Source of the DNA: Tepidisphaera sp.
Lineage (GTDB): Bacteria > Planctomycetota > Phycisphaerae > Phycisphaerales > UBA1924
DNA: 64,000 nucleotides
Assembly: GCA_016124375.1 (NCBI GenBank)
Contig: WGNV01000002.1
Location: forward strand, 186,001 to 250,000
Direction: 5' to 3'
The notes under the pieces are model-generated. The model did not search any database and was not told the DNA's origin. It was given only the letters and a program-made list of their open reading frames with translations. Positions 1 through 64,000 of this stretch are shown here, in pieces. How positions within the stretch are numbered: position 1 is the stretch's first letter; every line of letters begins with the position of its first letter. The position numbers and the translations under genes are program-made.

Positions 1-672
1 GCCATCACCCTGCGGCACCCACATCGGCAGGGTGTCCGTGCCCTCCCAGTCGGTGATCTTCTTGGAGGTGTGGTCCTTCAGATTGAACAGCCAGATGTCG
101 GTGGCCATGCCGCCCCGGTAGCGCTTCCAGGTGCGGGTGTCGGTGCTGTGGGTGGTATACGCGAGCCAGTTGCTGTCCGGACTGATGGAGCCGAAGCCGG
201 CGTACGGCACGGGGAGCTTTTCCGGCAGGCCCCCGGCGGCGGGAACGGTAAAGAGCTGCGTCTGGCGCTGCAGCCCGGCCAGGCCGTTGGTCAGGAACAG
301 AATCTTGCCGTCGGGCGTCCAGTCGGCGGTTGCTTCGCCCGCGGGGTGATACGTGACGCGGAAGGGCACGCCCCCGGTGACCGGCATGGTGTAGATGTCG
401 CGGTTGCCGTCGTAGTCGCCGATGAACGCGACGGTCTTGCCATCGGGCGAGAACTTGGGCAGGCTCTCGAGCCCGGGCGGGCTGGCCAGGGGCGAGGCCA
501 TGCCGCCCGCCTTGGGCACGACCCACAGGTCGTTGGCATATTCGAACACGATCTGCGTCGCGGAGACATCGGGCCAGCGCAGCATGCCCGCGTGGGGCGT
601 CACGTCGGCGTTGGCGGCGGCGCCGGCAGCGAGGAAGATGAACAATGCGGCGCCGAGGGTTCGAGTCTTCAC
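1..672 (-). CDS. Tricorn/TolB-type beta-propeller protein, N-terminal part (cut by window edge)
   Basis: The frame is open from a GTG at 670-672 to the left edge, giving 224 codons with no stop in the window. An AAAGGA ribosome-binding site lies about 8 bases upstream. The first ~24 residues form a signal peptide with a hydrophobic Leu/Ala core. Blades of a TolB/tricorn six-bladed propeller follow: a MLRWPDVSATQIVF segment, NDLWVVPKAGG, then repeated FSPDGK and WTPDGK turns. The complete tricorn protease at 31263 starts the same way, so this is probably a second tricorn-family peptidase. The PDZ and S41 peptidase domains would lie outside the window, so a propeller-only protein cannot be excluded. 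A competing GTG four bases upstream opens a frame with no propeller sequence and is rejected. Confidence 0.85.
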   Translation of the reverse strand, partial: MKTRTLGAALFIFLAAGAAANADVTPHAGMLRWPDVSATQIVFEYANDLWVVPKAGGMASPLASPPGLESLPKFSPDGKTVAFIGDYDGNRDIYTMPVTGGVPFRVTYHPAGEATADWTPDGKILFLTNGLAGLQRQTQLFTVPAAGGLPEKLPVPYAGFGSISPDSNWLAYTTHSTDTRTWKRYRGGMATDIWLFNLKDHTSKKITDWEGTDTLPMWVPQGDG

Positions 673-938
673 GCACGAGTCCTTTCAGTGTGGTTCCGGG
701 GTCTTTCGGGAGAATCTTTGGAGAGTTTCGGGGGGAGTTCGGGGCGAGTGTCGGGAGCCGGTTCGCGAACGCGAGCGGCTGTCATGCCGCGTTGCGCCTT
801 GGGGCGGAAGTGTACTGAGTGCGAAGGCCCGGGGCGAAGCGAGCTTGATGGGATGCGAGTGGTTGCGGGAGGATTCGCAAGAAGCAAGATGTAGAGAGAT
901 GCGCCGGGCGCGGAGTTCCGTCGGCGGGTCGAGTCGCG
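673..938. other. Intergenic region between the tricorn-like gene and dnaE2
   Basis: This 266-base stretch separates the start of the tricorn-like gene from the dnaE2 stop, both on the minus strand. I find no coding frame with credible composition. A TACACT hexamer on the minus strand (809-814) could be a -10 element for the left-edge gene, which would give a leader of about 130 bases. No matching -35 is visible. Confidence 0.4.
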
Positions 939-3900
939 TCAATGAAAATCGCGGCTGCGGGCGTGGATGGACTCGCCCGCGATCGATACACGCCGGATGC
1001 GGCGCGTCATGACGTGCACGACGTCGCCCTGACGCTCCACGATGCCGGTGGCGGCGATGGCCTGGCTGTGCTTGGCCGCGGCCCGGAAACGTTCGTAGAT
1101 CTTGGGCCGCACGATCAGGTTGGCCACGCCGGTCTCGTCTTCGATCGTCATGAACACGATGCCGCTGGCCGTGCCCGGGCGCTGACGCACCAGCACCAGC
1201 CCCGCCACCGTGACGGGCGAGCCCGCGGGGGTGAGCGCTGGGTCGGCGAGCGCGGCATTCGGCGTCACGCCCTGGGCGGCCAGGGCTTCGCGGGCGAAAC
1301 GCATGGGGTGGGCCTTCAAGGAAAGTCCGACATTGCGATAGTCCTCGCTCACGCCAGTGAGCGCCGACTGCGCGGGCAAAGCGCACGGGGCGGCCACATC
1401 CGCCCACACGCCTGCCTGCTCGAAGAGCGGCGCGGGGTCGTCCTTGAGGGCTTGAATCGCCCACAGGGCACGCTGGCGCGAGAGGCCGAGGGAGTTGAAG
1501 GCGTCGGCCTGGGCGAGCAGGCGGAGCGAGGCGACGCTGATGCTGCTGGATCGCCAGAGGGTGGGAATGTCGCGGAAGAGGCCCCGACCGGCGCGGGCGG
1601 CGGCCTCGACGGCGGCAACGAGTTTTTCCGCCTCCTCCTGCGAAAGCCCGCGCACCAGCCGCATGCCCAGCCGAATCGCTGGCCCGCTGGGTGTCGGTTC
1701 CAGCGTGCAGTCCCACTGGCTGTGACTCACATCCACGGGCCGCACTTCGACGCCGTGCGCCTGAGCGTCGCGGATGATCTGGGCGGGTTGATAAAACCCC
1801 ATCGGCTGGCTGTTGATGAGCCCGGCGGCGAAGGCGGCGGGATGGTGGCGCTTGAGCCACGCCGACGAATAGACCAGCAGCGCGAAACTGGCGGCGTGGG
1901 ATTCCGGGAAGCCGTAGCCGCTGAACCCGCTGATTTGCTGGAAGACTTGAGCCGCGAACTGGGGCGTGTGCCCGCGGGCCTGCATGCCGCTGATCAGTTG
2001 GTGTTCGAATCGCTTGATCGCGCTGCCGCTGCGTTTCCATGAGGCGATGGCGCGGCGAAGTTGGTCGGCCTCGCCCGGCGTGAAGCCCGCGGCGACGACG
2101 GCCAGGGCCATGGCCTGTTCCTGAAACAGCGGCACGCCCAGCGTGCGACCCAGCACGCGCTCGATCTCGGGTGAGGCGAACTCGACGGGTTCCTCGCCGT
2201 TCCGTCGGCGTATGTAAGGATGCACCATCTTGCCTTGGATGGGCCCCGGGCGCACGATCGCGACCTCGATGACCAGGTCGTAGTAGCAGCGCGGCTTGAG
2301 CCTTGGCAACATCGACATCTGGGCCCGTGATTCGATCTGGAAGACGCCCACGGTGTCGGCCTTGCAGGCCATGTCGTAGGTGGCGGGGTCTTCAGGAGGA
2401 ATCGTCGCGAGCGTGAGCGACGCGCCGCCGCTGGTCGAGACGAGGTCGAGGGTTTTTCGAAGACACGACAGCATGCCCAGGCCCAGCACATCCACCTTGA
2501 GCATGCCCATTGCCTCGATGTCGTCCTTGTCCCACTCGATGACTGTCCGGTCCTGCATCGCGGCGTTTTCGATGGGCACCAGTTCGCTCAAGGGCGTGCG
2601 GGTGATGACGAAGCCGCCGACGTGCTGCGAGAGATGCCGCGGAAAGCCCATGATCTCGCGGGCGAGTTGCACGGTCGTTCGCAGCGTGGGCTCGCGCGGG
2701 TTCAGGCCCAGGCGGCGCAGCCGCGCGTCGTCCGCGGGTTCGTCGCTCCACCAGTCCAGGTCCTTGGCCATGATGCCGAGCGTGTCGGCGGAGAGGCCCA
2801 TCGCCTTGCCCACTTCGCGGATGGCGCTGCGACCCCGGTAACTGATGACCTCGGCGGTGAGGGCCGCCCGGTCGCGCCCGTACTTGGCGTACAGATGCTG
2901 GATCACCTCCTCGCGGCGTTCGTGCTCGAAGTCGATGTCGATGTCGGGCGGCTCGTCGCGTTCCTTGCTGATGAATCGCTCGAAGAGCATGCTGACCCGC
3001 GCGGGGTCGACGGCGGTGACGCCCAGGCAGTAACACACCGCGGAGTTGGCCGCGGCCCCGCGCCCCTGGCACAGAATGCCCCGGGAGCGAGCGAAGCGCA
3101 CGATTTCCTCGACCGTCAGGAAATACGGCGCGTAGTTGAGTTCATCGATGAGCCGCAGTTCGTGGTCGATCTGGGCCTGCACGCTCGCCGGCACGCCTTG
3201 CGGGTAGCGCGTGGCGGCTCCCGCGCGGGTGAGTTCCGCCAGGTGACGCATCGGCGTCGAGCCTTGGGGCACGATTTCGTCGGGGTATTCGTACTTGAGT
3301 TGATCCAGGGAAAAGCCGCGGGCTCGCGCGGCGATCTCGCGCGTGCGGGCGATGGCGCCGGGGTGACCCGCGAACAGCCGAGCCATTTCGTCGGCGGGCT
3401 TGAGATGTCTTTCGCTGTTGGCGGCCAGCCTCCAGCCAGCCGCGGCCACTGTGCACCCGTGCTTGATGCACGTGAGCACGTCACGCAATCGCCGTCGCTG
3501 CGGCGAATGAAAGTGCACGGCGTTGGTCGCTACCACCGGCACGCTCACTCGCTCTGCCAGCGACACCACCTCGCGCACGCGGGCGTCGTCATCTTGTGTG
3601 TACGTCCGCGCGACTGCGATCGACAGACGATCGTCGTCAAACACGCCCCGCAGCGTGCGAGCCGTCTCGGCGCACGTTGGGTTCAGTTCTTCGGGGGGCG
3701 CCAGCACGCACAGCAGCCCTTCGTGATGTGCCGCGATGTCGACGAGCGTCAGGTGACACTGCCCCTTTGGGGCGCGGCGTTTGCCGAGCGTGAGGAGGCG
3801 GCACAGGTTGGCGTATGCCGCGCGACTGGTCGGATACAGCAGCAGCGACAGGCCCGGCGCGTCGGTGGGCTTCACGCGCGAGCCGACGACCAACTGGATG

Positions 3901-4172
3901 CCCGCCCGCTTGGCGGCGACGTGGGCCCGCACGATGCCCGCCAAGGAGTGCGTGTCGGCGATGGCGATGGCGGTGTGACCGAGAGCCGCGGCGTGCTCGA
4001 CGAGTTCGTCCGCATGGCTCGCGCCTTCCAGAAACGAAAAGTTGCTGATGCAGTCCAACTCCGCGTAGCCCCCGGCGGCCGGCGCGTGATGCCCGGGCTC
4101 GCTGGGCGAGCACGCAGGGTGCGGGCGGACTTTGGGAAAAGGTGCTTCGGGCATAAAACTGCGCTGCGTCAC
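939..4172 (-). CDS. dnaE2: Error-prone DNA polymerase III alpha subunit DnaE2/ImuC
   Basis: A 1077-residue C-family polymerase of the DnaE2 (ImuC) type, which performs translesion synthesis with ImuA and ImuB. An N-terminal PHP domain begins near residue 38 (NFSFLEGASH). Its metal motif is degenerate, with ELDC where replicative enzymes have a His, as is common in DnaE2. The polymerase core carries the catalytic PDIDIDF near residue 410 and VDVLGLGML near 558. A C-terminal OB fold (residues ~985-1035) contains TVAGLVLVRQRPGTASG, typical of DnaE2. Length fits the family (1000-1100). The start is a GTG; an in-frame ATG at 4154 is the alternative. It is the last gene of the SRAP-imuA-imuB-dnaE2 cassette, 191 bases after imuB, with a cloverleaf repeat in the gap. 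Confidence 0.95.
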   Translation of the reverse strand: MTQRSFMPEAPFPKVRPHPACSPSEPGHHAPAAGGYAELDCISNFSFLEGASHADELVEHAAALGHTAIAIADTHSLAGIVRAHVAAKRAGIQLVVGSRVKPTDAPGLSLLLYPTSRAAYANLCRLLTLGKRRAPKGQCHLTLVDIAAHHEGLLCVLAPPEELNPTCAETARTLRGVFDDDRLSIAVARTYTQDDDARVREVVSLAERVSVPVVATNAVHFHSPQRRRLRDVLTCIKHGCTVAAAGWRLAANSERHLKPADEMARLFAGHPGAIARTREIAARARGFSLDQLKYEYPDEIVPQGSTPMRHLAELTRAGAATRYPQGVPASVQAQIDHELRLIDELNYAPYFLTVEEIVRFARSRGILCQGRGAAANSAVCYCLGVTAVDPARVSMLFERFISKERDEPPDIDIDFEHERREEVIQHLYAKYGRDRAALTAEVISYRGRSAIREVGKAMGLSADTLGIMAKDLDWWSDEPADDARLRRLGLNPREPTLRTTVQLAREIMGFPRHLSQHVGGFVITRTPLSELVPIENAAMQDRTVIEWDKDDIEAMGMLKVDVLGLGMLSCLRKTLDLVSTSGGASLTLATIPPEDPATYDMACKADTVGVFQIESRAQMSMLPRLKPRCYYDLVIEVAIVRPGPIQGKMVHPYIRRRNGEEPVEFASPEIERVLGRTLGVPLFQEQAMALAVVAAGFTPGEADQLRRAIASWKRSGSAIKRFEHQLISGMQARGHTPQFAAQVFQQISGFSGYGFPESHAASFALLVYSSAWLKRHHPAAFAAGLINSQPMGFYQPAQIIRDAQAHGVEVRPVDVSHSQWDCTLEPTPSGPAIRLGMRLVRGLSQEEAEKLVAAVEAAARAGRGLFRDIPTLWRSSSISVASLRLLAQADAFNSLGLSRQRALWAIQALKDDPAPLFEQAGVWADVAAPCALPAQSALTGVSEDYRNVGLSLKAHPMRFAREALAAQGVTPNAALADPALTPAGSPVTVAGLVLVRQRPGTASGIVFMTIEDETGVANLIVRPKIYERFRAAAKHSQAIAATGIVERQGDVVHVMTRRIRRVSIAGESIHARSRDFH

Positions 4173-4231
4173 AATCGAACTTCATCAAACTTCGGCGATA
4201 TCAAACCTCAGCGATGCGATGGGCCAATCCG

Positions 4232-4325
4232 GACGCCGGACCTGAGCGAAGCGAAGGTCCGGGTTGGATGTGGGTCACGCTCGCGTTACCCACCCGGAGA
4301 TTCGCCAAGCCTCATCTCCGGCGTC
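4232..4325. repeat. Cloverleaf-forming intergenic repeat, copy A
   Basis: This 94-base element lies between imuB and dnaE2 and folds into a four-way junction with no unpaired junction bases. The outer stem is GACGCC (4232-4237) with GGCGTC (4320-4325). Hairpin 1 is GGACCT (4238-4243) with AGGTCC (4255-4260). Hairpin 2 is GGGT (4261-4264) with ACCC (4292-4295), and GTGGGT (4270-4275) can pair inside it with ACCCAC (4288-4293). Hairpin 3 is GGAGAT (4296-4301) with ATCTCC (4314-4319). A second copy at 23205-23284 keeps the architecture with compensatory changes in hairpin 3. It does not resemble tRNA. It is probably a dispersed extragenic palindrome; function is unknown. Confidence 0.8.
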
Positions 4326-4363
4326 TGCAATGGCGTGTTCGCTGTCTCCTCCGTGTCCGTTCA

Positions 4364-5860
4364 TCACGCCCACTCTCCGTGCACAAACCACGCGTCGCGC
4401 TCGCCCACGCTCGCGCGAAAGATCCACAGCACGCGTCCATCCAACAACGCCACCTTGAAGTAGTCGCGCACGCGGGGCAGGGCCGCGGGGCGCCACCATT
4501 CCTCCTCGATGCGTTCGGGGCCGATGCCCGCGACGACGGGGTGGGTGTCACCCTGCATGCGGATGGCCGCGAGCGGGCCGTCGGGCACGAGGAGCGTCAC
4601 CTCGATGGGCCGGGGCGGATCGAAGAGCACGCTGGGGCGATCCTCGCTCGTCACCTTCGCCAACTCGGCTTCAGGCAGGCCGACATCGAACGCGAAGGCG
4701 GCTTCCGGCACGTGCGATTCGATCGCCCGCAGCGAACGCACCCGCTCGGCGCCCAGGCGAGCGCCGAGCGTGTCGGCGAGGTTGGCGATGTCGGCCGGGG
4801 CCTCGGCGGGCGCGGGGGCCCAGTGCTCGCGCTGCGTGTGCGCCACGCACGACACCTGCCCGGCCCGAGCCGCGACGCCCTGCACGCCAAAGCCCAGTTC
4901 CGCCCGGTCCACCTCGCTTGCCAGCAGCGACCACAGGTGCTTGGGGTCGCGCGAAGGGCGGCTCGTGCGTGCCCTCAGCGTGAGCGGCGCCATGTCGGAC
5001 CGGTCCAGCGTGAGTTCCAGCAGTCGGCACCCCCGCTCGCGGGCGTGCAGCAGTTCGCACACGCGGGTGATGACGTTGCGAGCCGCCAGCGTGATCGATT
5101 CGAGCCGATCGGTCGGGCCGTCGAACGTCATCTCCGCGATCAAGGGGGGACGCCCCCGCAAGGGCGTGATGAGTTCGGGCGTGCGCCCCAGGGCCTGGTC
5201 GAGGCGCAGCAGCAGCCCGTCGCCATAGCGGGCGGCCAGCGCGTCGCGCGAGATCGCCAGCAACTCGCCGATGCGTGAGAACCCGATGCGTGCGAGGCGG
5301 TCGAGCGTCGCGGGTTCGAGGCGCAGGGCCGCGAGCGGCAGGTCGCGCAGCGCGTCGAGCACGTCCGACTGCGTCACGACGGCTTCGGGCTCGGCCCCGA
5401 ATCGCGCCAGCGCCCACGCCGCCCCGAAGGTCGGGGCGGCCGCCACCCGCACCGCAAACCCGCGGCGCCGAAACCTCGCCCCGAACAACCGGACCAATCT
5501 GGCCACGCTGCCGTAGAGCCGTTCGCACCCGCTCACGTCACAGAGCAGTCCATCGGGCGGATCGAGCGATACCACCGGCGCCAGGCGCGTGCTTGCAACG
5601 CCCGCCCGGCGCAGCGACCACGCGACGCCCGCTTCGTCCAGCGCCTCGATGCAGTGGCGCGTGGGCAAGAGGGCCCGCGCATGGGCGAGGGTCATGCCCG
5701 GTCGCACGCCGCGCTTGCTCGCCGATGCGCTGGCCGCGGCGACCACCTCCACCTGGTGCTCGCAGCGGCTCAGCACGATCGGCGTCGCGTCGCTAAGACG
5801 CCTGGCGCGTCGCACCAGGTCGGTCGCGAACCTCGGAAGATGTACTGCCAAGCCCACCAT
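4364..5860 (-). CDS. imuB: ImuB, catalytically inactive Y-family polymerase homologue
   Basis: A 498-residue DinB/Y-family protein of the ImuB type. It is the mutasome hub that links ImuA and DnaE2 to the sliding clamp. The N-terminal ~230 residues follow the Y-family palm/fingers/thumb layout (RRGVRPGMTLAHARALLP, LCDVSGCERLYG, LARIGFSRIGELLAI). The N-terminal metal-binding acidic residue of active enzymes is absent (GLAVHLPRFATD), as expected for ImuB. The C-terminal half is the variable ImuB region. Its start lies inside the 3' end of imuA with a 68-base overlap, so the two are translationally coupled. Context makes the assignment firm. Confidence 0.93.
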   Translation of the reverse strand: MVGLAVHLPRFATDLVRRARRLSDATPIVLSRCEHQVEVVAAASASASKRGVRPGMTLAHARALLPTRHCIEALDEAGVAWSLRRAGVASTRLAPVVSLDPPDGLLCDVSGCERLYGSVARLVRLFGARFRRRGFAVRVAAAPTFGAAWALARFGAEPEAVVTQSDVLDALRDLPLAALRLEPATLDRLARIGFSRIGELLAISRDALAARYGDGLLLRLDQALGRTPELITPLRGRPPLIAEMTFDGPTDRLESITLAARNVITRVCELLHARERGCRLLELTLDRSDMAPLTLRARTSRPSRDPKHLWSLLASEVDRAELGFGVQGVAARAGQVSCVAHTQREHWAPAPAEAPADIANLADTLGARLGAERVRSLRAIESHVPEAAFAFDVGLPEAELAKVTSEDRPSVLFDPPRPIEVTLLVPDGPLAAIRMQGDTHPVVAGIGPERIEEEWWRPAALPRVRDYFKVALLDGRVLWIFRASVGERDAWFVHGEWA

Positions 5861-6551
5861 CGCGCCCTCGCTCGATGATCCACCTTGGGGTGTCGCCCGC
5901 GCGAGCGCCCCGCACCAGTTCCACCATCCAGCGGCTGTTCACCCCAGCCGCCGGATGCACGCCCACCACCCACTTCGTACTCGCGAACGAAATCTCCCCG
6001 CGCTCGTGAGGCGGGCGGGCGAGCAACCCCACCGTGCCCGCGCCGGCGCAGGCCAGTTGCACCCGCCGCGAGGCGGCACTGTCGAAGCCCGAGGCATCTG
6101 CGATGACGACAACGCCGGGAGCGCGAAGGGCGGCATCGACGGCCCACGCGCGCGAGCCGGCGTCGGGGGCATCGACCCACAGACAGCGCGAGGCAGCGCC
6201 CAAGCCCCGGATGGCGGCGTGTCCGTAGAGCCACATCCGCCGCCCGACCCACACGCACCACGCCCCGCGCGAAGCCGCCCGGCGAGCCAGGTGCGCGAGC
6301 AGCAAGAGCGGCGGTCGCCAGTCGCGCATGCCGTACTTGCCGCGCTCGCCGCAACTGCCGTGATTCACCAGTCCCACAAACTCGTGCGTCGCGCCGGTGA
6401 GCAGGCCCCCCTCGGTGAGCGAGGCATCCGCCGCCGCCCACCCGGTCGAGATCACCTCGCGCTGCACGGTGCCGGCGCGGGTGAGTTCGATGTCCCGCAG
6501 GCGCTGACGCAGGGTGTCGAGCGATATCGATTGAATCGCTTCTGATCGCAT
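5793..6551 (-). CDS. imuA: ImuA-like RecA-fold protein of the mutasome cassette
   Basis: A 252-residue protein in the ImuA position, immediately before imuB and overlapping it. Family-like segments are ISTGWAAADASLTEGG-type (residues ~35-52) and an ATHEFVG strand, which correspond to the start of the RecA-like core. The Walker A lysine is not visible, consistent with degenerate ImuA ATPase sites. ImuA is a SOS-induced accessory factor for DnaE2-dependent mutagenesis. The start ATG at 6549-6551 has no Shine-Dalgarno. It lies exactly six bases after a -10 hexamer, so the mRNA is probably leaderless. A palindrome overlaps that promoter. Identification rests partly on synteny. Confidence 0.88.
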   Translation of the reverse strand: MRSEAIQSISLDTLRQRLRDIELTRAGTVQREVISTGWAAADASLTEGGLLTGATHEFVGLVNHGSCGERGKYGMRDWRPPLLLLAHLARRAASRGAWCVWVGRRMWLYGHAAIRGLGAASRCLWVDAPDAGSRAWAVDAALRAPGVVVIADASGFDSAASRRVQLACAGAGTVGLLARPPHERGEISFASTKWVVGVHPAAGVNSRWMVELVRGARAGDTPRWIIERGRDGGLGSTSSEVRDRPGATRQAS

Positions 6552-6553
6552 AC

Positions 6554-6586
6554 CGTTAGGGTATCAGAAAACCCTAACGAAGTCAA
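6554..6586 (-). promoter_or_regulatory. imuA promoter with embedded palindromic operator (candidate SOS box)
   Basis: On the minus strand a -35 TTGACT (6581-6586), a 17-base spacer and a -10 TACCCT (6558-6563) precede imuA. The expected transcription start is the A of the ATG at 6551. A perfect 9-bp inverted repeat, CGTTAGGGT (6554-6562) and ACCCTAACG (6571-6579) with an 8-base spacer, occupies the region from the -35/-10 spacer to just past the -10. That position suits repressor occlusion. No T-tract follows, so it is not a terminator. LexA is the obvious candidate binder because SOS control of imuA-imuB-dnaE2 is established elsewhere. The motif itself is not one I recognise. Confidence 0.7.
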
Positions 6587-7293
6587 AACAAATTTCCCTG
6601 CGGATCGGACGGCGGGGCGGGGGGTGGCTCGACCGGACGGATCAAATCCGGGGTGTCCAAACGCGAGTTGCTGGCGGCCTTATCCACCGGATATGCGACA
6701 AAACCGGGCATGGGCGAGGGGCTCAGCAGGCGCTCCCGATCACCCTCCGAGAGCGGCTCGGGTGCGAGCCAAAGGCTGAAATCGTCAGGGGTTACGAGCA
6801 CCGGCATCCGGTCGTGCAGTTCGCCCATCAATGGGTTCGGCGTGGTCGTTACGATCGCGAAGCAGTCGGCGGCGTCGCCTGGCTGAGCTGGCTGCCACAC
6901 CCCGGCAAAGAAGTACGGTTCGCGATCTTCGCGTCCGATCCAGTAGGGCTGTTTGGTCTTAGAGCCCGGCATGGTCCGCCACTCGTAGAAGCCGCTGGTG
7001 GGCACGAGGCAGCGCCGTGGCCAGCGGGGGGCTGGCGTGCGGCCCAGCGTCTCGGCCCGGGCGTTGATGCGGCGGGTGCTGTCGGTCGCCCCCGGCGCCC
7101 CCGGGGCCACGCGCAACCCCCACGAGAGCATCACGCCCTCGCGCTGGCCTTTGCTGTCAAGCCGCGCGACGGGCGCGAGCTGTGTCGGCGAGACATTGAA
7201 TCGCGGCGTGAGCTCAATCTCGGGCCAGTGCACCAGCCCGAGCAGGCGAACCAGCTCACGCCAGCGGAACATGTAGGTGTATCGCCCGCACAT
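6583..7293 (-). CDS. SRAP-domain protein (HMCES/YedK family) that crosslinks abasic sites
   Basis: A 236-residue SOS-response-associated peptidase (SRAP) protein. The family shields abasic sites in single-stranded DNA by forming a thiazolidine link through Cys2. The start is set at the ATG giving MCGRY because Cys2 must become the N-terminus; a longer frame upstream is open but would bury it. The family residues are present: NARAET (~77), SGFYEW with the catalytic Glu (~100) and LHDRMPVLV with the catalytic His (~159). Length is normal. A TATGCT hexamer six bases before the ATG supports this start. The gene ends 31 bases before imuA, and its stop overlaps the imuA -35. Confidence 0.95.
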   Translation of the reverse strand: MCGRYTYMFRWRELVRLLGLVHWPEIELTPRFNVSPTQLAPVARLDSKGQREGVMLSWGLRVAPGAPGATDSTRRINARAETLGRTPAPRWPRRCLVPTSGFYEWRTMPGSKTKQPYWIGREDREPYFFAGVWQPAQPGDAADCFAIVTTTPNPLMGELHDRMPVLVTPDDFSLWLAPEPLSEGDRERLLSPSPMPGFVAYPVDKAASNSRLDTPDLIRPVEPPPAPPSDPQGNLF

Positions 7294-7305
7294 GAGGTCA
7301 GCATA
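7294..7305 (-). promoter_or_regulatory. Leaderless-type promoter of the SRAP gene
   Basis: TATGCT on the minus strand (7300-7305) is followed by exactly six bases (GACCTC) and the start ATG. No Shine-Dalgarno is present. The -35 is not clear. The spacing matches six other genes in the window. Confidence 0.6.
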
Positions 7306-7319
7306 CCCCCACGCGAGCG

Positions 7320-8759
7320 TCAGGCCCTCTGGGCGGCCGGCAGCAGAATGTGCACGCACACCTCGCCCGCATCGTCCAGCATCGCCTCCATGCGCCCGCC
7401 CATCCCCTCGACCAGCGCCCGCGAGACCGACAGTCCCAGGCCCAGGTGTTCCTGCTCGGTGCGTGAGCGGCTGCGACGCCAGAAGGGCTCGAAGAAATGG
7501 GCGACGTCGTCCTGTGTGAGGTCGCGGGCGGGGTTTCGCACTTCGATTCGCACCCAGCCGGAGGACGGGGCGTGGGCGCGGCAGCGCACTTCCGGCGATG
7601 GGGCAGCGTACTGCACGGCGTTGGAGAGGACATTGTTGAGGACGCTTTCGAGGGCGGGGGCATCGGCCAGGACACTGAGCGAATCGGGCACTTCGCTGGT
7701 GATCTGCCCGCCCGGCGCGCGGGCTGCGGGTTCGTGCCTCGCGATGACGCGGCGGATCAGCGGGGCCAGGTCCAGGGCGTCGAGTTCGACGCCTTCGGCC
7801 GGGCGGGATGACCGGGCCATCGACAGGAGCGCGGCAACCAGCCCGTGCATGCGCGACGTGATCTCCAGCGATTCCTGCATCACCTCGCGGGATTCCTGCA
7901 CCTCGCGCGGACGACTGAGGGAGACTTCCAGCAGCGAGCGAAGTTCGGCGATCGGGGTTCGGAGTTCGTGCGCGGCGGCGGAGGCGAAGCGGCGCTCGCG
8001 CTGGAACGCGGCGTCGAGACGCCGGCAGAGTTCGTCGAGGCGCTGATGGACGGGGTGCAACTCTTCAGGAATCGCGTTTTCGGGCAGGTGCAGCGAAAGG
8101 TCTTCGACCGTGATGCGGCTGATGCCCGCGGAAAAGTCTCGCACCGGCGCCAGGCCCCGGCGGAGCGAGTGCCCGACGCTGAGCACCACCCCCACTGCCA
8201 GGGCGACCCCGGCCAGCAGCATCGCCAGGCCGATGGTGCCCAGGGTGCTGTCGAGAGGGGAACGGGCCGCGGCCACGCTGAGATGGAGCAGGGGTGAAGA
8301 GCTCTGGGCCCGGGCGCGATCGGATTCCTTGCCCGGTTCGTCGAGCTCTTCTTCCGGGGCGGGGCGGAAGGTGTCGCTGATCAGGCGTCCGGCGCGGCCG
8401 TCGGGAAGGCGTGTATTCACGGGTTCTGGCCCGGGGGCGAAGGGCAGGGGTGATGCGCCGAGCGAGGGGGAGGCGGCGATGCGATCGGCTTTGACTTCGA
8501 CGCTGCTGATCTCGAAGTACTCGGCTTCGGGCCCGGGCTGATACCAGGGCATCGCGTCGGGGACGTAGTCGAGATCGACGTGCGTGCCGTCCCAGCGGCA
8601 GGCGGCCTTGAGGGACGCCAGGCGTGCTTCGAGGGTGGCGTCGAAGGCATGGACGAGGGCGTATCGAACACCCCAGAAGAGGCTTGCCCCGACCAGGAGC
8701 GTCGTCACGCCCAAAGTGAGCAGCAGGCGGATGGTGAGTGCGAGGCGCAGGCTGCGCAT
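7320..8759 (-). CDS. Membrane sensor histidine kinase (OmpR-partner type)
   Basis: A 479-residue two-component sensor. A first membrane segment spans residues ~8-30 (LLLTLGVTTLLVGASLFWG). A ~130-residue extracytoplasmic region follows, then a second membrane segment near 165-185 (GLAMLLAGVALAVGVVLSV) and a HAMP linker. The HisKA box SAAAHELRTPIAEL lies near 264, with the phosphoacceptor His. The HATPase domain has an N box with LNNVLSNAVQYA near 380 and LGLGLSVSRALVE. The start MRSLRL at 8759 is chosen because it lies two bases past the stop of the regulator gene; the longer open frame would overlap it. It is co-transcribed with that regulator and divergent from an RND efflux operon, so it probably senses an envelope or toxic-compound signal. 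Confidence 0.9.
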   Translation of the reverse strand: MRSLRLALTIRLLLTLGVTTLLVGASLFWGVRYALVHAFDATLEARLASLKAACRWDGTHVDLDYVPDAMPWYQPGPEAEYFEISSVEVKADRIAASPSLGASPLPFAPGPEPVNTRLPDGRAGRLISDTFRPAPEEELDEPGKESDRARAQSSSPLLHLSVAAARSPLDSTLGTIGLAMLLAGVALAVGVVLSVGHSLRRGLAPVRDFSAGISRITVEDLSLHLPENAIPEELHPVHQRLDELCRRLDAAFQRERRFASAAAHELRTPIAELRSLLEVSLSRPREVQESREVMQESLEITSRMHGLVAALLSMARSSRPAEGVELDALDLAPLIRRVIARHEPAARAPGGQITSEVPDSLSVLADAPALESVLNNVLSNAVQYAAPSPEVRCRAHAPSSGWVRIEVRNPARDLTQDDVAHFFEPFWRRSRSRTEQEHLGLGLSVSRALVEGMGGRMEAMLDDAGEVCVHILLPAAQRA

Positions 8760-8761
8760 AC

Positions 8762-9451
8762 TCAGTCGTCCTGTCCCGCTTCGAGCACGTAGCCGAGTTT
8801 CCGCCGGGTGCGGATCAGCGGCGGGCAACCCGCGTCTTCGAGCTTGGCGCGGATGGAGCAGACCGCAGAATCGACGGCGTTGCTCATGACCTGCGAGCGA
8901 TCGTCGTACAGGTGCTCTTCGAGTTCGACGCGCGAGACGGGGCGGCCCGCCCGGTGGGCCATGTATTCGAGCACGGAGTATTCGCGCGGGGTCAGGCTGA
9001 AATGGGACGCGCCCGCCAGGGTGAGGCGGGCGGTCTTGGCCGAGGTGTCGATCTCCAGCGGGCCCACCCGGATGACGGGAGAGCGCACGCCGTGCAGGCG
9101 GCGGGTGAGCACCTCCACCCGGGCCAGCAGTTCGGCAAAGGCGAAGGGCTTGATGAGGTAGTCGTCCGCGCCGGTGCGAAGGCCCAGCACGCGGTCGTCC
9201 ACGGTGTCCTTGGCGGTGAGGATGAGCACCGCCGAGCCCACCCCGTGCTGGCGCAGGCGGGAGAGAACCGTGAGCCCGTCGAGCTCGGGGAGCATCAGGT
9301 CGAGGATGATGACGTCGTACTCGGTCGTGCGGGCGTTGATGAAGGCCTGGGTGCCCGTGCCGACGGCGTCGACGGCGTAACCATGCTCGCGCAGGCCCCG
9401 GGAGATGGAGCGTTGCAGGCTATCGGAATCTTCGGCGAGCAGCACGCGCAC
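8762..9451 (-). CDS. OmpR-family response regulator
   Basis: A 230-residue regulator. The receiver domain (1-~118) has acidic residues in LLAEDSD, the phosphoacceptor Asp in ILDLMLPELDG (~51), Thr in LILTAKD and Lys in DDYLIKPF. The C-terminal winged helix (~130-228) has FSLTPREYSVLEYM and a DSAVCSIRAKLED recognition region. The GTG at 9451 is chosen because ACAGGACC, a Shine-Dalgarno, lies just upstream; a longer in-frame start adds 20 residues of no domain. It precedes its cognate kinase by two bases. It is divergent from the efflux operon across 174 bases holding a perfect inverted repeat, which is a likely target. Confidence 0.93.
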   Translation of the reverse strand: MRVLLAEDSDSLQRSISRGLREHGYAVDAVGTGTQAFINARTTEYDVIILDLMLPELDGLTVLSRLRQHGVGSAVLILTAKDTVDDRVLGLRTGADDYLIKPFAFAELLARVEVLTRRLHGVRSPVIRVGPLEIDTSAKTARLTLAGASHFSLTPREYSVLEYMAHRAGRPVSRVELEEHLYDDRSQVMSNAVDSAVCSIRAKLEDAGCPPLIRTRRKLGYVLEAGQDD

Positions 9452-9515
9452 GTGATGGTCCTGTGGAGGAAGGCCTTGGATGGGGGCGAACCAACACGGC
9501 CCACCCGTCAACCGA

Positions 9516-9539
9516 CGGCGTTGGGTACATTCAACGCCG
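9516..9539. promoter_or_regulatory. Inverted repeat between the two-component system and the efflux operon
   Basis: CGGCGTTG (9516-9523) and CAACGCCG (9532-9539) form a perfect 8-bp inverted repeat with an 8-base spacer. It lies in the only divergent control region of the neighbourhood. A second, shorter pair (ATGATGC and GCATCAT) lies within about 9557-9591. Either could be the binding site of the adjacent regulator or of another repressor. Confidence 0.5.
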
Positions 9540-9625
9540 GTGACGGTGGCCGGAACATGATGATGCTATGAGGGTTTCTCACGAAGGCATCATGATCCGC
9601 CAGTTTCGCACGCAAGGGTTTGCGG

Positions 9626-11014
9626 ATGGCGTACAGCGGCGGTGAACAACCTGCGGGTCGGGCCTGGCTTGTGCCGCTGTCGGCGGCCCTGCTGCTGGCA
9701 GGGTGCGAGACCTATGCGCCCCGGCCCGCAACGGAGGAATCGCTGGCCAGGGATGTTGCCCCGCCCGAAGCCGCACAACTGGCCCGGGAGGCGGCGAACC
9801 TCAAGCACCCGCTGCTGGGGCCGGTTGAGATCGGGGCCGACGGTTCGATGACGCCCCAGGGGGCGGCGGTCGTCGCGGTGATCCAGAACCCCTCGCTGCG
9901 GGCGGCGCGTGCCCAAAGGGGCGTGGCGGCTGCGCAGCTGCTGCAGGCGGGCATCTTGCCCAACCCGCAGCTTTCGCTCTCGATGGATTTTCCGATTTCC
10001 GGTGCGACCAACGGCACGCTCACGGCCTACGGCGTCGGCGCGTCGTGGGACGTGACGGCGCTCATCACGCACGAGCAGGAACAGCTCGCGGCGGCCCACG
10101 CGGCCCAGGCGGTGAACCTGGAGGTGGCGTGGCAGGAGTGGCAGGTGGCGCTCGGCGCCAAGCTGCACGCGGCGCGGGCGCTGTGGCTGACGCGCGAGTG
10201 CAAGGAACTGGAGTCTCAGGTGTCGCAGGCGGAGGAGGTGCTGCAGGCCAGTCGTGAAAACACGCGCGAGGGGCTGCAGACCGTGATCGATGAACAGGCG
10301 GCCGCGGCGATGGTGGAGAAGCGCCGCAGCGCGTTGCTCGCCTCGCGGACGGAACTTTCGAGCGAGCAGGGGATGCTCTGCCAGGCGATGGGTCTGCCGA
10401 TCGGCACGCCGGTGCGGCTGGTCGAAGAACCGGGCGAAGCCTCGCCGGCGCCGGGCGAGCGATGGGTGGATGAGGCGATTTCGAACAGCCGCCTCGATCT
10501 GGCGGCGCTGCGGGCGGGGTATGCGTCGCAGGAGTCGAAGGTGCACGCGGCGGTGCAGAGCCAGTTTCCGAAGATCGGGCTGGGCTTCACGCGGGCCCGG
10601 GATACGTCGGACGTCGGGACGATCGGCTTTGGCATCACGCTCGACCTGCCCGTGTTTGATCGCGGGCAGGGGCGGATCGGCGTGGAGCGTGCAACGCGGC
10701 AGCAACTGTTCGAGGAGCTGGCAGCGCGGACGTTTGATGCGAAGGCGGACGCGATGCGGGCCCGGGAGGAGTTGATGTCGCTGGAGCCGCAGATCGAGCA
10801 AGCGAGCAGGACGGCGGACCGGCTGACCGAACTGGCGGAGACGCTGAAGGCCGCGAGGACGGAAGGGCTGACCGACGCGATCCAGGAAAATCAGGCGGCC
10901 GGTGACGCGGCGGACGCGCGACTCGGAGTCATGAACCTGCGACGCCAGCAGGATGAGCTGCGGATCGGGCTCGAAGCGGCGACGGGGCGACTACTGGAAG
11001 GAGCGATGCCATGA
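9626..11014 (+). CDS. TolC/CusC-family outer membrane efflux lipoprotein
   Basis: A 462-residue outer membrane channel subunit of a tripartite efflux pump. A lipoprotein signal ends in LLLAGC with Cys27, so the mature protein is lipidated, as in CusC/OprM. Two structural repeats typical of the OEP family follow, each with long helical stretches (around 120-250 and 300-455), and PNPQLSLSMDF marks the first strand region. The start is the ATG at 9626 with AAGGG seven bases upstream; a TTG six bases earlier is possible. It is the first gene of a three-gene operon and overlaps the adaptor gene by four bases (ATGA). Confidence 0.9.
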   Translation: MAYSGGEQPAGRAWLVPLSAALLLAGCETYAPRPATEESLARDVAPPEAAQLAREAANLKHPLLGPVEIGADGSMTPQGAAVVAVIQNPSLRAARAQRGVAAAQLLQAGILPNPQLSLSMDFPISGATNGTLTAYGVGASWDVTALITHEQEQLAAAHAAQAVNLEVAWQEWQVALGAKLHAARALWLTRECKELESQVSQAEEVLQASRENTREGLQTVIDEQAAAAMVEKRRSALLASRTELSSEQGMLCQAMGLPIGTPVRLVEEPGEASPAPGERWVDEAISNSRLDLAALRAGYASQESKVHAAVQSQFPKIGLGFTRARDTSDVGTIGFGITLDLPVFDRGQGRIGVERATRQQLFEELAARTFDAKADAMRAREELMSLEPQIEQASRTADRLTELAETLKAARTEGLTDAIQENQAAGDAADARLGVMNLRRQQDELRIGLEAATGRLLEGAMP

Positions 11015-12192
11015 AAGCCGCTTGGCGCGTCGTTGGGGGGATCGTGCTGCTGGTGCTGGGTGCGGGCGCGGGCGTCGGCGTTGATCGGCTCTGGCTCGCG
11101 CGCCGAGAGCCCGCGGGCAAGGCCGGCGAGCCCGACGAGGGCGCCAAGGGAGCCAAGCCAGCGGAAGAGGAGGATGAACCGGAACCCGCGGCCATGGTGC
11201 GCACGGCGGTCGCGCGGGCGGGGGCGCTGCCCCGCGAGATTCGGGCGCTGGGCGTGGCGGCTATGCCCCCGACGGGCACGAGCGTGGAAGCGTGGCCAAG
11301 CGACGTCCTGGTGATGCAGGTGATGGTGCAACCCGGGCAGATGATTCAGGCCGATGCGCCGCTGCTGCGGGTGGAGCCGACGGGCCAAGCACGAGCGCAG
11401 TTGGCTTCGGCGGAACTGGCCAGGCAGAGCGCCGAAAAGGCGTTGGCGGAGACTCAGAAGAAACTCGAGCACGGGCTCGCGACGCGGGGCGAAGTGCTGG
11501 CAGCCCAGGCGGGTCTGGACGATGCGACGCAGAAGGTTGAGCAGTTAAGGAGCATGCAGCCGCCGGCGGACGGCCTGCTGCGGGCTGGAGCGCCGGGCAG
11601 CGTGAGCGGGGTGCTTGTGCAGCCCGGGGCGACGGCGCTGGCGGGCACTCCCCTGGTGCAGATTACGAGCGGGACGCCGGTTGCGATGATCGGGCTCGAG
11701 CCGGCGGAGGCCTCGGCGATGCAGATCGGGCAGCGTTTCACGCTGCGGGGCATCGATGATCGGGCGACGCACACGTGGCAGGCGCACCTGGCGCTGCTCT
11801 CGCCGGTGGTGAACCCCGCGACTCGGCTCGTGGACGCGACGCTGGAGTTTGACGATGGGCCGCCCCCGCGGCCGGGCGTGGCGCTGCGGGCGACGGCGAC
11901 GCTGGGCGAGGTGGCAGGCGTGGTGGTGCCGCGCGAGGCCCTGATCCCCGATGGGAACGAGATGGTGGTGTACGTGATTCGTGACGGGGCGGCGGTGCGG
12001 CGGGCCGTGACGACGCTGTTTTCCGGGCGCGACGAAGTGGTGCTCGCCAAGGGCTGCGAAGCGGGCGAGCACGTCGTGATCAGCGGGCAGGATCAGTTGG
12101 CCCAGGGCGATACGGTGCGCGAGGTCACGACGCCCCAGCCGGCGCACGACGCCCCGAGCGATCAGAGCGGGGGTGACAGTGACGGCCGCTGA
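11011..12192 (+). CDS. RND efflux periplasmic adaptor (membrane fusion protein)
   Basis: A 393-residue adaptor linking the inner membrane RND pump with the outer membrane channel. An N-terminal membrane anchor (residues ~7-25) has no lipobox. A Glu/Pro-rich linker follows, then the lipoyl half-motifs (VLVMQVMVQPGQMIQADAPLLRV and SVSGVLVQPGATALAGTPLVQI) around a short coiled-coil hairpin (~130-180). A beta-barrel with HTWQAHLALLSPVVNPATRLVDA and a membrane-proximal domain with GVVVPREALIPDGNEM follow. It overlaps the genes on both sides, by 4 bases upstream and 20 downstream, which indicates tight translational coupling. Confidence 0.9.
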   Translation: MKAAWRVVGGIVLLVLGAGAGVGVDRLWLARREPAGKAGEPDEGAKGAKPAEEEDEPEPAAMVRTAVARAGALPREIRALGVAAMPPTGTSVEAWPSDVLVMQVMVQPGQMIQADAPLLRVEPTGQARAQLASAELARQSAEKALAETQKKLEHGLATRGEVLAAQAGLDDATQKVEQLRSMQPPADGLLRAGAPGSVSGVLVQPGATALAGTPLVQITSGTPVAMIGLEPAEASAMQIGQRFTLRGIDDRATHTWQAHLALLSPVVNPATRLVDATLEFDDGPPPRPGVALRATATLGEVAGVVVPREALIPDGNEMVVYVIRDGAAVRRAVTTLFSGRDEVVLAKGCEAGEHVVISGQDQLAQGDTVREVTTPQPAHDAPSDQSGGDSDGR

Positions 12193-15100
12193 ATGGCTCG
12201 CCTCGCACGTCCGTTCGGTGGTGCTTTGCCTGGTGCTGCTGGTGGGGGCCGGGGCGGCGGCGCTGCTGAAGCTGCCGGTCTCGCTGTTCCCGGCCATCGA
12301 TTTCCCTCGCATCGCGATCAACGTCGACGCGGGCGATCGCTCGGCCGAACGCATGCTCACCGAGGTGACGCTGCCCTTGGAGGAAGCGGTGCGGTCTGTG
12401 CCGGGCGTGCGGAGCGTGCGCTCCAAGACCAGCCGCGGAAGCGCCGAACTGTCGGTCACCTTCGACTGGGACCACGACATGGTGGCGGCCCTGTTGCAGG
12501 TGCAGGCGGCGGTGGCGGGGCGTAGCTCGGAGCTGCCGTCCGGCATCGCGATCGAAACGCGCCGGATGGATCCGACGGTGTTTCCGGTGCTGGGTTACTC
12601 GCTGACTTCCGACACGCTTTCTCCCGTCAAGCTGCGGGACTTGGCCCAGCACCAGGTGCGGGCGTCGCTGTCGGCGCTCCCAGGAGTCGCGCGGGTCGAT
12701 GTCGCCGGGGGCGAGCAGGAAGAAGTCCGCGTCGAGCTCGACCCGGTGCGCCTGGCGACGCGGGGAATCACGACCCAGGACGTGGCGGCGGCCCTCACCG
12801 GCTGGAACGTCGTCCGGGCCACCGGGCGGCTGGAAGACCGGCTGAAGCTGTACCTCGTCATGGTGTCGACGCCCGTCGCGGACGCGAGCGATGTCGCCAA
12901 GATCATGGTGCGAGGCCCGGGTGGAACGATGGTCCCGCTGGGAGACCTCGCCCGGGTCGTGTCGGGGCAGGTGCAGAACTGGCTGAAGGTGACCGCCGAC
13001 GGGCACGAGGCGGTGCTGGTGCAGGTGTACCAGCAGCCGGGGGGCAACACCGTGCAACTGGCGGACGCAGCGGAAGCGGCGCTCGCCGAACTCAGGCGCA
13101 CGCTGCCCGCAGAGGTCAAAGTCGCCAACTGGTATGACCAGAGTCAGCTGGTGCGATCCTCGGCCGGGGGCCTGCGCGATGCGGTGATCATCGGCGCCGT
13201 GCTGGCCGGGCTGGTGCTGCTGCTGTTTCTTCGCAACCTGCGGGTCACGCTGATCGCGATGGTGACGGTGCCCGGCGTGCTCGCGGCGGCCTGCCTGCTG
13301 CTGCTGGTTTTCAAGCAGACCCTGAACCTGATGACTCTGGGCGGGATGGCCGCGGCGGTGGGCCTGATCATCGATGACGCGATGGTGATGATCGAGCACA
13401 TCGTGGCGAGGATCCGCGCCGGGGGCCGTCAAACCTCGGACGCCTCGACGCACCGGCGGGCGCTGCGTGCGGCGGGCGAGTTCAGCCGCCCGCTGCTGGG
13501 CGCATCGCTGGCGACGATCGTGATCCACATCCCGCCGGTGTTCCTGTCCGGGGTCACCGGTGAGTTCTTCAAGGCGCTGTCGCTGACGATCGCCGTCAGC
13601 CTGGTGGTCTCGTTCCTCATGGCGTGGGCGCTGGTGCCGATCATGGCCGGGGCGCTGCTCTCGGCGCGCGACGCGAGCGTCAACGACGACGGGCCCGTGA
13701 CTCGTGTGGTGCACCGGGCCTACGCGGCACTCATGGCCCCGGTCCTGCGCTGGCCCTGGCTGGTGCTGCTGCCTGTCGCCGCGTTCGTCTTCGGGGGCGT
13801 ATGGGCCTACCCGCGCCTGGCGACCGGGTTCATGCCCGAGATCGACGAGGGCGGCTTCGTGCTCGACTACAAGACCCACCCCGGCACCTCGCTGGACGAG
13901 ACCGACCGTTTGCTCCGGCAGATCGAGGCGATCATCCGGCGAAACCCGAACGTGCAGACCTACTCCCGCCGGACCGGCATGCAGCTTGGCGGGGGCATCA
14001 CCGAAGCCAACGAGGGCGACTTCTTCATTCGCCTCAAATCTCCCGCCTCAGCGCGCCAGCCCGCGGACGAGGTGATGGACGACATCCGCAAGCAGGTGGA
14101 GGCCGACGTGCCGGGCGTCGACATCGAAATGGCCCAGTTGATGGAGGACCTCATCGGCGACCTGACGGCGGTGCCGCAGCCGATCGAGATCAAGCTCTAC
14201 AGCGAAGATCAGCAGACGCTGAGCGAGGTAGCCCCGCGCGTGGCCGACGCGATCTCGCGCATCCCGGGCGTCACCGACATCAACAACGGGCTCAACATCG
14301 CGGGCGACGCGCTCGAGATCCACGTTGATCCCGTAAAGGCGGGAATCGAGGGGCTTGACGCCGGGCTGGTGGCAGACCAGGCCGAAAAACTGCTTTCGGG
14401 CGAAGTGGTCTCGCAATATCAGGTCTTTGGCGACACGCCCAAGGTCGTGGGCATCCGGCTCTGGTCTGCCGCCAACGCGCGGCGGATCGAAGACGATCTC
14501 TCGGATATGAACCTGAGCACGCCCGACGGGCGCCTGGTGCCCCTCTCACGGGTCGCCACCATCGAACGCATCGCGGGACAGCCCCAGCTCGAACGCGAGG
14601 ATCTGCGACGCATGGTGGGGGTCACGGCGCGGATCAGCGGCACCGACCTGGGCTCGGCGGTGCGACGCGTGCAGGAGACGCTGCGACAGCCGGGATTGCT
14701 CGCCGCCGGCGGCAGCGGGCCCGGCATTCCCTACTCGCTGGGCGGGCTCTACCGCGAGCAGCAGACGGCCTTTGTGGGCCTCATGTGGGTGTTCGGGGCC
14801 GCGGTCTTGCTGCTGCTGATGCTGCTGGTGTACTGGTACGAGAGCCTGCGTGTCGCAGTCTGCCTGGTGGTGTGCTCGCTGCTGGCCATGCCCGGGGTCG
14901 TGATGGCCCTCTGGCTCACCGGCACGCAGCTCAACATCGCGTCGATGATGGGCCTGGCCATGATCGCGGGCTCGGTGGTCGAGGCCGGCGTGTTCCTCTG
15001 CTCGGAGGTGCTCCATCCGGTCGACGACGGCATGGATGGTGCGCACACGGGCAAGGGGAGCGATGCCCGAGCGAGGTTCACCGCCGCGGCCCTTCGGCGG

Positions 15101-15301
15101 ATGCGTCCGATCGCGATGACCACCATCGCGGCGATCCTCGCGATGGCGCCGCTGATCGTCGGGCTGGGTGAAGGGGCCGCGATGCTCCGCCCGCTGGCGG
15201 TCGTCATCGTCGCGGGGCTTGTGGTGCAGTTGCCGCTGGTGCTGGTGGTGCTGCCCGCGATGCTGGCGGGCGTGCGCGTCTTGGGGCGGAACCGGGGCTG
15301 A
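12173..15301 (+). CDS. RND efflux pump inner membrane permease (AcrB/CzcA superfamily)
   Basis: A 1042-residue proton-driven RND permease with two homologous halves. Each half has one N-terminal helix, a periplasmic porter/docking region and a helix bundle. TM4 carries GLIIDDAMVMIEH with the adjacent Asp pair that carries protons in AcrB-like pumps. The Asp that precedes this motif in metal pumps (DFG) is Ala here. TM10 (GLAMIAGSVVEAGVFL) lacks the Lys of drug pumps. Substrate class therefore cannot be settled from motifs. The GTG start lies inside the 3' end of the adaptor gene. The stop is one base from the stop of the convergent YncE-like gene. Confidence 0.92.
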   Translation: MTVTAAEWLASHVRSVVLCLVLLVGAGAAALLKLPVSLFPAIDFPRIAINVDAGDRSAERMLTEVTLPLEEAVRSVPGVRSVRSKTSRGSAELSVTFDWDHDMVAALLQVQAAVAGRSSELPSGIAIETRRMDPTVFPVLGYSLTSDTLSPVKLRDLAQHQVRASLSALPGVARVDVAGGEQEEVRVELDPVRLATRGITTQDVAAALTGWNVVRATGRLEDRLKLYLVMVSTPVADASDVAKIMVRGPGGTMVPLGDLARVVSGQVQNWLKVTADGHEAVLVQVYQQPGGNTVQLADAAEAALAELRRTLPAEVKVANWYDQSQLVRSSAGGLRDAVIIGAVLAGLVLLLFLRNLRVTLIAMVTVPGVLAAACLLLLVFKQTLNLMTLGGMAAAVGLIIDDAMVMIEHIVARIRAGGRQTSDASTHRRALRAAGEFSRPLLGASLATIVIHIPPVFLSGVTGEFFKALSLTIAVSLVVSFLMAWALVPIMAGALLSARDASVNDDGPVTRVVHRAYAALMAPVLRWPWLVLLPVAAFVFGGVWAYPRLATGFMPEIDEGGFVLDYKTHPGTSLDETDRLLRQIEAIIRRNPNVQTYSRRTGMQLGGGITEANEGDFFIRLKSPASARQPADEVMDDIRKQVEADVPGVDIEMAQLMEDLIGDLTAVPQPIEIKLYSEDQQTLSEVAPRVADAISRIPGVTDINNGLNIAGDALEIHVDPVKAGIEGLDAGLVADQAEKLLSGEVVSQYQVFGDTPKVVGIRLWSAANARRIEDDLSDMNLSTPDGRLVPLSRVATIERIAGQPQLEREDLRRMVGVTARISGTDLGSAVRRVQETLRQPGLLAAGGSGPGIPYSLGGLYREQQTAFVGLMWVFGAAVLLLLMLLVYWYESLRVAVCLVVCSLLAMPGVVMALWLTGTQLNIASMMGLAMIAGSVVEAGVFLCSEVLHPVDDGMDGAHTGKGSDARARFTAAALRRMRPIAMTTIAAILAMAPLIVGLGEGAAMLRPLAVVIVAGLVVQLPLVLVVLPAMLAGVRVLGRNRG

Positions 15302-15302
15302 A

Positions 15303-16349
15303 CTAGCGACCGGATTCGGGCGACACCACGATGATCTTGAACGTGCCGGGCTTCATCACCGGGCGACCCGGACGCTCGCCCTTCTTGGCCGGCGGGGCGG
15401 GATCGAACTCGGCGGTGGGCAGAAAGATTCGACGCGACGCCGGATCGATCACGCAGGTGCGGGCGCGGGCCGCGGTGTCCAGCGTCTGCACCACCTTGAA
15501 CTCGTCGGGCTTGTCCGATTTGGCCGAGACCACCGTCAGCGTGCCGTCGCCATTGGAGGCGCACGCGAAGCCGGCGGGGTCAAAGCACGCGCCGTCGACG
15601 CCCTTGCCGATGTCGACGCTCGCGAGAACTTTGCCGCTGTCGGCGTCGACCTCGACCATCTTCTGGTTTGACCCGACACTGAACAGGCGGCGTCGCGCCG
15701 CGTCGAACGCCAGCCCCGAGGGCTCCTGCACCGGCGCAAGGTTCCATCGTGCTTCCACTTTCATCGAAGCCGCGTCGATCTTCACCAGTTCGCTCGTGTC
15801 CTCGATGTTCACGAAGATCTTGCCCTTGCCGTCGGCCACACCAAACTCAGGCTTGCCCCCGAGCGGAATCGTCTCGACGACGGCCTGCGTCGCGGCGTCG
15901 ATCACGCTGGCGTCCTTGCTGCGCCCGTTGAACGCGAACACCCGCTTGGTCGTCGGCTCGAAGAGGATCGAATCGGGGTTCTGCCCGACCTTGATCGTGG
16001 CGAGAGGCTTGTAGTTGCTCAGGTCAAAGGCGGTCACGGTGCCCGCTCGCCCGTTGCTCGTGAAGCCTTTGCCGAGGCCTTCCGCAAGGGCGACGCCGTG
16101 CACGCCGTCGGTCTCGGCCAGGTCGGCCAGGGTCTTGCCGCTGTGCGCGTCGAGCACCATGGTGTGCGTGCCCCGCGGTACGAACAGCCGCTGGCCCGAC
16201 GAATCCAGCGTCACATAGTCCCACCACCCCTCGCCCCCGACCTCAAAGCGCGTCTCGACGTGGTATGGCCCCGCCGCCGCAGCCTGTGCCGGGGCGGGCT
16301 GGGTGATGACCGACGTTTGCAGAAGACAGATCATGACGGCGAAGTTCAT
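15303..16349 (-). CDS. YncE-like secreted beta-propeller protein
   Basis: A 348-residue protein with an N-terminal signal peptide (cleavage probably near PAQAAAAG). A seven-bladed YncE/YVTN-type propeller follows, visible as repeats of the form L..I.VG..P.S..F.P..KR.F..NG (for example LATIKVGQNPDSILFEP and KVLASVDIGKGVDGACFDP). Such proteins are periplasmic or secreted and of uncertain function; some bind DNA or ligands. A GGAGACC ribosome-binding site precedes the ATG. It converges on the efflux operon with one base between stops and is transcribed alone. No catalytic motif is visible. Confidence 0.85.
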   Translation of the reverse strand: MNFAVMICLLQTSVITQPAPAQAAAAGPYHVETRFEVGGEGWWDYVTLDSSGQRLFVPRGTHTMVLDAHSGKTLADLAETDGVHGVALAEGLGKGFTSNGRAGTVTAFDLSNYKPLATIKVGQNPDSILFEPTTKRVFAFNGRSKDASVIDAATQAVVETIPLGGKPEFGVADGKGKIFVNIEDTSELVKIDAASMKVEARWNLAPVQEPSGLAFDAARRRLFSVGSNQKMVEVDADSGKVLASVDIGKGVDGACFDPAGFACASNGDGTLTVVSAKSDKPDEFKVVQTLDTAARARTCVIDPASRRIFLPTAEFDPAPPAKKGERPGRPVMKPGTFKIIVVSPESGR

Positions 16350-16551
16350 TCTGGTCTCCGAGGGGCCTCACGACGCGACTCGCAAACCTGCGACGCGGTG
16401 GGCTGACTCGGTCAGAATACGAACAGCATTCGAGACAGGATGACGCCAATATGAGCGGCCGTGGAGCCTTCGCACCTATCTTCCGTGGAGGCTCTGCTCA
16501 GCCCGTGCGCTCCGAATCCTTCCTTGAAACGCGAAACGAGAGGTTTACGTC

Positions 16552-17832
16552 ATGCCCAGGGTCACGTCCGCCGCCGAAGCCGTCTCGCTGCTTCGCAGCG
16601 GCATGAAGATCTTCGTGCATGGAAGCGCCGCCACCCCGTCGCCGCTGCTTGATGCACTTTCCGAACGCACCGACCTCGAGGGCGTGACGCTCTACCACCT
16701 CCACACCGAGGGATGCGATTCGTTCGTGAAGCCCGGCCTGGAGGGGCGCGTTCGATCATGCTCGTTCTTCACGGGCGCCACGGCGCGGGCCGCCGTGCAG
16801 GAGGGGCGTGCCGATTTCCTGCCGGTGTTCCTCTCCGACATTCCCGGGCTGTTCACTTCCGGCGCCATCCGGCTTGATGCCGCCATCGTGCAGCTCTCTC
16901 CCGCCGACCGGCACGGGCTCCACTCGCTGGGCACCTCGTGCGACGCAGCCCGAGCCGCGGTGGATACCGCGCCGATCGTCATCGCCGAGGTCAACGCGCA
17001 GATGCCTCGCACCCTGGGCAACACCACGCTCCCTCCAGGGCGGATCACCGCCTGGTTCGCCAGCGACCGCCCGCTGCCCAGCCGTTCGCCACAGCCCCCC
17101 GGCGAGACCGAATCGCGCATCGGAGAGATCATCGCGGACCTGGTGGACGACGGCTCCACGCTGCAGATGGGGATCGGCGCGATCCCTGACGCCGTGCTCG
17201 CCCGCCTCGGCAACAAGCACGACCTGGGCGTGCACACCGAGATGTTCTCCGACGGACTCATCCCGCTGATCCAGGGGGGCGTCGTCACCAATCGCAGGAA
17301 GAAGGTCCATCCCGAGCGCACCGTCACCAGCTTCGTCAGCGGCTCGCGCCGCCTGTACGACTTCGTGCACGACAATCCGTCGATCGAGTTTCACGGGTGC
17401 GACCGCACCAACGACACCGCGCTGATCCGAAGAAACCCGCGCGTCGTCGCGATCAACAGCGCCCTCGAAGTCGATCTCTCAGGCCAGGTCTGCGCCGACT
17501 CGATCGGCCACAACATCTACTCCGGCATCGGCGGCCAGATGGATTTCATCCGCGGGGCAGCGCTGTCCGAAGGGGGTAAGCCCATCATCGCACTCCCCTC
17601 CACCGCCGCCAAGGGAACGATCTCCCGAATCAGCGCCGAGCTGACCCCCGGCGCGGGCGTCGTCACCACGCGCGGGCACGTGCACTGGATCGTCACCGAG
17701 TTCGGCGCGGTAAACCTGTACGGCAAGACGCTGCGTGAGCGTGGCGAGCTGCTCATCTCGGTGGCCCATCCGGATTTTCGCGCCGAACTGCGCCGAAAAC
17801 TGGCCGCGACCAAGCACTACACGCTCGCATGA
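16552..17832 (+). CDS. Acetyl-CoA hydrolase/4-hydroxybutyrate CoA-transferase family protein
   Basis: A 426-residue family I CoA-transferase-like protein. The N-terminal domain holds SGMKIFVHGSAATP, a typical GS.A.P CoA-binding loop. The C-terminal domain has GVHTEMFSDGL near residue 229, whose Glu forms the acyl-glutamyl-CoA intermediate, followed by ATP-grasp-independent AcCoA-hydrolase signatures (GIGGQMDFIRGA, VTEFGAVNLYGKTLRERGELLISVAHP split over ~330-410). Members move CoA between acetyl-CoA and 4-hydroxybutyrate, butyrate or succinate, or hydrolyse acetyl-CoA. The exact substrate is not deducible. The ATG follows a GAGAGG ribosome-binding site. It appears monocistronic. Confidence 0.9.
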   Translation: MPRVTSAAEAVSLLRSGMKIFVHGSAATPSPLLDALSERTDLEGVTLYHLHTEGCDSFVKPGLEGRVRSCSFFTGATARAAVQEGRADFLPVFLSDIPGLFTSGAIRLDAAIVQLSPADRHGLHSLGTSCDAARAAVDTAPIVIAEVNAQMPRTLGNTTLPPGRITAWFASDRPLPSRSPQPPGETESRIGEIIADLVDDGSTLQMGIGAIPDAVLARLGNKHDLGVHTEMFSDGLIPLIQGGVVTNRRKKVHPERTVTSFVSGSRRLYDFVHDNPSIEFHGCDRTNDTALIRRNPRVVAINSALEVDLSGQVCADSIGHNIYSGIGGQMDFIRGAALSEGGKPIIALPSTAAKGTISRISAELTPGAGVVTTRGHVHWIVTEFGAVNLYGKTLRERGELLISVAHPDFRAELRRKLAATKHYTLA

Positions 17833-18061
17833 GTCGCGCCCGCGCACTCCGCCGCTGCGTCGCGGAGCCCTGCATCTCGTGTCGCCGGCTGGCCTCCCCC
17901 AAGCGTGCCATGCCCGGAGCGGCATTCCCGGCCAAGGCACCACCCCGCCGAGCCCGGGGCTCAAGCGATGACAGAAGCCAAAGTCGGCCTCTCCGCGGAG
18001 TTTGGGATGTTCGGGGTGGCCTCGAAGGCGCCGACGTAATCCATCGACGTCTCGAAAAAAA

Positions 18062-18135
18062 CACGGGCGAAGGGAGTCGAACCCCTAACCTCCTGATCCG
18101 TAGTCAGGTGCTCTATCCAATTGAGCTACGCCCGC
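18062..18135 (-). tRNA. tRNA-Arg (ACG anticodon)
   Basis: Read on the minus strand, it has a 7-bp acceptor stem (GCGGGCG with CGCCCGT, G-U at the end). It also has a D arm (GCTC...GAGC), an anticodon stem CCTGA/TCAGG with loop CTACGGA (anticodon ACG), and a T arm with TTCGACT. ACG is modified to ICG to read CGU/CGC/CGA. No CCA is encoded. A run of seven T follows the 3' end (18055-18061) and may terminate transcription. Confidence 0.95.
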
Positions 18136-18357
18136 ACTGCCGGGCCGGGGCCCGGTCAAGGGAGCAAGCCTAATCACGCTTTCGGCCCGGGGCAAGTGTC
18201 AGGGGGTCGAGATGTGCCAGATACGGGGTTTGTGGGCCCCCGCGGCTTGATTCTGCGGGGCGTCAGGTCAAGAATGTCGGCCCGGAGTGTGGCGGACGGT
18301 GCCGTCCGGGTCCGTGTCTTTCGCTGATGTCAGGGTTCGCAAAGGAAGTTTTTCGAT
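18136..18357. other. Leader region upstream of rpsT
   Basis: This gap of 222 bases separates the tRNA-Arg gene, on the opposite strand, from rpsT. It must hold promoters for both. A compact GC hairpin (CGGACGG/CCGTCCG around 18294-18309) lies about 50 bases before rpsT. An AAAGGAAG ribosome-binding site is present. I see no convincing -10/-35 pair and no coding frame. Confidence 0.4.
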
Positions 18358-18630
18358 ATGGCTCACTCTCGCTCGGCCAAGAAGCGTGTTCGTCAGAACG
18401 AAACCCATCGCGCCCGCAACCGCTGGCGCTTGACGACGCTTCGCGAGGCGACCAAGGACTTCCTCGAGAAGATCCTTCACGGCTCCCCCGCCGAGGCCGC
18501 CGACTCCTTCAAGAAGCTCAGCCGCATCATCGATCGTTCCGCCGCGGTCGGTGTCATCCACAAGAACGCCGCGGCTCGGCGCAAGAGCCGCCTCAGCGCC
18601 CGTCTGAAGGCCAAGAAAGCCGCGGCCTGA
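18358..18630 (+). CDS. rpsT: 30S ribosomal protein S20
   Basis: A 90-residue basic protein that binds 16S rRNA in the 30S body. The family pattern is clear: MAHSRSAKKRVRQNETHRARN, where HSRSAKKR and the R.....N...KS motifs contact rRNA, a central helix with VGVIHKNAAARRKSRLSARL, and a Lys/Ala-rich end. Length is normal (85-90). An AAAGGAAG ribosome-binding site lies upstream and a strong rho-independent terminator follows 24 bases after the stop, so it is transcribed alone. Confidence 0.97.
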   Translation: MAHSRSAKKRVRQNETHRARNRWRLTTLREATKDFLEKILHGSPAEAADSFKKLSRIIDRSAAVGVIHKNAAARRKSRLSARLKAKKAAA

Positions 18631-18654
18631 TTCCTCCGTTCTCCCGCTCACTCG

Positions 18655-18690
18655 CAAGGCTCGCCTCCGGGCGGGCCTTGTTTGCTTTTT
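18655..18690 (+). terminator. Rho-independent terminator of rpsT
   Basis: An 11-bp stem (CAAGGCTCGCC with its partner ending CCTTG, one G-U pair, loop TCCG) spans 18655-18680. TTTGCTTTTT follows. Confidence 0.85.
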
Positions 18691-18782
18691 GACGCATCCT
18701 GACTCATCCATGATCCAACCGGCGCCGGCTCCAAGGTCTGGCGCTTCGCGCCCGCGGCCCCACCGCTATTCTCGCTGCTTCG

Positions 18783-19550
18783 ATGGCCAAGCGTGCCCCC
18801 ATACCCAACACGTACGCCGCGTGGTCGTCTCGACCTCTGCACGTGCTCGCGTTTCTGGCGCCCCTGCTCGTGCTGTACGAGATCGGCTCGGTGGTCTTCC
18901 TTTCCGGCCCGGCCCTGGGCGCTGAGACCATCGGCGCCCGCGGCATCCTTGGCTCGTTTTTTCACGCCTTCGGCGTCGCCAGCCTCCATCTGCCCCCGGT
19001 GGCGCTGGTGGCGGTGCTGCTCACCTGGCACTTGATGCTCCGTGACCCCTGGAAACTCAAGACCGGCGTGCTGGCGGGCATGGCCGCCGAATCCCTGCTG
19101 TGGGCCGTGCCGCTGCTCGTGCTGGGGGTCGCGCTGTCGATGCGCAGCCAGCCGGCCGCGCCCTCGCCCGCGCTGATCGGCCAGAACGCCGCCTTGGCCG
19201 AGCTCTCCTGGCAGGCACGCCTCACCGTCTCCATCGGCGCCGGCATCTATGAGGAACTACTGTTCCGCCTCATCCTCATCGGCCTGGTCCACTTCGTCGT
19301 CGTGGACCTGATGAAGTTCCACTCCAACGCCGGCTATGTCGTTGGGGCGATGCTCTCGGCCGTGCTCTTTGCACTCAGTCATGACCTGGCCGCCCCCGGG
19401 GGCGGCGTAGACCTCCGACTTCTCGCGTTTTACGTGGCCGCGGGCCTGTACTTCGCCACCGTGTTCATCTGGCGTGGCTTCGGCGTGGTCGTCGCGGCCC
19501 ACGCGATGTACGACGCCATCGCGCTCCTCGTATTTCTGAAAGGCGGCTGA
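18783..19550 (+). CDS. CPBP-family intramembrane metalloprotease
   Basis: A 255-residue polytopic membrane protein of the CPBP (Abi/CAAX prenyl protease Rce1-like) family. Hydrophobic helices begin near 20-40 (PLHVLAFLAPLLVLYEIG), 70-90 and 105-125. The three family motifs follow: GIYEELLFRLIL (EExxxR, ~158), ALSHD (~200) and VVAAHAMYDAIALLVF (~240). The Glu pair and two His are the presumed zinc ligands. Substrates in bacteria are mostly unknown. The ATG has no clear Shine-Dalgarno; a TATTCT hexamer ends ten bases before it. It lies downstream of the rpsT terminator and so needs its own promoter. Confidence 0.9.
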   Translation: MAKRAPIPNTYAAWSSRPLHVLAFLAPLLVLYEIGSVVFLSGPALGAETIGARGILGSFFHAFGVASLHLPPVALVAVLLTWHLMLRDPWKLKTGVLAGMAAESLLWAVPLLVLGVALSMRSQPAAPSPALIGQNAALAELSWQARLTVSIGAGIYEELLFRLILIGLVHFVVVDLMKFHSNAGYVVGAMLSAVLFALSHDLAAPGGGVDLRLLAFYVAAGLYFATVFIWRGFGVVVAAHAMYDAIALLVFLKGG

Positions 19551-19729
19551 GCAGTCAGCACCCCCCCCACGGCGCCCGCCCGGTGCCAACGCCCGAAAAG
19601 TTCGCACGATGTACGCATTCCGGGCCGATTTCCGGCCCAGGAGCCGCGACCGATTATGAGGGCGAGTAGATTCCCCCTGCGTTATCCACCTGCCGATGGA
19701 TTGAACTTTCCCAAACCCTGGGCCGTTCC

Positions 19730-19735
19730 TACAAT
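19730..19735 (+). promoter_or_regulatory. Possible -10 element of the 98-residue protein gene
   Basis: TACAAT lies about 90 bases before the start codon at 19827, in the 276-base gap after the CPBP gene. A TTGAAC at 19701-19706 is too far for a standard spacer. The rest of the gap shows no coding frame. Confidence 0.35.
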
Positions 19736-19826
19736 GGACTCGCTGACATCCGAAGGGTTCGGCGCGAGCAGACGCACCCGCGCGACGCAGAGGTAGACGC
19801 GTTGCCGCTTTGCGAAAGGACGGGAT

Positions 19827-20123
19827 ATGGGCCTGGACTTCGCTATCGACGCCTTGTACGAGACCGGCTGGAACACGACGGAAGTCAAGACGATCGCCCG
19901 ACATTCCGATGGACGCGCCTACCCGGCCAGGGACGCGGTGCAGGCCTTCTTCGGCGAGCACGGCTACGAGCTCAACCTCAAGCACATTCAACTCTTCGAC
20001 TGCTACCGGGCAGAGTGGCGCGACGCCCAGGGCCAGGTGGGCGGTGCCGTTGTGGGGCAGACGGCCGAAGAAGCCGCGGTCTACGCCATGAGCCAGCTGC
20101 GGCGGCAACTCTCGGCCAAGTAG
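19827..20123 (+). CDS. Small conserved-looking protein of unknown function (98 residues)
   Basis: I do not recognise a family with certainty. The 98-residue product has no signal peptide or membrane segment. It reads as an alternating alpha/beta domain, with a central HIQLFDCYRAEW strand region and a C-terminal helix (TAEEAAVYAMSQLRRQ). Codon use and third-position GC match neighbouring genes, and an AAAGGA ribosome-binding site lies seven bases before the ATG, so it is very likely real. It stands alone and converges on the RNase A-like toxin gene at 20313. It could be an immunity protein for that toxin, but the convergent arrangement is not typical and nothing in the sequence shows it. Confidence 0.75.
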   Translation: MGLDFAIDALYETGWNTTEVKTIARHSDGRAYPARDAVQAFFGEHGYELNLKHIQLFDCYRAEWRDAQGQVGGAVVGQTAEEAAVYAMSQLRRQLSAK

Positions 20124-20251
20124 CGCACGCCAGCACACGGCGCACACGACCAAGTAACTGGCTCGGCCCAGTCCTGCGCTCGGCCATGTCCTCCGAAGCT
20201 CCTCGTGAGCGAATCGCCACGCGACGCAATCCATCCGACCAACCAACGAAA

Positions 20252-20274
20252 AAACCCGGCGTTGTGCCGGGTTT
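20252..20274 (-). terminator. Rho-independent terminator, probably bidirectional
   Basis: AAACCCGGC (20252-20260) pairs with GCCGGGTTT (20266-20274) around loop GTTGT. On the minus strand it ends in six T, serving the toxin-domain gene. On the plus strand GTTTCTT follows, possibly serving the 98-residue gene. Confidence 0.8.
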
Positions 20275-20312
20275 GTTTCTTCAGGCTGCGGATGGAAGGC
20301 GTCTGGAATCGC

Positions 20313-21074
20313 CTATTTCTTGTTTGGCTTGGTCACGCCGGTCGCGTTCTTGGTCATGCCGCCGAAGCGCTTCTGCGTGCCCAGGCCGCTGTCGGTGGCC
20401 AGGTTGGGCCCCTTGGGGGCGGGCGCGCCGACCTTTCGGAGCTGGCCCTGGGCGCCGGGGCCAATGGCGCCCACAGTAACCTTGTTCGCCGGAACCTGGC
20501 CGCCGGGGAGTGGCTTGGGGAGCGCCGTGACCTTGTCCGGGTAGCTGGTCTGGGCCCGAACGCCGCCGGGGCCCTTCTTGAGGACCATCTTGTTGCTGTC
20601 GACCTTCGCGTTGAAGGTCTCGACCGCCCCGGTCTTGGTGTTCATGACCGAAACCTTGGCGATGGGCTTGAGGCGCCCACCCGACTGCGGCACCGAGATT
20701 GCCTGCTTGTTGTTCATCCCGCCCTTGGCGACGGTGTCACGCAGGTTCTGGGCGCCGGTGGAGTTCATGGTGCTCCGCGCACCCATGTTCTGGTCCGCCT
20801 TCCCGAGATAGCTGCTGACCATCTTGGTGGCCGGAACCTTCTTGCCCTGCGCCTTGAGACCCTGCACCTGATTCTGCACGCGATTGGAGAGGTATTGCCC
20901 GCTCTTGCCGACGTGCTCCGAGCGATTGTGAGCGCCCTGGGCGTCCGAGTTGTTGAGGAAGTTGCTCGCGCCCTTGTTGCTCACCCCGGTCGGCGCGGGC
21001 GCTTTGGGGGGCGCGGGGATCTTCGGGGCAGGACCCTTGACGGGGTTCGGGCCGGGCTTGTTCATCTTGGACAT
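20313..21074 (-). CDS. Protein with bacterial RNase A-like (CdiA-CT type) toxin domain
   Basis: A 253-residue basic protein. Residues 1-45 are Pro/Ala/Lys-rich (PGPNPVKGPAPKIPAPP). Residues ~50-180 match the layout of the CdiA-CT RNase A-like fold: HVGKSGQYLSNRV (His54, Arg65), ARSTMNSTGAQNLRDTVAKG (~99-118), and a closing MVLKKGPGG...QTSYP (Thr176). In that family an N-terminal His and Arg and a C-terminal Thr in a TAYP-like motif form the ribonuclease site. A 70-residue low-complexity basic tail follows. There is no signal peptide, secretion domain or obvious immunity gene. The ATG has GGGGAG eight bases upstream. The domain call is from memory of the motif pattern. A structural or DNA-binding low-complexity protein is the alternative. 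Confidence 0.65.
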   Translation of the reverse strand: MSKMNKPGPNPVKGPAPKIPAPPKAPAPTGVSNKGASNFLNNSDAQGAHNRSEHVGKSGQYLSNRVQNQVQGLKAQGKKVPATKMVSSYLGKADQNMGARSTMNSTGAQNLRDTVAKGGMNNKQAISVPQSGGRLKPIAKVSVMNTKTGAVETFNAKVDSNKMVLKKGPGGVRAQTSYPDKVTALPKPLPGGQVPANKVTVGAIGPGAQGQLRKVGAPAPKGPNLATDSGLGTQKRFGGMTKNATGVTKPNKK

Positions 21075-21145
21075 GTGAGAAACTCCCCAGGAACAGTGCG
21101 AGTGCCGCGACGCGGCTGAGCGGACAACGCCTTCAAACTAGCAAA

Positions 21146-21170
21146 ACGCCGCTTGTTTTGCAAGCGGCGT
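21146..21170 (-). terminator. Rho-independent terminator of the citrate synthase gene
   Basis: ACGCCGCTTG (21146-21155) pairs with CAAGCGGCGT (21161-21170), a perfect 10-bp stem. Read on the minus strand it is followed by TTTGC. It lies 50 bases past the citrate synthase stop. Confidence 0.75.
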
Positions 21171-21221
21171 CCAGTCGCAACGTCGAGTCTCGCCGCCCGG
21201 TGTGCCCGGGCGAGTGGAGCA

Positions 21222-22352
21222 TCAGCGGCTTTCGATCGGGGTGTACGACACCGCGTGCGGGCCGGTGTAGTCCACATCCGGGCGGAACAGGCGGTTATTG
21301 CCGAGTTGCTCCAGCACGTGCGCCGACCACCCGCCCGCGCGGGCGATCACAAACGCCGGGGTGAACATGTCCAGCGGCAGCCCGATGCAGTGGTACGTCG
21401 TCGCAGAGTAGAAATCGACGTTGGGGTAGATCCCCTTGGCCGCCTTCTCACGGTTCATCACCGCCTCGATCGCCGTCGACTTCTCAAACAACGCCAGGTT
21501 GCCGGTGTCGCGGGCCAACTGCTCGGCGAGAGACTTCAGGTGGGCGGCCCGGGGGTCGTACGCCTTGTACACGCGATGCCCGAAGCCGGGGATCTTGTCC
21601 TTCTTGTTGAGCTTGTCGACGATGAACTTCTCGGCGTCGGCGACCGTCGGGATCTGGTTGAGCATTTTCATCACGCCCTCGTTGGCCCCGCCGTGCAGTG
21701 GTCCGCGAAGCGAGCCGATGGCGCCGGTGACCGCCGAGTAGATGTCGCTCTCGGTCGAGGCGATGCAGCGGGCGGTGAACGTCGAGTTGTTGAACCCGTG
21801 ATCGGCGTGCAGGATCATGCACACGTCAAAGGCCCGAGCCATCGTCGGCGTCGGACGCTTGCCGTTGAGCATGTAAAGGAAGTTCTCCGCCAGCGGCAGG
21901 TTCTTGTCGGGCTTCACCATCGGCTGACCGGTGCGATGCCGGTGGAATGACGCCAGAATGGTCGGCACCACCGCGAAAATCGTCAGCGCCTTCTCCCGCA
22001 CGCTCGGCAAATCGATCGCATCTGGTTTGGGGTCGTGCAGGCCCAGGGCGCTCACGAGCGTGCGCACGGCGTGCATCGGCTCGGCCGTCTTGGGCAGGCT
22101 GGTCAGCATCGCCTCCATCGCCGGGTGCAGGTCGTAACGCTGGCGGATCTGGCTCGTGAAGTCCGCCAGCTCGGCCTTCTTGGGCAGGCGACCGTTCCAC
22201 AGGAAGAACACGGTCTCTTCAAAGGTGGACTTGCTGGCCAGTTCGCCGATCGGGATGCCGATGTACTCGAGGACGCCCTTTTCGCCGTCGATGAAGGAGA
22301 GCTTGGTCTCAGCCGCGATCACGCCCTCGAGACCCTTTGCGTACGTCGCCAT
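21222..22352 (-). CDS. gltA: Citrate synthase (short, ~376-residue type)
   Basis: This enzyme condenses acetyl-CoA with oxaloacetate to enter the TCA cycle. The catalytic elements are all present: DHGFNNSTF (~180), GPLHGGANEGVM with the His that activates acetyl-CoA (~214), GFGHRVYKAYDPRA with the oxaloacetate-binding His (~252), and NVDFYSA with the catalytic Asp (~307). At 376 residues it belongs to the short class shared with 2-methylcitrate synthases, and either activity is possible. The start MATYAKGLEG is chosen because AAAGGAAC lies nine bases before it; an upstream frame is open for a further 200 residues without domain content. A terminator follows. It is divergent from trpF. Confidence 0.95.
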   Translation of the reverse strand: MATYAKGLEGVIAAETKLSFIDGEKGVLEYIGIPIGELASKSTFEETVFFLWNGRLPKKAELADFTSQIRQRYDLHPAMEAMLTSLPKTAEPMHAVRTLVSALGLHDPKPDAIDLPSVREKALTIFAVVPTILASFHRHRTGQPMVKPDKNLPLAENFLYMLNGKRPTPTMARAFDVCMILHADHGFNNSTFTARCIASTESDIYSAVTGAIGSLRGPLHGGANEGVMKMLNQIPTVADAEKFIVDKLNKKDKIPGFGHRVYKAYDPRAAHLKSLAEQLARDTGNLALFEKSTAIEAVMNREKAAKGIYPNVDFYSATTYHCIGLPLDMFTPAFVIARAGGWSAHVLEQLGNNRLFRPDVDYTGPHAVSYTPIESR

Positions 22353-22535
22353 GATCGAAGTTCCTTTGTTCGAGTCTTCCTCGGTAGCCGTTTGGATGCC
22401 CGCACCGGGCGCCGGTCTCACTATACGGGTTGGGTTCGGCGATGATCCACCCCGCAAACACCCAGCCCGTGCATTTCGCACTCCCGCCCGACAGGGATTC
22501 GCCGCTTCGTCTGCGTTCCCCCGCCTCTCCCCCAC

Positions 22536-22547
22536 TACCCTCGCGCC
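22536..22547 (+). promoter_or_regulatory. Leaderless-type promoter of trpF
   Basis: TACCCT (22536-22541) is followed by six bases (CGCGCC) and the ATG at 22548. No Shine-Dalgarno is present. Confidence 0.6.
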
Positions 22548-23180
22548 ATGCCACGCACCCGAATCAAGATCTGCGGCATCCGCGACCAGGACGCCCTCTT
22601 CGCCGCCGCCGACGAAGGCGCCGATGCCGTCGGATTCATGTTCGTCCAGGCCTCGCCCCGCTTCATCGCCCCCGAGGAGGCGGCCGAACTGATGGGATTC
22701 CTCCCGCCATTCGTTTCCGCCGTGGGCGTGCTCGCCAACCCCACCATCGACCAGTTCGCCGACGTCGAAGAAGTGTGCCCCACGCCCTACACCCAGTTGC
22801 ACGGGCAGGAAGAAGGCCGCCTGGTCCGGGCGTGCGGGCCGGATGTCATCAAGGCCGTCCGCTACGACGCGGCCACCATCGAAGCCAGCATCAAGGGCTG
22901 GGAGCAGGTCGACGAGGTCGGAGCCATCCTTGTCGATGGCTCCGCCGGGGGCGAGGGGGTTGCGTTCGATTGGCCTTCGCTGGCGGGCATCATCGAGCAC
23001 TGCACCAAGCCCATCATCATCGCGGGGGGCCTCACCCCGGCCAACGTGGGCGACGCGATCCGCGCGTGCCGGCCCTACGGCGTGGATGTCTCCAGCGGGG
23101 TCGAAAAGAGCAAGGGCGTCAAGGACCCGGCGCTGATCGAGGCGTTTTGTGACGCAGTGCGCAAGGCCGACCGGGGGTAG
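22548..23180 (+). CDS. trpF: Phosphoribosylanthranilate isomerase
   Basis: A 210-residue (beta/alpha)8 enzyme that converts phosphoribosylanthranilate to CdRP in tryptophan synthesis. Family motifs are IKICGIRDQDAL with the catalytic Cys (~9), GADAVGFMFVQASPRFI, QLHGQEE (~85), ILVDGSAGGEG with the catalytic Asp (~126), IIIAGGLTPANVGDAI (~160) and GVDVSSGVEKSKGVKD (~185), the phosphate-binding loop. Length is normal. No other trp gene is in the window, so the pathway genes are scattered. The likely leaderless start has a -10 six bases upstream. Confidence 0.96.
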   Translation: MPRTRIKICGIRDQDALFAAADEGADAVGFMFVQASPRFIAPEEAAELMGFLPPFVSAVGVLANPTIDQFADVEEVCPTPYTQLHGQEEGRLVRACGPDVIKAVRYDAATIEASIKGWEQVDEVGAILVDGSAGGEGVAFDWPSLAGIIEHCTKPIIIAGGLTPANVGDAIRACRPYGVDVSSGVEKSKGVKDPALIEAFCDAVRKADRG

Positions 23181-23204
23181 CGCAGTGCAACGAGATTGCG
23201 ATCG

Positions 23205-23284
23205 GACGCCGGACCTGAGTCTTCGAAGGTCCGGGTGAGGCGAGCGACAAACCCGGAAGTTCGCAGAGCCTCACTTCCGGCGTC
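23205..23284. repeat. Cloverleaf-forming intergenic repeat, copy B
   Basis: This second copy of the element at 4232-4325 is 80 bases long and lies between the convergent ends of trpF and the shikimate kinase gene. The outer stem is GACGCC (23205-23210) with GGCGTC (23279-23284). Hairpin 1 is GGACCT (23211-23216) with AGGTCC (23227-23232). Hairpin 2 is GGGT (23233-23236) with ACCC (23251-23254). Hairpin 3 is GGAAGT (23255-23260) with ACTTCC (23273-23278). Relative to copy A, two base pairs of hairpin 3 have changed on both sides, keeping pairing, while its loop (TCGC..AGCCTC) is conserved. No junction base is unpaired. Confidence 0.8.
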
Positions 23285-23298
23285 ACATGCTGGGCACT

Positions 23299-23838
23299 CT
23301 AACTCACCCCGCGCTGCTTGAGTTCGCCCGCGATCGATTTCACAACCTCGTCCACGCTGCGCCCATCCACTTCGGTAGTGATGTCCGCCAGCGACGTGTA
23401 CACCGGCTCGCGCTGCTGCAAAATCTCCGGGATCTCCTGCAGCACGCCCTTGCCCGTCAGGCTCGGGCGGCTCTTGAGGTCGGTCTTCTCCAGCCGCTCG
23501 CGCAGGGTCGAGACCGTCGCCCGCAGATAGACCACCAGGCACTTGGCGGCAGTCCGCTGGGCGTTGATCAGGTCCGCCGCTCCCGGGGCGGTGGGTGTGC
23601 CCCCGCCCAGGGCGAGCACGAACCGGCTGCTTTGCAGCGCCACCCGCAGCGCTTCCATCTCCGCCGCTCGGAACGCCGCCTCGCCCACCAACGCCAGGGC
23701 CTGCCCCGCCGTGGGCGCGTTGCAGCGCGTCGCGGTCATGGTGTCCAGATCCACAAAAGTGCGGCGGATGCGCGTGGCCAGCAGCGTGCCCGCGCTGCTC
23801 TTGCCGCAGCCCCGCATGCCCATGAGCAGAATGTTCAT
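23299..23838 (-). CDS. aroK: Shikimate kinase
   Basis: A 179-residue nucleoside-monophosphate-kinase-fold enzyme that phosphorylates shikimate in aromatic amino acid synthesis. It has a Walker A loop GMRGCGKSS (~7-15), the DLDTM shikimate/magnesium site (DxD, ~32), FRAAEMEAL, the LALGGGTP substrate loop (~75) and a lid arginine region (SRPSLTGKG, ~120). The start MNILLMGMRG is set by the family's short N-terminus; the open frame extends 22 residues further but adds only basic, Pro-rich sequence and runs into efp. It lies just downstream of efp on the same strand. Confidence 0.93.
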   Translation of the reverse strand: MNILLMGMRGCGKSSAGTLLATRIRRTFVDLDTMTATRCNAPTAGQALALVGEAAFRAAEMEALRVALQSSRFVLALGGGTPTAPGAADLINAQRTAAKCLVVYLRATVSTLRERLEKTDLKSRPSLTGKGVLQEIPEILQQREPVYTSLADITTEVDGRSVDEVVKSIAGELKQRGVS

Positions 23839-23900
23839 CCGTGGATTTCTCGGATAGCCGCCCGGCGAAGCGGCGTGCGGCGAGGGCCGGTCAAGGCCGA

Positions 23901-24455
23901 TCAAGCCCGGCTCTGATACGCCCCGTCGGCGGTGGAGATCCGGAGCTTCTCACCGATGTTGATGAAGTCCGGCACGCGGGTCTTGAGCCCCGTCTCCATC
24001 GTGCATTCTTTCATCACGTTGGTCACCGTGCCGTTCTTCACGCCCGGGTCGCACACCTTGACCGTCAGCTCCACCGAGGCCGGCAGTTCGATCAGGATCG
24101 GGTTACCGTCGTGCATCAGCACGTTCGTGTGGGCGTTGGGGCGGAGGTACAGCAGCGCATCGCCCAGCACGTCCTCGGGGATCGTGTACTGCTCGTAGGT
24201 CTCGCCGTCCATGAACGTCGCGCCGGTGTTGTCGGAGTAGAGGTACTCCATCTCGCGCCGGTCGAGATCGATGATCTCGATGTCGTCGGTGGGCTTGTAG
24301 CGCTTTTCAAGGGTCTGGTTGCGGAGCACGTCGCGGATCTTGAGCTGGATGAAGGCGCGAAGGTTGCCCGGGGTGCGGTGCTCGATGCCGGTCACCACGA
24401 AGAGCTTGCCGTCGATCTTGACACCCTGTCCCGGGCGGAGGTTGGTCGCCTGCAT
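23901..24455 (-). CDS. efp: Translation elongation factor P
   Basis: A 184-residue three-domain factor that relieves ribosome stalling at polyproline stretches. The KOW-like N-domain, OB domain (EYLYSDNTGATFMD, ~72) and C-terminal OB domain (VPDFINIGEKLRISTADGAYQSRA) are complete. The P-site loop reads HRTPGNLRAF. The position that carries the modified Lys of E. coli or Arg of Pseudomonas is Asn31, and the next basic residue is Arg33. An AAGGAAG ribosome-binding site precedes the ATG. Shikimate kinase lies downstream, 62 bases on. Confidence 0.96.
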   Translation of the reverse strand: MQATNLRPGQGVKIDGKLFVVTGIEHRTPGNLRAFIQLKIRDVLRNQTLEKRYKPTDDIEIIDLDRREMEYLYSDNTGATFMDGETYEQYTIPEDVLGDALLYLRPNAHTNVLMHDGNPILIELPASVELTVKVCDPGVKNGTVTNVMKECTMETGLKTRVPDFINIGEKLRISTADGAYQSRA

Positions 24456-24731
24456 GAACGCTTCCTTGTACTGAGAAGTGCTGATATCCCCAAGTGAACC
24501 CGAAAATCTCCCGCACCGGCCTGAGGCCAGGTGAGGCGGAGCCGCGGGGCGACGCTGCCCGAAACGCGAGCACGAGTGTATGCCGTAGACGCGGCAAAAA
24601 CCGTGTCACGCGCGAACGTTTGCTGCGTCCAAGGGTTGCCTAGGGTCGAACGTTATCGGTGCGCGCCGGGGCGTAGCTCGGCGAGCAAGCGTCCAAGCAC
24701 GCAGAGTGCCTGAGTCCATCCATTCTGGAGC

Positions 24732-25826
24732 ATGGTGCACATGAACAGCGATCTTTCCCGTGAGGGCTTTTCTCGTCGTGGCTTTCTGGCTCGCTCGGCG
24801 GGCGCCGCGGTGGCCTTCGGCCTCGCGGGGGGCCTGACCCGCCGGGCTTGGGCGGGCCGACGGGCCGACACCACGTTCTTTGAATGGAAAGAAATCTCCA
24901 AGGGCGTGCACGTCGCCCTCAACCGCACGGGCGACAACCTCTCGCTCGCCGGCGGCAACTCCACCCTCTACGCCGACCCCGCCGGGGCGCTCCTCATCGA
25001 CGCCAAGCAGGCCATCTTCGGCAACACCCTGAAGCGCGAAGCCGCCGCCTACTCGCCCAAGATCGCCCGCCTCGTGAACACCCACCACCACTTCGACCAC
25101 TCGGGCGGCAACCCCTGCTTCGATGCCACCCCCCTCACCATGCACGCCAACTGCCAGAAGCGCCTCCTCGAGAGCGGGCAGTCCAACGTCGCCCAGATGG
25201 ACACCAAGATCGCGGCCCTCAAGGCCGCCGACCTTCCCGGCGCTCAAGACGCCGCCGCCGACGCCACCAAGCTCTTCGAGAATCTCGCCAACATCCACGC
25301 CGACGCCTGGGCCCCCAAGGACCGCACCACCACCACCGGCGAAACCTCGACGCTCAAGATCGCGGGCCGCACCCTGACCCTCCACCACTTCGGTCCCGGG
25401 CACACCGACAACGACGTCATCATCCACGACGCCGACGCCAACATCGTGATCGGGGGCGATGTGATCTTCAACGGCCTGCATCCTTACTTCGATGTCGCGG
25501 GCGGGGCCAACAGCACCAGCTGGCTGCACAGCCTGGCCGAGATCAGGAAGCTCTGTAACGACAAGACCATCGTCGTGCCCGGTCACGGCCCGGTCGGCGA
25601 TGTCGCGATGATCGATCGTCTCACCGAGTACTTCAACAAGACCGTGGCCGCCGTCAAGGACGCCATCAAGGCCGGCAAACCCCGCGACGAAGTCGCGAAG
25701 ATGAGCCTGCCCGAGTACAAGGACTACATCCTCGCCGCCGCGCTGCCCTACCTCTGGGGCGGCATCTACGATGAGTACGCCAGCACGAAGAAGGACGCCA
25801 AGCCCGGGACCAGCTACGGCTCGTAA
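24732..25826 (+). CDS. Tat-exported metallo-beta-lactamase-fold hydrolase 1
   Basis: A 364-residue MBL-fold metal-dependent hydrolase. The N-terminus carries a twin-arginine signal (SRRGFLARSAGAAVAFGLAGG), so it is exported folded. Zinc ligands are THHHFDHSGG (HxHxDH motif variant, ~118), GPGHTDND (~222), the GGDVIF Asp (~242) and PGHGPVGD (~287). It is related to SoxH/QuinoproteinD-like and cyclase-like MBL proteins; no specific substrate can be named. Its start may be ATG 24732 or ATG 24741. The next gene is a paralogue 24 bases downstream, so the pair forms an operon. Confidence 0.88.
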   Translation: MVHMNSDLSREGFSRRGFLARSAGAAVAFGLAGGLTRRAWAGRRADTTFFEWKEISKGVHVALNRTGDNLSLAGGNSTLYADPAGALLIDAKQAIFGNTLKREAAAYSPKIARLVNTHHHFDHSGGNPCFDATPLTMHANCQKRLLESGQSNVAQMDTKIAALKAADLPGAQDAAADATKLFENLANIHADAWAPKDRTTTTGETSTLKIAGRTLTLHHFGPGHTDNDVIIHDADANIVIGGDVIFNGLHPYFDVAGGANSTSWLHSLAEIRKLCNDKTIVVPGHGPVGDVAMIDRLTEYFNKTVAAVKDAIKAGKPRDEVAKMSLPEYKDYILAAALPYLWGGIYDEYASTKKDAKPGTSYGS

Positions 25827-25850
25827 CGCCTACGTTTGAAGGAGTCACCC

Positions 25851-26825
25851 ATGTTCACCCGCCGCGAGGCGCTGCGCCTGGCCGTCGTTTCGGCCGCCGG
25901 AGCCGCGCTCGTCCCCAGCGTCATGGCCCAGCAGGACGACACTTTCTTCACCTGGAAACCCGCCGCGGGCGCCAAGGTCGCCTTCGGCTATGGGGGCAAC
26001 GCCCTGGTGCTCGCGGGCAAAGACGCCGCTCTTCTGGTGGACTGCAAGAACGCGCCCTTCGGCGATTGCCTCCGCCGCGAGGCCGGCCCCGCGCTCAAGC
26101 ATGTCGTCAACACCCATCACCACGCCGACCACACGGGCGGCAACCACGCCTTCACCAAAGACATCAAGCTCATCGCCCAGATCAACGCCACGCCCCGCAT
26201 CCTGGGACAGATGAACCGCTACGTCTCCCAGCTCAAGGAAGCCATCACCCAGCTCGCCGACGCCAAGGGCCCCGCCGCGGATCAGGTCCGGGCCGAAGCC
26301 CGCGCCGTCTACGCCCGCGTCGAACATCTGAAAGCCACCGACTTCGTCCCCGCCATCACCTTCGACACCGATGAAAAGCTCGACGTCGGGGGGATTGAGG
26401 TCAACCTCCACCACTACGGCCCCGGACACACCGACAACGACCTCGTCGTGCACGTCCCCTCGAAGAACCTGCTGCACACTGGCGACCTGCTCTTTCATCA
26501 GCGCCACCCCTACATCGACCTGGATGGTGGCGCCAGCACCGAAGGCTGGGTGAAGAACCTCGCCAAGCTCATCGCCCTCTGCGACGCCAAGACCGTCGTC
26601 GTCCCCGGCCACGGCGAGATCACCAACGTCGAAGGACTCAAAGGCCAGGTTCGCTACTTCGAAGTCGCCAAGGCCGCGATCGAGAAGGCCTACAAGGCCG
26701 GCAAGTCGCGCAAGGAAGTCGCGGAGATGTCGATCCCCGAGCTGGGCACGCTCGAAGGCGACGGCATCCGCCCCATCGCCTTCGGCGCGATGTACGACGA
26801 GTTGAAGCACGCCAACGCCAAGTAG
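25851..26825 (+). CDS. Tat-exported metallo-beta-lactamase-fold hydrolase 2
   Basis: A 324-residue paralogue of the preceding gene with the same order of motifs: a twin-arginine signal (TRREALRLAVVSAAGAAL), THHHADHTGG, GPGHTDND, HTGDLLF and PGHGEITN. Residues after the signal align across the whole length with the upstream protein, including DTFF.WK at the mature start. The start is fixed by AAGGAG six bases before the ATG at 25851; an upstream in-frame TTG overlaps that ribosome-binding site and is rejected. The two proteins probably act on related substrates in the periplasm. Confidence 0.88.
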   Translation: MFTRREALRLAVVSAAGAALVPSVMAQQDDTFFTWKPAAGAKVAFGYGGNALVLAGKDAALLVDCKNAPFGDCLRREAGPALKHVVNTHHHADHTGGNHAFTKDIKLIAQINATPRILGQMNRYVSQLKEAITQLADAKGPAADQVRAEARAVYARVEHLKATDFVPAITFDTDEKLDVGGIEVNLHHYGPGHTDNDLVVHVPSKNLLHTGDLLFHQRHPYIDLDGGASTEGWVKNLAKLIALCDAKTVVVPGHGEITNVEGLKGQVRYFEVAKAAIEKAYKAGKSRKEVAEMSIPELGTLEGDGIRPIAFGAMYDELKHANAK

Positions 26826-26841
26826 CCACGGCGCCCGACTC

Positions 26842-29700
26842 TCAAGGCTTCGTCAGCGTGTCGCGCATCCGCTCCGCCTGCACCGCGTCGTCGTTCCGCC
26901 CCAGCGCCCGGTACTCCGCCGCCAGGCGCTCCAGAATCCGCCGCCGCAGCGAGTTGCCCCGCGCGTCGATCACCGGCATCGCCTGATCCCGCGCCCGCGT
27001 CAGGCTCGCCACCGCATCCTGATGCTTGCCCTGCGCCCCCAGCACTTCGCCCTGCGCCAGCAGCACCGCCGCGCTGGCCAGCGCCGGCGTCTCCGGCGGC
27101 TTCACGCCCTCCAGCGCCGCCGCCGCCTCCGCCGGGCGGGCCGCCGCCGCCAGCACCCTCGCCAGCGCCGCCTTCGACAACGCCACCTGCGTCGGGCTCT
27201 GCGTCTCGGGGTTCTTCACCCCCTCGCGGCACAGCGTCTCCGCCTCGCCCTTGTCGCCCCTGGCCAGCAGGCTCAAGCCCAGCTCCCGCTCGCACCGCAG
27301 CGTGTCAGGGTGGTCCGGCCCGCGCGACGCATCAAACAGGCTCTTGGCCTGCCGCAAGAGCGAGATCGAGTCGTCCAGCCGAGCGTCGCCGAACGCGTCC
27401 CGCAGCAGCGAGCCCAGCTCCATCGCGTAGATCGCCGTCGCCGGCGTGTCCGTGCCGTCCTTCTGCCGGTGCGCCAGCCCCTGTCGATACATCGCCTCGG
27501 CCCCGCCCGCGTCGCCGTTCGCGGCCATCGCCATCGCCAGCCGCCTCTGGCTCCGCGCGATCCACGGGCTGTCCGGGTCCAACGGCTCGAACAGCTTCGT
27601 GTACGTCGCTGCCGCTTTCTTCGCCAGCTCCATCGCCTTGGCCAGGTCTTCCCGCGTGCCCCGCGCCAGGTAGCAATCCACCATGTGGTGCTCCACCGTC
27701 GCGGCGTTCACGCTCACGCTCGTCAAATGCACCACCACGTTCGAGTGCGCCTGGTTCAGCTTCGAAATCGCGTCGTCCAGCCTCCCCGCCCGCTCGTCGA
27801 TCAGCGCCAGCTCCGTCAGCACCTCCGCCGCCTCCACGCTGTCGCCCCCGTACAGCGTGTTCCGCAGCGCCAGCACCTGCTGCATCTGCTTGGTCGCGGG
27901 CTCCACCTCGCCCAGCTCGTAGTGCGCCCTGGCCAGCAGCAGCAACGCCTCAGACGTCTGCTCGCTCTGAGCGCCCGTCGTCGCCACGCTCATGTCGTAC
28001 GCCTCTTGCAGCATGGGCAGCGCCCCGCGTGCATCGCCCCGGCGACCAAGCCTTAGGTCCCCCAGGCTCGCCAGGCTGCGGGCGACATCCGCGCTGGAGC
28101 CGCTGGAGCCCGCCTGCGCCTTGCGCAGCGACAACGCCCGGTGCAGCATCGATTCCGCGACATCGACCTTTCCCAGCGAACCAAACGCCCGGCCCAGCGT
28201 GTCCAGCACGCGGGCCAGCACCGCGGGCTTGGTGGAGAGTTCCGCCTCGGCCCGCACCGCCGCCTGATTGATCAGCGTGATCACCGGCGTCGGCCCGCTG
28301 CCCGTCAGTTGGCTGGCGTCGGCGTTCGCCAGGATCAGCTCAAGAAACCCGCTGGTCTTCTCCGCCTCTTCGGTCGCCAGGTTTGCTCGCGTCGTCGCCG
28401 CTTCCGCCGCCCGCCGTGCGTCGGCCTCGGCGTTCTTGGCCAAGATGGCGTTGTCCCGCTCGTGCACCGCCCGCCGCCAGAACGCCGTCGAAACCACCCC
28501 CGCGCCGATGATCGCCGCCAGCACCAGCCCCGCCGCCACTGCCTGCACCCGGTGCCGCGCCACACCTTTGCGAAGCAGATACGCCAGGCTGTCGCGCTTC
28601 GCCTCGATAGGCTTGCCCTGCAGGTAGCAGCGAAGATCGCGGGCCAGTTCGCCCGCGTTCTGGTACCGCCGCTCGCGCTCCTTGCTCAGGCACTTGAGGA
28701 CGATCGTCTCGACCTCGTTGTTGATCCGCCGCGCCATCGAGCTGGGCTTGGCGGGCGTCACCTTCAAGATGTTGTCCAGCACCTCCCGCATGTTGCCCAG
28801 CACGGCATACGGGTACTTGCCCGTCAGCGCCGCGTACAGCATCACGCCCAGCGAGTACACGTCCGTCCGCGTGTCGATCTTCGCCGCCGACATCTCCGCC
28901 TGCTCCGGGCTCGCCCACGCCAGCGACCCGATGAACTGCCCGGTCAACGTCAGGTCCTCGGCGCCGTCCGACGAATCCCCGATCGAAATCTTCGCGAGCC
29001 CGAAGTCCAAGATGTGCGGCTCGCCGTTGTTGTCCACCCGGATGTTGCTGGGCTTGAGGTCGCGGTGAATGACACCTTTCAAGTGCGCCGCGTTCACCGC
29101 GTCGCCGATCTTCGCGAACAAGTCCAAAATCTGCGGCACGCCCAGCTTGCTGTCCGCCAAAAACGAATCCAGCGAGCGCCCCGAGATGTAGTCCATCACC
29201 AGGTACTGCAGCCCACCCTTGTCGTGAGGCAAAGAGCCGCTGTCATGCACCGTCACGATGTTCGGGTGGTTCAGTTGCGCGAGGATGTCCACCTCGCGCT
29301 CGAACCGGATGCGTTCCTTCTTGCTCGCAAACGGCCCCTCGCGCAGCACCTTGATCGCTACCTTGCGTTTGGTGACTTTGTGCACCGCGAGATACACCAC
29401 CCCCTGCCCGCCCCGGTGGATCTCGCGCGACACCGTGTAGTTCGGAAAAATATCGGGCGGCAACGCCGAAAAGTCGCTGCCCCCAGGGCCCGACACGGGC
29501 GTCCCGCTCGCCGGCCGGCTCGGCCTCACGCTCGTCGGCGCATCCGGCCCCGCCACCTGCTCCATCGCCCGCCGGATGTTCTCGTCTTCGGACGAAGGCT
29601 TGGAGCCCGAGGGCAAAGCACCCCCCGAGGGCGGCTGGCCACCCTCGCCACTCGGAGGCGTCACACCGGCAGAAGTTGGGTCATCGGGTGAAGATGGCAC
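26842..29700 (-). CDS. Membrane Ser/Thr protein kinase with C-terminal TPR array
   Basis: A 952-residue protein. Residues 1-85 are Pro/Ser-rich. A Hanks-type kinase domain (~88-360) has a glycine loop HRGGQGVVYLAV, VAIKVL with the ATP Lys, IHRDLKPSNIRV with the catalytic Asp, ILDFGLAK (DFG) and a WASPEQAEM activation segment. A membrane helix (AVAAGLVLAAIIGAGVV) lies near 390. The rest is alpha-helical tetratricopeptide repeats (LGDLRLGRRGDARGALPMLQEAY-type units), likely periplasmic or at the membrane face. This architecture is abundant in planctomycetes. It starts at a GTG preceded by AAAGG. It is transcribed alone toward the MBL genes, 16 bases from their end. Confidence 0.93.
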   Translation of the reverse strand: MPSSPDDPTSAGVTPPSGEGGQPPSGGALPSGSKPSSEDENIRRAMEQVAGPDAPTSVRPSRPASGTPVSGPGGSDFSALPPDIFPNYTVSREIHRGGQGVVYLAVHKVTKRKVAIKVLREGPFASKKERIRFEREVDILAQLNHPNIVTVHDSGSLPHDKGGLQYLVMDYISGRSLDSFLADSKLGVPQILDLFAKIGDAVNAAHLKGVIHRDLKPSNIRVDNNGEPHILDFGLAKISIGDSSDGAEDLTLTGQFIGSLAWASPEQAEMSAAKIDTRTDVYSLGVMLYAALTGKYPYAVLGNMREVLDNILKVTPAKPSSMARRINNEVETIVLKCLSKERERRYQNAGELARDLRCYLQGKPIEAKRDSLAYLLRKGVARHRVQAVAAGLVLAAIIGAGVVSTAFWRRAVHERDNAILAKNAEADARRAAEAATTRANLATEEAEKTSGFLELILANADASQLTGSGPTPVITLINQAAVRAEAELSTKPAVLARVLDTLGRAFGSLGKVDVAESMLHRALSLRKAQAGSSGSSADVARSLASLGDLRLGRRGDARGALPMLQEAYDMSVATTGAQSEQTSEALLLLARAHYELGEVEPATKQMQQVLALRNTLYGGDSVEAAEVLTELALIDERAGRLDDAISKLNQAHSNVVVHLTSVSVNAATVEHHMVDCYLARGTREDLAKAMELAKKAAATYTKLFEPLDPDSPWIARSQRRLAMAMAANGDAGGAEAMYRQGLAHRQKDGTDTPATAIYAMELGSLLRDAFGDARLDDSISLLRQAKSLFDASRGPDHPDTLRCERELGLSLLARGDKGEAETLCREGVKNPETQSPTQVALSKAALARVLAAAARPAEAAAALEGVKPPETPALASAAVLLAQGEVLGAQGKHQDAVASLTRARDQAMPVIDARGNSLRRRILERLAAEYRALGRNDDAVQAERMRDTLTKP

Positions 29701-29836
29701 GGCGACCTTTCGACGATATCAGACTCGCGGCCGCCGGGTTCGACCGGTACAAGACCACCCGACGCGCGCGCCGCGACTTCACGTATATCAGCGACATGCA
29801 GGGCCCGCCGATCACGCCCAACTCAAGATTCCCGTT

Positions 29837-30289
29837 TCAGGAATCTCGGTGCACGCGCCCCGAATCCTGCGCCTGCGTCACCACCTGCAGCATCACCCGC
29901 GACACCTTCACGCCCAGCCGGGCTTCCAGCTCCCGAACAGCATCCGGCGGAATCGCCCCCAGCAGACGCTCCGACAGATCCTCCGGCACATCCACCACAT
30001 CGCCCGCCGGGGTCGAAAGGTGCACGTGGGGCGTCATGTCGGCGTCGTATCGGGCCGGGCCGTGCGAAGGCACCTGCCGGGCGATCCCAGCCTCGATAAA
30101 CGCCTCCAGCGCGTTATACACCGTCGCCAGGCTCAACCCCTCCTCACCCCCCTGCACCGCCTGGAAGAGCTCCTCGGCCGTGGGATGGGTGTGGGCAGCG
30201 TCCAGGGCGGCATACACCTGCTCACGCTGGCGAGTGCAGCGCAAACCGTTTCGCTGAAAGAGACTACGAATGTCTTCCGGTGTATGCAC
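29837..30289 (-). CDS. Fur/PerR-family metal- or peroxide-responsive regulator
   Basis: A 150-residue Fur-family repressor. The N-terminal winged helix has LRCTRQREQVYAALD and HPTAEELFQAV, then the LSLATVYNALEAFIEAGIAR recognition helix. The C-terminal dimerisation domain holds a reduced metal site (MTPHVHLSTPAGDVVDVPE). The CxxC pairs that bind structural zinc in most Fur and PerR proteins are absent. The GTG at 30289 is chosen because it gives the usual family length and follows GAGGG by about eight bases; the open frame runs 39 residues further without domain content. An AT-rich stretch upstream (30310-30335) may be its own operator. It is divergent from the zinc-ribbon membrane protein gene. 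Confidence 0.88.
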   Translation of the reverse strand: MHTPEDIRSLFQRNGLRCTRQREQVYAALDAAHTHPTAEELFQAVQGGEEGLSLATVYNALEAFIEAGIARQVPSHGPARYDADMTPHVHLSTPAGDVVDVPEDLSERLLGAIPPDAVRELEARLGVKVSRVMLQVVTQAQDSGRVHRDS

Positions 30290-30390
30290 CGATGCACCCT
30301 CAAATAGGTCGAACTCGTATAAGTATTGCAGGGCAGGGAACGCCGGGCCAGTTCGCCGCATCGCAGTTACCGCGGCACGAGAGAAAAACC

Positions 30391-31188
30391 ATGGACGACT
30401 ATGCACCCCTGTGCGAGACCTGCGGCTACGACCTCGAAGGTCTCGATCACGACTCCAAATGTCCGGAATGCGGCCGCACCGTCGCCAGCAGCGACCCCGC
30501 CTCTCGCCCCGGCAGCCCCTGGCAGCGCCGCCCCGGGCTCTTCTCCCTCGCCGCCACCGCCTGGGCCTTGGCCCGTCGCCCCGGACAGCTTTTCGAACAC
30601 GTCTCCATCCGCCCCGGCAGCGCCTGGCTCGCCGCCCTCAGCATGCTCGGCGCGGGCGTGCTCGTCGCCGATCCCTGGATCGGCGTCTGGATCCACGACC
30701 CCGCCCGCAACGGGCGGCCATCGGAGAGCATCGCGGATTTCGCCCGATACGCCGGCAGTTTCACCGCCGGAGCCCTGGGCGTCGCCCTCGTCTTCCTGCT
30801 GCTCACCCTCATCGAATATCGCGGCATCCGCTTTTTCTCAGCCCGTCGCGGCTGGCGCCTCACCAGCGCCGCCGCCTGGCAGATCTGCGCCCACGCCAGC
30901 ATCGCCTGGGTGCTCTGCGGCATCCTGCCCCTCGCAGTCCTCGCCTTCAAAGAAGCCCTCGTCCGAGTCCTCCACTACTCGCCCCACTCCACCATCGACC
31001 TCGGTCCGGTCTTCGGCACGCTCAGCGTCAGCGACCTGCTCAGCGGCGGCGGCGTGGCACTGGGTTATTTCCTGGGCATGATGGCCTTCGAAATGCTCGT
31101 CTACATCGGCGTGCGCAAGTGCCGATTCGCCGCCCGCCTGCGCCACACCCCGCCCCCGGCGTTTGCACCAGCCCCCGCGACAACCTAG
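30391..31188 (+). CDS. Zinc-ribbon membrane protein of unknown function
   Basis: A 265-residue protein. Residues 8-27 hold a zinc ribbon: CETC (8-11) and CPEC (24-27). Four to five hydrophobic helices follow (for example AGALGVALVFLLLTLIEY and GILPLAVLAFKEAL). This short N-terminal ribbon fused to a small membrane domain is frequent in planctomycete genomes, but the function is not known to me. The ATG giving MDDYAPLCETCGY is chosen because it starts at the ribbon; a longer frame would reach into the divergent fur gene. It is followed 74 bases later by the tricorn gene on the same strand. Confidence 0.75.
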   Translation: MDDYAPLCETCGYDLEGLDHDSKCPECGRTVASSDPASRPGSPWQRRPGLFSLAATAWALARRPGQLFEHVSIRPGSAWLAALSMLGAGVLVADPWIGVWIHDPARNGRPSESIADFARYAGSFTAGALGVALVFLLLTLIEYRGIRFFSARRGWRLTSAAAWQICAHASIAWVLCGILPLAVLAFKEALVRVLHYSPHSTIDLGPVFGTLSVSDLLSGGGVALGYFLGMMAFEMLVYIGVRKCRFAARLRHTPPPAFAPAPATT

Positions 31189-31262
31189 CCTGTGCGCTTC
31201 CGCCGCGCTGGGGTGATGCTCGCATCGGCGAGCCGCGGCTTGGTTGCACGGGAGGTTTGGAC

Positions 31263-34200
31263 ATGCGTCAAGCGGGTCTCTTGGTCGTCGCCTGCGGGCT
31301 GTGCGTCGCGGCGTGCGCGTCTCTGGTCTCCGCCCAGGCGGATCACGCCCCGGGCCATCTCGGTTATTACCGCAGCCCGTCCCTGAACGCCGACACCATC
31401 GTCTTCACCGCCGAGGAAGACCTCTGGCGCGTCAGCGCCTCGGGCGGCACCGCCACCCGCCTCACCAGCCACCCCGGCGCCGAGACCGCCCCCGCCATCT
31501 CCCCCGACGGCACCCAGGTCGCCTTCGTCGCGCAATACGAAGGCCCCACCGACGTCTACGTCATGCCGCTGACCGGCGGCCTGCCCAAGCGACTGACCTT
31601 CGAGGGCGCTCGCCGCACCAATGTCGTCGGCTGGAAGCCCGCGACCAACGGCACGCCCGCCCTCGTCATCGCCGCCACCGACGCACTCTCCACCCTGCCC
31701 GATTCGCAGTTGACCCTGATCGACCCCGCGACCGCCGAGCGCACGCTGGTTCCCCTCTCGCAGGCCGCCCAGGGCGCGTACGACGACGCGGGCACGCTCT
31801 ACTTCACGCGCCTCGCCTTTCAGGGCAGCCAGACCAAACGCTACAAAGGCGGCTCGGTCCAGACGCTCTGGAAGTTCGGCCCCAAGGCCACCGAAGCCAC
31901 GCCCATGACCCCCGACTACACCGGCACCAACGCCAACGCCATGTGGTGGAACGGGCGTGTCTACTTCCTGACCGACCGCGACGGCACCATGGAGATCTTC
32001 TCCATGAAGCCCGACGCCAGCGACTTGAAGCAGGAAACCAACCACACGGGCGAAAGCGAACGCCTGCTCGACGTGCGCGGCGCCAGCGTCGATTCCAGCG
32101 GCAAGTCCGGCCGCTTCGTCTACCAGATGGGCGCCGACCTGTGGATCTACGACGCCAACGCCCACTCTGACACCAAGCTCAACATCCGCCTCGACAGCGA
32201 CTTCGACCAGACCCGCGAGAAGTGGATCAAGAAGCCTTTCGACTATCTCTCCGCCGCGTCCATCGCTCCTGACGGCTCCAAGGCCGTGCTCACCGCCCGG
32301 GGCCAGGTCTTCACCATTCCCAAGGATGGCGGACGCCTCGCCGAAGTCACTCGCGCCGAAGGCGTGCGCTACCGCAACGCCACCTGGATGCCCGACGGCA
32401 AGTCCATCCTCGCCCTGAGCGATGAATCGGGCGAGGTCGAGTTTTGGACACTGCCCCCGAGCGGCGTGGGCAAGCCTGAACAACTCACGACCGACGGCTC
32501 CATCCTGAGGTGGGAGGGCGTGCCCTCCCCTGACGGCAAGAAAATCGCCCACCACGACAAGAACCAGAAGCTCTGGATCTTCGACATCGGCGCCAAGACC
32601 GACACCAACATCGACACCAACGGCATGGATAACTTCAGCAGCCTGTCGTGGTCACCCGACTCGCGCTGGCTCAGCTACGTCGCCGTCGCCGACAACTTCA
32701 ACCGCCAGGTGAAGCTCTACGACACGCAAACCAAATCGATCACCTTCGTCACCACCGATCGCTTCGACACGGGCGACGCCACCTGGAGCCCCGACGGCAA
32801 GTGGATGTACATCCTGAGCGACCGCAACATCAACACCATCGTGGATTCGCCCTGGGGCGCGATGCAGCCCGAGCCCTTCTTCGACAAGAAGACCAAGGTC
32901 TACGCCATCTCGCTCAAGAAGGGCGAGCGGTCCCCGTGGATCCCGGGCGATGAGGTCTACGACGCCAAGAAAGAGCAGGAAGAGAAGGACAAGAAGAAAG
33001 AACCCGAGAAGAAGGAACCTGCCGCCAAGGCCGACGACGCCAAGCCGGCGGACACCCAGCCCGCCGCGAAGGCCGACGACAAGAAAGACGATTCAAAGAA
33101 CGACGACGCCGCCAAGAAGGACGACAAAGACGCCACCAAGCCCGTCGAGATCGATCTCGACGGCATCCAGACCCGCCTGAACGAAGTCCCCGTCGAGCCC
33201 GGCAACTACTTCGGGCTCACCATGAACGACAAGCGTCTCTTCTTCGTGTCGAAGGACTCCGACCCCGACGCCAAGCCGACGCTGCTGGCCGTCGACATCG
33301 CCAACAAGGACGTCGAGGCCAAGCCCCTCGTCAAGGATCTGGAGTCGTACGAACTCTCCCGCGACGGCAAGAGCCTGCTCATCCGCAAGAAGAACTCGAT
33401 CGCCATCATCGACGCAGGTTCGGGCCCCAACGCCGACCTCTCCAAGAGCACCCTCGCCTTGGGCGACTGGACGTTTCCGTTGATCCCCCGCGAGGAATGG
33501 CGCCAGATGTTCACCGACGCCTGGCGACTCGAGCGCGATTACTTCTACGACACCGACATGCACGGCGTCGACTGGAAGGCCATGCGCGAGCGCTACCTCC
33601 CGCTGGTCGATCGCGTCGCGTGCCGTGGCGAACTCTCCGACGTCCTCGCCCAGATGGTCGGCGAACTCAGCGCGCTCCACATCTTCGTCTATGGGGGCGA
33701 GTTCCGCGAAGGGCCGGACAAGATCGCCCCGGCCGCCCTCGGCGCCGTGCTTAATCGCTCCAAGGCCATGGGCGGCTTCGTCGTCGAGAAAATCTACCCC
33801 AGCGACCCCGACATTCCCGACCTCACCCCGCCCCTGGCCCGCCCCGAAGTCAACATGCACGAGGGCGACGTCATCACCATGATCAACGGGCGCGACGCCA
33901 CATCCTTCGAAAGCATCAACGAAGCCCTGCGCACCCAGGCCGGCAAGCAGGTGCTGCTGCACATCAAAGAAAAATCCGGGGGCGAGCGCGACGTCATCGT
34001 CAAGCCCTGGAGCATGGGGCAAGACGCCGACCTCCGCTACCACTCCTGGGAATACACCCGCCGCATGCAGGTCGAAGAACAGGGCAAGTCCGACATCGGC
34101 TACCTCCACCTCCGCGCCATGGGCGCCGACAACATGGACGAGTTCGCCCGGGGCTACTACCCCGTCTTCAACCGCAAGGGCCTGATCATCGACGTCCGCC

Positions 34201-34724
34201 ACAACCGGGGTGGCAACATCGACAGTTGGATCCTGAACCGCCTCATCCGCAAGGCCTGGTTCTACTGGCAGCCCCGCGTCGGCGACCCCACCTGGAACAT
34301 GCAGCAGGCCTTCCGGGGCCACGTCGTCGTGCTGTGCGACGAACTCACCGCCAGCGACGGCGAAGCCTTCAGCGAGGGCATCAAACGCCTCAAGATCGGC
34401 CCGGTCATCGGCACCCGCACCTGGGGCGGCGAGGTCTGGCTCTCCTCCAGCAACCGCCTCGTCGATGGCGGCATCGCCACCGCCGCCGAAATCGGGGTTT
34501 ACGGCCCCCAGGGCGATTGGCTCATTGAGGGCCATGGCGTCGATCCCGACATCGTGGTCGATAACCTGCCCCACGCCACCTACGAGGGCCAGGACGCCCA
34601 GTTGGACGCCGCCATCCAGTACCTTCAGAAAGAGATCAAGGAGCATCCGGTGGACGTTCCCCCCGCCCCACGCCACCCGAACAAGAGCTTCCGCGGACCC
34701 ATGGGAAACGCCACGGAGAAATAG
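31263..34724 (+). CDS. Tricorn-family S41 protease, exported
   Basis: A 1153-residue peptidase. An N-terminal signal peptide (LLVVACGLCVAACASLVSAQA) precedes a TolB-type propeller (~45-330) and a second propeller (~330-790), with many SPDG turns. Residues ~566-630 are a Lys/Asp/Ala-rich low-complexity insertion. The core domain has ELSALHIFVYGGE (catalytic His, ~805), a PDZ domain (~840-915) and the S41 domain with DVRHNRGGNIDSW and TASDGEAFSEG (nucleophile Ser, ~1031). Tricorn degrades oligopeptides, classically in the cytosol; here it is exported. GGAGGT lies six bases before the chosen ATG. The insertion is unusual and probably a surface loop. Confidence 0.93.
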   Translation: MRQAGLLVVACGLCVAACASLVSAQADHAPGHLGYYRSPSLNADTIVFTAEEDLWRVSASGGTATRLTSHPGAETAPAISPDGTQVAFVAQYEGPTDVYVMPLTGGLPKRLTFEGARRTNVVGWKPATNGTPALVIAATDALSTLPDSQLTLIDPATAERTLVPLSQAAQGAYDDAGTLYFTRLAFQGSQTKRYKGGSVQTLWKFGPKATEATPMTPDYTGTNANAMWWNGRVYFLTDRDGTMEIFSMKPDASDLKQETNHTGESERLLDVRGASVDSSGKSGRFVYQMGADLWIYDANAHSDTKLNIRLDSDFDQTREKWIKKPFDYLSAASIAPDGSKAVLTARGQVFTIPKDGGRLAEVTRAEGVRYRNATWMPDGKSILALSDESGEVEFWTLPPSGVGKPEQLTTDGSILRWEGVPSPDGKKIAHHDKNQKLWIFDIGAKTDTNIDTNGMDNFSSLSWSPDSRWLSYVAVADNFNRQVKLYDTQTKSITFVTTDRFDTGDATWSPDGKWMYILSDRNINTIVDSPWGAMQPEPFFDKKTKVYAISLKKGERSPWIPGDEVYDAKKEQEEKDKKKEPEKKEPAAKADDAKPADTQPAAKADDKKDDSKNDDAAKKDDKDATKPVEIDLDGIQTRLNEVPVEPGNYFGLTMNDKRLFFVSKDSDPDAKPTLLAVDIANKDVEAKPLVKDLESYELSRDGKSLLIRKKNSIAIIDAGSGPNADLSKSTLALGDWTFPLIPREEWRQMFTDAWRLERDYFYDTDMHGVDWKAMRERYLPLVDRVACRGELSDVLAQMVGELSALHIFVYGGEFREGPDKIAPAALGAVLNRSKAMGGFVVEKIYPSDPDIPDLTPPLARPEVNMHEGDVITMINGRDATSFESINEALRTQAGKQVLLHIKEKSGGERDVIVKPWSMGQDADLRYHSWEYTRRMQVEEQGKSDIGYLHLRAMGADNMDEFARGYYPVFNRKGLIIDVRHNRGGNIDSWILNRLIRKAWFYWQPRVGDPTWNMQQAFRGHVVVLCDELTASDGEAFSEGIKRLKIGPVIGTRTWGGEVWLSSSNRLVDGGIATAAEIGVYGPQGDWLIEGHGVDPDIVVDNLPHATYEGQDAQLDAAIQYLQKEIKEHPVDVPPAPRHPNKSFRGPMGNATEK

Positions 34725-34749
34725 CCCTTTCGCATTCTCGCCCCGGTGG

Positions 34750-34755
34750 TACACT
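34750..34755 (+). promoter_or_regulatory. Possible -10 element of the ECF sigma factor gene
   Basis: TACACT lies in the 87-base gap after the tricorn gene. It would place the transcription start near 34762 and so favours the GTG at 34812 over an upstream in-frame start at 34746. Confidence 0.4.
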
Positions 34756-34811
34756 ATTCAGTCAGCGCCAGCTCTCCGGGCGCCGCGGCGATTCTCGGCC
34801 AGGCACTTCCC

Positions 34812-35459
34812 GTGACTCACACCCCGCCCAACCCCGCCGGCGCCTGCAACGACGATCAACTGATCGCCCGGGCGATCGCCGGCGACCGTGCGGCTACCGC
34901 CGACCTCCTCCGCCTCCACGGCCCCACCGTGCGTGCACGCCTGGCCGGCAAGATCTCCCCGGTCTGGCAGTCCATCTTGGAGCCCGACGACATCATGCAG
35001 GTCACCTACATGGAGGCCTTCCTGCGCATCGATCGTTTCCAGCCGCGCCACGAGGGCTCCTTCCTTGCCTGGCTCACGCTCATCGCCGAGAACAACCTCC
35101 GCGACGCCGTGAAGGAACTCGAGCGCCAGAAACGCCCCAACCCCCGCAACCGCGTGCAGGCCGACGCCAAGAACGATTCCTACGTGGCACTCGTCGAGTT
35201 ATTGGGCGCCACGGTGACGACACCGAGCCTGGTTGCCGCCCGGCACGAGGTCAAGTCGGCCCTTGACCTGGCGTTGGAGAAACTCCCGCCCGACTACGCC
35301 AAGGCGGTGCGGATGTACCACCTCGAAGGCCGCGACTGCAAGGAAGTGGCCGAAGCCCTGGGCCGCTCGCAAGGCGCGGTGTACATGCTGCTGGCCCGTG
35401 CGCAGGAGCGTCTGAAGGACGTGCTGGGCTCTTCGTCCAAGTTCTTCAGTCACACCTGA
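34812..35459 (+). CDS. ECF-type RNA polymerase sigma factor
   Basis: A 215-residue sigma-70 family factor of extracytoplasmic-function type. Region 2 (~25-105) has LEPDDIMQVTYMEAFLRIDRF and GSFLAWLTLIAENNLRD. Region 4 (~155-205) has LEKLPPDYAKAVRMYHLEGRDCKEVAEALGRSQGAVYMLLARA split as a helix-turn-helix. No anti-sigma gene is adjacent; the next gene is a kinase-like ATPase. It belongs to the type in which planctomycetes expand ECF factors. The start is a GTG, chosen on the basis of the promoter position; the reading frame is open 22 codons further. Confidence 0.9.
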   Translation: MTHTPPNPAGACNDDQLIARAIAGDRAATADLLRLHGPTVRARLAGKISPVWQSILEPDDIMQVTYMEAFLRIDRFQPRHEGSFLAWLTLIAENNLRDAVKELERQKRPNPRNRVQADAKNDSYVALVELLGATVTTPSLVAARHEVKSALDLALEKLPPDYAKAVRMYHLEGRDCKEVAEALGRSQGAVYMLLARAQERLKDVLGSSSKFFSHT

Positions 35460-35626
35460 ACGGTGCTCCAGACGCTACAGGCGTCCGGTCCGGCCTAATC
35501 CGCACGTCCGGCGTTGGCCGCGCAGCCGCTGAACCCGATCCAGCCGCCACAGCCGGGCCTGGGATGTGGCGTCCACGCAACATCGTGCGTCCCGCGCCCC
35601 CCCGCGCACCCGATCCGACTGATCGG

Positions 35627-36406
35627 ATGACCACCCAACGCGCGAACACCAACCACCCGGACCAGGCCGCCCGCACCATCGAGCGCCTGGGCGAACTGCT
35701 CAGGGAACTGGGCGACCTTCTCGACGCCGCCAAGTTCGGGGCGGGGCCGGGCACGCTGCTGGCCATCGGCGGCGCGGGCGATCTCGAAAAGCAGCTCTCC
35801 GACGCCGCCAAGCGCCTCGAGCACATGGCGGAGCTGGTCCACGCCGCCATGCAGGTCTCCACCACCTCGATCGGTTCGCCCATGCTCACCAGGGCCCGCC
35901 CGGTGACGCTGGGTGAAGCCGTGCACCACGCCGCCGACGTCGTCCAGACGCTCGCCAAGAAAAGCCGCTGCGCCATCATGCTCGACGTCAGCCCCGCGGC
36001 CGGGGCCATCCCCGCCGGCGGGCTGTACACCGTCATCCTCAACGCCCTGCAGAACGCGATCGAATCCATCAACCGCCGGGGCGATGTGGGCAAGGTCACC
36101 ATCACCGCCCGATCCGACGCGGCCCCCACCGGCGTCGGCTACGGGCGCGACACCCGCGACTGGTACGTCCTCGAAATCAGCGACAACGGCGTCGGCCTGC
36201 CCAGCGATCCCTCGCGCGTCTTCGATCTCGGCTACACCACCAAGCGCCAGGGCGCCGGCGTGGGGTTGGCCGTCGCACGCAACGTCGTGCAGGGCATGGG
36301 CGGGCTGATCGAACTGCTTCCCGGCCCCGAAGCCGGCGCGGTGCTTCGCGTCAGGTTCCCCTCGCTGGCCAACGCGAGCACGCTGTCGCTGGGGGGGGCC
36401 GCGTGA
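35627..36406 (+). CDS. Soluble histidine-kinase-like ATPase, partner of NtrC-type regulator
   Basis: A 259-residue protein without membrane segments. The C-terminal HATPase domain is clear: an N box LNALQNAIESI (~145), DNGVGLPSDPSRVFDLGYTTK (~190) and GAGVGLAVARNVVQGMGG (~210). The N-terminal helical region (~10-75) should be the dimerisation domain. Its best His (RLEHMAELVHAAM) is not in a canonical H-E/D box, so the phosphoacceptor is uncertain. The next gene starts within its stop codon (GTGA overlap), which pairs it with the sigma-54 activator. Start choice between 35564 and 35627 is uncertain; the shorter avoids a Pro/Arg-rich leader. Confidence 0.8.
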   Translation: MTTQRANTNHPDQAARTIERLGELLRELGDLLDAAKFGAGPGTLLAIGGAGDLEKQLSDAAKRLEHMAELVHAAMQVSTTSIGSPMLTRARPVTLGEAVHHAADVVQTLAKKSRCAIMLDVSPAAGAIPAGGLYTVILNALQNAIESINRRGDVGKVTITARSDAAPTGVGYGRDTRDWYVLEISDNGVGLPSDPSRVFDLGYTTKRQGAGVGLAVARNVVQGMGGLIELLPGPEAGAVLRVRFPSLANASTLSLGGAA

Positions 36407-37845
36407 GCAGGGGCGGGGCCATCGAGCCCAGCCCGCTCAACGTGCTCGTCGCCGATGGCGACCCCATCGCCGGGGCCACCATCGCCGAGTTCCTGCGGGG
36501 CGAAGGCCATCGCGCCGTCGTCGCCTCCAGCCGCCAGGCCACGATCGACGCCCTCGACGCCGCAACCGGCGACGATCGCCCCTTCGACATCGCCATCGTC
36601 GACGTCGCCATCGGCGGCGCCGACTTCCTGCGCGAGATGGGGCGTCGGCACCCCTCCGCCGCCCTCGTCGCCACCAGCGGCTACGCCACCGTCGAAGGCG
36701 CCGTCGAAACCCTGCGCCACGGCGCCTGCGATTACCTGGTCAAGCCCCTGGTCGACGCGGAGCTGCGCCAGACCATCGAACGCGCCCGCCGCCAGGCCGC
36801 GATCCTCTCCGAGAACGTCACGCTCCGCCGACGCCTGGATGTTCGCGCCAGCCTCGATGGCGTCGTCGGCGCCGATCCCCGGATGATCAAGGTCCTTGAT
36901 CTGGTCCGCGCCGTCGCGCCCAGCAAGACCACCGTCCTCATGACCGGTGAGAGCGGCACCGGTAAGAGCCTCATCGCCCAGGCGATCCACCGCCTCAGCA
37001 CCCGGCGCGACAAGGCCTTCGTCGAGCTCGCCTGCGGCAGCATCCCCGAGACGCTCCTCGAAAGCGAACTCTTCGGGCACAGCAAGGGCGCCTTCACCGG
37101 CGCCCACGCCGACAAGGCCGGACGCTTCCTCGCCGCCAACGGCGGCACCATTTTCCTCGACGAGATCAACAGCGCCTCGCCCGCCATGCAGCTGAAACTG
37201 CTGCGCGTGCTGCAGGAACGTCGCTTCGAGCCCGTGGGCAGCACGCAGACCATCGAGGTGGACGTGCGCGTGGTGCTCGCGAGCAACCAGCCGCTGGAGC
37301 CGCTGGTCGCCAGCGGCACCTTCCGCCAGGACCTCTACTACCGCATCAACGTCGTGAAGATCGAACTGCCTCCGCTGCGCGCCAGGCTGGGCGATGTGCC
37401 CCTGCTTGCCGAGCGGATTCTTGAAAAGCATGCGGCCGAACTCGGCCGCCAACTGGTGGGCTTTACGCCCGAGGCGATGCACGCCCTCACGCACTACGAC
37501 TACCCCGGCAACGTGCGCGAACTGCAGAACATCGTGGAGCGTGCCGCTGTCCTCGCCAAGGGCCAGATGATCGGCACCGACGATCTGCCCAGCGCCGTGC
37601 TCGATGGGCCGCGGCACGCACCGGCGCCCGTCGCACAACTGACCGGCGGCGACGACACCCCCTGGGTGCCCATGACCCTCGAAGACGCGATGCGCGAGCC
37701 CGAACGCCGGATTCTCATCAAGGCCCTCGACGCCAACGCCTGGAACCGCCAGAAGACCAGCGAGCAGCTCGGCATCAACCGCACGACCTTGTACAAGAAA
37801 ATGAAGGCTCACGGGCTGCTGGGCGATGAACGCCTGGCGGGGTGA
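36403..37845 (+). CDS. NtrC-family sigma-54-dependent response regulator
   Basis: A 480-residue three-domain activator. The receiver (~12-125) has VLVADGDP, the phosphoacceptor Asp in IAIVDVAIGG (~66) and DYLVKPL. The AAA+ domain (~150-385) has Walker A GESGTGKS (~180), the sigma-54-contacting GAFTGA loop (~229), Walker B GGTIFLDEI and the DLYYRINV/YPGNVRELQN arginine-finger region. A Fis-type helix-turn-helix closes the protein (NRQKTSEQLGINRTTLYKKMK split at ~440-465). It activates sigma-54 promoters under control of the coupled kinase. No sigma-54 site was sought exhaustively here. Confidence 0.95.
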   Translation: MSRGGAIEPSPLNVLVADGDPIAGATIAEFLRGEGHRAVVASSRQATIDALDAATGDDRPFDIAIVDVAIGGADFLREMGRRHPSAALVATSGYATVEGAVETLRHGACDYLVKPLVDAELRQTIERARRQAAILSENVTLRRRLDVRASLDGVVGADPRMIKVLDLVRAVAPSKTTVLMTGESGTGKSLIAQAIHRLSTRRDKAFVELACGSIPETLLESELFGHSKGAFTGAHADKAGRFLAANGGTIFLDEINSASPAMQLKLLRVLQERRFEPVGSTQTIEVDVRVVLASNQPLEPLVASGTFRQDLYYRINVVKIELPPLRARLGDVPLLAERILEKHAAELGRQLVGFTPEAMHALTHYDYPGNVRELQNIVERAAVLAKGQMIGTDDLPSAVLDGPRHAPAPVAQLTGGDDTPWVPMTLEDAMREPERRILIKALDANAWNRQKTSEQLGINRTTLYKKMKAHGLLGDERLAG

Positions 37846-37868
37846 AAAAGCGCACGAGCCCGCGCGGC

Positions 37869-38918
37869 TCACGCCGTCGGGAACGGATTCCGCTCGGCGA
37901 AGCCCGCCTGATGCCAGTAGGGATAGGTCTTGGTCATCATGCTCGCTTCGTCGAGGCGTGCCACCTGTTCGCGCGTGAGGTTCCAACCCACGGCTCCCAG
38001 GTTCTGCCGCAACTGCTCTTCGTTGCGAGCCCCGATGATGATGTTCGCCACGCTGGGCCTTTGCAGCAGCCAGTTCAGCGCCACCTGCGGCACCGTCTTA
38101 CCCGTCTCCTTCGCGACCACGTCCAACGCATCCACCACGCGATACAGATACTCGTCATTCACGGGGGGGCCAGCGTTGACGACTTGCTGCGAGTGCAGGC
38201 GGCTGCCCTTGGGCAGCGGCGCGCCCCGCCGGATTTTGCCCGTCAGCCGCCCCCAGCCGAGCGGGCTCCACACGACACACCCGACGCCCTGGTCGAGGGC
38301 CAAGGGCATCAACTCCCACTCATACTCGCGCCCGATCAGCGAGTAATACGCCTGGTGCGCCACATACCGTGGCCAGCCATACCGGTCGCTGGTCGCCAGC
38401 GACTTCATGAGGTGCCAGCCCGAAAAGTTCGAGCAGCCGATGTAGCGGATCTTCCCCTGCCGCACCAGTTGGTCGAACGTCGAGAGCACTTCCTCGGCGG
38501 GCGTCATGGCATCAAAGCCGTGAAGCTGGTACAGGTCGATGTAGTCGGTGCCCAGGCGCTTGAGACTGCCCTCGACGGCCCGCGTGATGTGAAAACGCGA
38601 CGAGCCGACGTCGTTGGGGCTCTCGCCGAAGCGGAACGTGCCCTTGGTCGAGATGATCACATGGTCGCGGCGGCCTTTGATCGCCTCGCCCAGAATCGAC
38701 TCCGCGGCTCCGCCCGAGTAAATATCAGCACTGTCGAACATGGTCAGGCCATGCTCCAGGCAGATGTCCACCAGGCGCGTGGCTTCGCTCACGTCGCTGC
38801 TGCCCCACGCCTTGAAAAACTCTCCCCCGCCCCCGAATGTGCCGGTGCCGAAACTCAGGACGGGGACCTTGAAGCCGGAGTGGCCCAGGCGGCGGTGTTC
38901 CATGATTTGAGAGGGCAT
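37869..38918 (-). CDS. Aldo/keto reductase
   Basis: A 349-residue NADPH-dependent oxidoreductase with a TIM barrel. The catalytic tetrad is visible: Asp and Tyr in FDSADIYSGG (~62), Lys in VIISTKG (~91) and His in DLYQLHGFD (~129). The NADP-binding end has NIIIGARNEEQLRQNL (~305). It resembles the YajO/Gcy-like AKR11-14 groups; the substrate is unknown. AAAGGA lies seven bases before the ATG. It converges on the NtrC gene (23 bases between stops), and a large inverted repeat lies just upstream of it. Confidence 0.92.
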   Translation of the reverse strand: MPSQIMEHRRLGHSGFKVPVLSFGTGTFGGGGEFFKAWGSSDVSEATRLVDICLEHGLTMFDSADIYSGGAAESILGEAIKGRRDHVIISTKGTFRFGESPNDVGSSRFHITRAVEGSLKRLGTDYIDLYQLHGFDAMTPAEEVLSTFDQLVRQGKIRYIGCSNFSGWHLMKSLATSDRYGWPRYVAHQAYYSLIGREYEWELMPLALDQGVGCVVWSPLGWGRLTGKIRRGAPLPKGSRLHSQQVVNAGPPVNDEYLYRVVDALDVVAKETGKTVPQVALNWLLQRPSVANIIIGARNEEQLRQNLGAVGWNLTREQVARLDEASMMTKTYPYWHQAGFAERNPFPTA

Positions 38919-38976
38919 GAGAGGTTCCTTTGGTGTGCGAACGTCAGCGTACGCGGGGATAGCGCCTGGATTCCAA

Positions 38977-39054
38977 TACGAGCCCGACGCGCGAGCGAGG
39001 GTCTTCGTGGTGTCCGAACATCAGTGAGACCCTCGCTCGCGCTTCGGGCTCGTA
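38977..39054. repeat. Large intergenic inverted repeat (28-bp arms)
   Basis: The arms at 38977-39004 and 39027-39054 are complementary at 27 of 28 positions, with a 22-base loop. Each arm starts TACGAGCCCGA and includes GCGAGCGAGGGTCT. I recall very similar GAGCCCGAAGCGC-containing repeats as dispersed elements in planctomycete genomes. It lies between the aldo/keto reductase start and the CDF transporter stop, and may also act as a terminator or transcript stabiliser for the latter. Confidence 0.85.
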
Positions 39055-39062
39055 GTTTGGGA

Positions 39063-39953
39063 CTATTTCTCCGTTTGTTCGCACGGCTCAACGTGAATGA
39101 GCACGCGCCCCACATTGGCATGCTCGCGCCGGATGGTTGCCTTGACCAGCCCCGCCAGCGCGTGCGCGTCGTGCACGCTCATCGCCGGGTCCACGTGCAG
39201 GTGCATGTCGACGAGGTAGCCCCGTCCGCTCTTGCGGGTTTCGACCTTCTCGACCAGCCGCACCCCCGGCACGCTCCCGGCCGTGGCGCGCACCGTGTTG
39301 GCCAACTCCGGGCTGGCCGCGTCCAGCAGTTCGCGCAAGGCGGGGAGGCCCAGCGAGAAGCCGGTGATGACGATGACGCCGCTGGCGACCATGGCGGCGA
39401 CTTCGTCAGCGAAGACCAGGCGGGGGGCGGCGAACCAGCGCGGGCCGGCGACGGCGATGGAGACTCCGATGAAAGCCGCGGCTGAGGTGATGGAGTCCGC
39501 CCGATGGTGCCAGGCGTCGGCGCGGGCGGCATCGGAATCCGTCTTGCGGGCGCCGTCAATTGTGACGCGGAAGAGCGTTTCCTTGACGACGATGACCGCC
39601 GCGATGATGGCGAGCGTCCAGGGCTCGGGGGGCGGATGGGGCGACAGGAGCTTGTTGAACGATTCGATGACGATGAAGGCGGCCGCGCCCAGCAGCAGGG
39701 CCCCGACGCCCAGCGCGGCCAGGGCCTCGGCTTTGCCATAGCCGTAGGGATGAGTTTCGTCGGGGGGCTTGGAGGCGAGCCTGAGCCCGCGCCAGACGAC
39801 GACGGAGCCGACGGTATCGGCGAGGGACTCGACGCCGTCGGCGATGAGGGCGCTGGAGTGGCCGAGCCAGCCCGCGAGGAACTTGGCCAGGCACAGCGCG
39901 ATGCTGGCGGCCATGCCGACCAAGGTGTTGATTTCGAGCCGCCGGGAATCCAT
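39063..39953 (-). CDS. Cation diffusion facilitator (zinc/divalent metal efflux)
   Basis: A 296-residue CDF transporter with six membrane helices. TM2 has HSSALIADGVESLAD, carrying the metal-binding Asp (~32-36 from the new start). TM5 has DAWHHRADSIT (HxxxD pair). The C-terminal cytoplasmic ferredoxin-like domain (~205-296) has VDMHLHVDPAMSVHDAHAL, the dimeric metal-sensing region. The start giving MDSRRLEINT is preferred because it lies seven bases after a TACACT hexamer; the longer frame would start upstream of that promoter. Likely substrates are Zn, Mn or Fe. Confidence 0.9.
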   Translation of the reverse strand: MDSRRLEINTLVGMAASIALCLAKFLAGWLGHSSALIADGVESLADTVGSVVVWRGLRLASKPPDETHPYGYGKAEALAALGVGALLLGAAAFIVIESFNKLLSPHPPPEPWTLAIIAAVIVVKETLFRVTIDGARKTDSDAARADAWHHRADSITSAAAFIGVSIAVAGPRWFAAPRLVFADEVAAMVASGVIVITGFSLGLPALRELLDAASPELANTVRATAGSVPGVRLVEKVETRKSGRGYLVDMHLHVDPAMSVHDAHALAGLVKATIRREHANVGRVLIHVEPCEQTEK

Positions 39954-39966
39954 GTGGGCGAGTGTA
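39954..39966 (-). promoter_or_regulatory. Promoter of the CDF gene (near-leaderless)
   Basis: TACACT on the minus strand (39961-39966) ends seven bases before the ATG at 39953. No Shine-Dalgarno is seen. Confidence 0.5.
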
Positions 39967-40066
39967 CCGGGGCAGAAGAGGCGCGAGGTGCGGGATCGGC
40001 GCATCACCCGAAATGCGCGCGCATAACCGGTAGAAGACTCGGGAAATGTGGATGAGTTGTTGTGGT

Positions 40067-41995
40067 TCAGCCCCGCCCGAAGAGCTTTTCGAGTTCGCGG
40101 ATCGTGAGGCGGATGCTGGTGGGGCGGCCGTGCGGGCAGTTGCTGCTGCGCTCCACCTCGTCGCGGAGCTTCACGAGCTCGGCGAGTTCGAGATCACTGA
40201 GTTTGTCGCCGGCTTTCACCGCGGCTTTGCAACTCATCATGTCGAGGACGTCGCGCATGGCGGCTTCGCCCCCCCGGATGAGATCGGAGAAGAAGGCGGC
40301 GTCGTCGGACTTTTCGAGCAGCTCCTGCATGAACTCACCCGCGTCGACGCCCCGGTCAAAGAGGAACGACGGGAACGCGTGCACGCCCACGCTGGTGGGG
40401 CCGAGGGGCGAGGCCTCGATTCCCAGGCGCGTGAGGATCGATTCCATGCGGCTGAGGCGTTCGATCTGAGCCGCGGCCGCGGGCACGGCGATGGGCGCGA
40501 GCAGCCGCTGGCTTTCGAGGGGCGAAGTGGCGCTGCCCAGCACGCGGGCGAGGAGATATTCGAACATCACCCGCTCGTGCAACGCGTGCTGATCGATGAT
40601 GACGACGCCCTGATCGTCTTGAGTGACCAGGTAGCTCTTGTGCACCTGCAGCACGCGCGATGTGGGTGGCAGCGGCGCGGGCTCGCTCGGAGCGGCGGGC
40701 GATGGCGGCGACAACGCCTCGCGCATCGCGTCGTACGACACCGGTGCGGGCTGATCGAGCGTGGGCTGAGGCGTCGCGGGGGCGGGGCGTCGAAAGTACT
40801 CGACAAAGCTCTGCAGGCTCGGCACCGGGCGCGACAAGGGCAGGTTGTCTTGCGACACGCCCGCGCCGGGCAGGGCGCCGTCAAGCGGCACGCCCCCCAC
40901 TGTTCCCGAAGAGCCGCTGTGCCAGGCGGGGGGCTTGAGCGCGCTCAGCGTCGGCGTCAGGTCCGCGGCTTGCAACGCCCGCCGAATCGCCCGCAGCACG
41001 CCCGAGTGCACCAGCGAACTGTCGCGGAATCGCACCTCCGCCTTTTGTGGATGCACGTTCACGTCGACGCCCGCGGGGGACATCTCGATCATCAGGACCA
41101 CGGTGGGATAGCGCGTCGGGTCGATCAGACCCCGGTACGCCTCGCCGATGGCGTGCTGGATCGTGCGGTCGCGCACGCTGCGCCCGTTCACAAACACATA
41201 CTGCGACTTGTTGCTGCCCCGCGCGATCGCCGGCAAACCGGCAAGACCCCAGATGGCAAGGCCTCGGCCGTCATCAAACTCGTCGGCGCTCACGTCCAGA
41301 AGCTGCGTCGAAAGTTCCTTGCCCAGGATCGAGAGGGCCCGCTCGCGGGGGCTCTGCCCGGGCGAGAGATCAAGCACCTCGCGCCCATCGACGATGGCCC
41401 GCACGCCGATCGCGGGGTGCGCCAACGCAAGATGGCGCACCACATCCAGGCAGCGCTCCTGCTCGGTGCCGACGGTCCGGAGAAACTTCCGGCGTGCCGG
41501 CGTGTTCCAGAAGAGATTCCGCACGCTGACACTGGTGCCGATGGGCCCGGGCGCGGGCTTGATCGACGACACCACGTCGGCGTCTGCGTCCAGTTGCAGG
41601 GCGCTCTGAGCCGCGGCGGTGCGCGTGCGGATGCTGAGGCGCGACACGCTGGCGATGCTGGCCAGGGCCTCGCCCCGGAAGCCCAGCGTGCCGATGTGCT
41701 CGAGGTCCTGGGCGAGGGCGACTTTGCTCGTCGCGTGCGGGGCGATGGCCAGGGGCAGGTCGTCGGCGTGGATGCCCGAGCCGTCGTCGGTGACGCGCAC
41801 GAGCTCGATGCCGCCCTGTTCGAGGTCGATCTGCACGCGGGTGGCGCCGGCGTCGATGGCGTTTTCGAGAAGTTCCTTGACGACTGAGGCGGGGCGTTCG
41901 ACGACCTCGCCCGCCGCGATCTGGTTGGCCACCAGCGGGGCGAGCACGCGTATGCGGCTGGGAGCCGCGGCGTCGCGAGGAGGAGCGTGAATCAC
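40067..41995 (-). CDS. mutL: DNA mismatch repair protein MutL (endonuclease type)
   Basis: A 642-residue MutL. The N-terminal GHKL ATPase has the ATP-binding ELLENAIDAGAT (~43), DDGSGIHADDL, ATSKVALAQDLEHIGTLGFRGEAL split over ~80-110, and NTPARRKFL. A Pro/Ala-rich linker (~360-440) follows. The C-terminal domain carries the nicking-endonuclease motif DQHALHERVMFE (DQHAxxExxxxE) plus SCKAAVKAGD and CPHGRP, so it should nick DNA as in MutH-less bacteria. The GTG at 41995 is chosen because a TACTAT hexamer lies five bases upstream; a GTG at 42034 is an alternative adding 13 residues. It is divergent from the HIT gene. Confidence 0.95.
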   Translation of the reverse strand: MIHAPPRDAAAPSRIRVLAPLVANQIAAGEVVERPASVVKELLENAIDAGATRVQIDLEQGGIELVRVTDDGSGIHADDLPLAIAPHATSKVALAQDLEHIGTLGFRGEALASIASVSRLSIRTRTAAAQSALQLDADADVVSSIKPAPGPIGTSVSVRNLFWNTPARRKFLRTVGTEQERCLDVVRHLALAHPAIGVRAIVDGREVLDLSPGQSPRERALSILGKELSTQLLDVSADEFDDGRGLAIWGLAGLPAIARGSNKSQYVFVNGRSVRDRTIQHAIGEAYRGLIDPTRYPTVVLMIEMSPAGVDVNVHPQKAEVRFRDSSLVHSGVLRAIRRALQAADLTPTLSALKPPAWHSGSSGTVGGVPLDGALPGAGVSQDNLPLSRPVPSLQSFVEYFRRPAPATPQPTLDQPAPVSYDAMREALSPPSPAAPSEPAPLPPTSRVLQVHKSYLVTQDDQGVVIIDQHALHERVMFEYLLARVLGSATSPLESQRLLAPIAVPAAAAQIERLSRMESILTRLGIEASPLGPTSVGVHAFPSFLFDRGVDAGEFMQELLEKSDDAAFFSDLIRGGEAAMRDVLDMMSCKAAVKAGDKLSDLELAELVKLRDEVERSSNCPHGRPTSIRLTIRELEKLFGRG

Positions 41996-42006
41996 GGCGG
42001 ATAGTA
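41996..42006 (-). promoter_or_regulatory. Possible near-leaderless promoter of mutL
   Basis: TACTAT on the minus strand (42001-42006) ends five bases before the GTG at 41995. It would fix the mutL start there. Confidence 0.45.
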
Positions 42007-42060
42007 CGGGTTTGACGCCCGCGGGATGCGACACGGTGTCCGCCCCAGCCGCAACGGGGT

Positions 42061-42072
42061 TACAGTGGGAGC
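42061..42072 (+). promoter_or_regulatory. Leaderless-type promoter of the HIT gene
   Basis: TACAGT (42061-42066) is followed by six bases (GGGAGC) and the ATG at 42073. GGGAG could be read as a Shine-Dalgarno but is too close to the ATG. Confidence 0.55.
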
Positions 42073-42486
42073 ATGGCAGATACCGTGTTTGGCAAGATCG
42101 TGCGGGGCGAGATCCCGTGTCACAAGGTGTACGAGGACGAGCAGGTGCTGGCGTTCCTTGACATCGGCCCGGTGAGCCGCGGGCACACGCTGGTGATCCC
42201 CAAGGAGCCCGCGGCCACGCTCGACCAGCTCAGCGACGAGGCCGCGGCGGCGGTCGGACGTGTGCTCCCCCGCATCGCGCGGGCCGTGCTCAAGGCAACC
42301 GGCGCCAACGCCTACAACGTGCTGCAGAACAACGGGCCCGAGGCGCACCAGGCCGTCTTTCACGTGCACTTTCACATCATTCCCAAATACGAGGATGGCA
42401 GCGGCCTGGGCATCGGCTGGCGGGCGGGCAAGATCGAGCCCATCATGGCGGCGGATCTGGCCAAGATCATCAAGTCTCACTTGTGA
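42073..42486 (+). CDS. HIT-family nucleotide-binding hydrolase
   Basis: A 137-residue histidine-triad protein (HINT/Hit-like). The family features are FGKIVRGEIPCHKVYEDE at the start (split strands), LAFLDIGPVSRGHTLVIPK (~27-44), NNGPEAHQAVFHVHFHIIP with the catalytic HVHFH triad (~95), and a C-terminal region. Such enzymes hydrolyse nucleoside phosphoramidates or adenylates. It is a single-gene unit, divergent from mutL and convergent with birA, with 14 bases between stops. Confidence 0.95.
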   Translation: MADTVFGKIVRGEIPCHKVYEDEQVLAFLDIGPVSRGHTLVIPKEPAATLDQLSDEAAAAVGRVLPRIARAVLKATGANAYNVLQNNGPEAHQAVFHVHFHIIPKYEDGSGLGIGWRAGKIEPIMAADLAKIIKSHL

Positions 42487-42500
42487 GTTCGCCGCGCGGC

Positions 42501-43346
42501 TTACTTGAGCAGCGAGGTCGTGAGGGCGGGCAGGCGGATCGTCTCGCCGCCCGTATCTTCGATGACGATGGCGTTGGCCGGGTCGATGTCGCGCACGATG
42601 CCGGTGTGTGTACGGCCATCGTGAACGAAGCCGCAGACCCGCCCCAGCAGCACGTTGCGCTCACGCCACTGGCTCGCCAGATCGTCCGGTGATGACGCCA
42701 GGCATCGGTCCAGTTCGGCGATGAGCTGGGCGGCGACCTGCGCCCGCGAGACCTGGACGCCCAGTTGGCGCAGGCTGCACGCCGTCGCGCGCAGCGGCTC
42801 GGGCCAGTCGGCGTCGGTGTGCGCCACGTTGATGCCGATGCCCACCAGATGCACCCCGTCGGCGGCCTCGATGAGCACGCCCGAGAGCTTGCGGCCGCTC
42901 GCGTGCGGGCCGGCACCATCCCGCTCCACCACGTCGTTGGGCCAGCGGATGCCCACAGGAGTAAGGCCGTGCAGGACGGACTCGATGGTTCGGCACGCGG
43001 CGAGGCCCGCGGCCAGCGAGAGGTGAGCCGCCGACCGCCCGGGCCCCACGACAAAGGTCGCGGGCAGCGATTTCATGCTGATGTCCGCCCACTGCCGCCC
43101 CAGGCGGCCCCGCCCCTTGGTCTGGTGCTCGGCCATCACCACCAGCCCGGGCGAGCCCTGGGCCTGTGCGCGAGCGAGATCCTGCGTGGACTCGGTGACG
43201 CCGGCGACGAACACGCGGGTGACGCTGGCCCCCGCGGGCAGGGCTCGAATGGCTAGGGAAGCCGCGTCCAGAATCTCGGCGCCGTCGCACGCGTAGGCGG
43301 GCGTGGCTTGACCGGCGTTCGAATCAGCGTTCATCTCGCGACTCAT
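42501..43346 (-). CDS. birA: Biotin-[acetyl-CoA-carboxylase] ligase, no DNA-binding domain
   Basis: A 281-residue biotin protein ligase that activates biotin to biotinyl-AMP and attaches it to the carboxyl-carrier protein. The catalytic domain has GVTESTQDLARAQ (~48), EHQTKGRGRLGRQW with the GRGRxGRxW adenylate loop (~73), IRWPNDVV (~125), SGRKLSGVLIEA (~140) and VGIGINV. The N-terminal helix-turn-helix of E. coli BirA is missing, so it is a monofunctional ligase. Its ATG overlaps the stop of nadC (ATGA), so the two are co-translated. The C-terminal SH3-like domain ends in LLK. Confidence 0.93.
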   Translation of the reverse strand: MSREMNADSNAGQATPAYACDGAEILDAASLAIRALPAGASVTRVFVAGVTESTQDLARAQAQGSPGLVVMAEHQTKGRGRLGRQWADISMKSLPATFVVGPGRSAAHLSLAAGLAACRTIESVLHGLTPVGIRWPNDVVERDGAGPHASGRKLSGVLIEAADGVHLVGIGINVAHTDADWPEPLRATACSLRQLGVQVSRAQVAAQLIAELDRCLASSPDDLASQWRERNVLLGRVCGFVHDGRTHTGIVRDIDPANAIVIEDTGGETIRLPALTTSLLK

Positions 43347-44293
43347 GCCGAGACGACGTCCAGCGCGATATCGCGCGAGACGGCGTGGTGCGTCAGCGCA
43401 CCCACGCTGATGCGATCCACCCCGGTCGAAGCGATCAGCGGCAGCGTGCCCAGCGTCACGCCCCCGGAGGCCTCCAGTTCCAGCGACGGGCGCTGCGCGT
43501 CGCGCCGCCTTGCGGCTTCTCGCAACTGGTCGGGAGGCATGTTGTCCAGCAGCACTATGTCGATCAGGCCCTGGGGCAGCGTCAGAAGCGAGTCGAACTG
43601 GTCGAGCGCGTCGACCTCCACCTCGACAAAGTGCAGCGGGCGCATGGCCCGGGCCCGGGTGGCGGCATCCTGCACCACGCTCGCCAGCCGCGCGGGCTCG
43701 ATGCCAGCGATGTGATTGTCCTTGATCAGCATCGCGTCGTGCAGCCCCAGGCGGTGGCAGCGCCCCTGCCCGCAGCGCACGGCGTATTTCTCGAGCATTC
43801 GATTTCCGGGCGTCGTCTTGCGCGTGTCGTAGACGTGGGCCCGACAGCCGGCGGGCAGGGCCCGCACGTATTGAGCGGTCAGCGTGGCGATGCCCGAGAG
43901 CCTGGCGATCAGGTTGAGCATCGTGCGCTCGAGCGCGAGAATCTGGCGCAGCGGGCCCGAAAGCGTGCCCAGCAGGCAGCGAGAGTCGGCCTCTTCGCCG
44001 TCGTGATGGAGCGGAGTCCACGCCGTGTCGGGGGCAAAGACCGAGATCAGTTCGGGCACAACCGCCAGGCCGGCGATGACCCCCCCGCTGCGGGCGACCA
44101 GTTCGGCCCGCCCGCTCTGGGTGGGGGCGATGGAGACCAGGCTGGTGACATCGCCATGGTCGCCCAGGTCTTCGTCGCGAGCGAGTTCGAGCAGGCGGCG
44201 CACCAGGCCCGTCTGGCTCAGGGCGCGGTACAACTCGGGCAGTGGAAGGGCGTTGATGTCCGCCGGGGTGCGCTGGTGGGGATCGCTCGCCAC
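43343..44293 (-). CDS. nadC: Nicotinate-nucleotide pyrophosphorylase (quinolinate phosphoribosyltransferase)
   Basis: A 316-residue enzyme that makes nicotinate mononucleotide from quinolinate and PRPP in NAD synthesis. Motifs are LARDEDLGDHGDVTS (~38), ALERTMLNLIARLSGIAT (~118), VYDTRKTTPGNRMLEKYAVRCGQGRCHRLGLHDAMLIKDNH (split; ~150-190, the PRPP/quinolinate site) and LEASGGVTL (~265). Length is slightly above the usual 280-300. It starts at a GTG exactly six bases after a TAACAT hexamer, without a Shine-Dalgarno. birA overlaps its 3' end, giving a cofactor-synthesis operon. nadA and nadB are not in the window. Confidence 0.95.
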   Translation of the reverse strand: MASDPHQRTPADINALPLPELYRALSQTGLVRRLLELARDEDLGDHGDVTSLVSIAPTQSGRAELVARSGGVIAGLAVVPELISVFAPDTAWTPLHHDGEEADSRCLLGTLSGPLRQILALERTMLNLIARLSGIATLTAQYVRALPAGCRAHVYDTRKTTPGNRMLEKYAVRCGQGRCHRLGLHDAMLIKDNHIAGIEPARLASVVQDAATRARAMRPLHFVEVEVDALDQFDSLLTLPQGLIDIVLLDNMPPDQLREAARRRDAQRPSLELEASGGVTLGTLPLIASTGVDRISVGALTHHAVSRDIALDVVSA

Positions 44294-44305
44294 GGGGCAA
44301 TGTTA
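44294..44305 (-). promoter_or_regulatory. Leaderless-type promoter of nadC-birA
   Basis: TAACAT on the minus strand (44300-44305) is followed by six bases (TGCCCC) and the start GTG at 44293. Confidence 0.55.
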
Positions 44306-44410
44306 CCCGCGTGGGCGGGCCGGGCTGCATGAAAAATGGGATGTTCGGGCCGAAAGCAGGACTTTGCCTAGCATGCCGGTCTGGCGGACGCGAACGAGAA
44401 AGGAGCACGC

Positions 44411-45196
44411 ATGGGTCTCTTGGACGGCAAAGTCGGGCTGGTGGTGGGAATCGCCAACGAGCGGTCGTACGCGTGGCACATCAGCAAGTCGCTGATCGAG
44501 CACGGGGCCAGGTGCGCCTTCACGCACCTGCCGGGCGACCGCAACCACGCCCGCACCAGCCGCTCCATCGAGGCCCTGGGCGTCCAAAACCCCTGGCTCA
44601 AGAGCCTGGACGCGGGCAAGGACGAAGACCTTGATGCTGTCTTCGCCGCCTATGCCGAGTCGTTCGACCGAATGGACTTCCTGATCCACTCCATCGCCTT
44701 CGCCGAGCGCGACCTGCTGCAGCCCGGCAAGTTTGTGACGACCCCCCGCGCGGCGTACCTCTCCGCCATCGACATCTCCGCCTACACGCTGCTCGCCATG
44801 GCCGCCCGCGCAAAGCCCATCATGGCCAAGTCCGGGGGCGGCAGCATCCTGGGCATGTCCTACTACGGCGCCGAAAAAGTCGTCCCGGGTTACAACGTCA
44901 TGGGCGTCGCCAAAGCCGCCCTCGAGTGCACGAGCCGCTACCTCGCCAGCGAGCTGGGCCAGGACAAGATCCGCGTCAACCAGATCTCCGGGGGCTACCT
45001 CCGCACGCTGGCCAGCTCGGCCGTCGGCGGCACCGGCACCATGGAAGACGTCGTCGCCGAGAAGGCGCCCCTCCGCCGCAACGTCGAGGGCGCCGATGTC
45101 GGCAAGACCGCCGTCTACCTGGTCTCAGATCTCTCCAGCGGCGTCACCGGCGAAGTCATCTATGTGGACTGCGGGGTCAACATTCTCGGGGCCTGA
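44411..45196 (+). CDS. fabI: Enoyl-[acyl-carrier-protein] reductase (NADH)
   Basis: A 261-residue short-chain dehydrogenase of the FabI type, which reduces trans-2-enoyl-ACP in fatty acid elongation. The cofactor loop is GIANERSYAWHISKSL (~14). LIHSIAFAERD (~92) precedes the catalytic pair: SYYGAEKVVPGYNVMGVAKAALE is split, with the Tyr near 157 and Lys near 164. NQISGGYLRTLAS (~193) covers the substrate loop. Typical FabI Tyr-x6-Lys spacing separates it from FabG. GAAAGGAG precedes the ATG. It is transcribed alone; a hairpin at 45238-45260 follows. Confidence 0.95.
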   Translation: MGLLDGKVGLVVGIANERSYAWHISKSLIEHGARCAFTHLPGDRNHARTSRSIEALGVQNPWLKSLDAGKDEDLDAVFAAYAESFDRMDFLIHSIAFAERDLLQPGKFVTTPRAAYLSAIDISAYTLLAMAARAKPIMAKSGGGSILGMSYYGAEKVVPGYNVMGVAKAALECTSRYLASELGQDKIRVNQISGGYLRTLASSAVGGTGTMEDVVAEKAPLRRNVEGADVGKTAVYLVSDLSSGVTGEVIYVDCGVNILGA

Positions 45197-45237
45197 GCCC
45201 GCGCCCTGCTGCGTTCGTCATCACATCCGGACCTGCG

Positions 45238-45260
45238 GATCGGGTGCTTCCTGCCCGATC
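45238..45260. other. Hairpin after fabI
   Basis: GATCGGG (45238-45244) pairs with CCCGATC (45254-45260) around a 9-base loop. No T-tract follows, so it is a weak terminator candidate at best. Confidence 0.4.
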
Positions 45261-45337
45261 GGCACGCAGGATCAGCCGATAACCGGCAATTTTAGCCCAA
45301 CCTGAAGAATTCGACTCAATCCGGTCGATGCTTCGGT

Positions 45338-45628
45338 ATGACGATTTTGCCGTCCAACTTGGTGACGTCGCTGGCGGGGGCCTCGGTGGCGCCCCCGTCG
45401 GCGCCGCGCAAGGCGGAGCGAGACGCGGCCGAACGGCGCGGAACGCGCCGGAGCGAGCGCGACGAGTTCGTGCAGAGCGCGCCCGACGTGGTGAGCGAAG
45501 ACGCGGTGCGCAATCTCAAGGGCGGTGCGGACGAGGAAGAACGCGAAGACGCCAAGCGCCGTCAGCACTATCAGCCCAATGATCAGGCCAAGGCCCCCTC
45601 GCGCCCCCGGCTCGATGTGGCGGGCTGA
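45338..45628 (+). CDS. Small charged protein of unknown function (96 residues)
   Basis: I do not recognise a named family. The 96-residue product is rich in Arg, Glu and Asp. It has an N-terminal uncharged stretch (ILPSNLVTSLAGASVAPPS), a central Arg/Glu-rich helix and a C-terminal SEDAVRNLKGGADEEEREDAKRR segment, the part most likely to be conserved. High third-position GC across the frame supports coding here rather than in the opposite-strand frames, one of which contains a spurious hydrophobic stretch. No Shine-Dalgarno is evident. An ATG in another frame lies ten bases upstream. It lies between fabI and a convergent gene. Confidence 0.6.
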   Translation: MTILPSNLVTSLAGASVAPPSAPRKAERDAAERRGTRRSERDEFVQSAPDVVSEDAVRNLKGGADEEEREDAKRRQHYQPNDQAKAPSRPRLDVAG

Positions 45629-45668
45629 GCCTGCCCGCACTGGCTTTGGAGCTGCCCGATGCCCGGGT

Positions 45669-46931
45669 TCACGCCGCGCGCCGGGCAACTTCTCGCTGGG
45701 CGCGATCCACGGCTCGGAAGGCGTCCATGATCAGTTTCTCATCGCCCTCGCGCCCGTGCAGCGCCTTGCTGTGCTTGAGGTCGTCGCTCAGGTCATCGCG
45801 GAAATAGGCGAGGCTGTCGGCAGGCGTGGTGGCCGCCACCAGCGCCACGCACACCGCGAGCCGGGCGGACGTGTGCGTCCCAGGGGTGGAGCGGTCGAGC
45901 TCGGCATTCAGAAACGCCTGCGGATCGCACGCGTCGGCGCCGGAGTTGGTGACCAGGCCGCGAGAGGCTTTCTCGATCGCCGCCAGACCGGCGCGGGTGT
46001 CGCAGTCGCACAGTCGCAGGTACGCGGCACGCAGCAACACCTCGGGCTCATCGCCCGCCAGGCGTGCGGCGGTTTCGGCGGCTTCGCGGCGTGATTGCTC
46101 GTCGGCGCTCTCGGTCGGCCAGCCCGCGGCCCACGCGCTCACGACCCGCGCCGCCGCACGCACCACCCCGCTCTGGCCTTCGTTCCCGCTGCGACGCGAG
46201 AGTTCATCCTCCAGGCGCTGCGCCAGCATCGACACCAGGTCGCGAGTCGGGCGGACCTCCTGCCCGTTGCGGGTCGCATCGCGCGTGAATCGAATCGGGC
46301 GGCGACCATGGAGCCGATCTTCAAACGTCAGACGCATCTCGTGGCGGGAGAGGACCGCCGCCAACTCGGTGAGCAGTCGGACCAGGTGCGGCTCGCCGGC
46401 GCCCTCGGCCAGGCTGGCCCGGGCCGCGTCGATGCGTCCGGGAAGAATCGAGGCAAACGATACCGGACGCGGGGCGCCCCAGTCGTACCAGCTCGCCTCC
46501 TTGCCCGGGTGCTCCGGGGTGCGGATGACGACCTCGCCGTTCTCGTGGCTCAGCAGCGCGTCAAAGCGGGCGTCGCGCAGGGCTTCCTGGGGGTCGGTGT
46601 GCAGCACGGCGAAGAAGCGGACGTCCACGACGCCCGGCGCTTCGATCACCCGATCGCTCCACGCGCCGGGATTGTGAATGCCGACATGCAGGCCCCGCTC
46701 GGGCCAGGCACGCCGATCGTGCCAGAGCGACAGACCTTCGCGGACCTCGCCCAGGTCGAGCGGCAGATGGGCCGTCTCGCTGATGGCGTTGAGCAGTTCG
46801 CCGGTCGTTGCCAGCGTGTTGAGCGTCTCGCGGCTCAGCCACAGGCTGAGACGCCGCCAAGGCGTGCTTGGCCAGCGCTCGCGCGGGGAAAGCGGGAAGG
46901 GTCCGGAAAGCGAGTTGGCGTTGGTCGTCAT
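45669..46931 (-). CDS. Protein of unknown function (420 residues)
   Basis: I do not recognise it. The soluble 420-residue product has no signal peptide or membrane helix. The N-terminal part (~1-200) is mixed alpha/beta with a WHDRRAWPERGLHVGIHNPGAWSD region. The C-terminal half is alpha-helical and Arg/Glu/Ala-rich, with a repeat-like LAGDEPEVLLRAAYLRLCDCDTRAGLAAIEKA section that may be TPR-like. The start MTTNANSLSG is preferred because upstream codons (open for 29 more) are unlike coding sequence. It is flanked by the sdh operon on the same strand, 148 bases upstream, with no evidence of co-transcription. Confidence 0.7.
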   Translation of the reverse strand: MTTNANSLSGPFPLSPRERWPSTPWRRLSLWLSRETLNTLATTGELLNAISETAHLPLDLGEVREGLSLWHDRRAWPERGLHVGIHNPGAWSDRVIEAPGVVDVRFFAVLHTDPQEALRDARFDALLSHENGEVVIRTPEHPGKEASWYDWGAPRPVSFASILPGRIDAARASLAEGAGEPHLVRLLTELAAVLSRHEMRLTFEDRLHGRRPIRFTRDATRNGQEVRPTRDLVSMLAQRLEDELSRRSGNEGQSGVVRAAARVVSAWAAGWPTESADEQSRREAAETAARLAGDEPEVLLRAAYLRLCDCDTRAGLAAIEKASRGLVTNSGADACDPQAFLNAELDRSTPGTHTSARLAVCVALVAATTPADSLAYFRDDLSDDLKHSKALHGREGDEKLIMDAFRAVDRAQREVARRAA

Positions 46932-47079
46932 GGCGTCAAGCCATCGACCGTGGGCGGGAGACGATTTACCCCGGCAGAAGCGGGCGACGCCCGCGCCTGC
47001 CGATTGCGGCACTGGCACAGGCCCTGACGCGAAGGCCGCCTGCGACGGGTGAGCCGGGGGCGAGGCGTGTGCGGGCCCT

Positions 47080-47943
47080 CTAGGACCGGAAAAACTTCGT
47101 GAAGCTCGCCAGCGTCACCGCGCGCCCCATCGCGGCGATGGACTCGGTGAGCGGGATGCTCTTGGGACACACCTTCACGCAGTTCTGGGCGTTGCCGCAG
47201 TCGCTGACGCCGCCCGGGCCCATGAGCGCGTCGAGGCGTTCCATCGCCAGTTCCTTGCCGGTGGCGTGCATGTTGAAGAGGCGTGCCTGGTTGATAGCGT
47301 GGGCGCCGATGAACGAGGTATCCCACTTGGATTCGTCGGCTTCGAGGTTGAACTGCGGGCACGCTTCGAGGCAGCAGCCGCAGGACATGCACTCGGACAT
47401 CTTGTAGCGGATTTCCTGGTCCTTGGGGTGCTCGCGCGGGCCGGGGCCGAGGTTGTAGGTGCCGTCGATGGGCACCCAGGCCTTGACGCGGCGGAGGTTG
47501 TGGAACAGCCGCTCGCGATCGACCCACAAATCCCGGATGATGGGGAACTTGCTCATGGGTTCGAGCGTGATGGTGTCGCCCTCGTTGGGGGCGTAGTCGT
47601 CGAGCAGGCACGAGCAGCTCTGCCGCACCTTGCCGTTGATGACCATGGTGCAGGCGCCGCAGACTTCTTCCAGGCAGCCCGAGTTCCAGACGACGGGCGT
47701 GGTCTTCTTGCCGTCGGTGGTGACGGGGTTGCCCGCGATCTGCTGGAGCGCGGAGATGACATTCATCCCTCGCTCGGTGGTGACCTTGAAGGTCTCCCAG
47801 CGGCTGGCCTTGCCCGGACCGTCGCAGCGTTGAACCTTCACCATCACCGTGCGGCCGACCTTGGCGTTACGCCGGTTGGCGGCACGCTGGGCCAGTTCCT
47901 TCGCGTGTGGGCCGGCGGGAGCATTGGTGAGCGAGGTAATCAT
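47080..47943 (-). CDS. sdhB: Succinate dehydrogenase iron-sulfur subunit
   Basis: A 287-residue electron-transfer subunit of complex II. The N-terminal plant-type ferredoxin domain binds [2Fe-2S] through SGCLEEVCGACTM and a later Cys (~92-115). The C-terminal domain has CMSCGCCLEACP and CGNAQNCVKVCPKS for the [4Fe-4S] and [3Fe-4S] clusters. An N-terminal extension of ~30 residues is longer than usual. GGAGGC lies eight bases before the ATG at 47943; an upstream in-frame TTG overlaps that site and is rejected. It is last in the sdhC-sdhA-sdhB operon, 42 bases after sdhA. Confidence 0.96.
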   Translation of the reverse strand: MITSLTNAPAGPHAKELAQRAANRRNAKVGRTVMVKVQRCDGPGKASRWETFKVTTERGMNVISALQQIAGNPVTTDGKKTTPVVWNSGCLEEVCGACTMVINGKVRQSCSCLLDDYAPNEGDTITLEPMSKFPIIRDLWVDRERLFHNLRRVKAWVPIDGTYNLGPGPREHPKDQEIRYKMSECMSCGCCLEACPQFNLEADESKWDTSFIGAHAINQARLFNMHATGKELAMERLDALMGPGGVSDCGNAQNCVKVCPKSIPLTESIAAMGRAVTLASFTKFFRS

Positions 47944-47985
47944 GAAAACTGCCTCCAATAAATCAAGGCATCGGGCATCAACAAC

Positions 47986-49971
47986 TTACGTATGCGAAGC
48001 GGCAGGTTCCGGCTTCTTGGAAGTCTTGTCGACCTTGCCATAGGTCCGGGCCGCGGGCTTGATGAGCGTGTGGTCCATCTCTTCGAAGGCGATCAACGCC
48101 CCCCGTGACGCCGGATCCCAGCGGGCGACCGTGGTCTTGAGGAACTGCGCGTCGTCGCGCTCCGGGAAATCCGTCCGGTAGTGCGCCCCGCGGCTTTCCT
48201 TCCTCTGAATGCTCCCCTGCGCGATCGCGTCCGCCACGCTCAGCATGTCCTGCACCGCCCGGGCATAGCTCAGCGTCTGATTCGTCCACGACGCGTTGTC
48301 GCCAAGCCTGATCCGCGAGGCGCGGTCCTTGAGCTCGCCCAGTTTGGCGAGGCACTGCTTCAGGCGAGCCTCGCTCTTGACGACCGTGCACGCCGCGGTC
48401 ATCTCGACGCCCAGCTCCTTGTGAATCGCGTACGGATTGGTCTCGGGCTCTGCGTTGGGCGTCACCGAGTTCAACAGCGCGTTCACCCGATTCTGCTCGG
48501 CCTTCACGCTGTCGTCGTAGGGCTGGCTCGGCAGCCCCTCGGCCGGGGCCTTGCTCGGCGCACCGTCCTTCAAGTAGTTCACCACCGACATGCCGCTGAA
48601 CAAGCCGTCAAACAGGCAACTCAGCAGCGCATTGGCCCCGAGGCGATTGGCCCCGTGGAACGCGAAGTTGACCTCGCCGAAGGCGTACAGCCCCTGCACG
48701 TTGGTCTGCATGTTGTTGATTTCGCCGTAGGCCATGCCCTGGCCCACCGCCGCCTGGATCGGCGCCGCCGCCCCGCTCTTGTGCTTGGTGCGTGGCTCGC
48801 TGGGGTTGTAGCTGCCCTTGGTGAACTGCGTCCACAATCCACCCATGCTGTAGTGCACCGCGGGGAAAATCCGCATCGGCGTGAACTTCGGGTCGTCTCC
48901 CACGAACTTTTCGTAGATCTCCAGAATCCCGCCCAGCTTGCGTGCGAGGTAATCCGGATCGCGATGCGTCAGGTCCAGGTACACCTGGTTTTCTCCCGCC
49001 ACGCCCATGCCGTGGTTCACGCAGATGTCGAAGATCTCGCGGGTCGCGATGTCTCGGGGCACGATGTTGCCGTACGCCGGATACTTCTCTTCCAGGAAGT
49101 AATAACGTTCGTTCGCGGGAATGGTCTTCGGGTCAGCGCCGGTCTTGGGGTGCTTGGTCCAGGTTCCGTCGGCCTGCTTGATGCCCGGAACCCACACCCG
49201 CCCGCCTTCGCCACGGGCCGATTCGCTCATGAGGCGCAGTTTGTCTGAGCCCGGGATCGCCGTCGGGTGCACCTGGATCATCTCCGGGTTGCCGTACCAC
49301 GCGCCCGCCTGATAGCACCGGGCGGCCGCCGCCCCCGTACAAATAATGCTGTTCGTGCTCTTGCCGTACACCAGCCCGCAGCCGCCGGTGGCCATCACCA
49401 CCGCATCCGCCCGGAACGCCCGGATCTGCATGGTCCGCAGGTCCTGAGCCACGATGCCCACCGCCCGCCCGTCATGGATCACCGGGCCCAGGAACTCCCA
49501 GTACTCGTACTTGGTGACCTTCCCCTCGGACTCATACCGCCTCGTCTGCTCATCCAGGGCGTAGAGCAACTGCTGGCCCGTGGTCGCGCCCGCGAAGTGC
49601 GTGCGCTTGAAGAGCGACCCGCCGAACAGGCGCAGGTCGCGGTACCCCTCGCTGGTGCGGTTGAACGGCACGCCCATGCGGTCCAGCAGATCGATGATCC
49701 GCGGCGCCCAGTTGGCCATCTCCAGCACCGGGTGCTGATCGGCGAGGAAGTCGCCGCCGTACACCGTCTCGTCAAAGTGTTCGTACTCGCTGTACCCCTG
49801 TTGCCGGGCGACCTCGTTGCACGCGTTGATGCCGCCCTGGGCGCACACGCTGTGCGAGCGTTTCACGGGCACCAGCGAGAAGAGATCCACACTCAGCCCG
49901 GCCTCGGCGATGCGCACGCTGGCCGCGAGCCCCGCCAAGCCTCCACCAACGACGATAACCCGTTGTGCCAT
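47986..49971 (-). CDS. sdhA: Succinate dehydrogenase flavoprotein subunit
   Basis: A 661-residue flavoprotein that oxidises succinate to fumarate. The FAD-binding GGGLAGLAASVRIAEAG (~9) is followed by KRSHSVCAQGGINA, whose His carries covalent FAD (~38). Active-site motifs are HPTAIPGS (~236), SARGEGGRVWV with the proton-shuttle Arg (~252), and HYSMGGLWT (~372). Its size and B. subtilis/epsilonproteobacterial-like layout fit a three-subunit complex with a single five-helix cytochrome b. AAGGG precedes the ATG. It lies between sdhC and sdhB. Confidence 0.97.
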   Translation of the reverse strand: MAQRVIVVGGGLAGLAASVRIAEAGLSVDLFSLVPVKRSHSVCAQGGINACNEVARQQGYSEYEHFDETVYGGDFLADQHPVLEMANWAPRIIDLLDRMGVPFNRTSEGYRDLRLFGGSLFKRTHFAGATTGQQLLYALDEQTRRYESEGKVTKYEYWEFLGPVIHDGRAVGIVAQDLRTMQIRAFRADAVVMATGGCGLVYGKSTNSIICTGAAAARCYQAGAWYGNPEMIQVHPTAIPGSDKLRLMSESARGEGGRVWVPGIKQADGTWTKHPKTGADPKTIPANERYYFLEEKYPAYGNIVPRDIATREIFDICVNHGMGVAGENQVYLDLTHRDPDYLARKLGGILEIYEKFVGDDPKFTPMRIFPAVHYSMGGLWTQFTKGSYNPSEPRTKHKSGAAAPIQAAVGQGMAYGEINNMQTNVQGLYAFGEVNFAFHGANRLGANALLSCLFDGLFSGMSVVNYLKDGAPSKAPAEGLPSQPYDDSVKAEQNRVNALLNSVTPNAEPETNPYAIHKELGVEMTAACTVVKSEARLKQCLAKLGELKDRASRIRLGDNASWTNQTLSYARAVQDMLSVADAIAQGSIQRKESRGAHYRTDFPERDDAQFLKTTVARWDPASRGALIAFEEMDHTLIKPAARTYGKVDKTSKKPEPAASHT

Positions 49972-50036
49972 GCTCGAATCCCTTCGCGAGGCCGTGCCCG
50001 GCTGGCCGCGGCCGAATCACACCTGCCTGACAAACC

Positions 50037-50879
50037 TCACTTCGCAGTTCGGGCGAGGTCGGATGAACCACCCGCATCCGCCGCTTTTTCAAGCACTGGC
50101 AGCGGCCCCTTCAGAATCTTCGCCTCCGCGTCTTTGGCGCTCTTCACATCCAGCACCATGAAGCCGAAAATCGCCGCCCACGCCAGGGCCATGAGCGAAG
50201 CGCCCACGCCCAGACACGCCACGCCCCAGCGCTTCTGCGCCTTGGCCGAGATGGTCAAACCCCAGGTGATCGCGCTGGTCCACAGCCCGTTGGCAAAGTG
50301 AAACACCAGCAGCGAGACGCCCACGAAGTAGAACAGCGCGACGACCAGGCCCTTGAACGTCACGCCGTCGGGCCCGCCCTGCATCACCTGAGCGAGCGTC
50401 GAGCCCGCGAACTCCGCGGACCACTGCGTGCCCCCCGGGATCAGGAACGTCCACCCCCAGCGAAGCGTCGCAAGGTGATAGAAAATGAACGCGATGCCCA
50501 CGTACCCGCTGATCCGCTGCAGCGTGTACCGCCAGTTGTCCTGGTACGCATACCGCTGGTTGTTGGGCTTGCCGCTCATGGCATACACCACGCCCAGGGC
50601 CGCGTGGAACGCGATCGGCAGCCACAGCCCGAAGATCTCGATCAGAAGCAAGAACGGCAGGCTGTGGATGAAGTTCACTTCCTTCTGGAACACCGCCGCC
50701 CCGGCGTGCCCGTAGGCCGCCTCGCGCGAATCAAACCTGCCCCACACGATCGACGCATTGGTCAGCAGGTGCGAGATCAGGAACACGCCGATGGGCATGA
50801 TGCCCGTGAGCGAGTGCAGCCGGCGGAGCAGAAAGTAGTTCCTGTCAAGGAAGCCCGTCTTCGAGTCGGTCTGTGTCAC
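50037..50879 (-). CDS. sdhC: Succinate dehydrogenase cytochrome b subunit
   Basis: A 280-residue membrane anchor of the one-subunit, five-helix, two-heme type (B. subtilis SdhC/ W. succinogenes FrdC class). Helices are visible near 25-45 (LTGIMPIGVFLISHLLTN), 75-100, 125-150, 180-205 and 225-245. His residues in LHSLTG, SHLLTN, IAFHAAL, FYHLATL and VFHFANG are the likely heme ligands. The GTG start has AAGGAA upstream. It is first in the operon sdhC-sdhA-sdhB. The ~30-residue C-terminal tail is soluble and charged. Confidence 0.95.
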   Translation of the reverse strand: MTQTDSKTGFLDRNYFLLRRLHSLTGIMPIGVFLISHLLTNASIVWGRFDSREAAYGHAGAAVFQKEVNFIHSLPFLLLIEIFGLWLPIAFHAALGVVYAMSGKPNNQRYAYQDNWRYTLQRISGYVGIAFIFYHLATLRWGWTFLIPGGTQWSAEFAGSTLAQVMQGGPDGVTFKGLVVALFYFVGVSLLVFHFANGLWTSAITWGLTISAKAQKRWGVACLGVGASLMALAWAAIFGFMVLDVKSAKDAEAKILKGPLPVLEKAADAGGSSDLARTAK

Positions 50880-50980
50880 GCGAGAGATTCCTTCTCAGTG
50901 GCCTTCGGTCTCAGCGGTCCGGGCAGATCACCCTCTCACTCACCCTTTCGCCTCGGCCGGGCGCCCCCGGCCCATCACGC

Positions 50981-51460
50981 TCAGGGAGCGATCACCCCGC
51001 CCCCAACCCCGCCCGCGCCGGCGCCCCCCACTCCCCCGATGCCGCCTCCACCCATCGGTTTCATCTTGCCCTCCTGCACCGCCTTGGCCACCGCCTTGGT
51101 CAGGTGCACGAAGTCCTCCCGAAGCTGCATCAGCGTCTTGCCGAGCGACTCCTGCTCTTCCGGCGACAGGTTGTTCTTGGTCTTCTCTTCGAGCACGCCC
51201 AGCAGGTCGATGTGCAGCTTGGCGTAATCCAGCGCCACCATCGCCTTGCCGGTCTGCGGATCCGGGAAGTACCCCATGTACGACATCGCCTGCGAGGCCA
51301 GCAGCCCCACCAGGTCGTCAAACTTCAACTCCTGCGGCACCTGGCTCTTCTTGCCCGCCTCGGCCGCCTTCGCGTCCAAACGCTCCTTCTCGGCCTGGGC
51401 CTGAGACTTCCAGTCAGAATCGATAATAAGTTTGGGCGCTTCGCCGGGCTGGTCTGCCAT
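50981..51460 (-). CDS. DUF1844 domain protein
   Basis: A 159-residue protein of the DUF1844 family, recognised by KFDDLVGLLASQAMSYMGYFPDP and the later AKLHIDLLGVLEEKTKNNLSPEEQESL (split, residues ~45-115). The family is widespread in planctomycetes, acidobacteria and deltaproteobacteria, with no known function. The N-terminus is charged and helical. The C-terminus (~130-159) is a Gly/Met-rich flexible tail. A GGAGG ribosome-binding site five bases before the ATG fixes the start; the frame is open much further upstream by chance. It sits 101 bases from sdhC on the same strand. Confidence 0.88.
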   Translation of the reverse strand: MADQPGEAPKLIIDSDWKSQAQAEKERLDAKAAEAGKKSQVPQELKFDDLVGLLASQAMSYMGYFPDPQTGKAMVALDYAKLHIDLLGVLEEKTKNNLSPEEQESLGKTLMQLREDFVHLTKAVAKAVQEGKMKPMGGGGIGGVGGAGAGGVGGGVIAP

Positions 51461-51629
51461 TCGTTCCTCCGAGATCTGCCTCGCGTCCGGATCCGCATCG
51501 GCCCGGCGCCGCTTCAGACTATAGGAACAGGCCCGCACGATTCCCGGAAATGACCCCGGGTGCATGTCGGCCACCGCTCGCGTCCTCCCCCCGCGCCCGC
51601 CCCGCTTCTGGTTATCATCTCCTCTCCGC

Positions 51630-53024
51630 ATGCACACCCACCGCCCCCTCCGGGTTCGAGTTGCCGCCTTGGTGCCGTCGATCTTCGCCGCCGCCGGCGT
51701 CGCCGCGCTCGCCGGGTGCGCCACTACCGACGAGCCGGTCATCAAGGCCGGCAGCCTCACCCCCGCCGACTTCACCGACGGCGGCCCGTTCGTCGTGGTC
51801 GCCGTAGCGCCTTCCGTCTCCCAGTCGCAGGGTGCCGGCCAGCCCGGTTCCTCCGCCCAGCCCATCGACCTCAACCATCCCGGCATCGCATCGCTGCCCG
51901 CCGGGGTCGATGTCATCGGCCCCGCCACAGCCGCGGCCGGCGCCGGACCCACCCAAGGCGTCCCCGGCGCTCCCACCCTCGGCGCGGGCGACCAGGCCAA
52001 GGTCGGCCCCGCCCAGTTCGTCGACGCCCGCGTGGGCGACATCAACGGCAAGCCGATCTTCGCCTCCCAGTTCTTCGACACCGGCACGCCCAGCATCGAG
52101 CCCCTGAGCCGCCAGCTCATGGCCAACGCCCAGCTCGTGCGCGACCGCAAGATGGACGTCCCCACCTGGGAGGCCGAAGCGACGCGCCAGATCGCCACCT
52201 CGCTGCGCGGCCTCGTGCAAGACGAACTCTTCCGCGCCGAAGCCGTCGCCTCCCTCACGCCTCAGCAGAAGCAGGGCCTCTTCTCCTTCCTGCAGGAACT
52301 TCAGGAAAACCTCCGCCGCGAATCCGGCGGCAGCCGCGAGGCCGCCCGCCGCCGTATCGAAGAAGAAGGCCTGACCCCCGAGGAATACGTCCGTCGCCGT
52401 GAAGAGCTCGCCCTCATCGGCCAGCAGCTCCAGACCAAGGTCGCCCGCCGCGTCAACGTCACCTGGCGCGACATCACCCAGGCCTATAACGGCCGCTTCT
52501 ACGCCCGCTACCACCCCCCGCAGCAATACCTCTTCCGCCTCATCATCATCCGCGCCGACGACGCCGCCGCCAAGGAACAAGTCGAGTCCGCCCTCGCCAA
52601 GGGCACGCCGTTTGAGCAGGTCGCCAAGTTGCCCTTGAACGGCTCCCGCGCCGCCAAGGCCGGGCTCGAGACCCGCGCCATCACGGGCGACGTCAAAGAC
52701 CTCAAGTTCTTCCCCGATCCCACTCTCGACGCCGTGGCCCACAGCCTCTCTCCCGGCCAAACCTCCGCCCCCATCTCCCTGGGCAGCCAGCTCGCGTGGC
52801 TTCACTTCGACTCGATCGAGAACAACGCCAAAACCCTCTACGACGCCCAACTGGAAATCTACAACGCCCTCTACGCCGAGCGCCTGACCCGCGAGCAGAA
52901 CAAGTACTACGGCTTGCTGCTCAGCCACGCCAGCGTCACCTCGCTGGTCGAGATGCAGAACAAGCTTCTGCAGATCGCCGAGGAACGCTACCTCAAGCCC
53001 GCCCTGGGCATCCGCCCCAACTGA
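51630..53024 (+). CDS. SurA/PpiC-like periplasmic folding lipoprotein
   Basis: A 464-residue protein. A lipoprotein signal ends in ALAGC with Cys30. A ~120-residue Gly/Ala/Pro-rich linker leads to a SurA-type N-terminal helical core (VGDINGKPIFASQFFD at ~140, then long helices) and a parvulin-like peptidyl-prolyl isomerase region (~310-400: FRLIIIRADDAAAKEQVESAL, GTPFEQVAKL and SLSPGQTSAPISLGSQLAWLHFD, split). It probably acts as an outer membrane protein chaperone. The start is the ATG directly before the signal. TATCAT ends 11 bases before it. yraN follows 20 bases after the stop. Confidence 0.85.
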   Translation: MHTHRPLRVRVAALVPSIFAAAGVAALAGCATTDEPVIKAGSLTPADFTDGGPFVVVAVAPSVSQSQGAGQPGSSAQPIDLNHPGIASLPAGVDVIGPATAAAGAGPTQGVPGAPTLGAGDQAKVGPAQFVDARVGDINGKPIFASQFFDTGTPSIEPLSRQLMANAQLVRDRKMDVPTWEAEATRQIATSLRGLVQDELFRAEAVASLTPQQKQGLFSFLQELQENLRRESGGSREAARRRIEEEGLTPEEYVRRREELALIGQQLQTKVARRVNVTWRDITQAYNGRFYARYHPPQQYLFRLIIIRADDAAAKEQVESALAKGTPFEQVAKLPLNGSRAAKAGLETRAITGDVKDLKFFPDPTLDAVAHSLSPGQTSAPISLGSQLAWLHFDSIENNAKTLYDAQLEIYNALYAERLTREQNKYYGLLLSHASVTSLVEMQNKLLQIAEERYLKPALGIRPN

Positions 53025-53044
53025 CCCCGGAGGGGCTCGCCCTC

Positions 53045-53488
53045 ATGCCCTCTTTGCTCCAGCGACTGGGCCGCCTCTGCCGCCGGGTCCTTGCCGGGTT
53101 CTGCGCGCCTCCGGATCGAAAAGACATCGAACTCGGCCGAAAGGGCGAGGCCCTCGCCGCGGCCTTTCTCAAAGCCCGGGGCTACGCCATCCTCGAACGA
53201 AACGCCAAGTTCCCCGCGGGCGAGGCCGACCTCATCGTCCGAACCCCCGCAGGTGAGCACGCCATCGTCGAAGTGAAAACCCGCGCCCGGGGCCGCAACG
53301 CCCGCAGCGACGCCCTCGCCCCCGAACTCGCGATCACGCCCCGCAAGCGCCGCACCCTCCGCGCCATCGCCAAGCGCCTGGCCCGGGCCAACGACTGGCC
53401 CCGCGTGGGCATCGAGATGATCGCCATCGAGTGGCCCGATGACGGCTCCGACCCGATCGTGCGCCATCACAAGGCCATCCCCCGCTAG
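53045..53488 (+). CDS. YraN/UPF0102 family endonuclease-like protein
   Basis: A 147-residue protein with a PD-(D/E)XK-like core. LGRKGEALAAAFLKARGYAILERN (split, ~30-55) is the family's first motif, and GEADLIVRTPAGEHAIVEVKTR (split, ~60-82) carries the putative Asp and ExK residues. UPF0102 proteins are common and poorly characterised. The start MPSLLQR is chosen because GGAGGGG lies about ten bases upstream. It follows the SurA-like gene closely and ends seven bases before the convergent sensor kinase gene. Confidence 0.9.
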   Translation: MPSLLQRLGRLCRRVLAGFCAPPDRKDIELGRKGEALAAAFLKARGYAILERNAKFPAGEADLIVRTPAGEHAIVEVKTRARGRNARSDALAPELAITPRKRRTLRAIAKRLARANDWPRVGIEMIAIEWPDDGSDPIVRHHKAIPR

Positions 53489-53495
53489 CCCGCCC

Positions 53496-55112
53496 TCACA
53501 CGCTCGCCGCGGCTTCCGCCTCGCCCGGCGCCGCCTCCGCCGTCGGGGGCTTCAGTTCCAAGGGCAGAATCAAACTGAACATCGACCCCCGCCCGATCTC
53601 GCTCAACACCTGAATCTCGCCTCCCAGAATCCCGGCCAGTTCCTTGGAGATCGACAGCCCCAGGCCCGTGCCCGTGTGCTCGCGCGTCCGCCCGCCGTCG
53701 CTCTGATAGAACTTTTCGAAGATCTTGCTCTGCTCCTCAGGAGGGATCCCCGGCCCGTTGTCGATCACGCTCACCCGCACCCGCTCTTCCGCCCCCGGGC
53801 CCGAGGCGACCAGCCGCTCCGCCCGCAGCGTGATCTGCGGCGTGCGCCCGCTGCGATCCTCCGGCAGTGTGAACTTAACCGCGTTGCTCAGAAAATTGAA
53901 TATCACCTGCTGGAACTTCTTCGGGTCCGTCACGATCACCGGCGCATCGTCCACCACCTCCAGCGACAGGCGTATGCCCTTCTTGTCCGCCAGCGGCGAG
54001 ATCAGCCCGATCAGCCCCTCGCACGCGTCCCGCAGGTTCATCTTCTCCAGACGCAGTTCCACCCGCCCCGCCTCGATCCGCGCCATCTCCAGCAAGGAGT
54101 TGATCAGCGCCAAAAGCCCCTTGCCCGCCGTCAGGATGTTCTCCAGGTACCGGGCCCGCTTGCCGACGCTCGGCGGCGCTTCGGGCTGGGCCTGCTCGCT
54201 CTTGGCCTGCTCCAGCAGCAGTTCCGCGAACCCGTTGATCGAGTTGAGGGGCGTCCGCAGCTCGTGGCTCACGTTCGCCAGAAAGTCTCCCTTCACCCTG
54301 GCCGCCTGGTACAGTGCGTTGTTGCTCTCCGTCAGCTCGTGCAGCTTCACGTCCAGCGCCGCGTTGATCGCCCGCAGCCGCTCCTGCGAGCTCTGCAGGT
54401 CATTGAGCATGCTGTTCAGCGTCTCGGACAGTTCCTGGAACTCATCGCCCGTGTCCAGGTCGGCCCGGATCGCCAGGTTCCCCTCCCGCACGCGCTCCGC
54501 CGTCGTCTTGAGCGCCAGCATGGGCGCCAGGATCACTCGCCGCGTGATGATGTAGAACACCAGCAGCGCGAGGATCAGCACCAGCCCGCCCGCCAGCAGC
54601 AGATAGAGGATGTTCGTCACCACCAGGTGCTTGGCCTGCACCGAGCGCCGCTCGAGCACGATGATCCCCGTCAGCCTGGAGGCGTCGGGCGGACGCACCG
54701 CCTTCGCGAAGAAGTAATCCCGCGTCGTGCCCGACCACCTCGCCCGCTGAAAATCAACCCGATCGTTCGACGCCGCGAAGTACTTCAGCGCGCTGGCCAG
54801 AAAGTCATCGCCCTTGCTCGCCCCCGCCGCTTCCTCCAGCGTCCAGCGCGTCGCCACTACTCCATTGTGCTCCACACGCTTCCCGACCTGCGGCAGATCC
54901 GCCAGCGGCAGCCCCTGCGCCGCCTGCAGCCGTGCCTTCTCATCCAGCCGCTCCCACCCATCCACCAACTGCCGGTTCACCTCCAGCTGCCCCTCGTCCA
55001 CCAGCGTGGACATCCGCAGCCACCCCGCCCACAGCGCCGCCAGCACGATGAGAACCACCCCGGCCCCGAAGAGCACCAGGCACTTTCCCGCTAATGAAAG
55101 CCGCTTCAGCAT
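53496..55112 (-). CDS. Membrane sensor histidine kinase with extracytoplasmic domain
   Basis: A 538-residue sensor. TM1 is near 8-30 (CLVLFGAGVVLIVLAALWAGW). A ~135-residue extracytoplasmic sensor region follows, then TM2 near 165-190 (ILYLLLAGGLVLILALLVFYII) and HAMP (~190-245). A short coiled coil precedes the HisKA box VSHELRTPLNSINGF (~279). HATPase motifs are FNFLSNAVKFTLPE (~405), DNGPGIPPEEQSKIFEKF and GTGLGLSISKELAGILGG split near 450-490. No response regulator gene is adjacent, so its partner is elsewhere. The C-terminal ~20 residues are Ala/Glu-rich. It is divergent from miaB across 52 bases. Confidence 0.92.
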   Translation of the reverse strand: MLKRLSLAGKCLVLFGAGVVLIVLAALWAGWLRMSTLVDEGQLEVNRQLVDGWERLDEKARLQAAQGLPLADLPQVGKRVEHNGVVATRWTLEEAAGASKGDDFLASALKYFAASNDRVDFQRARWSGTTRDYFFAKAVRPPDASRLTGIIVLERRSVQAKHLVVTNILYLLLAGGLVLILALLVFYIITRRVILAPMLALKTTAERVREGNLAIRADLDTGDEFQELSETLNSMLNDLQSSQERLRAINAALDVKLHELTESNNALYQAARVKGDFLANVSHELRTPLNSINGFAELLLEQAKSEQAQPEAPPSVGKRARYLENILTAGKGLLALINSLLEMARIEAGRVELRLEKMNLRDACEGLIGLISPLADKKGIRLSLEVVDDAPVIVTDPKKFQQVIFNFLSNAVKFTLPEDRSGRTPQITLRAERLVASGPGAEERVRVSVIDNGPGIPPEEQSKIFEKFYQSDGGRTREHTGTGLGLSISKELAGILGGEIQVLSEIGRGSMFSLILPLELKPPTAEAAPGEAEAAASV

Positions 55113-55164
55113 CCGCGGCAGAGTCTAGGAAATCCTCACCTCAGGCGTACAATCACCCCACCCC

Positions 55165-56805
55165 ATGCCCCGCTCGGTCTATCTCGAAACCTTCGGCTGC
55201 CAGATGAACGAGCTCGACAGCGAGCTCGTCAGCGGCCAGCTGCGCGCCCTGGGCTACGCCTTCACGCCCGATCCGCACGCCGCCGACGTCGTCCTCTACA
55301 ACACGTGCTCCGTCCGCGAACACGCCGAGCAGAAGGTCTGGTCGCGCCTGGGCGAGCTCAAGGCCGCCAAGGAACAGCGCCCGGGCCTGGTCGTGGGCGT
55401 CCTGGGCTGCATGGCCGAACGCGACGGCGAAAGCCTCATGCGCCGCATGCCCGTCGTCGACGTCATGTGCGGGCCGGGCGAGCTCGACAAGCTCCCCATG
55501 CTCCTCGACAACGCCGTCCGCACCCGCGCCGGCCTCCTCGCCGACCCGGATATCAGCGCCCCCCAGGTCTCCGCCCGCCAGGCGGCCCTGCAGGGCAACA
55601 CCTCACGCCGCAGCGCCACCCTGGCCGCCGCTCAGGACACCCTCGAAATGCTCGACCTCTCGCGAGCGACCTTCGCGTCCGACGCCGACGCCGGCACACC
55701 CAGGAAAACCGCCTACGTCCGCATCACCCGGGGCTGCAACAAGTTCTGCACCTACTGCGTCGTCCCCTTCACCCGCGGGGCCGAGGTGCACCGCCCGCCC
55801 CAGCACATCATCGACGAGTGCAAACTCCTCGCCGACCAGGGCGTCATCGAGATCACCCTGCTGGGGCAGACCGTCAACCACTACCGCTTCGAGCACGGCG
55901 CCGCCGTCACCGTCGGAGGCGTGGTGCAGCCGCAGAAGGGCCGGGCCTATCAGGGCGGGCACAACCGCGACCCCTTCGCCGGCGCCAACGTCACCACCTT
56001 CGCCGACCTGCTGCGCCGCATCCACGACGAAGTGCCCGCGATCGCCCGCCTGCGTTTCGTCACCAGCTACCCGCGCGACTTCGGCGACGATGTGCTGGAA
56101 GTCATCCGCGATCACCCGCGCATCTGCCGCTACCTGCACGTCCCCGCTCAGAGCGGCTCCAACCGTCTGCTGTCGCTCATGAACCGGGGCTACGAGGTCG
56201 GCGAATACCTCGAGTTTCTCGATCGCGCCCGGGGTTACCTCCACCAGCCCGAGCTTGGGCGCCCCTTGATGGTCTCGGGCGATTTCATCGTCGGCTTCCC
56301 CACCGAGACCGACGCCGACTTCGAGGCCTCCATGGACCTGCTGCGCCGGGCCCGCTACAAAAACTCCTTCATCTTCAAGTACTCCCCGCGTCCGGGAACC
56401 GTCGCCATCGACAAGTTCGAGGACGACGTCCCCGAGGACGTCAAGCGCTCCCGCAACAACATCATGCTGGCCGCCCAGAACCAGATCAGCGACGAGATCG
56501 GACGCGAACAGGTCGGTCGCGAGTTCGAGGTCTTCGTCGAGGGGCTCTCCCCCAGGGCCCGCAAGCGCCGCGCCCGCGAGGCCGTGGCCCTCACCATCGG
56601 GGGTCGCGCCCAGGCGCAGGGCGGGCCAGGCCCGGATGAATCCTCGCAGGACGTCCAGCTCTCGGCCCGCACCGACGGCGATCTCATCGTGCTCTTCGAC
56701 GCGCCGCCGGGTGTGACAGCGTCCAGCCTGGTGGGCCGCCTGATGCGAGTGCGCATCAGCGGCGCCGGCCCCCTGTGGCTCACGGGCGTTCCGGTTACCG
56801 GATGA
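55165..56805 (+). CDS. miaB: tRNA-2-methylthio-N6-dimethylallyladenosine synthase MiaB
   Basis: A 546-residue radical-SAM methylthiotransferase that modifies A37 of tRNAs reading UNN codons. The N-terminal domain holds three cluster Cys (TFGCQMNELDSE, YNTCSVREHA, LGCMAER). The radical SAM motif is CNKFCTYC (~192). The C-terminal TRAM domain is present. It is longer than usual (440-480) because of insertions near residues 125-175 and 250-275 and a Gln/Gly/Pro-rich stretch near 475-495. A TACAAT hexamer lies 11 bases before the ATG. It is divergent from the sensor kinase. Confidence 0.94.
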   Translation: MPRSVYLETFGCQMNELDSELVSGQLRALGYAFTPDPHAADVVLYNTCSVREHAEQKVWSRLGELKAAKEQRPGLVVGVLGCMAERDGESLMRRMPVVDVMCGPGELDKLPMLLDNAVRTRAGLLADPDISAPQVSARQAALQGNTSRRSATLAAAQDTLEMLDLSRATFASDADAGTPRKTAYVRITRGCNKFCTYCVVPFTRGAEVHRPPQHIIDECKLLADQGVIEITLLGQTVNHYRFEHGAAVTVGGVVQPQKGRAYQGGHNRDPFAGANVTTFADLLRRIHDEVPAIARLRFVTSYPRDFGDDVLEVIRDHPRICRYLHVPAQSGSNRLLSLMNRGYEVGEYLEFLDRARGYLHQPELGRPLMVSGDFIVGFPTETDADFEASMDLLRRARYKNSFIFKYSPRPGTVAIDKFEDDVPEDVKRSRNNIMLAAQNQISDEIGREQVGREFEVFVEGLSPRARKRRAREAVALTIGGRAQAQGGPGPDESSQDVQLSARTDGDLIVLFDAPPGVTASSLVGRLMRVRISGAGPLWLTGVPVTG

Positions 56806-57024
56806 AGTCTCTCCGTTCTCAGACGTCGCCAGATTCCGAATAAGCGAAAATCCGCCCGGAATTCGCGTATATCTTCGCGTTGGCGCTGACAAACCCTCCC
56901 CCGCAGGTCATGCTATGGGTGTTCCGGTGGTGTTCCTGATGCGTTGGAGCAGGACCCATCGTCTTTGATCGGATTGCCGCACCTCGCGGCGACCCCGACC
57001 AGTCAGCAGGAGAGAGGGAGAAAC

Positions 57025-57702
57025 ATGCGTAAGACTTTGATCACCGCGGCGGTCGCGTCGCTCGGCCTCGCCGCCGCCGCCCAGGCCGGCATCGCCTTCA
57101 GCTTCGCCGACCCCATCCCGGGCCGTCAGCTCACCAGCACCGCCAACGCCCAGGAAGCGGGCGTCGCGGGCCTCACCTACGACCAGAGCGCCGAACTGGT
57201 GTTCCTGGTCGACGGGACCGACGTCGGCATCGGCAACGTCGTCTTCCCCCACGCCCACATGGAGATGAACCTGTCCCTCGGCGCCGCGACGACCTTCGCC
57301 GGCGTCACCCAGGCCCCGGTGACCGGCTCGTTCACCATCTACGACCTGGCCAGCGAGACCCGCGTTGACATCCTCACCGGCGTCGCCGAGCTCGGCACCT
57401 ACGTCCGCGTGGGCAACACCAACGCCCTGCTCTTCAGCGACCCCAACTTCGTCTACACCCCCGGCCCCGCGCTGGCCAGCCTCCTCGCCCCGGGCACCAC
57501 CTTCGTCCCCTCCACCGAGGCCGTCTTCACCCTCACCGACATCAACCCCAGCAGCTTCCTGAACAGCAACGGCACGTTCAAGAGCTTCCAGGCCAACGCC
57601 TCGTTCACCGGCAACACCGAGGTCGAAGTCGTCCCCGCCCCGGGCGCCATCGCCCTGGCCGGCCTTGGCGGCATGCTGGTCATCCGCCGCAAGCGCGCCT
57701 GA
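57025..57702 (+). CDS. Secreted PEP-CTERM sorting-domain protein
   Basis: A 225-residue exported protein. A signal peptide (MRKTLITAAVASLGLAAAAQAG) is followed by a ~170-residue beta-rich domain of unknown function. The C-terminus is a sorting signal of planctomycete type: VPAPGA, a hydrophobic helix (IALAGLGGMLVI) and RRKRA. Such signals are cut by exosortase, which is not in the window. The ATG is chosen because the signal peptide starts there, with a purine-rich GGAGAGAGGGAG upstream. A strong terminator follows. It is transcribed alone after a 219-base gap that must hold its promoter; I see no clear -10/-35 pair there. Confidence 0.88.
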   Translation: MRKTLITAAVASLGLAAAAQAGIAFSFADPIPGRQLTSTANAQEAGVAGLTYDQSAELVFLVDGTDVGIGNVVFPHAHMEMNLSLGAATTFAGVTQAPVTGSFTIYDLASETRVDILTGVAELGTYVRVGNTNALLFSDPNFVYTPGPALASLLAPGTTFVPSTEAVFTLTDINPSSFLNSNGTFKSFQANASFTGNTEVEVVPAPGAIALAGLGGMLVIRRKRA

Positions 57703-57759
57703 GCCGCGCCGGGTTCTCCCCGGCTCGCCCTCAGCCGCCGATTGATCGAGATTCCCCGA

Positions 57760-57795
57760 CACGCCGCACCCTTCGCGGGGCGGCGTGTTTTCTTC
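57760..57795 (+). terminator. Rho-independent terminator of the PEP-CTERM gene
   Basis: CACGCCGC (57760-57767) pairs with GCGGCGTG (57780-57787), with a further CCC/GGG inside. TTTTCTTC follows on the plus strand. Confidence 0.8.
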
Positions 57796-57823
57796 TTCGC
57801 GCCATCCGCCGCGCTCGACGCGA

Positions 57824-59296
57824 CTACCCCGGCCCCGCAGGCCCCGGACCGCCGCCGCCACCTCCGGGTCCGCCCGGGCCGCCCGGGCCCCGTGGGCGTC
57901 CACGGCGCCGCCGGCGCTGCCCGCCGCCCGCCGGTGGCCCTCCGGGCCCGCGCTGCCCCGGCCCAAAGTCGTCATCCATCTCGCGCATCAGCTCATCCAC
58001 TTCCTGGTCGCGGCTCTTCGCCGGCCCCGGAGGCGCCTTGCCCGGGCGAGACGGCCCCGGTCCCTGCGGCGGCGGACCCTTGGGCGGCACGCTCGGCGGC
58101 GCTTGCCCGCCCGGGCCTCCCTGGCCGCCCGGCGGGCGCCGGTCCTGCCGCTGCGGGCCCTGCGGACGCCGCTCATCGCGACGCCGATCACCCTCGCGGG
58201 GCGCCGGCGCACCGGCCGGCTTGTCCATCTGCCGAGGAGGCCCGCCCCCACCACGCTCCGCGCCGCCTCTGGCTGGCCCGGGCCTGAACCCCGCGGGCGG
58301 CATCTCGGGCCGGGGCGGGGCCACCGCGTTCTGGGGCGGCGTCAAATCTTCCACCGCCACCGCCACCTGGCGGATCTTCCCGTCGCTGCCCAACTGATCC
58401 AGTTCCACCAGCACCAGCTGCGTCAGAATCTGCGAGTCCAGCACCAGCCCGTCACCCTCGGGCGTGCCCACGCGGCTCTTCTTGCGAGGCAGGCGCTTGC
58501 GCAGGTCCTCGTACGTCTGGTCTTCATACCGCAGGCAGCACATCAGCCGCCCGCAGCGCCCGGAGATCTTCAGCGGATCCAGCGTTGCCTTCTGCGTCTT
58601 GGCCGACTTCATCGAGATCGGCTTGAGCACCTTCAAAAAGCTCTTGCAGCAGCAGTACTGCCCGCACTTTTCGTAATCCGCCGTCAGGCGGGCCTCATCC
58701 CTCGCGCCCACGTGCTTGAGGTCGATCCGCACGCCCAGGCGCTGCGAGAGTTCGCGGTACAGGTCGCGCAGCTCGATGCGCTCCTCGCTCGCGTAGAACA
58801 CCGTCAGGACCTCGCCCCCCAGGATCGGCTCGATCTCCACGATCTTCGCCGTGACGCGCAGCCGCTGGGCGACATCCCGCGCCGCCAGGCGCAGCTCGTG
58901 CTTTGACTGCTCGATCTTCGCCTGCGCATCCACGTCCTCGGGCGTGGCCAGCCGCAACACCCGCCCCTCGCTGAAGAACGGATAATCCCGCCCGCCCGAG
59001 TTGCTGATGTACTGCAGCATCTCCTGGCGAGAGACGCTCTTGGAGCACCCCGAGTTCGGGCACGTGCTCGTGAGCATCTCGCCCAGCTCGGTGCCGCGGT
59101 GCGAGCGGATCACCACCTTGCTTCCGCACCCGGGCTTGACCGTGCCCGAGTACGGAAACTCCCCCACCATCTTCATGAACCCGAAACGCACCACGATCGA
59201 CGTCGGAACCTTGAGCTCCTCGTACCGGCGGCGGTCCTCTGCGTCCAGGTGTTCCTTGAGATCGGCCTCAAACTGCGGAAGCGGAAAAATCGGCAT
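57824..59296 (-). CDS. ricT: RicT/YaaT-like PSP1-domain protein with Pro/Gly/Arg-rich tail
   Basis: A 490-residue protein. The PSP1 domain (~25-320) has Cys-rich segments typical of RicT (YaaT), which binds an iron-sulfur cluster in the RicAFT complex of Firmicutes: CPNSGC (~84), CGQYCCCKSFL (~220) and SGRCGRLMCCLRYE (~250). From ~330 the protein is a ~160-residue low-complexity tail of Pro, Gly and Arg with RRRRRGRPRG and GPGGPGG blocks, resembling RGG-type RNA-binding tails. The start MPIFPLPQFE is chosen because it follows the upstream stop by 13 bases. It is last in a four-gene operon with three small membrane proteins. Partners ricA and ricF are not seen. Confidence 0.85.
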   Translation of the reverse strand: MPIFPLPQFEADLKEHLDAEDRRRYEELKVPTSIVVRFGFMKMVGEFPYSGTVKPGCGSKVVIRSHRGTELGEMLTSTCPNSGCSKSVSRQEMLQYISNSGGRDYPFFSEGRVLRLATPEDVDAQAKIEQSKHELRLAARDVAQRLRVTAKIVEIEPILGGEVLTVFYASEERIELRDLYRELSQRLGVRIDLKHVGARDEARLTADYEKCGQYCCCKSFLKVLKPISMKSAKTQKATLDPLKISGRCGRLMCCLRYEDQTYEDLRKRLPRKKSRVGTPEGDGLVLDSQILTQLVLVELDQLGSDGKIRQVAVAVEDLTPPQNAVAPPRPEMPPAGFRPGPARGGAERGGGGPPRQMDKPAGAPAPREGDRRRDERRPQGPQRQDRRPPGGQGGPGGQAPPSVPPKGPPPQGPGPSRPGKAPPGPAKSRDQEVDELMREMDDDFGPGQRGPGGPPAGGGQRRRRRGRPRGPGGPGGPGGGGGGPGPAGPG

Positions 59297-59309
59297 GCGT
59301 GGTTCCGGG

Positions 59310-59699
59310 TTACGGCCGCCCGTAGGACGATGCCTTCGCATCGAGGAAGGCCCGGGGCAGAGGCAGGCGCTGCAGCGGCTGCAGCCCGCCCCGGATGTCA
59401 AGGTGATACACGCTCAGGGTCTCCGTCCGCTCGTCGAGCACCAGGATCATGTCCTCGGCCCCGCCGTCCGCGGCCAGCAGCGTCGCGCTCTGCGTCTGGC
59501 TCACCATCCCCGCCGAGTGTTCCGCTTTCGCAAACCCCTCCGGCTGGCCGAATGAAAGCCCCGCCTGCACCAGCACCAGAAACGCCAGGCACACGGCGCA
59601 CACCCACAGCCCGGCCGACTGGCCCTGGTGACTGACATGCGGCTTGGAAGAAAGTTCATTCACGCGTGCATTCTCGAATAGTCTGCGTTCAGGTTTCAT
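59310..59699 (-). CDS. Small membrane-anchored protein of unknown function (129 residues)
   Basis: I do not recognise a named family. One hydrophobic segment (LWVCAVCLAFLVLVQAGLSF, ~35-54) follows a charged N-terminus. The C-terminal domain (~70-125) contains SATLLAADGGAEDMILVLDERTE and an LDIRGGLQPLQRLPLPRAFLDA stretch. It looks like a diverged paralogue of the protein encoded directly upstream (IAGHAVSGGSSVVYILDS, then GYRDLNTDA). The ATG overlaps the upstream gene's stop by four bases. It lies 13 bases before ricT, so the two are co-transcribed. The topology suggests a periplasmic or membrane-face C-terminal domain. Confidence 0.75.
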   Translation of the reverse strand: MKPERRLFENARVNELSSKPHVSHQGQSAGLWVCAVCLAFLVLVQAGLSFGQPEGFAKAEHSAGMVSQTQSATLLAADGGAEDMILVLDERTETLSVYHLDIRGGLQPLQRLPLPRAFLDAKASSYGRP

Positions 59700-60007
59700 C
59701 GCCCCGGCTTGGTCGTCGCGTCGGTGTTCAGGTCCCGATACCCCACCCCCTGCATCGACGCGCTCGTCTGGTCCCACTTCAGCGCGATCAGCTCCTGGTT
59801 GTTGCTGTCCAGGATGTACACCACGCTCGAGCCCCCGGAAACCGCGTGCCCGGCGATCATCGTGTAATCACCCCGCGCCCGCGACACCGCCGGACCCTGC
59901 GCCGGGGCCGCGGCGTTCTGCGCTCCCGCCCAGGGCGCCCACGACAGAACGCCCAGCGTTGCCAGCAGTACCAGGTTGGCCGCCACAAGTCCGCGTCTTG
60001 ATGCCAC
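59696..60007 (-). CDS. Small membrane-anchored protein of unknown function (103 residues)
   Basis: The 103-residue product has an N-terminal hydrophobic segment (LVAANLVLLATLGVLSWAPWA, ~8-28) ending near GAQN, which could be a signal or an anchor. A beta-rich domain follows (DYTMIAGHAVSGGSSVVYILDSNNQELIALKWD, split, ~48-80). It resembles the next gene's product and both end in a similar L..DA segment. The GTG at 60007 is chosen because GGAGG lies six bases upstream; a longer open frame lacks a ribosome-binding site. It is the second gene of the ricT operon. Confidence 0.75.
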   Translation of the reverse strand: MASRRGLVAANLVLLATLGVLSWAPWAGAQNAAAPAQGPAVSRARGDYTMIAGHAVSGGSSVVYILDSNNQELIALKWDQTSASMQGVGYRDLNTDATTKPGR

Positions 60008-60057
60008 GCCAAGCCTCCGATGCGTCTGTCTCCCGGGCCAGGGCCCGAGAGGAAAAC

Positions 60058-60294
60058 TCAATCCTGGTGCCCGCGCTTGGGGTTCAGCAGCGCCGGGGCG
60101 CACACCGCGCCGATGATGACCACCGTCGCCAGCAGCGACAGGATCGCCGGCGGGTCGTCAGGCTTGGAGGGCGTGGGCGGGTTCACCGTGGTCGGGGCGG
60201 GCGCCTGGGGCTGGGCCAGCGCCAGGGGCGAGGCCACCCCGGCAACAGCCGCGGCCAGGAAGATTCGGGCGAGATTCATGCGAACAGACTTCAT
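60058..60294 (-). CDS. Small Pro-rich membrane protein (78 residues)
   Basis: A 78-residue protein with an N-terminal signal-like helix (IFLAAAVAGVASPLALAQ), a Pro/Thr-rich linker (PQAPAPTTVNPPTPSKP) and a C-terminal membrane helix (LSLLATVVIIGAVCAPALL). The tail is basic (NPKRGHQD). The family is not recognised. The ATG at 60294 is exactly six bases after a TATCAT hexamer, so it is probably the leaderless first gene of the operon leading to ricT; an upstream in-frame TTG would start before that promoter. Codon use is similar to its neighbours. Confidence 0.7.
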   Translation of the reverse strand: MKSVRMNLARIFLAAAVAGVASPLALAQPQAPAPTTVNPPTPSKPDDPPAILSLLATVVIIGAVCAPALLNPKRGHQD

Positions 60295-60306
60295 GGGAAG
60301 ATGATA
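60295..60306 (-). promoter_or_regulatory. Leaderless-type promoter of the ricT operon
   Basis: TATCAT on the minus strand (60301-60306) is followed by six bases (CTTCCC) and the ATG at 60294. Confidence 0.6.
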
Positions 60307-60357
60307 CCGCGCCAACGCGACGATTGCACCTTCGCCGTTCAGCCCGGCAGGGCCGGC

Positions 60358-61014
60358 CTACACCCCCAGCGCCGCCAGCCGCTCGATGCCCGGCAACGGG
60401 GGCAGCTCCGCCCGCCCGGCGGCCACAAACGAAAACCCCACCCGCCGATCCTCCCCGATCGGATTCGGCCCGGGCGGCGCCAGCGCCCCGCTGATCTCGT
60501 CAAAAACCCGGCTCGGCACGTTCATCGTCCCCCATCGCGGGCTCCGCACCTTCGCCACCTTCGCATACTCCCGCACCCGCACCCCCCGCAGCGAATACCA
60601 CCGGCCGTCGTGCGTCACGATCTCCTCAAACAACGCGTCCGGCGGCAGGTCATCGCACCAGTACACGAACACGAACACCGCCTCAAACCCCGCGCCGAAC
60701 AGCCCCTCCCACCTCAGCAGGCTGTCGATGTCGTCCTGGGTTACCCAGTTTTCCAGTCGCGTCGTCGCGCCCCCGGAGCGGCGTCGCGCCAGCTTCCGCC
60801 CCTTGCACTCGACCAGCAGATTCGTGTCCGCGCCGTAAATGACAAAATCAAAGCTCTTCAGGCTGCCCACGCCCCCCTGCGACACGAACGACTCCCACGA
60901 ACCCGTCCGGTCGGGCAGCAACGCCTTGCGGGCTTCGTCCACCGCGACGTACGGGATCCGCCTGGTGCGCAGGTAGTTCTCGAACGCCTGCTCGTAGTGA
61001 TACCGGCGCTGCAT
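60358..61014 (-). CDS. HYExxFE-type protein with PD-(D/E)XK-like nuclease core
   Basis: A 218-residue protein. Its N-terminus (RRYHYEQAFENYLRTRRIPYVAVDEARK, split, ~3-30) resembles a conserved planctomycete hypothetical. FDFVIYGADTNLLVECKGRK (split at ~55-73) fits a restriction-endonuclease-like core: a motif Asp, then E-x-K on the next strand. The C-terminal half has no recognised domain. No methylase or partner gene is adjacent, so a repair or structural role is as likely as defence. Its ATG lies exactly six bases after a TATGAT hexamer with no Shine-Dalgarno. Confidence 0.75.
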   Translation of the reverse strand: MQRRYHYEQAFENYLRTRRIPYVAVDEARKALLPDRTGSWESFVSQGGVGSLKSFDFVIYGADTNLLVECKGRKLARRRSGGATTRLENWVTQDDIDSLLRWEGLFGAGFEAVFVFVYWCDDLPPDALFEEIVTHDGRWYSLRGVRVREYAKVAKVRSPRWGTMNVPSRVFDEISGALAPPGPNPIGEDRRVGFSFVAAGRAELPPLPGIERLAALGV

Positions 61015-61026
61015 GTTCGGATCATA
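61015..61026 (-). promoter_or_regulatory. Leaderless-type promoter of the PD-(D/E)XK-like gene
   Basis: TATGAT on the minus strand (61021-61026) is followed by six bases (CCGAAC) and the ATG at 61014. A weak TTGGGG-like -35 may lie 16 bases further upstream. Confidence 0.6.
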
Positions 61027-61071
61027 TCAGGTTTCCGCCCGCCCCAAACCGACCCCTTGCAAGCCGCACGC

Positions 61072-64000
61072 TCACGCCTTGTCCTCTGCTTCCTTGGCTA
61101 AGCGCTCCGCCGCCCGGCGCTTGGCCGCGAGCAGCCCGCCCTCTTCCGGCGCGGGCGTTGGCGGGCCCGCCGGCGCATCGTCGCTGCGCTCGGGCTGCGT
61201 CAGCGGCGCCAGCTTCGCGGCCCGGCGCCGATCTCTCGCCGCCTGGCGCAGGGCCGCGGCTTCATCATCCCCCAGCGCGATCGCCGGCGCCTCGTCGGTC
61301 TTGGTCGGGGCCGCCTTGAGCGCTCCCAGCGTGGCCGCCGGCGCCAGCACCGGGCCCGCCTGCGCCAGCTCAGGCCTGAATCGGCGGCTCACCCACCGGT
61401 CCCACGCCACCCGCCGCCCCGCCACGTCCAAGAGCACCACCGCCACCAGCCAGGGCAGAAGGTCCTGCCACGCGCCGGTCACGACCTCTCGGGGCGGCAC
61501 CCCCCGCCGATCGAACAGGTCCGCCGCCTCGGGCCTCGTGATGTCCAGCACCCGCCCGCCCGAGAGCTGGGCGATGCGCTCCAGCGCCGCGCGATCGCTG
61601 CGCAGGTTGCGATACTCCGCCCCCTGCAGCACCGACACTCCCGCCACCAGCGGCGTCAGCGCCTTGTCACCCTGCGAGGCCTTCAGCACCGCCACGTACG
61701 TCCCCGCGTCGGCCGCGTCCAGCCGGGTCTGGTAGTGCCCGGGGCCGATCTGCGGCAAGGTCACGCTCCGCGAACTGCCGTCGGGCGCAAACACCGTCGC
61801 CGAAGTCACCAGCCCGTCCAACGGGCGCTTCGAATCATCCTGCGCGTTGAGCGACAGCAGCAGCCCGCCGTCGGTGGGCGTCACCTCCGCCTGCAATCCC
61901 TTGGCCCCGGGCGGACGCAGCACGGTGTGCAGCACGTTGCTCCAAAGCGTGCGGAAATCCGGGCTCGCGATCCACGCCTTTGCCCATGCCCCGGCGTCGC
62001 TGGTCCATGCCGCGACCTGCCCCAGCCCCACGGGCCAGTGCGCCAGCACCGGCTGGTCCTTGTCGCTCACGATGGGCGTCAGCGCCGTCGGGTCCGTGCG
62101 CTTGGAGGTGATGACCATGCCCCCAAGCACGGGCGGGCGTGAGAGCCCCGAAAGCACGGGCGAGCCGTCGTCGACCAGCCTGGGCTGGAACGGATCCTCG
62201 CGCAACAGAGGCGTCCGCACGATGCGGACCGCCTTGAGCAGCAGCTTGGGCAGCGAGGAGATGTTCTGGGCGTGAAAGAACGCCCCGCCCCCGGCCGAAG
62301 CCATCTGCGCCAGGCCGGCGGTGTCGGCCTCATCGCCCACCGCGATGGCGGAGACCTTCACGCCCTGGGCCGCCAGCTGCTTGGCCATGGGCGTCAGCAG
62401 CTCGCGATTCTGCGAGACCCCGTCGGTCAGCAGCACGATGTGCTTGATCTTGGCCTTGCCCGCGCTCTTTTCGATCTGGCTCGCGGCCATCTGCAGCCCC
62501 GAGACGGCGTCGGTCCCGCCCCCGGGGGTGATCCACCTCAGCGAGTCGCAGGTGCGCTGCGGGTCGTTGTTGGGCCCCAGGGGCACCAGCAGCGATGAGT
62601 CGCTGTTGAAGACCACTACGCCCACCAGGTCGGTGGGGTCGAGCGAGCGCACCGCCAGCGCCGCCGCGTCATTGGCGATCTCCTGCTGCGATCTTCCGGT
62701 GCCGAAGACCGGGCGCGACATCGAGCCCGAGTTGTCGAGCACGAACACCGTCGCGACCTGGGGCGACAGCACCACGTCCGGCACGTCCAGGTGCACGGGC
62801 AGGATCGGCTCGAGCGCGCTGCCCCGCCAGCCCCCCGGCGCAAAGCTGTCGGGCCCGCCGACCATGACCAGCCCGCCGCCCAGGTCGGAGACGTAACTGG
62901 CGAGCAGGGGCCCGAAGCCCTGGGGCACGTCGGCCGCCGACACGTTGTCGAGGATCACAAGGTCGTAGCCCTGCAGGGTGAGCAGGTCGGTGGGTGCTCC
63001 GCCGGGTGGGCGCACCGTGACATCCGCCACGGCTTCGCGCAGCGTCTGGGCGAGCGTCTGCGCGCCGTCCGACTGACTTCCCTGCGAGACGCCATCGAGC
63101 AGCAGCACGCTGCCCTTGCCCGGGGTGATGGTGAACGCGCTCGCGACGTTGTTCTCGGGCACCGTGTCGGCGATCGCCCGCTGCACCCCGTCCGGGCCCG
63201 TCTCCAGCGCGGGCTGGAAGTACGCCGTGAACTTGTGAACCTTGGACTTGCCCGGGGTGTGCTCAAACGTGAAGACATTGGCACCGGGCTTGAGCGTGAC
63301 CGCCTGGGCGGCGATCTGCTCCTGCCCGTCGGTGATTCGCAATGACCCGCTGCTCGCGTCCGTCGAGGAGATCACAACCCGCAGCCGCACCGGCGTTCCC
63401 TCGGCCACGCTCGGCGGGGCGTCGAAGGCGTCGATCGCGATCTCGTGCCTGATGTCATAGCCGAACGGCACCACGTCGATCGGCACGCCCAGCCCGCGCC
63501 GCGCGCCCCCGGCCCGCCCTGAGGCCTCGGCCGCGGCGAACGCATCACCCCGGGTCTGATCCCCGTCGCTGAACAGCACCAGGCGCCCCGTCGCGTCAGG
63601 CGGGATCAGCGCCCGCGCCAGCTTGATCGCGCCCGCGATGTCCGTCCCCTGCACCCCGGGCGCGAGGATGTCGCGGGTCGTCGGGTCGCCCGAGGTCGGG
63701 CGCGCCACCGCCGCGGCCTGGCCGTCGAAGGCGATGATGCCCACCAGGTCCTCCGGCCCGCGCCGGCGCGAGGCCTGGTGCAGGTATTCCTTCACCTTGC
63801 GGACGGCCTCGTCCCCGCCCGCGAAGCGCTGCATGGAGCCCGACACATCCACCAGCGCGACCACCGCCAGCGTGTCCGTCTTCTTCGCGAAGCTCACCCC
63901 CGCCAGCAGCAGGGCAAAGACCCCCAGCAGCACCACCCGCACCACGACCGCGCCCACCCGGCGCAGCATCGTCATCCCCGCGAACGACCGGAACGCGATC
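61072..64000 (-). CDS. Large membrane VWA-domain protein (5' end cut by window edge)
   Basis: At least 975 residues in frame to the right edge. A membrane helix (LGVFALLLAGVSFA) precedes a first VWA domain with the MIDAS motif DVSGSM. A linker follows, then a glutamine-amidotransferase-like region (YDLVILDNVSAADVPQGFGPLL, GGGLVMVGGPDSFAPGGW), and a second VWA domain with DNSGSM and LLTDGVSQNRELL. Next come a beta-rich region, a second membrane helix near AWQDLLPWLVAVVLLDV and a basic/Ala tail. An in-frame ATG at 63975 exists. However, the codons before it read FRSFAGMTMLRR, which matches the internal RSLAG...RR segment of this family, so the true start probably lies beyond the window. Confidence 0.88.
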   Translation of the reverse strand, partial: IAFRSFAGMTMLRRVGAVVVRVVLLGVFALLLAGVSFAKKTDTLAVVALVDVSGSMQRFAGGDEAVRKVKEYLHQASRRRGPEDLVGIIAFDGQAAAVARPTSGDPTTRDILAPGVQGTDIAGAIKLARALIPPDATGRLVLFSDGDQTRGDAFAAAEASGRAGGARRGLGVPIDVVPFGYDIRHEIAIDAFDAPPSVAEGTPVRLRVVISSTDASSGSLRITDGQEQIAAQAVTLKPGANVFTFEHTPGKSKVHKFTAYFQPALETGPDGVQRAIADTVPENNVASAFTITPGKGSVLLLDGVSQGSQSDGAQTLAQTLREAVADVTVRPPGGAPTDLLTLQGYDLVILDNVSAADVPQGFGPLLASYVSDLGGGLVMVGGPDSFAPGGWRGSALEPILPVHLDVPDVVLSPQVATVFVLDNSGSMSRPVFGTGRSQQEIANDAAALAVRSLDPTDLVGVVVFNSDSSLLVPLGPNNDPQRTCDSLRWITPGGGTDAVSGLQMAASQIEKSAGKAKIKHIVLLTDGVSQNRELLTPMAKQLAAQGVKVSAIAVGDEADTAGLAQMASAGGGAFFHAQNISSLPKLLLKAVRIVRTPLLREDPFQPRLVDDGSPVLSGLSRPPVLGGMVITSKRTDPTALTPIVSDKDQPVLAHWPVGLGQVAAWTSDAGAWAKAWIASPDFRTLWSNVLHTVLRPPGAKGLQAEVTPTDGGLLLSLNAQDDSKRPLDGLVTSATVFAPDGSSRSVTLPQIGPGHYQTRLDAADAGTYVAVLKASQGDKALTPLVAGVSVLQGAEYRNLRSDRAALERIAQLSGGRVLDITRPEAADLFDRRGVPPREVVTGAWQDLLPWLVAVVLLDVAGRRVAWDRWVSRRFRPELAQAGPVLAPAATLGALKAAPTKTDEAPAIALGDDEAAALRQAARDRRRAAKLAPLTQPERSDDAPAGPPTPAPEEGGLLAAKRRAAERLAKEAEDKA

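Follow-up and report, generated by a model that had tools for sequence, protein, structure and literature searches.

A putative mobile REP doublet between imuB and dnaE2 of a planctomycete, and a RAYT gene enclosed by units of the same repeat family

Background

The genes imuB and dnaE2 of the Tepidisphaera sp. genome analyzed here are separated by an interval that holds a strongly folding sequence of 94 nt, and the locus raises the question of what this sequence is, how it came to lie there and whether it matters for dnaE2. A first-pass annotation had drawn it as a cloverleaf with a perfect four-way junction and had proposed either a REP-like element moved by a RAYT-type transposase or a cruciform protein-binding site, with a possible effect on dnaE2 expression. 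Positions given without a contig refer to the window, i.e. the whole stretch of 64,000 nucleotides that was analyzed. The source genome (G000) comprises 3.1 Mb on 16 contigs and is 76% complete, and all copy counts for it are therefore lower bounds.

Layout and folding of the element

The sequence, termed copy A, consists of two palindromic units in inverted orientation, and the second copy that had been reported for the window does exist:

4232..4325, no strand assigned: copy A, a REPIN of 94 nt made up of two inverted REPs with outward tags, based on sequence, BLAST and covariance model
4232..4264, plus strand: REP unit 1, 33 nt, GACGCCGGACCTGAGCGAAGCGAAGGTCCGGGT, loop of 11 (covariance model 57.0 bits)
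4265..4291, no strand assigned: 27-nt spacer separating the units of copy A
4292..4325, minus strand: REP unit 2, 34 nt, GACGCCGGAGATGAGGCTTGGCGAATCTCCGGGT, loop of 12 (covariance model 52.6 bits)
23205..23284, no strand assigned: copy B, the window's second REPIN, with units at 23205-23236 (plus strand) and 23251-23284 (minus strand) and a 14-nt spacer

The unit has the architecture GACG-CCGGANNT-GAG-loop-CGA-ANNTCCGG-GT, in which CCGGANNT and ANNTCCGG form a stem of 8 bp, and each copy is flanked by two genes that are both on the minus strand. As had been stated, copy A is not a tRNA: ARAGORN detected only a tRNA-Arg at 18061-18136 in the window, and a search of the whole window with the Rfam covariance models returned nothing except this tRNA (18062-18135). 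A near-perfect hairpin of a different kind is found at 38977-39054, with 37-nt arms (86% complementary) and a 4-nt loop, possibly representing another repeat family.

The four-helix drawing can be retraced by eye on the sequence; its outer helix of 6 bp (GACGCC/GGCGTC) and its hairpins of 6 (GGACCT/AGGTCC), 4 (GGGT/ACCC) and 6 bp (GGAGAT/ATCTCC) fill all 94 nt with zero junction bases left over. However, this is not an independent coincidence that chance would rarely give, because in an element made of two inverted palindromes the outer ends, like the inner ones, are necessarily complementary, and any inverted pair of the form GACGCC-GGANNT...ANNTCC-GGGT can be drawn in the same way. Nor is the four-way junction supported as a special feature of the element, as it is not the most stable fold and the variable dinucleotide pairs inside the units and not between the arms (see below). 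When folded freely, copy A forms a single long hairpin. This hairpin exceeds in stability the fold in which each unit is forced into a hairpin of its own (8-bp arms and an optional 4-bp outer stem), both as DNA (-28.4 versus -23.8 kcal/mol, outer stem unformed) and as RNA (-55.2 versus -45.3 kcal/mol). A long-hairpin and a less stable 'clover' fold have already been proposed for the REPINs of Pseudomonas (PMC3116915, Figure S11 legend), and the available part of that paper suggests the 'clover' as the form recognised by a RAYT dimer. The RNA fold of positions 4222-4335 is more stable than all 200 of 200 dinucleotide shuffles (z -6.1).

A dispersed family of REP units

Units of this type are found throughout the source genome. 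BLAST with copy A hit 46 places, the pattern GACGCCGGANNTGAGN{3,9}CGAANNTCCGGGT occurred in 72 exact units (its reversed form in none), and a covariance model built from 53 units, with scores computed for 150 of the 6480 candidates, matched at least 108 times at E <= 0.1, which corresponds to at least 106 non-overlapping units. Among these, 36 pairs are no more than 150 nt apart, all 36 with the tags outside, while the other 34 units stand alone; the spacer is exactly 14 nt long in 12 of the 36 pairs, and spacer sequences vary. The covariance-model search that the first-pass annotation had recommended thus recovered a dispersed family with maintained unit hairpins, which is the opposite of what had been named there as refutation, namely a lack of further copies or copies with decayed helices.

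With a length of 32-35 nt and at least 106 copies, the units fall within the definition of REPs as palindromes of 20-40 bp in high copy number, and the 36 close pairs with outward tags, together with the long-hairpin fold of copy A, are those of REPINs. The REP-like nature that had been suspected is thus borne out by palindromic units in high copy, inverted dimers and covarying stems. Like REPs, the elements are mainly extragenic (37 of 41 elements in 43 loci, compared to 166 of 860 random 90-mers; genes were predicted with our own codon-usage gene caller, which missed the RAYT gene described below), with 25 elements located between co-directional, seven between convergent and five between divergent genes.

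Conservation ends at GACG on the 5' side and at GT on the 3' side of the unit. The tag is GACG in 52 of 53 aligned units and GACC in the remaining one; it is followed by a stem with C-G as its first two pairs, and the unit ends in a GT or AT tail. The base preceding the tag is T in 34 of 70 units and C in only 2 of 70 (p about 3e-10 each, compared to window composition). Above the stem, GAG and CGA are opposed to each other and, judging from these letters, could form two tandem sheared G.A pairs.

Two stem pairs are variable among the 36 distinct aligned units; each is found as C-G, G-C or A-U and shows 19 double changes, and no G-U form was present at either of them in this set. The covariation score is 0.257 compared to 0.063 for shuffled alignments and is reached by none of 500 shuffles, and sliding the pairing partners abolishes the signal. 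With only two pairs free to vary, the alignment has no more covarying pairs and no more pair types than the shuffles. In the 23 dimers in which both units are exact (13 of the 36 pairs were left out, having one unit that is not exact), the dinucleotide is complementary inside the unit in 45 of 46 units, both arms carry the same dinucleotide in 2 dimers, and the arms differ in 21. As the arms rarely match while the units stay self-complementary, it is the single-unit hairpin that is kept, and not pairing between the arms. Avoidance of identical arms as such is not significant (2 of 23 versus 4.9 expected, P 0.07). Loops of 12 and 10 nt co-occur in dimers above shuffled expectation (13 of 23; 0 of 20000 shuffles).

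GC-rich DNA folds readily, and copy A might for this reason be regarded as a mere chance structure. Given the copy number, which refutes this idea, the 72 exact units against none of the reversed pattern, the 0 of 200 shuffles that fold as stably as copy A and the covariation, we attribute practically no probability to it. A site for a host protein such as gyrase, IHF or an HU-like protein, bound as cruciform or duplex and both spread and retained for chromosome architecture, would be in line with the possible extrusion of inverted pairs as cruciforms and, by analogy, with the binding of E. coli REPs by IHF, DNA polymerase I and gyrase that is mentioned in the available part of PMC6006769. Against this speak the unlike variable dinucleotides of the arms in 21 of 23 exact dimers, the 34 of 106 units that have no partner and the RAYT gene with units on either side, and a host-protein site is an improbable explanation of the family.

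A RAYT gene enclosed by units

A Y1 (RAYT-like) transposase gene, which it had been advised to look for, is present in the same genome and is enclosed by units of the family:

G000:C16:20391-20936, minus strand: RAYT, HUH/Y1 gene with an open frame of 181 aa (profile E 8.5e-43; motifs THVH and RYIAEH)

The profile used was built from the Y1 genes of two relatives, G052 (L089) and G019 (L108). On the same contig, a dimer with units at 20304-20336 and 20360-20392 adjoins the 3' end of the gene so closely that the stop codon TGA shares its GA with the tag GACG, and on the other side a unit at 20977-21009 begins 40 nt ahead of the ATG. The unit at 20304-20336 is identical to units at three other places in the genome (C4:131747, C4:351414 and C4:484284). 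The RAYT gene is apparently intact, and its protein matched no Pfam family at E 0.001.

Alternatively, the units might be MITEs or relics moved by another transposase, e.g. one of the IS200-like Y1 enzymes of the genome, which has five matches to Pfam Y1_Tnp (PF01797), two of them (L031 and L033) exceeding the NCBIfam IS200 cut-off. Yet none of these five loci has a unit within about 1.5 kb (E <= 1), and they were rejected as mobilisers; with the RAYT gene being enclosed by units, mobilisation by another transposase is highly improbable.

Several other Y1 genes deserve mention in their own right. L031 (G000:C1:114979-118317) is an IS200-like Y1 gene with YIRRQKEHH, a motif of the published subclass 1.2; on each side of it, similar peptides (GCQGWLCTPG) are encoded, a hint of flanking repeats. 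A second group of Y1 genes, which includes L035 (G000:C8), L099, L090, L097 and L109, starts with YFLTWxxxGxxLHG.xRG, mostly contains NHVH, has no unit of the GACG family nearby and possibly belongs to the published class 3. In L034 289-3228 (G000:C4, about 470794-473733), Pfam detects a Y1-like domain in frame inside leucyl-tRNA synthetase, with the motifs DHVH and YVVRNPV, beside or within the editing domain. Leucyl-tRNA synthetase of G078 (L102) contains a Y1-like domain too (Pfam; below the Y1 cut-off), and Y1 motifs also occur in frames of similar length in L106 (G017) and L091 (G003). In L100 628-2124 (G019:C14), Y1_Tnp follows a Ham1-like (RdgB-type) sequence in one frame, with GTGFQPV peptides in between, which we take to be a translated planctomycete repeat.

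Related RAYT genes and their hairpins

Related RAYT genes were detected in 140 of 300 relatives searched (profile, E <= 0.001). Elsewhere in the order, Y1 genes lie between REP-like pairs in G052 (L089) and G019 (L108). G070 contains a related gene with a GACG-tagged unit on each side; repeats are present on both sides of such a gene in these three genomes as well as in the source genome. Hairpins of this type occur within 300 nt of 26 of 94 non-redundant related genes, on both sides in seven cases. In a strict test that requires a perfect stem and a GA...GA loop, 38 hairpins were counted in 57.2 kb beside the 94 RAYT genes (including one at L202 that is probably due to chance) versus 13 in 310.7 kb of control sequence more than 900 nt away from the genes, i.e. 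at 16 times the density; no such hairpin was found under this perfect-stem test for 68 of the 94 genes. The feet of the 38 hairpins are GACG in 11, CAAG in seven, AACG in five and others in 15 cases, and mostly follow the form NAMG.

The encoded proteins share an N-terminal signature, WLPGDPRGFR...HSSGDYK, and combine a HUH motif and a single Tyr with a predicted IS200-like fold. Next to THVH and RYIAEH in the protein of the source genome, HxH is present in 76 of 77 non-redundant aligned relatives (95 of 96 in a further count) and the catalytic Tyr in 71 of 77, with a gap in the other 6; the fourth residue after this Tyr is His in 58, Gln in 8, Lys in 3 and Arg in 2 and is absent in 6. Foldseek, run with the structure predicted for the G019 relative (pLDDT 83.8), gave the E. 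coli REP transposase as its best PDB match (4er8_A, E 4.7e-5). VIA-align 2 ranked IS608 (2vju_B, Z 13.3, rmsd 6.6, 107 aligned) slightly higher than 4er8_A (Z 12.1, rmsd 3.3, 126 aligned). A sequence search of the PDB returned weak matches only (best E 0.006). The NCBIfam RAYT model matched 16 of 32 relatives at E <= 0.001 with scores below the cut-off where shown; for NF047646 (REP_Tyr_transpos), two relatives reached 36.0 and 24.7 bits, compared to a cut-off of 80 bits.

Searching for the exact pattern revealed units in 4 of 61 genomes, suggesting near-restriction to the source genome; with the covariance model, units were found in at least 21 of 121 related genomes, with scoring limited to 58 candidates in each. 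Of the 21 genomes with units, 9 encode a close RAYT (E < 1e-20), as do 27 of the 100 others, and the presence of the two is not significantly associated across the 121 genomes (p 0.19). Twelve of the 21 unit-holding genomes lack a close RAYT of this type, among them G017, which has at least 58 units and a best RAYT match of E 5e-4. This weak co-presence counts against a simple one-to-one link between unit and RAYT. The pattern could be explained by incomplete assemblies, by RAYTs that were lost, or by different REP variants in other genomes.

The imuB-dnaE2 interval

As had been described, copy A lies between co-directional imuB and dnaE2:

4364-5860, minus strand: imuB, which encodes IMS and IMS_C domains and is transcribed ahead of copy A
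4155..4363, no strand assigned: imuB-dnaE2 gap of 209 nt, holding copy A
939-4172, minus strand: gene for a dnaE2-type DNA polymerase III alpha, which follows copy A in transcription

As both genes are on the minus strand, the strand shown is not the transcribed one but its complement. The start codon of dnaE2 is probably the ATG at 4154, which aligns with the start in relatives and underlies the gap length of 209 nt. In four genomes of the same genus, only 11 (G001), 11 (G002), 12 (G005) and 3 nt (G006) separate the stop of imuB from the start of dnaE2. No close dnaE2 match was found in G003 and G004. Copy A is located 38 nt past the imuB stop and 77 nt ahead of the likely dnaE2 ATG. The REPIN makes up 94 of the 209 nt, and there is no exact empty site because the other 115 nt are not REPIN. 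In the stretch that separates copy A from the start of dnaE2 (4155-4231), tandem-like 16-mers (ATCAAACTTCGGCGAT / ATCAAACCTCAGCGAT) can be recognized by eye.

This position could mean that copy A acts mainly as an RNA hairpin in the imuB-dnaE2 transcript, influencing how the mRNA decays, how ribosomes move along it or how strongly dnaE2 is expressed. Its location between co-directional genes, shared by 25 of 41 elements, and its strong RNA fold (z -6.1) are consistent with such a role, as is the distance of 3-12 nt between imuB and dnaE2 in relatives, due to which any translational coupling existing there would be broken here. On the other hand, no terminator-like or promoter-like site was found at 3900-4700, the two covarying pairs never take the G-U form, copy A follows the imuB stop by 38 nt, and about 100 copies near unrelated genes speak against a role specific for dnaE2. 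An RNA element as the main explanation therefore seems unlikely to us; an RNA role could, however, be compatible with a mobile origin, and an effect of copy A on dnaE2 is possible.

We thus regard copy A as a non-autonomous mobile REPIN which was most likely moved in trans by the genome's own RAYT and landed between imuB and dnaE2, with a probability of roughly 0.86. What can be read directly from the genomes, i.e. the family, the limits of its unit, the covariation, the extragenic placement, the RAYT enclosed by copies and the wider gap, is all in agreement with this mobile REPIN. In the mechanism that we propose, the RAYT would recognise the single-stranded unit hairpin with its 8-bp stem and GAG...CGA loop base plus the GACG tag, and would cut and rejoin DNA at the edge of the unit. 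Insertion of copy A between nearly contiguous imuB and dnaE2 frames would have left them about 200 nt apart, with 94 of the 209 nt presumably arriving as one insertion. Of the earlier proposal of a REP-like element moved by a RAYT, the REP family and the enclosed RAYT gene have thus been observed, and we infer the mobilisation from them. For the window, this would mean that a mobile repeat resides in a repair-gene cassette.

Comparison with known REP/RAYT systems

The published systems are compared here on the basis of those parts of the cited papers that were available. The REPINs of Pseudomonas fluorescens SBW25 (PMC3116915) resemble the present elements in their inverted REPs with a spacer, extragenic location, occurrence of singlets, RAYT neighbour and alternative long-hairpin and 'clover' folds, and differ in the tag (GTAG or GTGG there, GACG here), in stem and loop, in phylum and in their spacers, whose sequences vary here although 12 of 36 have a length of exactly 14 nt. 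With the E. coli y and z REPs and their TnpA-REP (4ER8; PMC8266576, PMC2817692), the units share a hairpin and an unpaired 5' tetranucleotide. Further features in common with GTAG-tagged REPs are positions that do not form Watson-Crick pairs where the lower part of the stem passes into the upper part, and a HUH/Y1 gene beside copies (PMC8266576, PMC2817692), and a GAG...CGA loop similar to that of the unit is described for the Coxiella REP (PMC2817692). In contrast to GTAG-tagged REPs and REPtrons, the tag is GACG here, and the RAYT has Tyr-x-x-x-His instead of the Tyr-x-x-x-Asn-Pro of class 2. The unpaired 5' GTAG or GTGG that defines the GTAG superfamily is thus replaced by GACG in 52 of 53 aligned units.

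The CGTC-tagged REPs (PMC3733652) are similar in being tagged stem-loops of about 33 nt which mostly form dimers with the tags outside and frequently heterodimers. The tag alone is ambiguous, as GACG is the complement of CGTC. However, according to the available part of PMC3733652, the first two stem pairs of CGTC repeats are nearly always A-T and their tails mostly CCA, whereas the stem starts C-G, C-G here and the tail is GT or AT, and no CGTC repeat was found there beside a transposase gene, whereas the present units enclose a RAYT.

Based on their descriptions in the available part of PMC6006769, class 1 carries Tyr-x-x-x-Gln, class 2 Tyr-x-x-x-Asn-Pro, and class 3 YV[VI][AENY]EQ together with a CnGA foot. 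The present clade resembles the class 3 TnpA-Y1 of Planctomycetes and other groups in protein length (median 178 aa), phylum, a W-A motif, a conserved extended N-terminus and non-GTAG hairpins. It differs from class 3, as far as this is described there, in its mostly YIxxH motif, i.e. Tyr-x-x-x-His, and in feet such as GACG, CAAG and AACG, mostly NAMG, in place of CnGA; it differs from class 2 in that the residue at Tyr+4 is mostly His among the 77 relatives. By these descriptions and to judge from its sequences, the clade appears to fit none of the published classes 1-3. Our search of the open-licence literature yielded no paper on a GACG-tagged REP or on the present RAYT clade in planctomycetes.

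We see an even chance that these genes and repeats represent a further REP/RAYT class that is widespread in Planctomycetota, characterized by enzymes with the N-terminal signature and Tyr-x-x-x-His and by NAMG-tagged REPs with a GAG...CGA loop base, whose tag varies by lineage along with the enzyme. If true, a repeat of the GACG/CGTC type would gain a dedicated transposase, which was not found for the repeats in the available part of PMC3733652. In the source genome, units of the GACG family, set apart from CGTC families by stem and tail, lie on both sides of a RAYT that is apparently intact. The differing tags of related RAYT loci make the reading of tags by RAYTs open to testing.
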